A stretch of 39,536 nt of DNA, taken from the NCBI GenBank assembly GCA_017469935.1, contig JAFUFL010000067.1, positions 1-39,536 of the forward strand, in the 5' to 3' direction. This document shows, in pieces, positions 1-39,536 of this stretch. The position numbers and the translations under genes are program-made. The notes beneath the pieces were generated by a model that did not search any database, was not told the DNA's origin, and was given only the letters and a program-made list of their open reading frames with translations. This DNA comes from Lachnospiraceae bacterium. Its GTDB lineage: Bacteria > Bacillota > Clostridia > Lachnospirales > Lachnospiraceae. Position 1 is the first letter of the stretch; each line of letters starts with the position of its first letter.

Positions 1-25
1 ATTTACATCGTTTCCGTCTTTGTCT

Positions 26-208
26 TTAGTCTTCCATCTGCGCTTTGTATTCCTCGTATGTTGGATGATACATGCAAGAAGCATAGATTGAGAATGCTTC
101 TTCTGACAGCAGCCATTCTGTATTCTCGCATAACACAGTTTCCTCAATTTCCTTCTTAAAGTCAGGATGGTTTTGTGCATATACCATCCAGTCATATGTC
201 ATGATCAT
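26..208 (-). CDS. Small hypothetical protein (60 aa)
   Basis: I do not recognise this family. The start at 208 is chosen because AGGTGAG sits just upstream of that ATG; a longer frame would overlap the preceding gene. The 60-aa product is acidic, has no membrane segment or signal peptide, and contains aromatic and Tyr/Met-rich stretches, with one Cys near residue 27 and another near 45. The ATP-grasp gene ends 5 bp upstream on the same strand, so the two are probably co-transcribed. A partner or substrate peptide for the ATP-grasp enzyme is possible on position alone, but nothing in the sequence proves it. Confidence 0.55.
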   Translation of the reverse strand: MIMTYDWMVYAQNHPDFKKEIEETVLCENTEWLLSEEAFSIYASCMYHPTYEEYKAQMED

Positions 209-212
209 ATTC

Positions 213-1463
213 TCACCTATTGTCAGCCTTGACCCACCAACCGCGGCCATCACGATAGCCGTACTTTTCCATGATTGGTGACAGAGCCACTATTGAATGC
301 GGGTGTTCCTCGTCTTCACTCATGAGTCCTTCGGCTTTAGCAATTTGAATCAGCCGTTCTTCCAGAGAATCCATTAATTCCGCCCACGCGTCTGTGATTG
401 CACAGGTATTCTCATATTCCTCTGTACCTTCTTCGAAATCGTACACATCATCTTCAACCCACCAGAACTTATTGAATGCTCCGGCAAACGCATCGACTAA
501 TTCCTGAGTGCCTTTCAGATTATTAGCCACATCCCACATTTCCTCTAATGAGACTTCCGGGAGTGGATCTCCGGCCATAATTACGGTTCCTTCCTCGAAG
601 AAGTCTTCCACCGGGATCCAGGTTCGTTCCTGCATAGCCTCAATCGTATTGTTCCAGAGCACCAGTGGATTAGCACCCACGAAACCGCTTTCCTGCGCAT
701 CATTAACTTCAATAATGATCCATTCACCGGATGCAGTTTTGGCAACATCAATAGCCGGGAAGGACACAGCAAGTCTTTGTGCAGCCCAGTCAGTCAATTT
801 GAGAACTTCCTGTAGTTCGCTTTCCGGTAAAGAGTATTGATGGCCCATGTACCAGTACGGACCGTATGCCATGCATTTGCCTTCAAAATAGAAGAACCGG
901 AATTCGTAACTGATAGGCACCATATCCGGATACGAATCCGCATCGATCACCTGCAGCGGCACATATTCACGCACAGCAACCTTCTGCCAGGAAAGGATGC
1001 TGTCGTACTTCCATTCTTCCCTCAAAGCATTATACTGATCAACGCTCTCGATAATGCACTGCGATTTTTTATGACGATTGGTCTGCCGATTGCCTTTAAT
1101 AAAGACAGGGAACGAGAAATCAATCAGGAGTTCTTCCACTTGAGGCAACTCATCATATATCTTTGTGAATGGTGTTTTATCCTTCAGCGACGGGTACCAT
1201 TCTTCAATTGTGCTGCAACGCAGATGTTCTCCCTCGTGCACGAGCAGCTTCATTCCCATGTCCTCGAGTGTCGCTTCCACTCCGGCGTAATCCTCAACCG
1301 CGCCTATATGCAATAAAACAGGAGCCTCTACTTCTGAAACAACGGATCTGCATTCAAAGTTGTTCCTGAAATCGAAGTCATATACATCGTTTCCTGTCTT
1401 CCGCTGCAGGATAGCAATATTTCCGATTGTAAAAAAATCATCACTGATTGTTCTAATATCCAT
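213..1463 (-). CDS. ATP-grasp domain protein, R2K-clade type
   Basis: This 416-aa soluble protein has ATP-grasp features. They are a FPVFIKGNRQ lysine strand near residue 117, a YEFRFFYFEGK segment near 187, and a WIIIEVNDAQESGF segment near 248 that carries the metal-binding Glu/Asn/Asp set. The last segment closely matches the W-x-(I/V)-(I/V)-E-x-x-D-x-Q-x-S-G signature I associate with the R2K clade (DUF4343-like). ATP-grasp enzymes join a carboxylate to an amine or thiol through an acyl phosphate; the substrates here are unknown. The C-terminal 130 residues are acidic and do not look like the catalytic fold. No strong Shine-Dalgarno is visible before the ATG at 1463. A tiny ORF follows 5 bp downstream. 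Confidence 0.75.
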   Translation of the reverse strand: MDIRTISDDFFTIGNIAILQRKTGNDVYDFDFRNNFECRSVVSEVEAPVLLHIGAVEDYAGVEATLEDMGMKLLVHEGEHLRCSTIEEWYPSLKDKTPFTKIYDELPQVEELLIDFSFPVFIKGNRQTNRHKKSQCIIESVDQYNALREEWKYDSILSWQKVAVREYVPLQVIDADSYPDMVPISYEFRFFYFEGKCMAYGPYWYMGHQYSLPESELQEVLKLTDWAAQRLAVSFPAIDVAKTASGEWIIIEVNDAQESGFVGANPLVLWNNTIEAMQERTWIPVEDFFEEGTVIMAGDPLPEVSLEEMWDVANNLKGTQELVDAFAGAFNKFWWVEDDVYDFEEGTEEYENTCAITDAWAELMDSLEERLIQIAKAEGLMSEDEEHPHSIVALSPIMEKYGYRDGRGWWVKADNR

Positions 1464-1862
1464 CGTCTAAATATTGTCAGTTTAATTTAGCCTGCATATT
1501 CATGTAACAGAGATACCATGTTTTCGTTCCGTTTATTTCCATCACAATATTCTTATCAACTCTACTATCCAAAAAACAGTTCTTTCAACTCCACTACATC
1601 AATCTTCGACTGTTCCACTCTACTATGCTCTTTGACAGAACTTATCACAAGGGTGTTCGACAGAACTTATCCAAGAATTGAATCCCAGGCCGAAACTTGG
1701 GAATCCCTTGAAATCAACGCTTCTAAGCCCTATTTCACTTAACCCTTGACATCAATACCACGCACTCCACATGGCACGAGGAAAAGAAACAACTTATTCA
1801 TACCTGCGCCAGTAAGCCGGAACATGTCGATAAGCTGGAATCTGTATGTTTGTTTCCCGTTT
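1464..1862. other. Intergenic region without a convincing gene
   Basis: The short ORFs here lack ribosome binding sites and recognisable content. The only structure I see is a 13-bp direct repeat, GACAGAACTTATC, at 1634-1646 and 1659-1671. The promoter of the ATP-grasp gene on the minus strand should lie in this AT-rich stretch, but I cannot pick a clear -35/-10 pair. Confidence 0.5.
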
Positions 1863-3461
1863 TTATTGATCAAGAAAACCTTTCACTGCCCGGCAGAATT
1901 CTTCAGGCAATTGGGCCTGCGGAGAATGACCGCACCCCTCTATCAGATATAATTCTTTTCTTGGAGCCGTAATAACATCTATGTAATCCTCTACCAGTCC
2001 TACCGGACAGATCCAATCGCAAGAACCGGATATAAACAACACCGGCATCTGATACGCATCTCCCATCTCCAATGCATTAAAGTCCTTCACTTCGGTAAGC
2101 GGTTGCTCCACCAGTTCTTCATAATACTTCATGCCGGCATCATCCAACAAAGCACGAATCTGAAAAGCGTACCATCTCATGTCATCCACTCCGAGGATGG
2201 GACTGGTAAGTGCCGCCATGGTTGAGACATCTTTTGTAACCGTCTGTGGATGGTACGGTTCAACCTTTGCTCTCAATTGCATCAGGTTTGCCAGGCTCAT
2301 ATCAGCCATAAATCTCTCGTAGGATGCTTCCATTTCTGTCGTATCGTCACCATTTTCACGCGCCCTGGCAAGAGCGTCTTCATAGGAATAGATCTCGTCG
2401 AAATAGTTTCGTGTATTCACAGATTGACCTATGCCGATGTAGGCAGATACTTTTTCAGGATGAGCCAGCACATATCTGCTTCCGAGCTTGGTTCCGTATG
2501 AGTGTCCTATAATGATTACCTGATCTTTGGAAAATCGCTCACACAGATAATCGACAAGGGCATCCAAATCAGCCAGCTGTGCGTCAAAGGATAATGTTTC
2601 ATTGTCCGGATCAACATTGACGTTGCGGTAGTAGGATCTTCCACATCCTCTCTCATCCCAGCAAACGACGGTGTATTCATCTGTCAGATAATCCTGCCAG
2701 CAATAATCGACATATGATGTAGGGGATCCCGGTCCGCCATGAAGCGAGATGATCACAGGATTATTAACGTTTTCTCCCGCAATCGTAATATATTCCTCCT
2801 GATCGGTAAGCTTGACATAGAGCTGTTCATTGACACCATCCTTATAGCGAACAAATCGTTTCAACTGATTGATATTTCTGCCGGCAATCAAAAAAGTGAA
2901 TGCGCCAATTACAATCACGGCGATCAGGATCGCCGCAGATTTCAGTACGCCGAAAATGATCCGTATTGTCATTCTTTTCTTTGGCTTAGGCCCGTATACT
3001 TCTTTCCTGTGCTGCAGATGGATTCCTATATGACCTGCTCCAAGTATGAGAGCGCCAATGAGCATCAGAATATTACCGCCATATATTCCGAGCAGGAGGA
3101 ACGCAATGACAGGAAGTGTTGCACCTGCGACCGGGATTCCCAGGATTCCCCGGTAGAAATCCTTCAGCGTCTTTTCACTCTTAAAATACCGGATCCACCA
3201 CCCCCCATAGAGAACCATGCATAAAAATGAAGCAAGCAGTACCACTGCCCAGAAGTTCCATCCCTTGTAATTAAAATCCGAAAAAAAGAGCGACACAGGC
3301 GTTACGATAAACTGCCCGAGTCTCTCCATCGCTAGCAGTACTTTATTCTCACTCTCTACGTATTTCTCATAGTCCTGCGGCTTGTTCTTCGTCCATATCA
3401 TATTGGGGACAAATAACATGATCAGCCATATTAAGCCTATGTATGAAAACCCAAATCTCAT
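1863..3461 (-). CDS. Membrane-anchored alpha/beta hydrolase (proline iminopeptidase-like)
   Basis: The 532-aa protein has two parts. Residues 1-195 hold about five hydrophobic segments (near 5-22, 70-90, 106-126, 129-147 and 172-193), a membrane module. Residues 235-532 are an alpha/beta hydrolase: HGGPGSP oxyanion-hole motif at 241-247, nucleophile elbow GHSYGT with Ser321, acid Asp482 in GSCDW, and His512 in EGCGHS. HGGPGSP followed by WDERGCGRS is the signature of the prolyl aminopeptidase (S33) group, so peptidase or small-ester hydrolase activity is likely; the substrate is unknown. The catalytic domain follows the last membrane helix, but its side of the membrane cannot be fixed by eye. 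AAGGGCG precedes the start. It is a single-gene unit with no co-directional partner close by. Confidence 0.8.
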   Translation of the reverse strand: MRFGFSYIGLIWLIMLFVPNMIWTKNKPQDYEKYVESENKVLLAMERLGQFIVTPVSLFFSDFNYKGWNFWAVVLLASFLCMVLYGGWWIRYFKSEKTLKDFYRGILGIPVAGATLPVIAFLLLGIYGGNILMLIGALILGAGHIGIHLQHRKEVYGPKPKKRMTIRIIFGVLKSAAILIAVIVIGAFTFLIAGRNINQLKRFVRYKDGVNEQLYVKLTDQEEYITIAGENVNNPVIISLHGGPGSPTSYVDYCWQDYLTDEYTVVCWDERGCGRSYYRNVNVDPDNETLSFDAQLADLDALVDYLCERFSKDQVIIIGHSYGTKLGSRYVLAHPEKVSAYIGIGQSVNTRNYFDEIYSYEDALARARENGDDTTEMEASYERFMADMSLANLMQLRAKVEPYHPQTVTKDVSTMAALTSPILGVDDMRWYAFQIRALLDDAGMKYYEELVEQPLTEVKDFNALEMGDAYQMPVLFISGSCDWICPVGLVEDYIDVITAPRKELYLIEGCGHSPQAQLPEEFCRAVKGFLDQ

Positions 3462-3607
3462 ATTTTAATCGCCCTTCTCGTATCGTCTGTTGTTCTGAAA
3501 TATACTTTACCTCGAGAAATCCCGAGTTGTGCCTCTGCTTTACCACCCTTCAGACCCATTATAGCATTAATAATGACCATATGTTTTGACTATCCGGACA
3601 TAACAAA

Positions 3608-3629
3608 ATCCAGAGCCTGAGCTCTGGAT
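3608..3629 (-). terminator. Intrinsic terminator (minus strand)
   Basis: A perfect 9-bp stem, ATCCAGAGC/GCTCTGGAT with a 4-nt loop, is followed on the minus strand by TTTTG. It lies about 120 bp past the broken gene ending at 3749. Confidence 0.6.
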
Positions 3630-3748
3630 CCTGTTTGTGTGTTATTGCGTTGTTCTTTCCGTACAGTACCTGTCCGTCACTTGATCTCTTCGATCGTCGT
3701 GACAAAGCCCCTGTCTCTTGTCTTGACGACACGGATCCTGCACAGTTC

Positions 3749-4235
3749 CTAGTTTCTGTTCCCAAATGCGAAGATCGTGTCACAAGGACTCATGGGAGAA
3801 AGCGAAAGCGGGATCGGATAATCCTGGACAACAGAGGATACCTCTTCCCCGACAGCCCTGCGGTAGAAATGCCCGTAATTTGAGTGGATGATCCCTGCAG
3901 GTTTTTCTGTAACAAAGACAAAGTTGTGATCTTCGTCGTTGCAGGGAAGAATCTGCCCGATCAATCCAGGAAACTCAATACAGTAGATCGTTACCAGCGG
4001 GTCTGACACCTCGTCATAATAAGCCAGATCGACCTTTGTGACCATGGTACGCTTTCCGTCATTTTCTGCATCGTGAACATAGTACTCGGTCCCACATTCG
4101 TCTTTGACAAGCAAGAGTGATAAGGTTCGAGATCTGAGTGTAGTAGGCAAATATCTTCCATCTGCGGTCGCTGATGCTGATTCGAAATCCCAACAGTTCC
4201 AGGACGATGACTATGAAGCAGGCAATCTTCCCCAT
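3749..4235 (-). pseudogene. Frameshifted small membrane-protein gene (Pr6Pr-like N-terminus)
   Basis: An ATG at 4235 with AAGGGGG upstream starts a protein with one hydrophobic helix and then a WKIFAYYTQISNL segment. That resembles the start of Pr6Pr/FAR-17a-like multi-pass membrane proteins, but the frame collapses after about 44 residues and stops at 4059. Another frame, overlapping from 4150, then runs to 3749 and encodes a soluble 110-residue stretch rich in acidic and aromatic residues; its only start is a TTG without a ribosome binding site. The simplest reading is a deletion or frameshift that joined two gene remnants. A real short overlapping gene pair cannot be excluded. The family call rests on one short motif. 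Confidence 0.4.
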
Positions 4236-4327
4236 GATTACGTACCCCCTTCCATTATTATACAATCCTGCTTTTAGAAAATCACCAAATGTAATCTTTG
4301 TAATGTTCAATGTTAAGGCATACGAAA

Positions 4328-4363
4328 CGGGCAGGATCAAGGCTCCGGCCTCTCTCCTGCCCG
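4328..4363 (-). terminator. Terminator-like hairpin after the LanC-like gene
   Basis: A 9-bp stem, CGGGCAGGA/TCCTGCCCG, has further pairing inside the loop and is followed on the minus strand by TTTCG. It lies 17 bp beyond the end of the LanC-like gene and probably ends the five-gene operon. The T-tract is short. Confidence 0.45.
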
Positions 4364-4380
4364 CAGGTTTCTCCATTATC

Positions 4381-5799
4381 TCATTCGAGATAACTGTATT
4401 CCCAAAAGTCTGTGACACCCGTCTTGTTCAAAACTGCAAATAATTTAAGAATATTAGCTCCTGCACCGGAAGCTCCCGTGTATAATCCCGTATAAGTCTG
4501 CACGTCTCTCGGGTTTGTCCTGTCCCAAAATCCGTAAAAGCATCGCTTTCCCTTTTCCTTTTCCTCGGTAGAATCTGCAATTACTCTTGCAGCGCTTCTT
4601 TTGGCATATTCCAGATACAGATCCATTCCCGTAAACTCATACATTTCCGCAAAGAACTCTATCAGGCCGGGAACACCGCAGCATGAACAATAACTGTTCC
4701 ATAATCCCCAGGAATTCAATTCCGGTGCGCCGGTTTCTATGATTCCCTGTGCAAGTTCTTTGCAAAAATCCATATAGTGCGTATTACCGGTAATCTCATA
4801 CAGCTTGCGGTATAAGAGGGCGGTTCCCGCCGGTCCATGGCAAAAGCCAATATAATATCGCCCGCTATATTCTGTATCGCCGTACTCACTCCATATATAT
4901 GGGATCAGTCTGCCGGTCCCGCAGACGTCGGCGACAGACTCCAGGAAAAGGGCGATACTCTCCGCCTCTTCCAACTCCCATTTCTGTCGGTCCGCGTCAT
5001 AAAGAACCGCAAACAGGAATCCGATTCCTGCGCTTCCGTGTGAAAATCCCGGATAAATACTGCCTTTCGGCATTCCCACTCTGCCTATATCATTGGCCTC
5101 ATAATATGTGCCGCCTGAGGAGTGCTTTATCCCTTTTCTTTGTATATATCTTGCGAACTCCCTCGCAATATCCAGATATTTTGAATCACCTACTGCCTTA
5201 TACAGAGAAATAAAGTACAGGACAAATCCTCCGTCACTGAAGAGATCAAGGTCGTTCGTGAGGTGTCTGCCGTCAAGATCTTTATTGCTTACGGAACAAA
5301 TATCGTCCCCGAGCTTCCGGGCGAAATCCAAATATTTTGGATCTTTGACATGCCTGTAAAGAGACATCACAAATACGCCTGCTCCCGCCGGTCCCGAGTA
5401 CACGCCTGTATGCCATCCGGTTATGGGAAGATCACTTTTTTCGGCCGTTTCCAGCTTATGGAGATAAAACTCGCTTCCGGCAGTGTTTGCAATCAGAGAT
5501 TCCGCTATGCTTTCAGCTTCGTCCAGATATTTTTCGTCACCGGTCGTTTCATACAGACGCAGGAGAAAAAAACCTGTCCCGGAAGATCCGGAATATAATC
5601 CATACTTCCCATGTACGGGCTTGTCGGAATAATCCGCAGCGCCACCCGGATTTACCTTATAGTAGATTCCGCTTTCATCTTCTGCTTTATAAGTAACCAG
5701 CCAGTTATAAATCTCAATACTTTTCTCGATCAGCTCCTGCGGCCTTATATCCATTCCTCTTCTGTGCAGAATATGCTTTGCTTTCATATTTTTTATCAC
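4381..5799 (-). CDS. Stand-alone LanC-like protein (lanthionine cyclase/thiol-addition fold)
   Basis: The 472-aa protein shows the LanC alpha/alpha-barrel pattern: seven Gly-rich inner-helix motifs near residues 67, 132, 185, 251, 318, 371 and 438, each followed by an aliphatic helix and a (Y/F)xxTGD-like turn. GFSHGSAGIG (251-260), GFCHGPAGT (318-326) and CSCCGVPG (371-378) supply candidate zinc ligands Cys320, His321 and Cys373/374. LanC proteins add a Cys thiol to dehydro-amino acids; eukaryotic LANCL enzymes add glutathione. Unusually, the CHG motif precedes the Cys-Gly-x-Pro-Gly motif, whereas NisC and LANCL have the reverse order. The GTG start overlaps the cysK-like stop (GTGA); ATG 5787 or 5754 are alternatives. 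No lanthipeptide precursor or dehydratase is nearby, so the substrate is unknown. Confidence 0.8.
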   Translation of the reverse strand: MIKNMKAKHILHRRGMDIRPQELIEKSIEIYNWLVTYKAEDESGIYYKVNPGGAADYSDKPVHGKYGLYSGSSGTGFFLLRLYETTGDEKYLDEAESIAESLIANTAGSEFYLHKLETAEKSDLPITGWHTGVYSGPAGAGVFVMSLYRHVKDPKYLDFARKLGDDICSVSNKDLDGRHLTNDLDLFSDGGFVLYFISLYKAVGDSKYLDIAREFARYIQRKGIKHSSGGTYYEANDIGRVGMPKGSIYPGFSHGSAGIGFLFAVLYDADRQKWELEEAESIALFLESVADVCGTGRLIPYIWSEYGDTEYSGRYYIGFCHGPAGTALLYRKLYEITGNTHYMDFCKELAQGIIETGAPELNSWGLWNSYCSCCGVPGLIEFFAEMYEFTGMDLYLEYAKRSAARVIADSTEEKEKGKRCFYGFWDRTNPRDVQTYTGLYTGASGAGANILKLFAVLNKTGVTDFWEYSYLE

Positions 5800-6776
5800 T
5801 TATAGAGATTCAGCGACATATATTTTGTCCCATCGTCAGGTGCAATTACAACAATATTTTTACCCGCGTTTTCGGGCCTGAGTGCAAGCTCCTCGGCCGC
5901 TGTAAAAGCTCCCGCGGCGGATGACCCCAGGAACAGGCCGTCGCTTGCCAACAGTTCCTTTGCTGTCTGTGATGCCTTCAAAGAAGAGACTTCAATCACT
6001 TCATCATATTGATCCCCAGAGTTCAGCATAAACGGTGTGGTAAAGCGGGTCGGCACATTCCGGAACGGAGCGACTCCGTCAATTGCATCCTGCCCGCTGC
6101 CTGAACCTATTCTGGATGCCTCATCCGCCTGCACTCCGACTACCTTCAGGGATGGATTCTTTTCTTTGAGGTATCTCGCTGTTCCGAGAAGGGTACCTCC
6201 TGTACCTGCCATCGCGACAAAGATATCTGTCTTTCCATCTGTCTGATCCCAGATCTCAGGCCCTGTCGTCCTGTAGTGGGCTTCCGGATTATGCTCGTTC
6301 TCCATCTGATTTATAAAATAATATCCATGTTCCTCGCTGTAATTTCTGACTCCCTCAATGATGCCGTCCATAGACAGCTCATCCCTGTCCATTAATGCTT
6401 TTATGCTTGGAATATCGGACTGCAGCGCCGGCTCTGCACCATACGCCTTCAAAATATCGAATCTCTCCTGCGAAGATCCGTCTTCAAGAAAAGCTTTAAA
6501 CTTATAACCTCTTGCCGCGGCAAAAGTAGCAAGCGCTATGCCCGTGTTTCCGCTGGTTGCTTCCACGATCGTATCTCCGGGATGGATTTTCCCCTCCTTC
6601 TCTGCTTCCACAAGCATATTGAGCGCTGCTCTTGCCTTTATACTTCCGGATGCATTAAACCATTCAAGCTTTACCAGTACCTTCGATAAGAGCTTATGAT
6701 TTTCTTCGTACCTGACCGGTTCAAACAGCGGTGTATTGCCAACAAGTTCTTCAAGGCTTCTCGTTATTTTTCCCAT
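5796..6776 (-). CDS. Cysteine synthase-like PLP enzyme (fold type II)
   Basis: The 326-aa protein has the O-acetylserine sulfhydrylase/cystathionine beta-synthase fold. It shows LVGNTPL (11-17), PLP lysine Lys47 in NASGSIKARA, substrate loop TSGNTG (74-79), phosphate cradle AGTGGT (190-195) and pyridine-N contact region PDDGTKY (313-319). Usual CysK reads NPGGSVKDR and PDSGERY, so both the lysine loop and the C-terminal motif are altered; this may mean a different acceptor or leaving group. The start at 6776 is taken for its strong GGAGGGG; a longer frame from 6806 would just touch the SDR stop. It is coupled by overlapping stop/start to the LanC-like gene, suggesting that thiol or thioether chemistry links the two. 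Confidence 0.85.
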   Translation of the reverse strand: MGKITRSLEELVGNTPLFEPVRYEENHKLLSKVLVKLEWFNASGSIKARAALNMLVEAEKEGKIHPGDTIVEATSGNTGIALATFAAARGYKFKAFLEDGSSQERFDILKAYGAEPALQSDIPSIKALMDRDELSMDGIIEGVRNYSEEHGYYFINQMENEHNPEAHYRTTGPEIWDQTDGKTDIFVAMAGTGGTLLGTARYLKEKNPSLKVVGVQADEASRIGSGSGQDAIDGVAPFRNVPTRFTTPFMLNSGDQYDEVIEVSSLKASQTAKELLASDGLFLGSSAAGAFTAAEELALRPENAGKNIVVIAPDDGTKYMSLNLYK

Positions 6777-6807
6777 GCTCCCCCTCCGTTTCGGTCTTCT
6801 TTTCATA

Positions 6808-7614
6808 TCATCTTGTCAAAAGGCCGGCATCCAGGACGAACTGGCTTCCCGTAATATATTTCGCCCTGTCGCTTGCTATAAACTTCACTGCCTCCACGAC
6901 ATCTTCCGTCTCGATCCACGGAGTCCTGAGCAGATTTCCCGCGGATCTCTCGGCGATCTCCGTGGGTGTAGTTCCTTCCATCTCCGCAAGTCCGTCATTC
7001 ATCGGAGTGTTAACGCCTGTAGGATGAATGGATACCACTCTGATGCCATAAGGTGCCAATTCAATCGCCTGCGATTTAGTCAGTCCGACAAGTCCGTGCT
7101 TCGATGCGGCATAATGACTCATTCTGCCAAACCCCCGAAGGCCGGCGACCGATGAATTGTATATGATGACGCCGCTCTTTTTTTCTATGAGATGCGGAAT
7201 CACGTACTTGGATACGAGAAATCCGCCCTTCAGGTTCACGTCGATCAGTGCATCCCACTGTTCCTCTGTAAGTTCCCATGAATAACCGTAGGCAGCAATT
7301 CCCGCATTCGAGAAGAGAATATCTATGCCGCCGAATTCACTTACTGCTCTTTCAACGGCCTCTCTTACATCCTCCGCTTTTCTGACGTCTCCGGCATATA
7401 TCAGTATTTTGGCCCCAATTGCCTCAACTTCTGCTTTCAATTTTTCAAGGTCTTCATTAGAAGATCTGTTGTATGCCGGATATGGGATTTTCTCTCCCAG
7501 ATCAAATGCCGCTATATTGGCTCCTTCTGCGGCAAACGCAAGCGCAACCGCTCTTCCCTGGCCCTTTGCCGCTCCTGTTATAAAGATTGTCTTGTTTTCA
7601 AATTCCCTGGCCAT
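6808..7614 (-). CDS. NAD-dependent short-chain dehydrogenase (mycofactocin-SDR-like)
   Basis: This 268-aa classical SDR has the cofactor motif TGAAKGQG near residue 13, NAG (about 99), SSVAGLRG with the catalytic Ser, and YAASK with catalytic Tyr/Lys, followed by IHPTGVNTPM. The longer cofactor-side segment (FDLGEKIPYPAY) and the PTGVNTPM motif resemble the SDR subgroup called mycofactocin-coupled, which holds NAD tightly; no mycofactocin genes are in the window, so the label is only by likeness. It oxidises or reduces an unknown hydroxyl/keto group. The start at 7614 has AGAGGA 7 nt upstream; an in-frame ATG at 7635 overlaps the preceding gene's stop and is the alternative. It is the third gene of the LysR-controlled cluster. 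Confidence 0.85.
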   Translation of the reverse strand: MAREFENKTIFITGAAKGQGRAVALAFAAEGANIAAFDLGEKIPYPAYNRSSNEDLEKLKAEVEAIGAKILIYAGDVRKAEDVREAVERAVSEFGGIDILFSNAGIAAYGYSWELTEEQWDALIDVNLKGGFLVSKYVIPHLIEKKSGVIIYNSSVAGLRGFGRMSHYAASKHGLVGLTKSQAIELAPYGIRVVSIHPTGVNTPMNDGLAEMEGTTPTEIAERSAGNLLRTPWIETEDVVEAVKFIASDRAKYITGSQFVLDAGLLTR

Positions 7615-7627
7615 ATTCGGATCCTCT

Positions 7628-8155
7628 TTACACACGCTTTGTATACGGTATCAATTCCTCATCAAGTTCTATCTTCAGAGCTTTGTTTATAATATTTGTC
7701 GCGATCATAATGGTTGCGAAAGCCGTGATCGCGACAATCTGCTCTTCACTCCACCGTTCCTTCATCCTGTCAAAAATTTCAGGCGGAATACTATTGGCAT
7801 CCTTTACGATTGCCCTGCCATACTCGACAAGGATTTCTTCCTCTTCGGTAAACGCGAAGTGCTCAAAATCAATTCCCGCATCATCCAGTATCTTCTTAAA
7901 AAATATGCTGCACAGCAGACAGTCATTTGTCGTCGATATTGCATAGCAGAAAAAATTGACAGCTCTTTCCCCCAGAAAACTCTCTATCTCTGCCTCCAGC
8001 GGAAACCATTCCATGAGGGCGTGAAATGCCGGAAGTGAATGGATCAGCGTCTCCTTCATATTCGTCAGGGGACCATGCTCTTTCACCCACTCATCAATGA
8101 CCTTCTTTGTTTTGTCTGACGCGTCTTCATATTTCAGCTGTGATATATATGCCAT
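7628..8155 (-). CDS. Carboxymuconolactone decarboxylase/AhpD-fold protein
   Basis: The 175-aa all-helical protein resembles the AhpD/CMD fold. A CLLC motif near residue 98 sits where the CxxC redox pair of AhpD-type proteins falls (ISTTNDCLLCSIFFKK). The conserved His normally found three to four residues after the second Cys is replaced by Phe, so peroxidase relay chemistry is uncertain; a disulfide-handling or substrate-binding role is possible. AGGAGG precedes the ATG at 8155. The gene starts about 25 bp after the sulfhydrylase-like gene and abuts the SDR, so it is inside the same operon. CxxC proteins beside thiol-forming PLP enzymes make a redox role plausible, but this is inference. Confidence 0.75.
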   Translation of the reverse strand: MAYISQLKYEDASDKTKKVIDEWVKEHGPLTNMKETLIHSLPAFHALMEWFPLEAEIESFLGERAVNFFCYAISTTNDCLLCSIFFKKILDDAGIDFEHFAFTEEEEILVEYGRAIVKDANSIPPEIFDRMKERWSEEQIVAITAFATIMIATNIINKALKIELDEELIPYTKRV

Positions 8156-8179
8156 GTCTGCCTCCTGCTTCAGCGCTTT

Positions 8180-9481
8180 TTACGCAAATGCTTTTTCAAA
8201 TGCCTGCTCAAGATCCTCGATCAGGTCCTCTGCATCCTCAAGTCCTATTGAAAGCCTGATGATATTTCCCGGAATGTCTGCCAGTTTGTGGTATTCCGGC
8301 TCCAGTTCACTGTGCGTGTTCTCGGGAGGGTTTGTGATCAGTGATCTCACATCGCCGATATTTACATGATACGAAAAGTTTTTGAGCGACTTAATAAAGA
8401 TTCCTTCCTGTTCTCTCGTCCCCTTAAAGCCAAAGGACAGAAGCGCTCCGGGACCGATCTTATAATCTCTTTCTGCCAGGGCTCTGTATTTGCTTCCTTT
8501 GGCGTAGGGATACCTGACATATTCAACTTCCTCCCGGCTTTCCAGAAATTCCACGATCTTTCTTGTGGTCACCACTTTTTTGTCAAGTCGGACCGGCAGT
8601 GTGGATAAACCCTGAAGGACAAGGAATGACTCAAACGAGCCGAGTGCTCCGCCAAAAAATTCAGCAAAGAAGATCTTAAGCGATGCAATAACCGGCGCGC
8701 CGGGAATAAATTCGATCGGACTTCGCCTGTTATCCTGCAGGTCTCTCATCTTCCATTCTTTTTCATAAAACTGAGGGAAGCGTTTCTCGTCATAAGGGAA
8801 GTCCCCCTTTTCAACCACCAGTCCGGCAATTACGTTCCCATGGCCGTTGATTTCTTTTGTGGCGGAGTAGACCGTAATATCCGCGCCATGCTCAAACGGT
8901 CTGTACAGATACGGGGTAGCCACTGTATTGTCGACGACAACCGGTATGCCGTGGCGATGTGCCGCTTCCGCGATTGCATCGATATCATAGAGTTCTATAT
9001 TGGGATTGCTGATCGACTCCAGATAAATCGCCTTGGTATTTTCATCGATCAGGGCCTCATATGCTTCCGGGTTATCCCTGTCCTCGACAAACTTTGTAGT
9101 GATTCCGTATTTGGGGAGGAATTTTATAAGGGAGAGCATTGCCGCGCCGTACAGCGAGGATCCGGAAACGATATTTCCTCCCCCCTGGCCGAGAAGCATA
9201 AGCGTATAGGTAATTGCCGCCATACCCGACGAAAGAGCGACGGCAGCCTTTCCTCCTTCAAGCTCGGCGATCCTGGCTTCCAGTATACCGGCCGTCGGAT
9301 TCCCGACTCGGGAATAGATACCGCCTGCCTCTGCTCCCGTCCAAAGCCTGCGGGTTCTGTCGATATCCTGCAGATCGAACGATGCTGTCTGATAAATGGG
9401 CGGATTTACGGAATTAAAATGTTCCGATGAATCATATCCCGCTCTTATTGCTTTTGCGCTGAAACTGATTTCTCTTGACAT
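8180..9481 (-). CDS. O-acetylhomoserine sulfhydrylase-like PLP enzyme (Cys/Met family)
   Basis: The 433-aa protein belongs to the Cys/Met-metabolism PLP family (fold type I) and has the length typical of MetY. It shows YSRVGNPT (56-63), the PLP phosphate loop SSGMAA (84-89), VVVDNT with Asp184, and PLP lysine Lys209 in YSATKEINGHG, where the usual context is HSxTKxxxGHG. MetY enzymes swap the acetyl group of O-acetylhomoserine for sulfide or another thiol; relatives do gamma-elimination or thioether formation. It is the first gene of the cluster, with GGGAGG 7 nt before the ATG and a candidate LysR box upstream. A biosynthetic thioether role is as plausible as plain sulfur assimilation. Confidence 0.85.
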   Translation of the reverse strand: MSREISFSAKAIRAGYDSSEHFNSVNPPIYQTASFDLQDIDRTRRLWTGAEAGGIYSRVGNPTAGILEARIAELEGGKAAVALSSGMAAITYTLMLLGQGGGNIVSGSSLYGAAMLSLIKFLPKYGITTKFVEDRDNPEAYEALIDENTKAIYLESISNPNIELYDIDAIAEAAHRHGIPVVVDNTVATPYLYRPFEHGADITVYSATKEINGHGNVIAGLVVEKGDFPYDEKRFPQFYEKEWKMRDLQDNRRSPIEFIPGAPVIASLKIFFAEFFGGALGSFESFLVLQGLSTLPVRLDKKVVTTRKIVEFLESREEVEYVRYPYAKGSKYRALAERDYKIGPGALLSFGFKGTREQEGIFIKSLKNFSYHVNIGDVRSLITNPPENTHSELEPEYHKLADIPGNIIRLSIGLEDAEDLIEDLEQAFEKAFA

Positions 9482-9523
9482 GTTTATTCCTCCCTTTTTT
9501 TTGAATAAATCATAGCAACATTC

Positions 9524-9576
9524 CGAATATTCGAAAAATACAGCTGTCTTGTCATCAGTGATAAGTTTCTGTTATC
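9524..9576 (-). promoter_or_regulatory. Control region of the LanC-like cluster (LysR-type box)
   Basis: GATAA-N7-TTATC at 9560-9576 has the T-N11-A symmetry and ATAA/TTAT arms of a LysR-family binding site. A second palindrome, CGAATATTCG (9524-9533), lies between it and a TATGAT -10-like hexamer near 9513. The -35 region is poor, as expected for an activator-dependent promoter. Confidence 0.5.
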
Positions 9577-9594
9577 GCAAAGTATTGCCTGCAC

Positions 9595-9621
9595 AAAAAA
9601 AAGCTGTCCATAACGGACAGC
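9595..9621 (-). terminator. Intrinsic terminator of the LysR gene
   Basis: GCTGTCC/GGACAGC (9603-9609, 9615-9621) with a 5-nt loop is followed on the minus strand by a run of eight T. It lies about 20 bp past the LysR stop and isolates the regulator from the cluster downstream. Confidence 0.85.
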
Positions 9622-9640
9622 CAAAATACAGATCGCTTAT

Positions 9641-10546
9641 TTAAATCTCTTTATAATCCAACAGTTTCTTCACATATGCCTCCCCGTAAACCGACAAAGA
9701 GCTTCCTTTTCTTGTGATATACCCAATGGTAAGGGGGTCCTCCTCCTTCAATTTGATCGACACAAGGCCCTGTAAGATCGCGGTATCGCCGGACAGCATC
9801 CCTGAACCTACCGAATACCCTGACAGCTCAGCGATAATCTCCATTGACGTCGCACGGTCATCTGACTTGATCATCTTGTCAAAATCATAATCCGCCATGG
9901 CTTCTTCCGTTAAGTAAAAATTACTGTCATCCGTCTGGTCAAAGGAAACACAGGGATAATCTTTCATTTCCTCAAGCGATATGGTCTTCCGGCTCGCATA
10001 TTTATGATTCTTCCAGACATATATGTATGTGTCCCGCTTCATCAGCGGAACAAAATCCAGCTGATAATCCTTAAACAACTTTCTGATCACCTGCTCACTG
10101 GACCCGGAAAAAGAAATGATTCCGACTTCACTTTTCATGGTCCGGACATCCTCAAGCACCTCTTTGGTCTTGGTCTCATGGATGGAAAACACATATTTCT
10201 CGGGATCCATCAGTTTGATCGTATCGGTGAAGGCTTTTATGGCAAAATTATAATGCTGAGTGGATACTGAAAAACGCTCCTTCCCACTGTTTTTTGACAA
10301 ATAGCGCTCTTCAAGGATTTCATACTGTGCTACGGTTTTCTTTGCATAAGAAATGAACTCCCTGCCTTCATCTGTCAGGGATATTCCTTTATTGGTGCGC
10401 TCGAATATCAGTATTCCGAGTTCTTCCTCAAGTTCATGAATACTTGAAGACAAGGCAGGCTGTGAGACATACAGCTTTTTCGCGGCGGCCCTCATCGAAG
10501 AGGATGCCGCAGTCTCCAAAACATATCTGATCTGGTTAATATTCAT
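9641..10546 (-). CDS. LysR-family transcriptional regulator
   Basis: A 301-aa LTTR. The N-terminal winged HTH is clear (MNINQIRYVLETAASSS, then AAKKLYVSQPALSSSI and ELEEELG in residues 1-50), followed by the usual linker helix and a type-2 periplasmic-binding-like effector domain to the end. The start at 10546 is fixed by GGAGGT 5 nt upstream; the longer open frame through the structured leader is not coding-like. It is transcribed in the same direction as the LanC-like cluster and just upstream of it, separated by its own terminator, so it is the likely activator. The effector is unknown; LTTRs next to MetY/CysK-like genes often sense O-acetylserine-type metabolites. Confidence 0.9.
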   Translation of the reverse strand: MNINQIRYVLETAASSSMRAAAKKLYVSQPALSSSIHELEEELGILIFERTNKGISLTDEGREFISYAKKTVAQYEILEERYLSKNSGKERFSVSTQHYNFAIKAFTDTIKLMDPEKYVFSIHETKTKEVLEDVRTMKSEVGIISFSGSSEQVIRKLFKDYQLDFVPLMKRDTYIYVWKNHKYASRKTISLEEMKDYPCVSFDQTDDSNFYLTEEAMADYDFDKMIKSDDRATSMEIIAELSGYSVGSGMLSGDTAILQGLVSIKLKEEDPLTIGYITRKGSSLSVYGEAYVKKLLDYKEI

Positions 10547-10744
10547 TTTTACCTCCATGTCGAAGCGCTTTGCGCTGAGACACGCGAGGAGAATTTCGCG
10601 AAGGCGAATTCTCCGATGCGATCTCACAAGGTTTGCGGCGCTTCGACGCAAACCTTGCGAGTGAAAAATCAGCTCATCAGAGTGATTTTTCACTCTTACA
10701 ACCTCGACATTTGCGGCGATGCGTTCACTTATCATTCCATTATA
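10547..10744 (-). promoter_or_regulatory. Structured 5' leader of the LysR gene (three hairpins)
   Basis: A TATAAT hexamer (minus strand, 10739-10744) suggests a start near 10732, giving a leader of about 185 nt. It contains three consecutive stems: 13-bp perfect 10659-10671/10683-10695, 11-bp perfect 10627-10637/10647-10657, and a 11-bp stem with one bulge 10588-10599/10604-10614. The loop of the middle hairpin (10638-10647) is perfectly complementary over 10 nt to 10559-10568, just before the Shine-Dalgarno. A role in translation control is inferred. Confidence 0.5.
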
Positions 10745-10784
10745 TTGTGATACAACCATACCATATTTCGTGATGCATTGGCTA

Positions 10785-10812
10785 TTGACAAATCTCCGCA
10801 TCCGCCTATAAT
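10785..10812 (+). promoter_or_regulatory. Consensus sigma-A promoter for carA
   Basis: TTGACA (10785-10790), a 16-nt spacer and TATAAT (10807-10812) match the housekeeping consensus fully. Transcription should begin near 10819-10821, leaving an approximately 270-nt leader before carA. Confidence 0.8.
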
Positions 10813-10839
10813 TTTTACAAATGAAATATCGTAATTCTC

Positions 10840-10894
10840 AAGGCGCAATGACGTGCCGGAGCTCAAATGCTTCGGGGGTCATTGCGCCTTTTTT
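10840..10894 (+). terminator. Promoter-proximal terminator/attenuator in the carA leader
   Basis: A perfect 13-bp stem, AAGGCGCAATGAC/GTCATTGCGCCTT (10840-10852, 10878-10890), is followed by six T. It forms only about 20 nt after the predicted start, so most transcripts would end here unless readthrough is controlled. No plus-strand gene upstream needs a terminator. Confidence 0.7.
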
Positions 10895-11069
10895 GCGCGT
10901 AAGCAATGAGCCATGCGCAGACAGGATGGCGAACAGACAGCGAGAGCTTGCTCTCAGATGGCTGTTCGTCAGACTGGGTGCATACGGCGAACGCCGCGAC
11001 AGTCACGAGCCGTGAAACGGCTTATGACCTGTCGGCATGGCTCAATGCGGCATGGCTCATTGCCCGCGC
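10895..11069 (+). promoter_or_regulatory. Structured leader element before carA (copy 1)
   Basis: The element is closed by a 14-bp perfect inverted repeat, GCAATGAGCCATGC (10903-10916) with 11050-11063. Inside are hairpin H1 (10931-10936/10962-10967 with inner 10942-10947/10950-10955), H2 (10985-10988/10993-10996) and H3 (10997-11002/11029-11034 with apex 11008-11013/11017-11022). The dapL leader has the same order of stems with compensatory changes. A competing 3' closing strand, GCATGGCTCAATGC, lies at 11035-11048. It could be a cis-regulatory RNA or a MITE-like repeat; ligand unknown. Confidence 0.6.
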
Positions 11070-11090
11070 AACCGGAAAGGACACCTTCCT

Positions 11091-12290
11091 ATGAAAAGAA
11101 AATGTGACCGCCAGATCATCCTCGAAGACGGAACTCACTACAGCGGCTGCGGATTCGGTGATCTGCAGGACAAGATTCTTGAGATCGTCTTCAACACCTC
11201 CATGGCCGGCTATCAGGAGATTCTCTCGGACCCCTCCTACACAGATCAGGCCGTCGTCATGACCTATCCATTGATTGGAAACTATGGCATGGCCGACGAG
11301 GACTATGAGACGGATCGACCCACGATCGGTGCGCTGATCGTGCACGAATACAATGATGAACCGTCTAATTTCAGAAGTACGGCTTCTCTGGGAGACGTCA
11401 TGAAAAAGCACGGAATTGCCGGCATCAGCGGCGTAGATACCCGAAAGCTGAACCGCTCGATCCGGGACTTCGGAACAAGGAAATGTCTGATCACGGACAT
11501 CGGGACGCCGCTCGAAGAGGGACTGAAGAAACTGCGAAACTTTTCAGCGCCTGTGGACGCCGTATCGAGGGTCGGCAGTAAGGAGATTTGGAGCTCTCCT
11601 GCATGTAATGTGCAGACGGATGGCATGACCGGGCCGGTGACGGTCCCGGCAGCAGAAGACGCGGCTGCACCTGCGCAGACGCCCTCTCCCGCTCCCTTCC
11701 ACGTCGTCCTCATCGACTGCGGCATGAAGAAAAACATCCTCCGTTCCCTGAACCGACGCGGCTGCGACGTGACGGTCGTCCCCTGGAACACGACCTCTGA
11801 GGTAGTTTGTTCTCTCAAGCCGGACGGCGTCCTCATCTCCAACGGCCCCGGCGATCCCACCGATGTGCCCGAGACGATAGAGACAGTGCGTGCTCTGCGC
11901 GGAATCTGCCCCATCTTCGGCATCTGCCTGGGTCACCAGATCCTGTCCCTCGCCTATGGGGCCAGGACCTACAAGCTCAAATTCGGCCATCGCGGCGGAA
12001 ATCATCCCGTCAGGGACCTGCAGTCCGGGCGCATCGAAATTACTTCGCAGAACCACTCTTACGCGGTGGACGTGAAGTCCCTGGCGCAGACCGGGCTTGA
12101 AGTGACGCATGTCAATATTTTGGACGGGACGATTGAGGGCATCAAATGCGGGAAAGATAACGCATTCAGTGTCCAGTACCACCCGGAGAGCACGCCGGGA
12201 CCGCAGGACAGCGCGTATCTGTTTGACCGGTTTATTGCGCTGATGCGGGCGGCAAGAGACAAGGAGGTATCCAATGCCCAAGCGAACTGA
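11091..12290 (+). CDS. carA: Carbamoyl phosphate synthase small (glutaminase) subunit
   Basis: The 399-aa CarA hydrolyses glutamine and channels ammonia to CarB for arginine and pyrimidine synthesis. The N-terminal domain has VFNTSMAGYQEILSDPSY (33-50) and GISGVDTR (111-118). The class I amidotransferase domain has the nucleophile Cys279 in GICLGH and His364/Glu366 in YHPEST. The linker between domains (about 178-203) is Ala/Pro-rich and longer than I expect. The start at 11091 has AAAGGA upstream; in-frame ATGs further up fall in the structured leader. A TTSEVVC segment (235-240) is encoded by a degenerate copy of the local GACCTC repeat but keeps normal family length. carB overlaps by 17 bp. 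Confidence 0.95.
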   Translation: MKRKCDRQIILEDGTHYSGCGFGDLQDKILEIVFNTSMAGYQEILSDPSYTDQAVVMTYPLIGNYGMADEDYETDRPTIGALIVHEYNDEPSNFRSTASLGDVMKKHGIAGISGVDTRKLNRSIRDFGTRKCLITDIGTPLEEGLKKLRNFSAPVDAVSRVGSKEIWSSPACNVQTDGMTGPVTVPAAEDAAAPAQTPSPAPFHVVLIDCGMKKNILRSLNRRGCDVTVVPWNTTSEVVCSLKPDGVLISNGPGDPTDVPETIETVRALRGICPIFGICLGHQILSLAYGARTYKLKFGHRGGNHPVRDLQSGRIEITSQNHSYAVDVKSLAQTGLEVTHVNILDGTIEGIKCGKDNAFSVQYHPESTPGPQDSAYLFDRFIALMRAARDKEVSNAQAN

Positions 12291-15200
12291 TATCCACAAG
12301 ATTCTCGTCATCGGCTCCGGTCCCATTGTGATCGGGCAGGCGGCCGAGTTTGACTACGCCGGGACCCAGGCCTGCCTGGCGCTCAAGGAGGAGGGCTATG
12401 AGGTCGTCCTGTGCAATTCCAACCCCGCGACCATCATGACCGACACGTCGATCGCGGACAAAGTCTACATGGAACCTCTGACTCTGGAATACATTGCCAA
12501 AATAGTGCGCAAAGAGAGGCCGGACGCTATTTTGCCGGGGATTGGCGGGCAGACGGGGCTCAATCTGGCCATGCAGCTGGAGAAGAAGGGGATCCTGGCG
12601 GAGTGCCGGACGGAGCTTCTGGGCACCAAAAGCCGCTCCATCGAGCAGGCGGAGGACCGCGAGCTGTTCAAGGAGCTGTGCCTGCGGCTGGGAGAGCCGG
12701 TGCTGCCCTCGGAGATCGCCTGTTCCATGGAAGAAGGCCTTAAGGCGGCGCGCGACATCGGATATCCGGTCGTCCTTCGGCCCGCTTTCACGCTCGGCGG
12801 CACGGGCGGCGGCTTTGCGGACAACGAGAAGGAATTTCTTTCCATCATGAAGAACGCCCTCGCGCTCTCCCCGGTCCGCCAGGTCCTGATCGAGAAGAGC
12901 GTCAAGGGCTACAAAGAGATCGAGTATGAGGTGATGCGCGATCGAAACGACACCGCCATCACCATCTGCAACATGGAAAACCTGGATCCCGTGGGCATTC
13001 ACACCGGGGATTCTATTGTCGTGTGTCCGTCGCAGACGCTCACCAATAAGGAGTATCACATGCTGCGCGACAGCGCGCTGAAGGTGATCCGCGCCCTTGA
13101 GATCGAGGGCGGCTGCAATGTCCAGTTCGCGCTGGATCCCGGCTCCTTCCAATACTACCTGATCGAGGTCAATCCGCGCGTCTCCCGCTCGTCGGCGCTG
13201 GCATCCAAGGCGAGCGGCTACCCCATCGCCCGCGTCTCCGCCAAGATCGGGGTCGGCATGACTCTCGACGAAATTCCGCTGGCCAATACGCCGGCCGCTT
13301 TTGAGCCGGCCCTCGACTACGTCGTCACCAAGATGCCGCGCTTTCCCTTTGACAAATTCACGGAGGCCGACAACTCTCTCTCCACCCAGATGAAGGCGAC
13401 CGGCGAAGTCATGAGCATAGGCCGCACACTGGAGGAGAGCCTTCTCAAGGCGGTCCGCTCTCTCGAGACGGGGCACTTCCATCTGCACGATCCGAAGTTT
13501 GATCAGCTGACTGCCTCAGAGCTGCTTATGTATATTCGCACCGGCACGGATGATCGGATTTTTGCCATCACGGAGCTGATGCGCCGGGAGCAGGAAAAAT
13601 CGACCTCCGGGGAAAAATCGACCTCTGGGGTATCGTGTTCGACCTCCGGGGTTTCTTGTGCGACCTCCGGGGTATCGCGTTCCGGCGATGTACAACCGAC
13701 CTCCGCGGTATCGTATCCCCTTCTCGAGGAATCAATCCGCCGTCAGAGCGGCATCGACCCCTTCTTCCTGCGTGCCATCCGCCGCATTGTGGAAGAAGAG
13801 AAAGCGCTCTTCGCTGCTCCCGGCGACCTGGAGGAACTGTGCGAGGCCAAGAGAATGGGCTTCTCGGACCGGGAAATCGGTGTTCTGTGGGGGCTCTCCG
13901 AGGAGGCGGTCTTTGCTCTGCGGTCAAAAAACAGAATCATGCCGGTCTACAAGATGATCGACACCTGCGCCTCAGAGTTTGAAAGTTATGTTCCTTATTT
14001 TTACTCGACCTACGAGACTGGGCGTTTCGAAGCTGCAGATTACAACGATACCCCAGAGGTCGCAGTTCCCCCTCAGCAAGAGACCTCCGGGGTAGTCTGC
14101 ACCTCTGGGGTAGTCTGCGCTCTGGAAGTCGAAAACGAAGTCCGCCTCTCCGCCAAAAAGAAAGTGATCGTTCTCGGCGCCGGCCCCATCCGCATCGGCC
14201 AGGGCGTGGAATTCGACTATTCCACCGTGCACGCCGTACAGACGATCCAAAAGGCGGGTTACGAGGCGATCATCATCAACAACAATCCGGAAACCGTTTC
14301 TACCGACTATACTTGCTCGGACAAGCTCTATTTTGAACCGCTCTGCGTGGAAGACGTGATGAACGTGATCGAGATGGAAAAGCCCGACGGCGTCATCGTA
14401 ACGCTCGGAGGTCAGACGGCGATCAATCTGGCGGATCCGCTTCACGCCCGAAGGGTCAAAATCATCGGCACAGACTGTGAAGCCATCGACAAAGCGGAGA
14501 ACCGGGAACTGTTCGAGAAACTCCTGGAGACGCTGGGAATCCCGCAGCCTAAGGGATGTGCCGTCACTTCCGCCGCAGAAGGGCTCGCCGCCGCGGAAAA
14601 GATAGGCTATCCGGTGCTGGTCCGCCCCAGCTTCGTTCTGGGCGGCCGCGCCATGCAGATCGTCGCCAAGGAGTCTGACCTGCGTGAATATCTTGGGACC
14701 GCGGAGCCCATCGATGAGAGCAGGCCGGTGCTCGTGGACCACTATATACGAGGCAAAGAAGTGGAAGTAGACGCCGTGTGCGACGGCGAGATGGTCTTTG
14801 TCCCGGGCATTATGGAGCTGGTCGAGAGGACCGGCGTTCACTCGGGCGACTCGATCAGTGTCTATCCTCCTTACAGCCTCTCGGCGAACGTCAAAAAGAC
14901 GATTCTCGACTACACGGAGAGACTGGGCATAGGCATCGGGATCCGCGGACTCTTCAACATACAGTTCATCGTCGATGAGAGGGAGAATGTCTACATCATC
15001 GAGGTCAATCCCCGCTCCTCCCGGACGGTTCCGTTTCTCTCCAAGGCAACGGGTTACAGCCTTGCCGACATCGCCACGCTTGTCAGTCTCGGCATCACTT
15101 TGAAAGGTCAGGGGCTCATCGTGCGTTATCCCGCCGAAAAGGCCCGCTATTACGTCAAAGTTCCCGCCTTTTCCTTCTCCAAACTGCGCGGCATGGACGC

Positions 15201-15696
15201 CTATCTCTCACCGGAGATGAAATCCACGGGCGAGGCCATCGGCTATGACAGTAAGCTCCACCGCGCCGTCTACAAGGCCATGATCGCTTCCGGCATGACG
15301 CTGCGCAATTACGGCACTGTCCTTGTCAGTGTCGCCGACGAGGACAAAACAGAGACCATCCCTCTCGTTCGCCGCTTCTACGATATGGGCTTCAACATCG
15401 AGGCCACCACGCTGACCGCCGAATATCTGCGCGAAGCCGGGATCCGCACCAGAGTCCTCCACAAGCCCAGTGAGCACAGCGAGGAGATGCTGGACTCCAT
15501 CCGCGCCGGCTATGTCAGCTACGTGATCAACACGCGCGCCGTTCTCTCCGGCGTCCACTACGGAGACGGCGTCGCCCTGCGCAGTGTCGCCGCGCAGAAT
15601 AACGTTGTCATGCTCACCTCCTTGGACACTGTGCGCATGCTGCTGGATGTGCTGGAGGAAGTCACTATGGGAATCTCGACGATCGATGCGGAATGA
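12274..15696 (+). CDS. carB: Carbamoyl phosphate synthase large subunit
   Basis: The 1140-aa CarB makes carbamoyl phosphate from bicarbonate, ammonia and two ATP. Both homologous ATP-grasp halves are present: the first begins with KILVIGSGPIVIGQAAEFDY (residue 9), the second with VIVLGAGPIRIGQGVEFDY (about 629). Each has its EVNPR(V/S)SRS-type metal motif, and an allosteric MGS domain follows at the C-terminus. The protein is about 70 residues longer than usual. The excess lies at two linkers, residues 443-480 and 592-615, both built from copies of the GACCTCYGGGGTA repeat encoding TSGV-type peptides. The catalytic cores look intact, so the enzyme is probably functional. AGGAGG precedes the ATG inside carA. 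Confidence 0.95.
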   Translation: MPKRTDIHKILVIGSGPIVIGQAAEFDYAGTQACLALKEEGYEVVLCNSNPATIMTDTSIADKVYMEPLTLEYIAKIVRKERPDAILPGIGGQTGLNLAMQLEKKGILAECRTELLGTKSRSIEQAEDRELFKELCLRLGEPVLPSEIACSMEEGLKAARDIGYPVVLRPAFTLGGTGGGFADNEKEFLSIMKNALALSPVRQVLIEKSVKGYKEIEYEVMRDRNDTAITICNMENLDPVGIHTGDSIVVCPSQTLTNKEYHMLRDSALKVIRALEIEGGCNVQFALDPGSFQYYLIEVNPRVSRSSALASKASGYPIARVSAKIGVGMTLDEIPLANTPAAFEPALDYVVTKMPRFPFDKFTEADNSLSTQMKATGEVMSIGRTLEESLLKAVRSLETGHFHLHDPKFDQLTASELLMYIRTGTDDRIFAITELMRREQEKSTSGEKSTSGVSCSTSGVSCATSGVSRSGDVQPTSAVSYPLLEESIRRQSGIDPFFLRAIRRIVEEEKALFAAPGDLEELCEAKRMGFSDREIGVLWGLSEEAVFALRSKNRIMPVYKMIDTCASEFESYVPYFYSTYETGRFEAADYNDTPEVAVPPQQETSGVVCTSGVVCALEVENEVRLSAKKKVIVLGAGPIRIGQGVEFDYSTVHAVQTIQKAGYEAIIINNNPETVSTDYTCSDKLYFEPLCVEDVMNVIEMEKPDGVIVTLGGQTAINLADPLHARRVKIIGTDCEAIDKAENRELFEKLLETLGIPQPKGCAVTSAAEGLAAAEKIGYPVLVRPSFVLGGRAMQIVAKESDLREYLGTAEPIDESRPVLVDHYIRGKEVEVDAVCDGEMVFVPGIMELVERTGVHSGDSISVYPPYSLSANVKKTILDYTERLGIGIGIRGLFNIQFIVDERENVYIIEVNPRSSRTVPFLSKATGYSLADIATLVSLGITLKGQGLIVRYPAEKARYYVKVPAFSFSKLRGMDAYLSPEMKSTGEAIGYDSKLHRAVYKAMIASGMTLRNYGTVLVSVADEDKTETIPLVRRFYDMGFNIEATTLTAEYLREAGIRTRVLHKPSEHSEEMLDSIRAGYVSYVINTRAVLSGVHYGDGVALRSVAAQNNVVMLTSLDTVRMLLDVLEEVTMGISTIDAE
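13601..13715 (+). repeat. Five-unit GACCTC repeat array inside carB
   Basis: Units begin at 13601, 13619, 13640, 13661 and 13697, with core CGACCTCYGGGGTA. Spacings are 18, 21, 21 and 36 bp, all multiples of three, so the frame is kept (TSGE, TSGV, TSGV, TSGV, TSAV). They sit in the linker after the first carbamate-synthesising half. Confidence 0.85.
14049..14118 (+). repeat. Second GACCTC repeat cluster inside carB
   Basis: It has one inverted unit (TACCCCAGAGGTCG, 14049-14062) and two direct units (from 14082 and 14100) that read GGGGTAGTCTGC at their ends. It lies in the linker before the second ATP-grasp half and keeps the frame. Confidence 0.85.
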
Positions 15697-15773
15697 TAAA
15701 TTGTATTTCTCATTGCTTGGACGGCGATATTTTGATAGTCTCATCTTATTGAATCCAGAATGTCTTTTCTCTC

Positions 15774-15800
15774 CGGAAAGGGTCCTTTTTCCGAATTTTT
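15774..15800 (+). terminator. Weak terminator-like hairpin between carB and murT
   Basis: CGGAAAGG pairs with CCTTTTTCCG (two bulged T) and is followed by AATTTTT. It could partly separate carAB from murT-gatD; the imperfect stem makes readthrough likely. Confidence 0.35.
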
Positions 15801-15828
15801 CTGCTGTAAATAGAGAGGAGAAACCGCT

Positions 15829-17283
15829 ATGAGTCTGCGAACAATTCTTGCAACGGCTGCCGCCAAGGCAGTTCTTGCGGCATGCCATCTGACCGGCCGG
15901 CCGGGCTCTTCTCTGCCCGGACGGGCCGCCCTGAAGGTCGACCCGCAGATCATAGCGTCCCTCGCGGCGCAGGTCCGGCGCGGGATCATCGTGACCTGCG
16001 GCACCAACGGCAAAACGACCACCAATAACCTGCTCTGCGACATGCTCGAGGCGCAGGGGTTTCGCGTCGTCTCCAACCGCCTGGGCGCCAACATGATGGA
16101 AGGCGTCGCCGCCGCTCTGGCCACTGCTGCGAGCCCTCTCGCCACAAGACCTCCGGGGTATCGTAGTGCCCCGGCTTCCGGGGGACCTCTGGGGTATCTC
16201 GATGCGGACTTCGCGTGCCTGGAAGTCGATGAGGCATCCGCCGCCCGCGTCCTGCAGTATCTCAAGCCCGATTACATGATCATCACCGGTCTCTTCCGTG
16301 ACCAGCTGGACCGCTACGGCGAGATCGACCTCACCATGAAAGCCCTCGAAAAGGCGATCGCCCTTGCGCCGGACATGACTCTCGTCATCAACGGCGATGA
16401 CCCGCTCACAGCTTTTCTGGCCCAAAAGAGCGGCCATCGCTTCGTCGCTTTCGGCGTCAGCGAACAAACTACCCCGGAGGTCGATTTTCCCCCGGCAGAG
16501 GCCGTTTCCACCCCGGTTTCCACTCCAAACTCCTCCGACGAGATCCGGGAAGGCCGCTTCTGCGAAAACTGCGGTGCCCCTCTGCACTATGATTTTTATC
16601 ACTTCAGCCAGCTCGGCGTATACCGATGCCCGTCCTGCGGCTTTAAGAGGCCGGCGATCGCCTATGACGCTGCCCGCGTGACTATGACGCCGCAGCTTTC
16701 TTTTGATGTACTGGAAGAAGATTCTGCCCCGATTCGGATCTCTGCCCCGATGACCGGTTTCTACAATGTCTATAACATTCTGGCAGTATACGGCGTTCTG
16801 AGAGAGCTGGATCTTCCCACAGAAAGCATCAATGAAGTCCTGCGAAACTATAAGCCGCAGTTCGGGAGAGGCGAGCTCTTCTACCTGGGCCGAAACCGGG
16901 AACAAAAGGTTCTTTTAAACCTCGCCAAAAATCCCACCGGGTTTGGCCAAAATATCGCGGCCATGCTTCAGGACCGCTCCCCGAAAGACCTGATCATCGC
17001 GATCAACGACAACGCCCAGGACGGCAGGGATATTTCCTGGCTGTGGGACGTGGATTTTGAGAGACTGGCCGATGAGACGGTCCTTTCCATCACAGTGAGT
17101 GGACTTCGCGCACTCGACATGCAGCTCAGACTCAAATATGCTGAGATTGCGTCGACCTCTGCGAAAACTGTGGAAGAGGCCATAGAGCGCCGGCTTGCAG
17201 ACGGCTGCGGCAACCTGTATGTACTCGTCAATTACACGGCACTGTATGAGGCACATAAGTATCTGGAAGGAACCGCTAAATGA
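15829..17283 (+). CDS. murT: Lipid II isoglutaminyl synthase, MurT subunit
   Basis: MurT with GatD amidates the alpha-carboxyl of D-Glu in the lipid II stem peptide. This 484-aa protein shows the Mur-ligase P-loop GTNGKTT (58-64), the middle-domain LFRDQLDRYGE motif (155-164), a four-Cys zinc ribbon (CENCG at 245-249, CPSCG at 267-271) and the C-terminal DUF1727 region with WLWDVDFE around 404-411. It is longer than usual because of repeat-derived insertions at about 107-123 (PPGY/PLGY) and 214-221 (TTPEVDF). AGAGGAG precedes the start. Its stop overlaps the gatD start by 4 bp (ATGA), fitting an obligate complex. Confidence 0.93.
   Translation: MSLRTILATAAAKAVLAACHLTGRPGSSLPGRAALKVDPQIIASLAAQVRRGIIVTCGTNGKTTTNNLLCDMLEAQGFRVVSNRLGANMMEGVAAALATAASPLATRPPGYRSAPASGGPLGYLDADFACLEVDEASAARVLQYLKPDYMIITGLFRDQLDRYGEIDLTMKALEKAIALAPDMTLVINGDDPLTAFLAQKSGHRFVAFGVSEQTTPEVDFPPAEAVSTPVSTPNSSDEIREGRFCENCGAPLHYDFYHFSQLGVYRCPSCGFKRPAIAYDAARVTMTPQLSFDVLEEDSAPIRISAPMTGFYNVYNILAVYGVLRELDLPTESINEVLRNYKPQFGRGELFYLGRNREQKVLLNLAKNPTGFGQNIAAMLQDRSPKDLIIAINDNAQDGRDISWLWDVDFERLADETVLSITVSGLRALDMQLRLKYAEIASTSAKTVEEAIERRLADGCGNLYVLVNYTALYEAHKYLEGTAK
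16148..16203 (+). repeat. Two GACCTC repeat units inside murT
   Basis: Units at 16148 and 16184 encode RPPGYRS and GPLGYL, a different reading frame from the TSGV peptides in carB. The same DNA unit has therefore entered two genes in two frames. Confidence 0.8.
16470..16483 (-). repeat. Inverted GACCTC repeat unit inside murT
   Basis: TACCCCGGAGGTCG is the reverse complement of the core and encodes TTPEVD just before the zinc ribbon, an extra linker compared with typical MurT. Confidence 0.7.
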
Positions 17284-18095
17284 AAAAAGACGAAAGCAAA
17301 GAATTGCAATCAGAAACATCCCGATCCGACTATACAATTAACAGTCCGGAGCCGGGGCCTTATCAGCTGCATATCGTCCACCTCTACCCTGACCTGCTCA
17401 ACCTCTACGGAGACCGCGGCAATATTCAGTGCCTGCGCATGCGCTGCAAGTGGCGCGGAATCGACGCCCGGGTTACGGAATGCAATTCAGGGGACAGGCT
17501 TTCTCTGGCTTCCGCAGACATTGTCCTTCTGGGCGGCGGTTCCGACCGGGAGCAGCAGATCGTCTGCACGCGCCTTCAGAAGGTTCGTCCGGAGCTCCAT
17601 GATTATGTGGAAGACGGCGGAACACTGCTTGCCGTCTGCGGCGGCTATCAGCTGCTCGGCCACTACTATGACACGCCGGAAGGAAGGATGGAGGGTCTTT
17701 CACTGGTGGATCTCTACACGGAACAGGGCTCGCCCAGACTGATCTCGGATATCGTCCTCAGTAATGAAACAATTCCCGAACTGAGTACCTTTGAAATCGT
17801 CGGTTTTGAGAACCACGGCGGCAGAACCTATATCGGTGACAATATGCCTTTCGGCAAAGTGATCCACGGGTATGGCAACAATGGAAAGGACGCCTCCGAG
17901 GGCGTCCTTTACCGAAATGTCATCGGAACTTATCTTCACGGTCCTCTTTTGCCCAAGAACCCGGATGTCTGTGATTATCTCCTGCAGAAGGCTCTGGACA
18001 GAAAATACGGAATTTCTCTCTCAGACTTTCCCGATCTGGATGATTTCCTTGAGATAATGGCAAACCGGGCTGCTGTTCTCAAACATTTTTATTAG
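17280..18095 (+). CDS. gatD: Lipid II isoglutaminyl synthase, GatD glutaminase subunit
   Basis: GatD releases ammonia from glutamine for MurT. The 271-aa protein is a triad-type (CobB/CobQ-like) amidotransferase: HLYPDLLNLYGDRGNI (34-49), GGGSDREQ (85-92), nucleophile Cys120 in LLAVCGGYQLLG, and His220 in GTYLHGPLLPKNP. Residues 1-27 are a charged extension not seen in most family members and free of repeat units. The ATG overlaps the murT stop. A strong terminator follows, so carAB-murT-gatD ends here. Together with dapL-derived meso-DAP, this pair suggests amidated DAP-type or related peptidoglycan. Confidence 0.93.
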   Translation: MKKDESKELQSETSRSDYTINSPEPGPYQLHIVHLYPDLLNLYGDRGNIQCLRMRCKWRGIDARVTECNSGDRLSLASADIVLLGGGSDREQQIVCTRLQKVRPELHDYVEDGGTLLAVCGGYQLLGHYYDTPEGRMEGLSLVDLYTEQGSPRLISDIVLSNETIPELSTFEIVGFENHGGRTYIGDNMPFGKVIHGYGNNGKDASEGVLYRNVIGTYLHGPLLPKNPDVCDYLLQKALDRKYGISLSDFPDLDDFLEIMANRAAVLKHFY

Positions 18096-18104
18096 TATTC
18101 TCCT

Positions 18105-18138
18105 GTGCCGGACAATCACGCTTGCCCGGCACTTTTTT
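18105..18138 (+). terminator. Intrinsic terminator after gatD
   Basis: GTGCCGG/CCGGCAC (18105-18111, 18126-18132) is followed by six T. It also separates the convergent asnB gene. Confidence 0.88.
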
Positions 18139-18155
18139 GACAGATCCGACACGCC

Positions 18156-19796
18156 TCACTCTCCACTGGCCCCGTAGTTGGACAGAACTCTTGCCGAAGG
18201 GTCCTTCACGTCGCAGCCCTTCCACTCCCGGTTGGGCATCCAGAAATCCGCTACCATCTGCGCCTGGCCCGGGTAATACTTCTCGAAAATCTCCCTGTAC
18301 AGAAGCGACTCCTTCGTGAATGGCTGCGCGTGCGCAAACGCAAGCCGCCGCTCCTCGAACTCCTCCTCCGAATACAGTCCTTCCGCGTAGTCGATCAGAT
18401 CGTTGACCAGCGAGTGCCCGACTGCATCCGAGAAGGCCGCCTTTTCCCGCATCAAAATATCGCGGGGAATCAGGTCATCCTCCTCAAAAGCCGCACGCAG
18501 CAAGTATTTGCCGATTCCGTACTTGTTCAGCTTTTTCTCCGGATCAATCTTCATGCAGTAGGAGACAAAATCCAGATCTCCGAAGGGCACCCTGGCCTCC
18601 AGCGAGTTCACGCTGATGCAGCGGTCCGCGCGCAGCACATCGTACATGTGGATCTCGCGGATCCTCTTCTCCGCCTCCTTCTGGAAGGCCTCCGCGTCCG
18701 GCGCAAAATCCGTGTACTTGTATCCGAAGATTTCATCCGAGATCTCTCCCGTCATAATGACGCGCACATCCGTGTTCTCGTGGATCCATTTGCAGACCAG
18801 ATACATGCCGATCGACGCGCGGATCGTCGTGATATCAAACGTGCCGAGCGCCGCGATTACAGGCTCCAGCGCCGCGATTACGTCGTCCCGGGTAATGATC
18901 ACTTCATAGTGCTCGCTCCCGATATAATCGGCCACCTTGCGGGCGTACTTGAGGTCGATCGCATCCAGGTCCATGCCGATGGAAAAGGTCCGCAAGGGCT
19001 TGTCCATGAGCTTTGCCGAGACGCCGCACACCAGCGACGAGTCCAGACCGCCGGACAACAGGAACCCGACCGGCGCGTCCGCATCCAGCCTCTTCTCGAT
19101 TCCCGCGACAAGCTTATCGTGAATATTTCTCCGGATCGCCGGCAGGTCATCCTCCAGATAGTATCCGGCACTCCAGATTCTGCTGAACTCCGCCATCGCG
19201 ATTCCCTGGTGTTCCAACGGAATGCATTCGATGTCCCAGGGTCCCAGATGCGCCGCGCTGATCACAGCATAGTGCCCGGGCGGGAACGGCTCGATCCGCT
19301 CGCAGATTCCGACCAGGTTCTTGGGTTCCGACGCGAATACCGGGATGCCCTTCTCATCTCTGCCAAAATAGAGCGGCCGGATCCCGATCGGATCCCTCGC
19401 GGCGATATACTCTTGCCGCCCGGCGTCATACAGAACCAGCGCAAACTCCGCGTCCAGGAAACGGAACATATCGATCCCATATTCCTCATAGAGAGGAAGC
19501 AGGATCTCGCAGTCCGAATCGCTCCCAAAGGTATAGCCCTTCTCGATCAGCCTCTCCTTCATCTTGCGGAAGCGATAAATCTCGCCGTTGCAGACCACCG
19601 CATTCCCGTTTAAGCTAAACGGCTGCATCCCCTCCGGGGTCAGTCCCATGATCGCCAGCCGGTTGAACCCCAGATATCCGTTTCCGGTATCCAGAATCCG
19701 GCTGTCATCCGGTCCCCTCGAGATCGTCCTCGAGAGCATCTCCTCCACCCTTTCATACTCCGCCTGCTCGCTGCAGTAAGCCAATATCGAACACAT
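18156..19796 (-). CDS. asnB: Asparagine synthase (glutamine-hydrolysing)
   Basis: The 546-aa enzyme converts aspartate, glutamine and ATP to asparagine. The start at 19796 is required to place Cys2 as the N-terminal nucleophile (MCSILAYCSE), and AAGGAG lies 7 nt upstream. The glutaminase domain has NRLAI (45-49), NGEIYR (70-75) and the GSDSDCE motif (91-97). The synthetase domain has the ATP pyrophosphatase loop LSGGLDSS (247-254) and MTGEISDEIFGY downstream. Length is normal for bacterial AsnB. The open frame upstream runs through repeat units and is not coding. It follows dapL on the same strand at 77 bp, so a dapL-asnB transcript is likely. Confidence 0.93.
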   Translation of the reverse strand: MCSILAYCSEQAEYERVEEMLSRTISRGPDDSRILDTGNGYLGFNRLAIMGLTPEGMQPFSLNGNAVVCNGEIYRFRKMKERLIEKGYTFGSDSDCEILLPLYEEYGIDMFRFLDAEFALVLYDAGRQEYIAARDPIGIRPLYFGRDEKGIPVFASEPKNLVGICERIEPFPPGHYAVISAAHLGPWDIECIPLEHQGIAMAEFSRIWSAGYYLEDDLPAIRRNIHDKLVAGIEKRLDADAPVGFLLSGGLDSSLVCGVSAKLMDKPLRTFSIGMDLDAIDLKYARKVADYIGSEHYEVIITRDDVIAALEPVIAALGTFDITTIRASIGMYLVCKWIHENTDVRVIMTGEISDEIFGYKYTDFAPDAEAFQKEAEKRIREIHMYDVLRADRCISVNSLEARVPFGDLDFVSYCMKIDPEKKLNKYGIGKYLLRAAFEEDDLIPRDILMREKAAFSDAVGHSLVNDLIDYAEGLYSEEEFEERRLAFAHAQPFTKESLLYREIFEKYYPGQAQMVADFWMPNREWKGCDVKDPSARVLSNYGASGE

Positions 19797-19824
19797 ATTC
19801 GATCTCCTTCCATTTTCTAACCAC

Positions 19825-19872
19825 GACCTCTGGGGTGATTTGCTCTGAACCACGACCTCTGGGGTAGTTTGC
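19825..19872 (+). repeat. Tandem GACCTC repeat between asnB and dapL
   Basis: Two units 29 bp apart (cores from 19825 and 19854) read CGACCTCTGGGGT followed by gATTTGCTC or AGTTTGCAC. They begin a few bases after the dapL stop. This non-coding copy shows the repeat is a DNA-level element. Confidence 0.8.
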
Positions 19873-19873
19873 A

Positions 19874-21088
19874 CTACATCTTTTTAATCCTGTCCACCGC
19901 CTCGACCGTGCTCTCCCGGCTCCCAAATGCCGTCAGACGGAAGAAATGTTCCCCGTGCGGCCCGAATCCGGATCCCGGCGTTCCGACCACGTGCGCCTTC
20001 GTGAGCAAATGGTCAAAAAATTGCCAGCTCGTCATATTACCGGGGGTCCGCAGCCAGATGTAAGGAGCGTTCACGCCGCCCGATACCTCATAGCCTGCGG
20101 ACCGCAGTCCCTCCAGGATATACTTCGCATTGCCCATGTAATACGCGATCTGTTCACGGACCTGCTGCCTGCCCGCTTCCGAGTAGACCGCTTCGCCGGC
20201 ACGCTGGATGATATAAGGAGCTCCGTTATATTTGGTCCCGTGACGCCTCGCCCACAGCGGCAACAGCCTCTCGCCGCCCGCCGTCAGATCCATAGGGATC
20301 ACTGTGTATCCGAGCCGCAGTCCGGTAAAGCCCGCCGTCTTGGAGAAGGAACGGAACTCGATCGCGCACCCTCTGGCGCCCTCGCATTCATAAATGCTGT
20401 GAGGCACATCCGACTCCGAAATATAGGCCTCATAGGCCGCGTCGTACAAAATGATCGAGTCATGCCGATTCGCGTAATCGACCCACTTCTGCAGCTGCGC
20501 CTTCGTCATGACGGCTCCCGTAGGATTGTTGGGGAAGCACAGATAGATCAGATCCGGCACCTCCTTCGGCAGCTCCGGTACAAAGCCGTTCTCCGCCGTG
20601 CATGGCATATAGATCACGTTATCAAACCGGCCTGTCTGCGCATTGTAAGCGCCCGCTCTGCCTGCCATGACATTGGAATCCACATAAACCGGATACACCG
20701 GGTCGCACACGGCGATTCGGCTCGAAAGATCGAAGATCTCCTGAATATTGCCGCAGTCGCACTTGGCGCCGTCGGAGATGAAAATCTCCTCCGCCGAGAT
20801 CGCGCACCCTCTTGCCTTGTAGTCCTCTCGCGCAATCACATCCCGCAGAAACTCGTAACCCAGATCCGGCGCATAGCCTCGGAAGGTCTCCGCATAGCCC
20901 ATCTCATCGACCGCCCCGTGCAAAGCATCAATGACGGCAGGTGCAATCGGCTGCGTGACGTCGCCGATTCCCAGCCGGATGATCTTCGCCTCCGGATTCG
21001 CCTGCGAGAATTCCCGCACTCTTCTTCCGATTTCCGAGAACAGATAACTTCCCGGCAGTTTTAAATAGTTGTTATTGATCTTTGCCAA
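19874..21088 (-). CDS. dapL: LL-diaminopimelate aminotransferase
   Basis: The 404-aa fold type I aminotransferase converts tetrahydrodipicolinate directly to LL-DAP for lysine and peptidoglycan. DapL hallmarks are [14 protein letters not shown] (11-24), [10 protein letters not shown] (39-48), [12 protein letters not shown] (105-116), FPNNPTGA (185-192) and PLP Lys250 in [12 protein letters not shown]. The start is a TTG at 21088 with AAAGGAG 7 nt upstream; longer in-frame starts fall in the repeat-rich leader. Expression is probably influenced by the structured leader element upstream, which is shared with carA. asnB follows. Confidence 0.92.
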
Positions 21089-21115
21089 AATATACTCCTT
21101 TCGGGTGCGTGTACA

Positions 21116-21318
21116 CCTGCCCGTGAGCAAGCTCCCGGCAGTCGTATGACATCCTGTCCACGCATGGCTTTGTTTACGCAATGAGCCCTGCCGACAAATC
21201 GCTGCGCCGCTTCGCGGCTTGCGATTGTCGCGGCATTCGCCGTATGTGTCCAGTCTGTCATACGCCTGCCCGTGAGCAAGCTCCCGGCAGTCGTATGACA
21301 TCCTGTCCACGCATGGCT
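21116..21318 (-). repeat. 54-bp perfect direct repeat in the dapL leader
   Basis: The segments 21116-21169 and 21265-21318 are identical over 54 bp and 149 bp apart. Each starts with CCTGCCCGTGAGCAAGC and ends with CACGCATGGCT (plus-strand reading). The copy nearer dapL repeats the 5' half of the structured element, as if a second unit had been truncated. Confidence 0.85.
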
Positions 21319-21330
21319 CATTGCTACGCG
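21178..21330 (-). promoter_or_regulatory. Structured leader element before dapL (copy 2)
   Basis: On the minus strand it begins GCGCGTAGCAATGAGCC and closes with GGCTCATTGC, a 10-bp closing stem. Inside are H1 (21256-21300: TGTCATACG/CGTATGACA plus inner CTGCC/GGCAG and GAGC/GCTC), H2 (GGCGAATGCC) and H3 (CGACAA/TTGTCG, TCGC/GCGA, apex GCCGCGAAGCGGC). Against the carA copy, H3 outer changes CGACAA/TTGTCG to CGACAG/CTGTCG and the apex changes GCCGC/GCGGC to GCCGT/ACGGC, both pair-preserving. Confidence 0.6.
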
Positions 21331-21331
21331 C

Positions 21332-21383
21332 AAAAACGGCACTTCAAGCATGGATCATATCGATCCTTGCTTGAAGCGCCGTT
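21332..21383 (-). terminator. Hairpin plus T5 ahead of the dapL leader element
   Basis: A 16-bp stem with one G-U pair (21335-21350/21368-21383) and an internal GGATC/GATCC stem precedes TTTTT on the minus strand. It can serve as terminator of the sugar isomerase gene ending at 21476. It occupies the same place as the carA attenuator relative to the structured element. Confidence 0.75.
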
Positions 21384-21475
21384 GCCTCATCATTGATAGA
21401 TTGTTTAAATCAGAACTTTTCTTCGTCTATACTACTTCCAACGCCCGAAAAAATCAAGTGCCGGATCAAAATACC

Positions 21476-22291
21476 TCAAAGCCCTCGTATATGTCTGACC
21501 CAGGAAGCTGTCTCCTCAAGAACAATATCCCTGGACGGCTTATTAAGGCACTCGAAGGAGGCGTACTCTTCAAATCCCGCATTGTACAGAAGCCGGAAGA
21601 CTGCGTCCATATCCGTGTGTCCGAACCCCGGAAAAGCCCTGTTGGAATCCGCGATATGGACATGTTTGATCTTGCCGCCGATCATCGCGACCGTTTCCGC
21701 ATAGTCCCGGTCCTCAATATTGGCGTGAAACAGGTCCCACAGAATCCCGATGCTGTCCGGATTTCCCAGGTCATTTCGAATGAAATCATACACTTCGATC
21801 CCGGAATTGAGGAGGATCGTCTCGTAGCGGTTAATCGGCTCCAGGAGAACAGTGACTCCCTTTTTCTGCGCGTAATCGGCGATCGGGAGCATCGCTTCCC
21901 GCAGCTGCGCGCGGTCCGCCCCCGCATTGTGCGTGCTTCCCAGGCCTCTCATCAGTCCCAACGTCACCTTGGACCCGAGAACAGCCGCCGCATCGATATG
22001 CTCGTAGAAGCGTTTCTGCGTCCTTTTTACGACATCGTCGGACACGCCGCTCAGGCACAGTCCTTCAAGTCCCCTCGCCTGCCCTGTTGAAAGCGTGGAG
22101 CAGCCCAGATTTCTCTTGTCCAGTTCATATCTTATCGCGGGCACGTCAAGATCATTGTAATGACTGATGCACAGCTCTGCCCCATCTAGGCCGGACGCCT
22201 GCATCCAGTCGAGCCCCTTCCTCCATTCCTGCACAGAAAAAGGCGAAAATATAGTGTCATACTGCAAGGTGACGGCTGCACTGAATTTCAT
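21476..22291 (-). CDS. Sugar phosphate isomerase/epimerase (xylose-isomerase-like TIM barrel)
   Basis: This 271-aa TIM-barrel protein belongs to the AP-endonuclease-2/xylose-isomerase-like family. Candidate metal ligands are Glu151 (LLEPINRYET), Asp186 and His189 (WDLFHANIED), His212 (HVHIADSNR) and Glu247 (SFECLN). The LEPINRYE and DSNR motifs are typical of hydroxypyruvate-isomerase, tagatose-epimerase and related keto-sugar enzymes; the exact substrate cannot be read. GGAAGGG precedes the start. The RpiB-like isomerase is the next gene upstream on the same strand (about 95 bp), so the two probably act on the same pentose or tetrose route. Confidence 0.82.
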   Translation of the reverse strand: MKFSAAVTLQYDTIFSPFSVQEWRKGLDWMQASGLDGAELCISHYNDLDVPAIRYELDKRNLGCSTLSTGQARGLEGLCLSGVSDDVVKRTQKRFYEHIDAAAVLGSKVTLGLMRGLGSTHNAGADRAQLREAMLPIADYAQKKGVTVLLEPINRYETILLNSGIEVYDFIRNDLGNPDSIGILWDLFHANIEDRDYAETVAMIGGKIKHVHIADSNRAFPGFGHTDMDAVFRLLYNAGFEEYASFECLNKPSRDIVLEETASWVRHIRGL

Positions 22292-22386
22292 CTTTTTTCC
22301 CTTCCATCAAGGCTCACATGCCCTGCCGCTGCACGCTCGTGCTTCATTGCGTCAGAAACTTTTCTAATTCAGATTTCTTCTTCGAT

Positions 22387-22854
22387 TCAGAAACTTTCCT
22401 CAAGTTCCTGCAGTTTCCTGAACCCTCTCTCGTTGTTCAGCCGGCGCTGCTCCGCAAAGCCTTCACACCACTTGCCGGCGAGCCACTTCTCGGCCATCTC
22501 CGCGCCCATGGCATAACTGACGACCTTCTCACCCATGGCCAGCACATTGGCGTTGTTGATCAGAGACGTCTTTTCCGCCGTGTAAACGCTCTCGCAGGCG
22601 ACCGCGTAAACGCCCCGGAACTTATTGGCGATCATGCTCACGCCCGCCCCCGTGCCGCAGATCACGATCGCTCTGTCGGCTTCTTTGTTTTGGATCATGC
22701 GGGCCGCCGCAGAAGCCGCGTCAAAATAGAGCGTCATGTCCTCTTCCGTCTGCGCTCCCACGTCGACGAGATCGTAGCCCAGAGAAAGAACATGGGCTTT
22801 GACGGCTTCTTTCAGACGAAAACCGGAAAAATCTGATGCGATCACTACTTTCAT
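22387..22854 (-). CDS. RpiB/LacA/LacB-family sugar-phosphate isomerase, divergent
   Basis: The 155-aa protein aligns well with ribose-5-phosphate isomerase B: ASDFSGFRLKE (6-16), the catalytic Cys66 in ICGTGAG, ANKFRGVYAV (76-85) and NNANVLAMG (100-108). Two RpiB histidines are changed: the ring-opening region reads DFSGF instead of DHxGF (Phe9), and the HND before NVLA becomes INN (Ile99). Cys and Thr of the CGTG loop remain. Substitutions like these point to a paralogue acting on another phosphorylated aldose/ketose, as known for erythritol-pathway relatives. The start at 22854 has AAGGAG upstream. It lies between a GT1 glycosyltransferase and the TIM-barrel isomerase. Confidence 0.82.
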   Translation of the reverse strand: MKVVIASDFSGFRLKEAVKAHVLSLGYDLVDVGAQTEEDMTLYFDAASAAARMIQNKEADRAIVICGTGAGVSMIANKFRGVYAVACESVYTAEKTSLINNANVLAMGEKVVSYAMGAEMAEKWLAGKWCEGFAEQRRLNNERGFRKLQELEESF

Positions 22855-22905
22855 TTTTTTCTCCTTTTTGTAAGTTTGGTGGTGTGTCACTTCTTCCTTC
22901 ACGCA

Positions 22906-22978
22906 GTGTGTCACGGGGACGTATCTTCTGACACATTTTGTTCCAAAATGTGTCAGAAGATACGTCCCCGTGACACAC
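22906..22978. repeat. Perfect 35-bp palindrome (REP-like hairpin)
   Basis: Arms 22906-22940 and 22944-22978 are exactly complementary with a TTC loop. The arms begin GTGTGTCACGGGGACG. CGGGGAC-containing hairpins of this type recur in Clostridia genomes and resemble REP sequences mobilised by Y1 (RAYT) transposases. It abuts the glycosyltransferase stop and may also act as a transcript 3' end. Confidence 0.85.
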
Positions 22979-22979
22979 C

Positions 22980-24140
22980 CTACTTTGCCGCCACTTCCTC
23001 CAGAAAAGCCACGGCTTCCTTCACGCCGCCGCAGGCGCGGAAGCTGTCAGAGATCTTCACCGCATTCGCTTTATAAGAAGGCTCATACAAAACCTTCCGG
23101 AGCGAGGCCATAATATCGTCCTCTGAAATAGACCTCAGCATAACGCCGGCTCCCAATTCCTCCGTTCTCCCAGCCACGGCTCCCTGCTCCGGCGTCTGTG
23201 GAAAGAGCACCAGCGGAACCCTGAAGTACAGCCCTTCGGAAGCTGAGTTCATGCCGCAGTGCGTAATGAATGCATCCGCAATGGAAAGTACTGCCATCTG
23301 GTCGACGGATTCGTGAATCTCGATATTGTCCGGGACATGATCGAAATGCTCCGTATTGGTCCCCATGGAGATGATGACCTGCCAGTCGGTCTGCCCCAGG
23401 ACGTGGATGCAGTTGCGGTAGAATTCCCTGTTCTGATTGACCGTTCCCATCGAAATGTAGACGGTCTTTTCCGCCCGTTTCTCATACGGCTCCGTGACAG
23501 GCCGAATGGACGGCCCGATGAAATGATACCGGTCAGAGAAAGTATCCGAGCAGGGCTGGTAATATTTTGACGTATAGACAATAGTATTTGTCTCGTTGTC
23601 ATTCTGCACGATATCCAGGATTCCCTTCACGGGATAGCCCTTCTCCTGCAGCCGCCGGATCTGCTTATTGATCTTGGGCATGGTAAAGAGCATCTTGGCG
23701 ATATCCCAGGGCGACTCTTTCATATACTTTGCCGAATAGCGGTTGAAAGCGAAGGTCGTCGTCGAGGAGACATACGGGAGCCCGTGTTTCATGGCAACCA
23801 GCTTCCCCCAGAAGGCGACCGAATCCGAGACGACCAGATCCGGCCGGATCTCCCTGACCTTCCGGGTCGTCATCTCATCCAGTGCCAATGTTGAGGAGAC
23901 CAGGAGCTCCGTGGCGAAGGCCTTGTCCTTGCCGACCCGGTCGGCGTTCCCCTTATCCTCCATCTCGAAGTCATAGCCGTCGCAGCCGATAAAGACTGCG
24001 CCCGCCCGCTCAATCTTCTCCCGGAACATCTCGAAGGAGAAGTAGTAGACCTGATGGCCGGCCGCCGTCAGCTCCTTCACGATTCCCAGCGTCGGATTGG
24101 TGTGCCCGTGGGCCGGAATGCAGAACCATACAATTTTCAT
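22980..24140 (-). CDS. GT1/MGT-family UDP-glycosyltransferase
   Basis: The 386-aa GT-B protein resembles macrolide glycosyltransferases (UGT family). The N-terminus MKIVWFCIPAHGHTNPT carries the acceptor-side His11/His13 region. The donor site shows ISMGTVNQNREF (about 220), ITHCGMNSASEGLYFRVP (about 293) and FPQTPEQ. The enzyme would transfer a sugar from UDP-sugar to a small hydrophobic or lipid acceptor in the cytoplasm. The start at 24140 fits the family; the ribosome binding site is weak. The gene ends directly at the 35-bp palindrome. Whether it belongs with the two downstream isomerase genes is unclear. Confidence 0.85.
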   Translation of the reverse strand: MKIVWFCIPAHGHTNPTLGIVKELTAAGHQVYYFSFEMFREKIERAGAVFIGCDGYDFEMEDKGNADRVGKDKAFATELLVSSTLALDEMTTRKVREIRPDLVVSDSVAFWGKLVAMKHGLPYVSSTTTFAFNRYSAKYMKESPWDIAKMLFTMPKINKQIRRLQEKGYPVKGILDIVQNDNETNTIVYTSKYYQPCSDTFSDRYHFIGPSIRPVTEPYEKRAEKTVYISMGTVNQNREFYRNCIHVLGQTDWQVIISMGTNTEHFDHVPDNIEIHESVDQMAVLSIADAFITHCGMNSASEGLYFRVPLVLFPQTPEQGAVAGRTEELGAGVMLRSISEDDIMASLRKVLYEPSYKANAVKISDSFRACGGVKEAVAFLEEVAAK

Positions 24141-24219
24141 CACTCGCACCGCCTTTCTGATCGGTCCAAAAATCTCACGCCCTTCCTGATTTCTCACCAT
24201 GCATGCTGTCTCTTCGCGC

Positions 24220-24571
24220 TCAAATCTCCATCTCCAGCAGGATCGGCGTATGATCCTGCCTGGGCCCCGAATCGATCATCTCCGACCGCTTCACCTGCTC
24301 CTTGATGCGGTCGCTGACCAGGAAGTAGTCAATTCTCCAGCCGGAATTGTTGATCTTGCTGGTCCGGATTCTCTGCGCCCACCAGGAATAGACATCCTTC
24401 ACATCTCCTTGCACGTAGCGGAACGTGTCGACGAATCCCTTGGCCAGAAGATGAGATCAGCGTCCTGATCAGCTAATGAAGAAAGTACGTCTCTGGACAG
24501 CTGTGCTCTGGGGGAATCCGAGGTCAGTGCAGCATTTAGTGAATCTATGTTCCATGATATAAACTTAAGCA
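24220..24571 (-). pseudogene. Chimeric exonuclease III remnant
   Basis: The segment 24220-24452 repeats the last 233 bp of the intact exonuclease gene (25192-25424) with only about four differences. The segment about 24480-24571 repeats its first 90 bp but at only about 83% identity. The central 500 bp is missing and the frame is broken at the join. The two halves thus have different ages: an older decayed paralogue whose 3' end was recently rewritten by, or copied from, the neighbour. No functional product is expected. Confidence 0.85.
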
Positions 24572-24638
24572 TGATAAACTCCTTCTGTTAAGGCTCGCAG
24601 AGCAGCAAGCCAATGCGCCGTGGCGAGCCCCTCAAGAA

Positions 24639-25142
24639 TCACTTTTTGGGATAATATATACTCTGACTCTCTTTATAAATGCATCCAATCAATTCACGTG
24701 GTGCATTTTTATTACGTCTTCTTGGAGGTAAATCTCTCAAATCTCTTAATATTTTTACCATCTCAGTATGATTCAATGCTTCAAACAATTCTTCTTTCGG
24801 ATTGTATTTTTTCATTGGATCAACACCACTCATTCCGTCTTCTCCTCGTTCCTGAGAAAACTTTTCTAACATAGTTTCAAGTTCTTTTTCTCCAAATGAA
24901 TCGTATAAATATCTCACTTTATTACTGTAAAGAGCAGCTAAATCCTTTGGTAAAACTGTCATTCCGGCAAAACTCAATTCAATAATATCGCCGGGATTTT
25001 CTCCCTGTTTTGTCGGATTAACTCCTCCAATTGCTACCCTGCATAAAGCACAATATCCATTGTCAAATCCATATACAGTTCCCGCAAACCAATCATATGG
25101 GAATATTTTTCCTGATTCATTAAATAAAATTCCTTCTTTCAT
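24639..25142 (-). CDS. Hypothetical protein (167 aa)
   Basis: I do not recognise this family. The 167-aa product is soluble and charged, with no signal peptide or membrane helix. It has a compact N-terminal half (FPYDWFAGTVYGFDNGYC, then CRVAIGGV with two Cys) and a helical, Lys/Arg-rich C-terminal half containing PPRRRNK. AGAGGA precedes the ATG at 25142. The gene is visibly more AT-rich than its neighbours and lies between the exonuclease pseudogene and the intact exonuclease, which suggests it arrived by insertion or recombination between the duplicates. Confidence 0.65.
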   Translation of the reverse strand: MKEGILFNESGKIFPYDWFAGTVYGFDNGYCALCRVAIGGVNPTKQGENPGDIIELSFAGMTVLPKDLAALYSNKVRYLYDSFGEKELETMLEKFSQERGEDGMSGVDPMKKYNPKEELFEALNHTEMVKILRDLRDLPPRRRNKNAPRELIGCIYKESQSIYYPKK

Positions 25143-25191
25143 AACATCCTCTCTATCTAAACAGCATATTAGCCAAGCTGTAATGTGCGCC

Positions 25192-26022
25192 TCAGATCTC
25201 CATCTCCAGCAGGATCGGCGTATGATCCTGCCTGGGCCCCGAATCGATCATCTCCGACCGCTTCACCTGCTCCTTGATGCGGTCGCTGACCAGGAAGTAG
25301 TCAATTCTCCAACCGGAATTGTTAATCTTGCTGGTCCGGATTCTCTGCGCCCACCAGGAATAGACATCCTTCACATCTCCATGCACGTAGCGGAACGTGT
25401 CGACGAATCCCTTGGCCAGAAGATTAGTAAATCCTTCCCTTTCCTCATCCGTAAATCCCGCCGACATGTGGTTGGACTCTGGATGAGCCAGGTCGATCTC
25501 TTTATGTGCTACGTTAAAGTCGCCGCAGGCGATCACGGGTTTCTTCTGATCCAGCTGCGAGAGATATTCCGCGTAGCATTTGTCCCATTCCTGGCGCTCG
25601 CCCAGTCTCCCCAGTCCGTCTCCGGCATTCGGCGTGTATACGTTGGCAAAATAATAACTGCCGAGGTCAAGAACAAGGAGCCTCCCCTCGTCATCCATGG
25701 TGCTCGGTGCGCCGATTCTGGGGGCGATTTTTTCCGCCTGAATTCCTTCTTTGTAAAGGATCATCGTTCCCGCATAGCCTTTTCTGGCCGGAGGCTCCGA
25801 GCTGATCCACTCGACATGATAGCCGGGGAACAGCGTTTCCAGCGCTTCCGTGTGTTTTTTGGCCGGTCCCGTTGCCGGAAGCTTGGTCTCCTGTATGGCA
25901 ATAATGTCGGCGTCTTCCCTGGCCAATGTATTCAGTACGTCTCTGGACAGCAGCGCTCTGGGAGAGTCCGATGTCAGTGCGGCGTTTAACGAATCTATAT
26001 TCCATGATATGAATTTGGTCAT
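25192..26022 (-). CDS. xth: Exodeoxyribonuclease III / AP endonuclease
   Basis: The 276-aa enzyme of the EEP superfamily cuts abasic sites in base-excision repair. Active-site motifs are all present: ISWNIDSL with Asn8, IQETKL with Glu45, VYTPNAG with Tyr129, GDFNVAH with Asp168/Asn170, RIDYFLVS, and RQDHTP with catalytic His267. AAAAGGAGG precedes the ATG. Length is normal. Its 3' end is duplicated in the pseudogene 740 bp away. Confidence 0.93.
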   Translation of the reverse strand: MTKFISWNIDSLNAALTSDSPRALLSRDVLNTLAREDADIIAIQETKLPATGPAKKHTEALETLFPGYHVEWISSEPPARKGYAGTMILYKEGIQAEKIAPRIGAPSTMDDEGRLLVLDLGSYYFANVYTPNAGDGLGRLGERQEWDKCYAEYLSQLDQKKPVIACGDFNVAHKEIDLAHPESNHMSAGFTDEEREGFTNLLAKGFVDTFRYVHGDVKDVYSWWAQRIRTSKINNSGWRIDYFLVSDRIKEQVKRSEMIDSGPRQDHTPILLEMEI

Positions 26023-26167
26023 GTGTTCCTCCTTTTCCGAAACGTCCCTTGTTATCTCGACATCGTTTCGGATGCAGCTCTGCTTTAAATCTGTACTTCT
26101 ACTTTATCAGACTTTCTTCGTTTTGGGTATGCACCATATTCTTTATTGATGTTTGTAATTATTCAGC

Positions 26168-26218
26168 TTGAAAGTGTGACTCTTTAGAGATACACTTAAT
26201 TATATCTCTCTGGAGATA
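26168..26218 (+). promoter_or_regulatory. Promoter and operator of the DUF3990 module
   Basis: TTGAAA (26168-26173), 17 nt, TACACT (26191-26196) form a good promoter. A palindrome, AGAGATA-N10-TATCTCT (26186-26192, 26203-26209), overlaps the -10, and a third GGAGATA follows at 26212-26218. This fits autoregulation by the downstream HTH protein. Confidence 0.6.
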
Positions 26219-26255
26219 CTTACGTAACTGTTTTCTGATATACAGGGGGGCGGCT

Positions 26256-26945
26256 ATGGGTATTATCACACTGTATCACGGTTCTCAACAAATTGTTGAA
26301 TCTCCGGATCTTTCTATGAGCAAGCCTTACAATGACTACGGCAAAGGCTTCTATTGTACAGAGCATTCTGACCTCGCCGGGGAATGGGCCGTCTCTGAAA
26401 GGACTGACGGCTATATCAACGCGTATGAACTGAACACGGAAGGTCTGAATATACTTAATCTTAATTCACAAGATTATCATCTTCTCCACTGGCTTGCTCT
26501 CTTAATGAACTATCGCCGAATCCGGCTCTCCACGCCGATCATGCGAAGGGGTGCACAGTGGCTTACAGATCACTATCTTCTTGATCTTGACGGAGTGGAT
26601 ATCGTAAGAGGATATCGTGCGGACGATTCCTATTTTTCCTTTGCCAGATCCTTTGTGAACAACGAGATCTCTCTGCAGCAGCTGGGTTCTGCCATGCGTC
26701 TTGGAAAGCTTGGAGAACAGATCGTACTGAAATCTCAGGAAGCATTCGACAGAATTCATTTCACCTCCTATGAGATTGCAGATCACACCGGTTATTACAT
26801 ACTTCGAATGCAAAGAGACCTGGGAGCCAGATCTGACTGGCAGAAACTCCTTGAAACTGATGATGAAGAAGGATTGTATATTCGGGATCTGATGCGATTG
26901 GCGCCTGATGAAGAAGAACTGAAAAGATTAAGCGGTCACGCATGA
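26256..26945 (+). CDS. DUF3990-type ADP-ribosyltransferase-like toxin
   Basis: The 229-aa protein begins ITLYHGSQQIVESPD and has DYGKGFYCTEHSDLAGEWA (27-45), the arrangement seen in DUF3990 proteins, which I place in the ADP-ribosyltransferase-like toxin superfamily (H in YHGS, Tyr/Phe in GKGFY). A C-terminal QIVLKSQEAFDRI segment matches the late strand and helix of that domain. An NAD-dependent modification of a host target is inferred. GGGGGG precedes the start. An HTH-domain gene follows 68 bp later in the same direction, so the pair looks like a toxin-antitoxin module with the toxin first. Confidence 0.75.
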   Translation: MGIITLYHGSQQIVESPDLSMSKPYNDYGKGFYCTEHSDLAGEWAVSERTDGYINAYELNTEGLNILNLNSQDYHLLHWLALLMNYRRIRLSTPIMRRGAQWLTDHYLLDLDGVDIVRGYRADDSYFSFARSFVNNEISLQQLGSAMRLGKLGEQIVLKSQEAFDRIHFTSYEIADHTGYYILRMQRDLGARSDWQKLLETDDEEGLYIRDLMRLAPDEEELKRLSGHA

Positions 26946-27012
26946 TGACAGAACCATTTCTTCTGCATGACGTGCCGCATAGCAAAAAACTTCTCACAGT
27001 AAGGAGATTGAC

Positions 27013-27642
27013 ATGTACGCATATGAACAATGCTATCTTGATGACGCAATGAAAAACCTGGGGGAAGCAGTGGAATACGCAGTCCTAAAGTGTCAGCTTC
27101 TCCCTGACCGCTTCATGGAAATGTTCATTGCCGGTGGTTTGGCAGATGGATTTGAGCGCGGCGCTCCCTGGTGTGTGTCAGGAATGTCCGGAACAGAACT
27201 GGCATGCGAAACGATTCGTCGGGCGGGGCTGCGCAGAGAGTTTCCCGACGCGATCAATTCTGACTCCTACTCACCGGAATACTGGAGCGGCTGGATCCTG
27301 GCACGCTATCAGTATGAATATGGGCTGCGCTTCAGAGATATAACACGCTTTCTGCCCCTTCAGGATATCATCTGTATGTATCCCGCTCTCCATGAAGCAT
27401 CTGAAGAAAAATTCATAGACACCGCTGAACAGATCAGACAGCACAGCATAAAGGAAGCCCGTCTGCAGCAGCTTCGGCGCCTCAACGCATACTCACAGCG
27501 AATGCTGGCGGACCGGTCCGGTGTATCCCTCCGGATGATCCAGCAGTATGAGCAGGGCGCCAAGGATATTCGGAAGGCTTCTTCTTCCGGGCTGCTTGCA
27601 CTTGCAGGGGCCCTCCATTGTGACGTAGAGGATCTCATCTGA
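27013..27642 (+). CDS. HTH-domain partner (probable antitoxin) of the DUF3990 protein
   Basis: The 209-aa protein has two parts. Residues 1-140 form a helical domain with SPEYWSGWILARYQYEYG (about 87-104) and a YPALHEASEEKFID segment, a pattern I associate with partners of DUF3990/Fic-type toxins. Residues 148-209 are an XRE helix-turn-helix (QRMLADRSGVSLRMIQQYEQG, then ALAGALHCDVEDLI). It would neutralise the toxin through its N-terminal domain and repress the promoter through the HTH. AGGAG lies upstream of the ATG. A bidirectional terminator follows. Confidence 0.75.
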   Translation: MYAYEQCYLDDAMKNLGEAVEYAVLKCQLLPDRFMEMFIAGGLADGFERGAPWCVSGMSGTELACETIRRAGLRREFPDAINSDSYSPEYWSGWILARYQYEYGLRFRDITRFLPLQDIICMYPALHEASEEKFIDTAEQIRQHSIKEARLQQLRRLNAYSQRMLADRSGVSLRMIQQYEQGAKDIRKASSSGLLALAGALHCDVEDLI

Positions 27643-27670
27643 GATGAATTGTAAACAGACGATATTTCGC

Positions 27671-27714
27671 AAAAAGACCTGCCTTGCAGTTCACACTGCG
27701 CGGCAGTTCTTTTT
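27671..27714. terminator. Bidirectional terminator between convergent genes
   Basis: AAAAAGA...TCTTTTT flanks CTGCC/GGCAG and CAGT/ACTG stems. It has A/T tracts on both sides and sits between the HTH gene (plus) and treC (minus). Confidence 0.8.
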
Positions 27715-27757
27715 CACTGTATTTCTTCTGAGAGAGCCGTTTCGCCTCCCGGTCTTC

Positions 27758-29386
27758 TTACCGATTCACGATCACTCTCGCCTCATAGGGCTTCAATGTG
27801 CTGTCCGTCACATCCTCCACTGCATAATTGCAGATCAGGATGTCTCCCTTGGCCGGATACGCGGCAGGTACCTCCGTTCCCCGAAGGTTACAGTACACGG
27901 TCAGCTTCTCATCGCCCAGCGTGCGCTCGTACGCGATCACATCATCGGTGCCCGTCTCCAGGAACCGGATATCGCCGTCCGCGATGATCTCGTGGTCCTT
28001 GCGAAGCTGCACGAGCTTCTTGTAATAGGCCAGGATCGAATCGTCGTCCTTCTCCTCGCTCTCCACATTGATGTAGCTATGGTTGGCCGGAATGCTGAGC
28101 CAGGGCTCGCCGGTCGTAAATCCTACAAGTTCCGAGCCGTCCCACTGCATGGGAGTCCGACCATTGTCTCGGGAGCGCTCGCCGATGATATGCAGCGCTT
28201 CTTCCGCGGACTTTCCTTCCGCACACAGGATGTCAAAATAGTTCGTGCTCTCTACGTCTCTGTACTGGTCAATGGACGTATAGCCCGCGTTGGTCATGCC
28301 AATCTCTTCGCCCTGATAGATGTAGGGCGTGCCGCGCATCATGTGGATGAGCGTCGCCAGCATCTTGGCGGACTCTTTCCAGTAGTTCCGATCGTCGCCG
28401 AAGCGGGATACGGCGCGGGGCTGGTCGTGATTGCACCAGAACAGCGCGTTCCAGGCGCCGCCCGCCTGCATGCCTTCCTGCCACTTGCACAGAAGGTCCC
28501 GCAAGGCCTTAAAATCGGGATCCATGAGCGCCCATTTCTCGCCGCCCTTGTAGTCCACCTTGAGGTGGTGGAAAGAGAACACCATCTTGAGTTCTTTCTC
28601 CGCCGGATTTGCGTAGCGCAGGCAGTTGTCGAGGGATGTGGAAGACATCTCTCCCACGGTCATCATGTCGGCAATGCCGGTGTCTCTGACAAGCTCTTTC
28701 AAGTGCTGATGGATCCTGGGGCCGTCCGTATAGAATCTTCTGCCGTCTCCGACGAAGTCGTCTTCCAATACATCCGGCTTGGAGATCAGGTTGACCACGT
28801 CGAAGCGGAAGCCTCTGACGCCCTTCTCCTTCCAGAAGCGGATGACATTCTTGAGCTCTTCTCTCACCTGCGGGTTCTCCCAGTTGAGGTCTGCCTGGGA
28901 GACATCGAACAGATGCAGGTAATATTTTTTCAGGGAAGGCACATATTCCCACGCGTTGCCGCCGAACTTGGAAATCCAGTTTGTGGGAGCGTGTCCGTCC
29001 ACGGGATCCCTGAAAATATAGTAATCCATGTACTTGGGATCGCCCGCCAGCGCCTTCTGAAACCACTCGTGCTCGGTGGACGTGTGGTTGAAGACCATGT
29101 CAAACATCAGGCCGATACCGCGCTCGTCCGCCTCGCGGATCAGAGCCTCCGCATCCTCCATGGTTCCGAACATGGGATTGACCGAATAGTAGTCCGCCAC
29201 ATCGTAGCCGTTGTCGTTCATCGGCGATTTGAAGAAAGGAGTGATCCAGATATAGTCGATTCCCAGGGACTTCAGGTAGTCCAGGCGGGAGCGGATCCCG
29301 TTCAGATCACCGATCCCGTCTCCGTTGGAATCACAGTATGACTTGATATAGATCTGGTACACTGTGCTGTTTCTGAAACTGCTCAT
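27758..29386 (-). CDS. treC: Trehalose-6-phosphate hydrolase (GH13)
   Basis: The 542-aa alpha,alpha-phosphotrehalase splits trehalose-6-phosphate to glucose and glucose-6-phosphate. GH13 regions are clear: YQIYIKSYCDSNGDGIGDL (10-28), FDMVFNHTS (95-103), GFRFDVVNL with nucleophile Asp196, TVGEMS with acid/base Glu246, and FWCNHDQPRAVSRFG with Asp321. The last motif and GTPYIYQGEEIGMTN match E. coli TreC especially well, favouring TreC over oligo-1,6-glucosidase. It follows treB by 111 bp in the same direction and lies in the tre gene set with treR. GGGAGGG precedes the start. Confidence 0.92.
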   Translation of the reverse strand: MSSFRNSTVYQIYIKSYCDSNGDGIGDLNGIRSRLDYLKSLGIDYIWITPFFKSPMNDNGYDVADYYSVNPMFGTMEDAEALIREADERGIGLMFDMVFNHTSTEHEWFQKALAGDPKYMDYYIFRDPVDGHAPTNWISKFGGNAWEYVPSLKKYYLHLFDVSQADLNWENPQVREELKNVIRFWKEKGVRGFRFDVVNLISKPDVLEDDFVGDGRRFYTDGPRIHQHLKELVRDTGIADMMTVGEMSSTSLDNCLRYANPAEKELKMVFSFHHLKVDYKGGEKWALMDPDFKALRDLLCKWQEGMQAGGAWNALFWCNHDQPRAVSRFGDDRNYWKESAKMLATLIHMMRGTPYIYQGEEIGMTNAGYTSIDQYRDVESTNYFDILCAEGKSAEEALHIIGERSRDNGRTPMQWDGSELVGFTTGEPWLSIPANHSYINVESEEKDDDSILAYYKKLVQLRKDHEIIADGDIRFLETGTDDVIAYERTLGDEKLTVYCNLRGTEVPAAYPAKGDILICNYAVEDVTDSTLKPYEARVIVNR

Positions 29387-29433
29387 TATTACCCTCCCTA
29401 TCGAAGCGTTTGGCTGCGTTTACATATGCCGGC

Positions 29434-29455
29434 GCGGGCCTCCGAAGGGGCCCGC
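29434..29455 (-). terminator. GC-rich hairpin in the treB-treC gap
   Basis: GCGGGCC/GGCCCGC (29434-29440, 29449-29455), 8-nt loop, no T-tract. More likely an mRNA processing or stability hairpin that sets the treB:treC ratio than a terminator. Confidence 0.4.
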
Positions 29456-29497
29456 CCGGATCTGAAATTGCGAAGCTCGTTATGTGAGCCTTCTTTG

Positions 29498-31429
29498 TTA
29501 TCCGATCGATCCGATCGTCGTTGCTCCGGCCTTTACGTCAATGCCGTTCTTAAACGTGAGCTTTTCAAAGCCGTTATCATCTGTGATGACCATCATGGTG
29601 ACCAGCGGGTGATTCGCTGCCTTGATCTTGTCGACATCGAATTCGATCAGCGGCTGGCCCTTCTTTACTCTCTCATTTTCCTTGACAAGGCACTTGAATC
29701 CGTCGCCCTGCATGCTGACAGTATCAAGACCGATGTGAAGGAGGATCTCCGCGCCGTTCATGAGGCGAAGTCCGATGGCGTGGTTGGAGTCAGGCATTGT
29801 GATGGAGACCATTGCGTCCGCAGGAGCTACCAGCACGTTGTCAGTGGGGTCGATGGCGATTCCTTCGCCGAGTGCCTTGGAGGCGAAAACCTGATCCGGA
29901 ACATCCTCGATGGCGACAGTCTTGCCTGTGAGGAATGCAGTGAACAGAGCGGGCTCACGGTTTGCAACCGCTTCTGCTTCTGCGGCTGCCTCTGCGGCTG
30001 CCACTTCTGCTTCCTTGTCAACGCCTTTTCTCTTGCCGATGACATAGGTCAGAACGAAAGGAACACCGATTGCGATCGCCATGGCGATTGCAAAACGTCC
30101 CCAGAAAGTAGGAATGATGGAAAGGATTCCGGGAAGTCCGCCGACGCCGATGGAAGAAGCCATACATCCTGTCGCTACGGAGAACATGGCCGCAAGAGCG
30201 GAACCTGTCATCGCGCAGACGAAGGGGAACATGTACTTAAGGTTGATACCGAAGATAGCGGGCTCTGTGACGCCCAGGTAGCAGCTGATGCAGGAAGGAA
30301 TGTTGACTTCCTGTTTCTCCGCATCCTTCTTCTGAAGGACGATCATAGCCAGAACTGCGGAGCCCTGTGCGATGTTGGAGAGCGCGATCATAGGCCAAAG
30401 CATTGTGCCGCCGAAGTCCGCGACCAGCTGAAGGTCGATGGCGTTGGTCATGTGGTGGAGACCCGTGATGACCAGCGGAGCATAGACGAAACCAAACAGT
30501 GCTGCGAAAAGGATCTTAACGGGACCTGTGATTCCTGCGTAAACAACTGCAGAGATCGCGGAACCGATCTTCCAGCCGATGGGGCCCAGAATGAAGTGTG
30601 CCGCCATTACGGAAAGAGTCAGGGAGAAGAACGGAACAAAGATCATGGACACTACGGAAGGAATGATCTTTCTGAAGAACTTCTCAAGATAAACCAGGCA
30701 GAAAGCCGCGAGCATAGCCGGGATGACCTGTGCCTGATAACCGATCATGTTGACCTGTGCGAAGCCGAAATCCCACTTCGGAATGTCCGCTGCCGCTGTG
30801 CCTGCCACCGCATAGGCGTTCAGGAGCTGTCCGGAGACCAGTGTCATACCAAGGACCAGACCGAGCATTTCGGTTGTGCCCATCTTCTTGGCTACGGACC
30901 AGCAGATACCTACCGGGATACCTACGTGGAAGACCGCCTCACCGATCAGCCACAGGAAGTGGTCGACGCCCGCCCAGAACTGGCTGAGCTCTACCAGTGT
31001 GTGTCCGCCCTGGAAAATGTACAGGGAGTCAATACAGTTGCGGAAGCCCAGGATTAGACCGCCGGTGATGATCGCAGGCAGAAGGGGCGTAAAGATCTCC
31101 GCCAGAACGGTTGCCAATCTCTGCAGCGGATTCTGGTTCTTCTTGGACGCCTGCTTGACCGCATCCTTGGAAACGCCGCTGATTCCGGAGACTTCCGTGA
31201 AATCATTGTAGAAGTCGGAGACCGTGTTTCCGATGATGACCTGGAACTGACCGGACTGCGTGAAGGTTCCCTTTACTACCTTCATTCCCTCGATCTTGCC
31301 GATGTCCGCTTTGCTCGGATCATTGAGCACGAAGCGCATGCGTGTCATGCAGTGCGCGACGGCGCCGACGTTTTCTTTGCCGCCGACGTACTGGAGCAAT
31401 TCTTTTGCATCCTCTGTGTACTTACCCAT
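29498..31429 (-). CDS. treB: PTS trehalose transporter, EIIBC-EIIA fusion
   Basis: The 643-aa permease imports trehalose as trehalose-6-phosphate. The EIIB domain has phosphorylated Cys27 in VAHCMTRMRFVLN and the GQFQVIIG motif (about 60-67). EIIC covers about residues 105-465 with about ten hydrophobic helices and GVTEPAIFG substrate-site motif. An Ala/Glu-rich linker (about 470-490) leads to a fused EIIA (491-643) with active His565 in ILLHIGLDTV and the partner His550. E. coli TreB lacks EIIA; Gram-positive forms may carry it. AGGAGG precedes the start. Confidence 0.92.
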   Translation of the reverse strand: MGKYTEDAKELLQYVGGKENVGAVAHCMTRMRFVLNDPSKADIGKIEGMKVVKGTFTQSGQFQVIIGNTVSDFYNDFTEVSGISGVSKDAVKQASKKNQNPLQRLATVLAEIFTPLLPAIITGGLILGFRNCIDSLYIFQGGHTLVELSQFWAGVDHFLWLIGEAVFHVGIPVGICWSVAKKMGTTEMLGLVLGMTLVSGQLLNAYAVAGTAAADIPKWDFGFAQVNMIGYQAQVIPAMLAAFCLVYLEKFFRKIIPSVVSMIFVPFFSLTLSVMAAHFILGPIGWKIGSAISAVVYAGITGPVKILFAALFGFVYAPLVITGLHHMTNAIDLQLVADFGGTMLWPMIALSNIAQGSAVLAMIVLQKKDAEKQEVNIPSCISCYLGVTEPAIFGINLKYMFPFVCAMTGSALAAMFSVATGCMASSIGVGGLPGILSIIPTFWGRFAIAMAIAIGVPFVLTYVIGKRKGVDKEAEVAAAEAAAEAEAVANREPALFTAFLTGKTVAIEDVPDQVFASKALGEGIAIDPTDNVLVAPADAMVSITMPDSNHAIGLRLMNGAEILLHIGLDTVSMQGDGFKCLVKENERVKKGQPLIEFDVDKIKAANHPLVTMMVITDDNGFEKLTFKNGIDVKAGATTIGSIG

Positions 31430-31509
31430 ACTTTCCTCCTCTTTTCTGATAAGTATTGTAGCATAGTTTCTTTCTATTGGCTTCTTTTGATGTCTGAACT
31501 AACTTGTTT

Positions 31510-31553
31510 AAACCTGTTGGTTTATATATATCAGAAACTGTGGCATTTGTCAA
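31510..31553 (-). promoter_or_regulatory. Promoter and candidate operator of treB-treC
   Basis: On the minus strand TTGACA (31548-31553), 17 nt, TATATA (31525-31530). The palindrome AAACC-N4-GGTTT (31510-31523) covers the expected start site, a fitting place for TreR to block transcription. Confidence 0.7.
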
Positions 31554-31566
31554 CGATTTGTTGCAT

Positions 31567-31606
31567 AAAAAAGGCTGCAGCCCGGATTTTATCTCCGAAC
31601 TGCAGC
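31567..31606 (-). terminator. Intrinsic terminator after treR
   Basis: GCTGCAG/CTGCAGC (31574-31580, 31600-31606) with inner CGGA/TCCG is followed on the minus strand by six T. It separates treR from the treB promoter. Confidence 0.85.
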
Positions 31607-31640
31607 TGTCCTGCTTTTTCATACAATATTTTGACTATAA

Positions 31641-32363
31641 TTATTTTCTCCTTCGCGCCACCGAGTAGAAGGCGAACATGTCCGGCCTGTGCCTGGACTG
31701 AGTATATTCAAACATCTCTCCCGCCGCGTTGTAAGTCTCCGACGTGACCACGGCCATGGCGCCGCAGTCCACCAGGTGCAGATACTTCTCGTCGATCTCC
31801 GTGATCTTCTCCACCGTGAGCGTTCTCCGCGTCGTGACGATCGTATCACCGACTACATTTTCCAGATACTCGTATACCGACTTCTCCGCAATCTCCGCCG
31901 TGAGCCCCGGAACGACCCTCGTCAAAAACCAGTTGTTGTCCAGGATCATGGGCACGTCGTCAAAATAGCGCACGCGCTGTATATAGTACACTTCCTCTCC
32001 GATCGAAAACCCGGTCTTGCGGGACAGATACTCGTCCACCTCAAAGGTCGTGAAGTGGATCACCTTGGTGTGGTACTCGCGGTTGTTCCTGGCCGCTGCC
32101 TCCTTCATGCTCTCGATCACGTCAAAAGAGAAAATGTTCGCTTCCGATTTCCTGTAAATAACAATGACGCCCTTGCCGTGAATGCTCTGCACGTAGCTCT
32201 CGTCCGCAAGCCTGGCGATCGCCCTTCGAACAGTATTGCGGGACACGCCGTAGCGCGCCGTCAGTATATTCTCCGAAGGCAGGACCGACTGCGGCGCATA
32301 GAGCCCTTCCTCAATTTTTTCCTTTAAATCGTTGTAGATAGCTGTGTACTTCTCGGCAGGCAT
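31641..32363 (-). CDS. treR: Trehalose operon repressor (GntR/UTRA family)
   Basis: The 240-aa protein has an N-terminal GntR winged helix (YNDLKEKIEEGLYAPQSVLPSE, then ARYGVSRNTVRRAIARL in residues 10-52) and a C-terminal UTRA ligand domain (about 90-235). Position directly upstream of treB-treC, plus length, fit TreR, which releases DNA on binding trehalose-6-phosphate. AAAGGAG precedes the ATG at 32363. It has its own terminator, so treR is transcribed separately from the genes it controls. Confidence 0.88.
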   Translation of the reverse strand: MPAEKYTAIYNDLKEKIEEGLYAPQSVLPSENILTARYGVSRNTVRRAIARLADESYVQSIHGKGVIVIYRKSEANIFSFDVIESMKEAAARNNREYHTKVIHFTTFEVDEYLSRKTGFSIGEEVYYIQRVRYFDDVPMILDNNWFLTRVVPGLTAEIAEKSVYEYLENVVGDTIVTTRRTLTVEKITEIDEKYLHLVDCGAMAVVTSETYNAAGEMFEYTQSRHRPDMFAFYSVARRRK

Positions 32364-32431
32364 TTATAAGCTCCTTTTATGTAGAATCAGCATCGAGTAA
32401 TTGGATTTGCAGGGGGTCTGCTCCCACTTGA

Positions 32432-32836
32432 TCAAACCGACATAATACATTGTTCCCCATAATACGGAATCAGAGAATCATGCGTAAGAAAGACCATGTT
32501 TTCAGCTTTCGCCTGTGCGATCAGCATCCTGTCAAAAGGATCATTGTGCCTTGGCGCATCTGCAGGACGTGACAATGTATCCAAGGCAAAAACGTGCCTG
32601 TCACGAACTTCCAGCGGGAGAAACCCGGCTTCTTTGCAGAAGCTCGCAAGCTCCTTTCCCGTAAACTCCACATTGTCCGGATGAAGCGCATGCTTAATAG
32701 CAATTTCCCACACGGAAACCGTACTGTAGTAGATGGCGTTATCAGAATCGAGAATGAGTTCTCTCGCCTTCTCGGAAAGAGCGGGATCCTCGTTAAGCGT
32801 CCAGATCAAAATATGTGTATCAAGCAACAGGTTCAT
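32432..32836 (-). CDS. vapC: PIN-domain toxin (VapC family)
   Basis: The 134-aa PIN ribonuclease has the four acidic residues expected: Asp6 (LLLDTHI), Glu44 (SVWEIAIK), Asp99/Asp102 (NDPFDRMLIAQA) and Asp120 (THDSL). This subgroup usually pairs with Phd/YefM antitoxins, as here. Its start overlaps the antitoxin stop by 4 bp, and GGAGG sits inside the antitoxin gene, so translation is coupled. The target RNA is unknown. Confidence 0.9.
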   Translation of the reverse strand: MNLLLDTHILIWTLNEDPALSEKARELILDSDNAIYYSTVSVWEIAIKHALHPDNVEFTGKELASFCKEAGFLPLEVRDRHVFALDTLSRPADAPRHNDPFDRMLIAQAKAENMVFLTHDSLIPYYGEQCIMSV

Positions 32837-33072
32837 GATTCGCCTCCAAACAGCGCAGCAATCTCTTCATTGTCGCGGTCCAGGTCCGCCGGCGTTTTCA
32901 GCTTTCCTTTAGCAATGCCAATTCTTCTGGATAACGGAATATCCTGATAAATCGTCATCTTCACGACCGGCTTTCCATAACGGGCGATAATTACTGTTTC
33001 TTCTTCCCCGGTTTCAATTTTCTTGATCAGGCTGGACAGATTGGTCTTGGCTTCCAGAATATTTACCTGCAT
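32833..33072 (-). CDS. Phd/YefM-family antitoxin
   Basis: The 79-aa protein starts MQVNILEAKTNLSSLIKKIETGEE and has IIARYGKPVVKM, the Phd/YefM N-terminal DNA-binding fold. The C-terminal 30 residues (DLDRDNEEIAALFGGE) are the acidic toxin-binding tail. AGGAGGT precedes the ATG. It binds and blocks VapC and should repress its own promoter at the paired palindromes upstream. Confidence 0.9.
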   Translation of the reverse strand: MQVNILEAKTNLSSLIKKIETGEEETVIIARYGKPVVKMTIYQDIPLSRRIGIAKGKLKTPADLDRDNEEIAALFGGES

Positions 33073-33101
33073 ATCGACACCTCCTGTGCTACGTAAATTC
33101 T

Positions 33102-33177
33102 GACCATGTTGGTCTTCTTTCTAATAGTGTATCTCAGGTTCCGGAAACATACAAGCACTTTTCTGACCATGCTGGCC
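33102..33177 (-). promoter_or_regulatory. Promoter of the Phd-VapC module flanked by two operators
   Basis: On the minus strand TTGTAT (33149-33154), 17 nt, TACACT (33126-33131). GACCA-TGT-TGGTC (33102-33114) lies just downstream of the -10 and GACCA-TGC-TGGCC (33165-33177) just upstream of the -35. The matching palindromes fit cooperative antitoxin autorepression. Confidence 0.75.
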
Positions 33178-33200
33178 AGCTTTACTTGATACAAGAATAT

Positions 33201-34235
33201 TTACAGCGCATCAATCAACGCCCTCGTCTCTTCCTCCTTGGTCCCCCAGTCCGTCGCGAACCGGATCACCGTGTGGTCGTCATCATATTTTTCCCAGAAA
33301 CTGTACTCCACCTTCTCTTCCAGTTTCTTCAGGACTTCGTTCTCCATGACATAGAAGATCTGGTTGGTCGGATTGTCAAAATACAGCCGGTATCCCTTCT
33401 CACGCAGCGCCTTTTTGATACTCTTTGCCGCTCTGATGGCCGGCTCTCCGATCCTCTCATACAGCCCGTCCCGGAACAGCTCGTCAAACTGGATGCCCAG
33501 GAGTCTCCCCTTGGCCAGCAGCGCTCCGTGCTGCTTGATGATCGTAAAGAGGTGCGGTATTTTCTTCGGGTCCGGAACCACCACCGCTTCTCCGAACAGG
33601 GCGCCGCACTTGGTGCCGCCGATGTAGAAGGCGTCGCAGTAATTTGCCAGATCTCGCAGCGACACATCGCTTTCCGGGCTTGCAAGCGCATAGGCGAGTC
33701 TGGCGCCGTCCACATACAAAGAGATGCCGTACTTGTCACAGATCTCTCTGAAGGACGCGAGCTCCGCTTTGGAATACAGCGTTCCGTACTCTGTGGGATG
33801 AGAGAGGTAGATCATGCCCGGCATGACCATGTGATCATGGTTGGCGTCATTGTAGTAGTCCGCCAGATATTTCTCCGCGCTCTCCGGCGCTATTTTGCCA
33901 AACTGATGCGGCAGTGTGAGGACCTTGTGGCCGCCGGCTTCAATGGCGCCCGCCTCATGGGTGCTGATGTGGCCGGTCTCGGCTGCCAGGACGCCCTGAT
34001 AGGACTTCAGAAGTGCGTCGATCATGACCGCATTTGTCTGCGTTCCTCCTACAAGAAACGCCACAGCTGCTTGCTCGCAACCGCAGGCCTCCCGGATTCT
34101 TCTTCTGGCAGACTCCGAGATCTCGTCCAGGCCGTAGCCGGTTGTGCACATCATATTGGTCTCAAGCATCCTCTGCATAATGGCCGGATGGGCTCCTTTT
34201 GTATAATCGCTGCCGAAGTTGAGCTTTTCGTTCAT
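33201..34235 (-). CDS. Threonine-aldolase-family PLP lyase (beta-hydroxy amino acid aldolase)
   Basis: The 344-aa fold type I enzyme has the threonine-aldolase pattern: NFGSDYTKGAHPAIM (6-20), GGTQTN (63-68), ETGHISTHEAGA with His89, YVDGARL with Asp176/Arg179, and PLP Lys209 in YIGGTKCGA. Such enzymes cleave L-threonine, allo-threonine or other beta-hydroxy amino acids to glycine and an aldehyde. It lies just downstream of the tartrate operon but has its own promoter region. A hydroxyaspartate-type substrate linked to tartrate metabolism is possible but unproven. AGGAGG precedes the start. Confidence 0.85.
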   Translation of the reverse strand: MNEKLNFGSDYTKGAHPAIMQRMLETNMMCTTGYGLDEISESARRRIREACGCEQAAVAFLVGGTQTNAVMIDALLKSYQGVLAAETGHISTHEAGAIEAGGHKVLTLPHQFGKIAPESAEKYLADYYNDANHDHMVMPGMIYLSHPTEYGTLYSKAELASFREICDKYGISLYVDGARLAYALASPESDVSLRDLANYCDAFYIGGTKCGALFGEAVVVPDPKKIPHLFTIIKQHGALLAKGRLLGIQFDELFRDGLYERIGEPAIRAAKSIKKALREKGYRLYFDNPTNQIFYVMENEVLKKLEEKVEYSFWEKYDDDHTVIRFATDWGTKEEETRALIDAL

Positions 34236-34277
34236 GATTGGGTATCCTCCTGTTGGTTTGTCCTGATTCCGATTATA

Positions 34278-34300
34278 TTATCAATTGGTCCAATAGAAAA
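34278..34300 (-). promoter_or_regulatory. Promoter region of the aldolase gene with a palindrome
   Basis: The minus strand has TATAAT-like sequence next to the palindrome ATTGGTCCAAT (34284-34294). No good -35 is spaced correctly, so a regulator binding the palindrome may control it. Confidence 0.35.
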
Positions 34301-34348
34301 GTTCCGTATTACCCTGACATGTCCCTGTGGACGGTGTATGCGCAGAAA

Positions 34349-34376
34349 GTGCCGCTGAAGTCCCCTTCAGCGGCAC
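34349..34376 (-). terminator. Hairpin at the end of the tartrate operon
   Basis: A perfect 12-bp stem, GTGCCGCTGAAG/CTTCAGCGGCAC with a TCCC loop, lies 23 bp past the dehydrogenase stop. The following T-tract is short (TTTCTG), so termination may be partial. Confidence 0.65.
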
Positions 34377-34398
34377 AAACCATCCTCCCTGTGTCATA

Positions 34399-35466
34399 TC
34401 ACTTCCGCAGCAGTTCCACAAACGCATCTCCGCACTCGGAAGTCTTCGCCGTCCCGCCCTGGTCAGGCGTCAGTTTCTCTCTGTGCTCTGTCAGCATCAC
34501 TTCCATCGTGTCCAGAATCTTCCTGCCGAGGTCCTCGTAGCCGAAGAAGTCCAGCAGCTGCGAAGCGGACCAGATCGCCGCCAACGGATTGGCGATCTGC
34601 TGCCCAGCGATATCAGGTGCCGAGCCGTGAATGGGCTCAAACATAGACGGGAACTTCCTCTCCGGATTGAGGTTGGCGCCTGCTGCCAGTCCCATACCGC
34701 CTGCAATGGCTGCACCCAGATCGGTCAAAATATCCCCGAACAAATTGGAGGTCACCACGATCTGGAACCGCGAAGGATCCTTGACCATGAACATGGACGC
34801 CGCATCCACAAGAAGCGAGTAAGTCCTGACGTCCGGGTATTCTTCTCCCACTTCCTTGAAGATGCTGTCCCAAAAGACCATGGAATAGTTGAGGGCATTT
34901 GCTTTACTGACGCTTGTGAGCGTCTTGTGCTCTTTTCGCGCCAGCTCATAGGCGTACCGTATGACGCGCTCCGTGCCTTTTCGAGAGAAGACGCTGTCCT
35001 GAATGACCACCTCTCCCGGCTGCCCCTTGTAGAGCCATGCGCCCTGTCCGGAGTACTCGCCTTCCGTGTTCTCGCGGATGAAGGTCATGTTGATCTCTTC
35101 TTCTTTCACATCCTTCAGCGGACACTGTGCGCCTTTGAGGAGCTTTACCGGCCGCAAATTGATATACTGGTCAAAATCATGCCGGATCCGGATGAGCAGA
35201 TCCCTCAGGGAGATGTTGTCCGGCACGCCGGGATATCCCACCGCGCCGAGAAGAATTGCATCATATTTCGATAAAATTTCTATTCCGTCCTCCGGCATCA
35301 TCTGCCCGTTCTTTAAGTAATACTCACATCCCCACGGAAAATCCGTGAAGGCAAACCGAAAGCTCCCGTCAATCGAAGCTGCTGCATCTAACACTTTTTT
35401 GCACTCCGCCATGACCTCCGGTCCGATTCCGTCTCCTGCTACAACTGCAATCCGATATTCTTTCAT
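34399..35466 (-). CDS. Tartrate/D-malate dehydrogenase (isocitrate/isopropylmalate family)
   Basis: The 355-aa beta-decarboxylating dehydrogenase has GDGIGPEV (11-18), the substrate-arginine region HDFDQYINLRPVKLL (95-109), RENTEGEYSG (131-140) and the NAD loop FEPIHGSAPDIAGQ (about 277-290). The NLRPVKLL and RENTEGEYSG forms match the tartrate/malate dehydrogenase subgroup rather than LeuB. It would oxidise tartrate or D-malate with NAD. It is the last gene after the transporter and tartrate dehydratase subunits, which supports tartrate as substrate. AGGAGG precedes the start. Confidence 0.87.
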   Translation of the reverse strand: MKEYRIAVVAGDGIGPEVMAECKKVLDAAASIDGSFRFAFTDFPWGCEYYLKNGQMMPEDGIEILSKYDAILLGAVGYPGVPDNISLRDLLIRIRHDFDQYINLRPVKLLKGAQCPLKDVKEEEINMTFIRENTEGEYSGQGAWLYKGQPGEVVIQDSVFSRKGTERVIRYAYELARKEHKTLTSVSKANALNYSMVFWDSIFKEVGEEYPDVRTYSLLVDAASMFMVKDPSRFQIVVTSNLFGDILTDLGAAIAGGMGLAAGANLNPERKFPSMFEPIHGSAPDIAGQQIANPLAAIWSASQLLDFFGYEDLGRKILDTMEVMLTEHREKLTPDQGGTAKTSECGDAFVELLRK

Positions 35467-35495
35467 ATTGCCTCCTTCCGCTTCATTTCGCCAAT

Positions 35496-35561
35496 AAACG
35501 GGGAGAGCACCGCTTCAAAGTCTCTCTATGTGACTATGAATTGCGATGCTCTCCCCGGTTT
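35496..35561 (-). terminator. Long-loop hairpin between ttdB and the dehydrogenase
   Basis: CGGGGAGAGCA/TGCTCTCCCCG (35499-35509, 35547-35557) has a 37-nt loop and is followed on the minus strand by TTTATT. It may be a partial terminator or processing site within the operon. Confidence 0.5.
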
Positions 35562-35603
35562 CTTCAAGTTTTTAATTGATTGAATCCGACTTAATTTGTT
35601 TTA

Positions 35604-36233
35604 TCACTTAATAAATCCAACCTGCTTGCTTATCAGTTCAACCTGCTCATCTTTCTTTCGATTATACTCCACTTTCTTCTCCTCGAAATAATTTCTTCCG
35701 TAGGAGTCGATGGAGACGATCAGAGGACCGAACTCCTTAACGTGGCTGTGCCAGAGGGTCTCGGGCATCCCGAGGTCCTTCCACTGTGCCTCGACGATTT
35801 CCTCTACTTCTGTCGCCGCGACAACAGCGTTTCCTGCGGGAAATACGCAGTGGATGGCGCCGAAGTCTTTGCATGCGCGCTCTGTATTCTCTTTCATACC
35901 GCCCTTGCCCAGGATCACGCGGACGCCGGTGATCTTGACAAATTCATACTCGAACTTCTCCATGCGCATGGAGGTTGTCGGTCCAACGGAGACCATCTCA
36001 TATTTGTCATCGCCGAGAGGGCGGATGATGGGGCCTGCGTGCAGGATCGCTGCGTCCCTGACGTCTACGGGGATCTCGCGTCCCTCTTCCACAACGCGGC
36101 GGTGGGCCACGTCGCGGCAGGTGGTGAGATCACCTGTCAGGTAAATGATGTCGCCGATATGGATATCTTTGAGGTCCTCCGCGGAGATGGGGGTGACCAG
36201 GATCTTCTTGCCGTCTCTGATTTCTACTGCCAT
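35604..36233 (-). CDS. ttdB: L(+)-tartrate dehydratase beta subunit
   Basis: The 209-aa protein is the C-terminal half of class I fumarase-type hydro-lyases. It matches E. coli TtdB closely: [19 protein letters not shown] (26-44), [44 protein letters not shown], and [16 protein letters not shown] near the end. With TtdA and its [4Fe-4S] cluster it dehydrates L-tartrate to oxaloacetate. The close match to TtdB in the GMPETLW/KEFGPL region favours tartrate over fumarate. AAGGAG precedes the ATG; ttdA lies 112 bp upstream. Confidence 0.88.
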
Positions 36234-36345
36234 TTTTGTACACTCCTTCCTGAGTATCTGTGTATGTCCTTCGTCTTAGGACTTTCCGGATCTGTCGAGC
36301 TTCAAATCTTTATTTGACTGTGCGCTGCAAACGCTCTTTTGACAA

Positions 36346-37254
36346 TTATCTCTCTTTGTATTCAAACCCTGTGTGCGTATCTACCGTGAAGTTGAGGTCC
36401 TTGTCAAAAACGATATGGCCTCTTCTGTGGCTCCAGCAGCCGACGTTTACTGCGACGCCGATCGCGGAAGGGTGACGGGCCGTATTCTCGATGTTGACGC
36501 CCATAACGGAGTAGTTGCCGCCCATGCCCTGGGGTCCGAGACCGATCGCGTTGATGCCGTCCTCGAGAAGCTTCTCCATCTTGGCAGCATTGGCATTGTC
36601 ATTGTGGGACCCGATGGGGCGCATCAGCGCCTTCTTGGAATTGAGGGCTGCCGTCTCTACGGAAGTACCGACGCCTACGCCGACCAGGAGAGGCGGACAG
36701 GCGTTGAGTCCGTAGGTGGTCATTCTGTCGAGGACGAATTTTGTTACGCCTTCGTAGCCTTCACCGGGCATCAGAACGGTTGCGTTGCCGGGCAGCGTGC
36801 ATCCGCCGCCTGCCATGTAGGTGTAGATCTCGCACTTGTCGGAATGAGGAACGATGTCCCACCAGACTGTAGGCGTGCCCTTGCCGACGTTCTTGCCTGT
36901 GTTGTACTCGTCAAAAGTCTGCACGGAATTGTGGCGAAGAGGCGTGTCCACGGTCGCCTGCATGACGGCTTCCTTGAGAAGGACTTCCAGATCGTCGATG
37001 TAAGGGAACTGTGTGCCGCACTTTACCCAGAACTGCAGGACACCTGTGTCCTGGCAGGAAGGGCGGTTCAGTTTAACAGCAAGATCCTGGTTGCGGAACA
37101 TGGTCTCGTAGATGACCTTAGCCATGGGAGAAGTTTCCTTCTCACTGAGTTCTTTGAGCTTCGCGATGACGTCATCGGGGAGTTTGATGCCGGTGAAACC
37201 GACAAACTGTGCCATAATGTCTTTGAGTTTCTTTACCTGTGCTTCGTGTGACAT
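36346..37254 (-). CDS. ttdA: L(+)-tartrate dehydratase alpha subunit ([4Fe-4S])
   Basis: The 302-aa subunit carries the iron-sulfur cluster. Expected ligands are Cys67 in RPSCQDTG, Cys186 in NACPPLLVG and Cys273 in GCWSHRRG. Other family motifs are PLRHNSVQTFDEYNTG (105-120), MAGGGCTLPG (147-156), GVGTSVETAA and IGLGPQGMGG. Length and pattern match E. coli TtdA (about 303 aa). AAGGAG precedes the ATG. It follows the DASS transporter gene by 113 bp and precedes ttdB, giving an uptake-then-dehydration order. Oxygen-sensitive clusters of this kind fit an anaerobe. Confidence 0.9.
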   Translation of the reverse strand: MSHEAQVKKLKDIMAQFVGFTGIKLPDDVIAKLKELSEKETSPMAKVIYETMFRNQDLAVKLNRPSCQDTGVLQFWVKCGTQFPYIDDLEVLLKEAVMQATVDTPLRHNSVQTFDEYNTGKNVGKGTPTVWWDIVPHSDKCEIYTYMAGGGCTLPGNATVLMPGEGYEGVTKFVLDRMTTYGLNACPPLLVGVGVGTSVETAALNSKKALMRPIGSHNDNANAAKMEKLLEDGINAIGLGPQGMGGNYSVMGVNIENTARHPSAIGVAVNVGCWSHRRGHIVFDKDLNFTVDTHTGFEYKER

Positions 37255-37367
37255 GGGAATCTCCTTTCAATAATAGGCATTATTACCTTTGTGTTTCGTT
37301 ATTGTCTGCGGCTGCCCTGCATTCCGTGCGAGGTGCCGGAGCTCACTATTTTGGCAATCCGTGCGCA

Positions 37368-38642
37368 TCAGCCCGGGTAGAAGGGGAATGCGATCGGAAG
37401 AATGATCATACTTACGACGGTTGCGATGACGATCAGAGGCAGACCTGCCTTCACGTAATCGATGAACTTGTAATTGCCGGCGCCCACGACCATGGTGTTG
37501 GCAGGCATTCCGATGGGCGTTGCGTATGCGCAGGAGCCGCCGATGACGCAGGCCATCAGGACTGCTCTGGGATCCGCGCCCATGCCCTGCGCGATGGAGA
37601 GGCAGATGGGAGCCATCAGAGCGGTTGTTGCCGTGTTGGACATGAAGTTGGTCATGACACAACAGAGAATGAACACTACAAATGTGAAGATCAGCGGGGA
37701 AGGATTGGCTCCCAGCGCGCCGATTACCTTGCCTGCGATCATCTCGCCTGCGCCGGTATTCTGCAGTGCGGATGCCAGGGAGAGGGTTCCGCCGAAGAGG
37801 AAGATGGTCTTGAGGTCGATGGACTTAAGCGCCTCTTTCTCGGAAATAACACCTGTCAGGATCAGGAGGATTGCGCCTGCACATCCGGAGACACAGAGCT
37901 TGATGCCGATCTGATCTTCGAAGATCATAGCAGCCAGTGTTGCAATCAGGATGACCAGAGAAAGCGTCTTCTTCCACTGCGGTACCTTGGAGAAATCTTT
38001 CTGCTCATCGAATACGGAGCTTCCGTCATCAGTGGTATCGTGATTGGGCAAAAGCTTGAAGCCGATGGTCGCATAAAAGATGATGCCGCAGATCAGGATC
38101 GGGAGGCCTACGATCGCGTATTCGAAGAAGCCGAATTTGAGACCGAGGGGCTCAAGGGTGGACTGTGCGATCATGTTGCCGGGCGCGCCGATCAGGGAGA
38201 GGTTGCCGCCCATGGCCGCCGCAAATACAAGAGGCATCAGGAGTCTGGAGCGCTTGAAGCCGGACTTTGCTGCGATTCCGATCACGACCGGGATCAGCAC
38301 TGCAGCCGTTCCTGTGTTGGAGAGAACGCCGCTCATCAGGCCGACGATGACCATGATGGCTACGATGAGGCTCCTCTCTGTTTTGGCGAACTTGGTGACG
38401 ATGCCGCCGATCTCATTGGCCATCCCGGTCTCGAAGAAGGCCCCGCCGACAATGAACATGGCTACGAACAAAATGACGTTGGAATCGATGAAACCCGCGA
38501 AAGCGGTCTTGACATCAAGGACACCTGTTACACACAAGCCCACGCAGACGATCATGGATGTGAGGCCGAGCGGGATCTTTTCCGTGACGAACATAACAAT
38601 GGCAAAAGCCAGAAAAATCAATGTAATTGTGGCTGGACTCAT
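37368..38642 (-). CDS. SLC13/DASS-family dicarboxylate transporter
   Basis: The 424-aa polytopic protein (about eleven hydrophobic segments) is a divalent-anion symporter family member. Two Ser-Asn-Thr signatures of the DASS family are present, SNTGTAAVL (about 108-116) and SNTATTALMAP (about 344-354), each in a re-entrant Gly/Thr-rich context. A soluble loop with DDGSSVFDEQKDF separates the halves. Position at the head of the ttdA-ttdB-dehydrogenase group indicates uptake of tartrate or exchange for succinate, as E. coli TtdT does. AGGAGG precedes the start. Confidence 0.87.
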   Translation of the reverse strand: MSPATITLIFLAFAIVMFVTEKIPLGLTSMIVCVGLCVTGVLDVKTAFAGFIDSNVILFVAMFIVGGAFFETGMANEIGGIVTKFAKTERSLIVAIMVIVGLMSGVLSNTGTAAVLIPVVIGIAAKSGFKRSRLLMPLVFAAAMGGNLSLIGAPGNMIAQSTLEPLGLKFGFFEYAIVGLPILICGIIFYATIGFKLLPNHDTTDDGSSVFDEQKDFSKVPQWKKTLSLVILIATLAAMIFEDQIGIKLCVSGCAGAILLILTGVISEKEALKSIDLKTIFLFGGTLSLASALQNTGAGEMIAGKVIGALGANPSPLIFTFVVFILCCVMTNFMSNTATTALMAPICLSIAQGMGADPRAVLMACVIGGSCAYATPIGMPANTMVVGAGNYKFIDYVKAGLPLIVIATVVSMIILPIAFPFYPG

Positions 38643-38842
38643 TTTCTTTTTCCTCCTAAATACAGGGTTTTACAGTTTCCAAAAGATTGATAATCCGGCC
38701 GGGATTTCTTTGATCTGACTTAATTTTATATGGGGTGTAGTGATAAGTAAATTTGTGTATTTTTAGATATGTATAGTTAAAATTTATACTGTCAACGTGA
38801 TTTGTGCACTTTGTGAAATAGCCATTGCTGCGCGCAAAAACA
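38643..38842 (-). promoter_or_regulatory. Leader and promoter region of the tartrate operon, with an element relic
   Basis: A TTGACA hexamer (minus strand, 38790-38795) precedes an AT-rich TATACATATC stretch; exact -10 uncertain. The leader is then about 120 nt. Between this and the hairpin at 38843, the minus strand reads TTTTTGCGCGCAGCAATGGC, almost the start of the carA/dapL leader element, but the rest is absent. Confidence 0.45.
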
Positions 38843-38876
38843 GCCCGGGAGATGCTGCCATCTCCCGGGCTTTTTT
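38843..38876. terminator. Strong bidirectional hairpin near the tnpB boundary
   Basis: A perfect 12-bp stem, GCCCGGGAGATG/CATCTCCCGGGC with a CTGC loop, has six T on the plus side and TGTTTTTG on the minus side. No gene is seen that obviously needs it, so it may mark an old insertion boundary. Confidence 0.7.
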
Positions 38877-38978
38877 ATCATGTTTCCGCAGAAGACTCCC
38901 GCCTCTGTAGACGGCGAGATGAATGCGGTCTGTTGACGTAGTTTTTCCTGTTCTCGCGAATACGCGGACGGCGAAACA

Positions 38979-39017
38979 AAACATATGTTTGCAAATATAT
39001 GTTCGATATGGTACACT
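38979..39017 (+). promoter_or_regulatory. tnpB promoter with tandem LexA-like boxes
   Basis: TTGCAA (38989-38994), 17 nt, TACACT (39012-39017). Two GAAC-N4-GTTC-like boxes, AAACATATGTTT (38979-38990) and AAATATATGTTC (38993-39004), lie over the -35 and spacer, 14 bp apart. They resemble Firmicutes SOS boxes but each has mismatches. Confidence 0.45.
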
Positions 39018-39078
39018 TATATATAGATACAAAATGGCACAGCTGCTCTGCACAGCCCCAGGAAAGGATCGTGCGCGA

Positions 39079-39536
39079 ATGTACCACGTCGAATGCATTG
39101 ACATCCATAAAGATGATATCCTGTTCCCCTATGCTGACAGGGCGTCCCTTTGTGCCAATAACATGTACAATGCAGCCAATTTCCATATCCGCAATCTCAT
39201 GACCGGCCTTAAGAAGGACATCGACGTGCGTACGGAAAATGAGAACTTTGTCATCGGTATTGTGACCGGTTCCATCTCCGGGATCAACGACAGCCTCCGC
39301 AATAAATACGAACGGAAGGTCAGAAAGATCCGGGAGACAGCAGGCCTTTCGGCCGAGGAGCGTGCTGCCAGGATCGCAAAGGTAAAACATCTTCAGTTTT
39401 CTGCGCCTACGGCGGAGAAGTGGTTTGCTTCCTACGAACTCCTTGACGCCGTCTTCAAGTTCACTGACAACCCAGACTACCGGTCCTTCCACGCGCATGT
39501 CATCCAGAACGCCATTAAGGCATGCTGCCAGGCATG
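39079..39536 (+). CDS. tnpB: IS605-type OrfB/TnpB, 5' part
   Basis: An open frame runs from ATG 39079 off the window edge (152 codons visible). It has the start typical of TnpB RNA-guided nucleases of IS200/IS605 elements: YHVECIDIHKDDI, then LCANNMYNAANFHIRNLMTG (about 25-44), and later YRSFHAHVIQNAIKACCQA, equivalent to the Q-x-x-x-x-A helix. The RuvC active site and zinc ribbon lie beyond the window. AGGAAAGGA precedes the ATG at about 9 nt. No tnpA is visible upstream, so the element may be tnpB-only. The large antisense frame over the same bases is a shadow. Confidence 0.75.
   Translation, partial: MYHVECIDIHKDDILFPYADRASLCANNMYNAANFHIRNLMTGLKKDIDVRTENENFVIGIVTGSISGINDSLRNKYERKVRKIRETAGLSAEERAARIAKVKHLQFSAPTAEKWFASYELLDAVFKFTDNPDYRSFHAHVIQNAIKACCQA

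Follow-up and report, generated by a model that had tools for sequence, protein, structure and literature searches.

A probable family of dispersed, structured repeats in Lachnospiraceae with copies in the carA and dapL leaders

REP/RAYT systems are small, palindromic, dispersed DNA. MITEs are non-coding, base-paired and dispersed, and have inverted terminal arms (PMC10969869, PMC3049150). Pneumococcal BOX elements are small interspersed modular repeats with a predicted secondary structure, which their authors judged to be parasitic; one BOX forms a composite with T-box riboswitches, and BOX ends have been proposed to resemble ISSpn2 (PMC3049150). Group IIC introns insert at the DNA motifs of intrinsic terminators (PMC4424553).

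Here we examine an element that occurs in the leaders of carA and dapL within a 39,536-nucleotide stretch of DNA from a Lachnospiraceae bacterium (contig JAFUFL010000067.1; this whole stretch is referred to as the window). BOX is the system closest in kind, as both are small interspersed structured repeats; the element differs from it in sequence and fold, in adjoining terminators, in residing in Lachnospiraceae-type genomes and in having no partner found (PMC3049150). A search of mainly openly accessible papers, without supplements, found no published description of the element. Judging from the available portions, PMC8040213 may include it as an unnamed motif, and PMC7812874 and PMC2267715 contain nothing bearing on it. 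Rfam at its gathering cut-off, applied to the window and to sets of 13 and 20 loci, returned only flanking tRNA, T-box and rRNA matches and none over the element; at E<=10 there were six hits, all far under the cut-off. This agrees with the original prediction of a structured, covarying element outside any named class. As set out below, the element probably represents a family of non-coding, non-autonomous, dispersed, structured repeats moved in trans, the copies at carA and dapL being insertions and not sensors.

The features of the two loci are collected in Table 1. A repeat search of the window aligned 10902-11021 with 21206-21325 at 74%, and at both genes the element starts directly 3' of the T-run of a leader hairpin. 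The motifs described as common to both leaders are all present, namely GCAATGAGCC/GGCTCATTGC, GACAGGATG...CAGACTGG, GGCGAAYGCC, the GAGCTTGCTC tip and a stem of the CGACAG/CTGTCG type. The pattern GACAGGATGN{10,40}CAGACTGG gave 0 matches because its gap was too short, the carA spacing being 43. Covariance model R1, built from 12 ungapped copies, matched the partial second copy beside the dapL element weakly (15.4 bits, E 0.3). The carA and dapL leader hairpins were read directly from the sequence and were absent from the pattern-scan output, the carA hairpin probably on account of a loop larger than the 8 that the scan allows. GGCGC opens the terminator-like hairpins of both the carA (10813-10894) and dapL (21332-21400, minus strand) leaders.

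Table 1. Positions in the window of the element copies, their arms and the surrounding features.
Feature	Position	Strand	Evidence or remark
carA promoter-like site TTGACA-16-TATAAT	10785..10812	+	Upstream of element; 12/12 consensus match (0.8 such sites expected by shuffling)
carA leader terminator-like hairpin GGCGCAATGAC...GTCATTGCGCC + T-run, adjoining element	10842..10894	+	Sequence reading
carA element copy, GCGCG to end of second GGCTCATTGC	10895..11063	+	R1 match 10902-11044, 115.5 bits, E 7.9e-30; fold
P1 5' strand GCAATGAGCCATGC, carA copy	10903..10916	+	Fold; family-wide covariation
P2, carA copy: long hairpin, tandem G.A pairs, GAGCTTGCTC tip	10917..10981	+	Fold, covariation
P3 CGGC-GAAC-GCCG, carA copy	10985..10996	+	Fold
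P4 arm, carA copy	10997..11034	+	Fold, covariation
P1 3' strand GCATGGCTCA, carA copy	11035-11044	+	Second occurrence as GGCATGGCTCATTGC at 11049-11063
carA, carbamoyl-phosphate synthase small subunit	11094..12290	+	TIGR01368 1.2e-135
dapL, LL-diaminopimelate aminotransferase, TTG start	19874..21088	-	TIGR03542 6.1e-180
Partial second copy (GCCATGCG + P2 arm/tip), 3' of dapL element	21112..21169	-	58 nt, 98% identity
dapL element copy	21178..21331	-	R1 match 21182-21325, 112.2 bits, E 6.9e-29; fold
dapL leader terminator-like hairpin + T-run, adjoining element	21332..21380	-	Sequence reading

The element is non-coding, spans about 140-150 bp and folds as a four-way junction composed of P1, a long P2, a small P3 and P4. 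In the plan common to both copies, GCAATGAGCCATGC pairs with GCATGGCTCATTGC in P1, P2 ends in the GAGCTTGCTC tip, P3 is CGGC-GAAY-GCCG and P4 is the remaining arm, with ATA joining P2 and P3 in the junction. The fold of the carA copy (10895-11065) was computed at -94.8 kcal/mol (z -8.79 against dinucleotide shuffles) and that of the dapL copy (21178-21330, minus strand) at -90.6 kcal/mol (z -10.89). The complement of the carA copy was also stable (-84.3 kcal/mol, z -6.25), as is expected of any palindromic sequence.

Two copies alone are weak evidence of covariation, which is strong across larger alignments. We assembled an anchored, gap-free set in which every copy has the same distance between two invariant anchors, with 59 rows (47 without near-duplicates), so that this alignment was not fitted to the fold. 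We tested 34 pairs, 30 in P2 and 4 invariant ones in P3; for 25 of them, the APC-corrected mutual information was above the maximum reached anywhere in 20 column shuffles (47 copies; kinship not modelled). A total of 30 column pairs lay above the shuffle maximum, the remaining five falling in or near the same register. P3 is invariant in the 47 copies and is therefore uninformative on pairing there. A more diverse set was fitted to the model, an alignment that leans towards the fold; in this set pairing holds in 90.6% of cells, both sides vary at 55 of 59 pairs, P1 and P4 also covary, and the covariation score was 0.729, compared to 0.175 for shuffled columns and at most 0.135 for slid partners. 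Since membership of the well-aligned sets required the core and GAGCCATGCG to be exact, variation at the ends is understated. The covariation first proposed between the stems of the two leaders is upheld in larger alignments.

Copies of the element are dispersed through the source genome and the family. In the source genome, a DNA search found 31 matches with E<=10, including eight with E<=4e-9, and a 21-base core pattern allowing up to 3 mismatches found 7 places, all exact (0 for the reversed control pattern); this genome carries seven exact-core copies plus fragments. In named genomes, the exact pattern occurred in at least 112 stretches; among the matches listed (80 titles) were Lachnospiraceae, Butyrivibrio, Roseburia, Eubacterium, uncultured Clostridia and two 'Sarcina sp. 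DSM 11001' contigs. At E<=0.01, R1 matched 25 of 61 relatives, namely 25 of 37 in the genus (source genome included; 0-22 matches per genome) and none of 24 from the order's other families. The search of Lachnospiraceae genomes with a covariance model that had originally been suggested yielded, at E<=1e-4, matches in 119 of 299 sampled family genomes (source genome included), corresponding to 118 of 298 genera. At the same threshold, 12 of 291 genomes of the class were matched, 7 in the same family and 5 in three other families. A second model, R2, made from 34 model-aligned matches, two of them weak (22.0 and 19.4 bits), matched 6 of 398 genomes of the phylum, all in the same order; one of the six, G052, is from another family of the order and is among the 24 without an R1 match. 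The counts from the large surveys are lower bounds, as stricter filters were used there. A blastn search of phages and plasmids with the carA copy, which may miss degenerate copies, gave no match, and neither did one exact 21-base pattern, which degenerate copies may escape, in viral contigs. The dispersal through genome and family supports the mobile hairpin-rich repeat that had been offered as an alternative to selection on an RNA structure.

We then considered where the copies lie. A hairpin and T-run directly precede the 5' end in 53 of 94 copies (7 from the source genome, 82 from named genomes and 5 from other genomes), whereas the figure for these loci is 2.5% at random positions and 18.7% at T-matched ones (1,000 of each). 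By the same test, 41 of the 94 have no terminator-like 5' flank; other copies sit after stop codons, tRNA ends or AT-rich sites. The mirrored test on the 3' flank, taken at the best of 13 offsets, was positive for 16 of 88. Neighbours vary and include tRNA genes and T-box terminators. Rfam includes group II models. There was no Rfam match and so no group II ribozyme domains were detected, and the element is too short for a reverse transcriptase, in both of which it differs from group IIC introns. The element resembles these introns in lying behind intrinsic terminators (PMC4424553). The 5' end of the element is regular and the 3' end ragged. A second piece of the copy's own 5' arm lies within about 120 nt downstream in 13 of 86 copies and upstream in 0, which we read as tandem duplication.

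These ends bear on whether the element is a classical MITE of a DDE-transposase insertion sequence with terminal inverted repeats, which we consider unlikely. P1 could serve as the inverted repeat (GCAATGAGCC/GGCTCATTGC), and the element is like MITEs in being non-coding, dispersed and base-paired, with P1 arms that pair, as inverted terminal arms would (PMC10969869). It is unlike them in its ragged and often incomplete 3' arm beside a regular 5' end, and in having no general target duplication and no partner found (PMC10969869). Flanks scored at least 8 of 10 in 17 of 86 copies compared to 10.5 expected; of the MITE signature that had been set out at the start, the dispersed copies were thus found and general target duplications were not. 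The strand-specific mismatches described below also speak against a MITE, as does the absence of a longer, ORF-bearing form from the fetched loci, where such a form would rarely be expected because the short element was used to select them. Of 147 5' ends in these loci, 135 (duplicates included) have a core within 140 nt, and one of the other 12 has a more distant core, at 233 nt. Separately, the copies of a subgroup (L032, L035, L065, L084, L112, L121 and L125) are flanked on either side by CTGAAAGTTT-like motifs and have a similar, CGATACACCTACTAA-like 3' extension.

To look for a mobiliser, we compared gene families between genomes of the genus with and without the element. Y1_Tnp was more common in element-bearing genomes (21/25 vs 5/12, Fisher p 0.018), as was RAYT-sized Y1_Tnp in a hand count (15/25 vs 3/12, p 0.079), both figures being uncorrected for kinship, multiple families and MAG gaps. 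Because of these uncorrected statistics, and because the six Y1_Tnp loci of the source genome have no element nearby, the association is a lead only, and the comparison turned up no mobiliser. Group II reverse transcriptase did not track the element (11/25 genomes with it vs 5/12 without, p 1.0). The element further differs from REP/RAYT systems in its length and its multiple arms, and one RAYT-like gene of the source genome sits amid a different repeat.

Several other repeats were observed in passing. The REP-like motif GACCTCYGNGGT has twelve matches inside ORFs of the window (11792, 13620-13710, 14050-14095, 16148-16197, 16471 and 19825-19866). Six of these lie in carB, where they are read as Thr-Ser-Gly-Val-like repeats without a break in the frame; a MurT-like gene contains three, a gene that by eye is asparagine-synthase-like two, and carA one. 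Within 3.3 kb surrounding a REP-associated tyrosine transposase-like gene (L146; 68.7 bits, where the cut-off is 80), the same motif was counted 12 times, compared to 4 times in other stretches of the source genome totalling 66,080 bases. The window also contains an inverted repeat with perfect 35-bp arms set 3 nt apart (22906-22978) and a 237-nt direct repeat, 98% identical (24219-24455 and 25191-25427), one copy of which falls within a gene that by eye is exonuclease III-like.

The position of the copies behind terminators and stop codons, and the terminator-like form of some P2 arms, would also fit a host-useful 3'-end, insulator or processing element placed there by selection. We regard this explanation as improbable for the family as a whole, given its patchy occurrence in the genus and its decay at carA and dapL in several genomes. 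Eight close genomes were compared at the carA site: the element is full in four (G000, G024, G022 and G003), survives as remnants in three (G007, G013 and G033) and could not be made out by eye in G036. Whether or not they have the element, all eight carry both the promoter-like site and the leader hairpin. Among five close genomes, the dapL site has a full element only in the source genome and reduced pieces in G024, G007, G033 and G003. A dapL-like leader hairpin is found in these four and in two genomes without the element (G014 and G011), and neither hairpin nor element is present at the dapL site of G036 and G017. In G018, an element piece lies at a different place. More distant genomes of the genus, whose leaders were compared in register by eye, lack the carA-type leader. 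We had considered the leader terminators as part of the element and dropped this, as the hairpins differ between the loci and persist without it. They are a feature separate from the element and possibly regulatory; their persistence in relatives without the element suggests attenuation.

For some copies, a host role is possible. An rpsU-like stop codon (the gene named by eye) directly precedes copies L042, L069, L073, L098, L110, L137, L212 and L213, some of which may be one record. The copies behind these genes have related P2 arms ending in a terminator-like T-run, with G-T intermediates between A-T and G-C pairs, and seem to have been kept by descent, so that some copies may be host-adopted.

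We next asked which strand folds, and whether the covariation could be purely mutational, produced by hairpin-templated correction without selection on the fold. In the 47 copies, 275 of 1,410 P2 cells are non-standard, with 216 G.A compared to 6 C.T, where base composition alone predicts a ratio of about 2:1. Tandem pairs in the order GA then AG occur 58 times, in 32 of the 47 copies, and in the reverse order 0 times. Inheritance from a single ancestral arm contributes to the G.A excess, yet the mismatches occupy several separate positions. Since a cruciform, or blind correction of a hairpin, would be symmetric, this strand bias indicates that the plus strand, as RNA or ssDNA, holds the meaningful fold. 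Templated change may nevertheless have occurred. A copy of the source genome (C99, locus L008) and one of Lachnospiraceae UBA4260 (L088) occupy the same site, with terminator and downstream flank aligning; between the two, 7 of 24 positions differ in the 5' arm of P2 and 2 of 24 in the 3' arm, and the outer 21 nt of P2 contain 1 mismatch in C99 and 6 in L088. This difference looks like one templated conversion towards a perfect palindrome. Palindromic P2 arms, unrelated in sequence, occur in several other copies; together with the rewritten arm they imply that part of the covariation may be mutational. That all of it is so appears very doubtful, as blind correction has no strand preference and P1 and P4 covary too.

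The original prediction placed the element in 5' leaders, as a device shared by carA and dapL for the control of nitrogen or amino-acid genes. Of 95 distinct copies, 33 have less than 900 nt on a side and 10 lie inside a mechanical ORF; 50 could be classified by the orientation of flanking mechanical ORFs (++ 21, +- 11, -- 10 and -+ 8), which gives 29 upstream of a codirectional ORF and 21 not. The copies are thus not confined to leaders, and the shared leader function fails because the element varies at both sites (full at carA in 4/8, at dapL in 1/5) while the leader hairpin persists. A cis-regulatory RNA (a riboswitch or protein-binding leader) for genes such as carA and dapL would account for the strong strand-specific structure, the conserved P3, the tandem G.A pairs and the 29 copies before a codirectional ORF, but is highly improbable given the other 21, the varied neighbours, a terminator that lies upstream of the element and not within it, and truncation or loss of the element at both loci in close relatives that keep that terminator.

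In the reading that we prefer, of repeats moved in trans, the fold, as RNA or ssDNA, would be what a trans-acting enzyme recognises. Insertion would set the 5' end (TGCGCG) behind the T-tract of a terminator or behind other transcript or gene 3' ends, where it would do little harm. Inserted copies would then decay through deletion and small tandem duplication, and some arms may become near-perfect palindromes by templated conversion. We infer active mobility from the pattern of copies; neither a transposition event nor a clean empty site was seen among the compared sites, and the presence/absence pattern is also compatible with old insertion followed by decay. More tentatively, and as a rather doubtful extension, the repeats may form a hitherto undescribed class of structure-addressed mobile elements, in which the four-way junction is recognised more than the sequence, with insertion in one orientation behind intrinsic terminators by an enzyme acting on RNA or ssDNA, across a large share of the genera of the host family.

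Together, these results would add to an abundant family of gut and rumen bacteria a structured repeat that is common and apparently uncatalogued. They would also serve as a warning that 'covariation' between two copies in leaders can stem from mobile repeats, and palindrome conversion, as seen in one orthologous pair, can mimic compensatory evolution. If our reading is true, the element would offer a tractable case of terminator-directed insertion.
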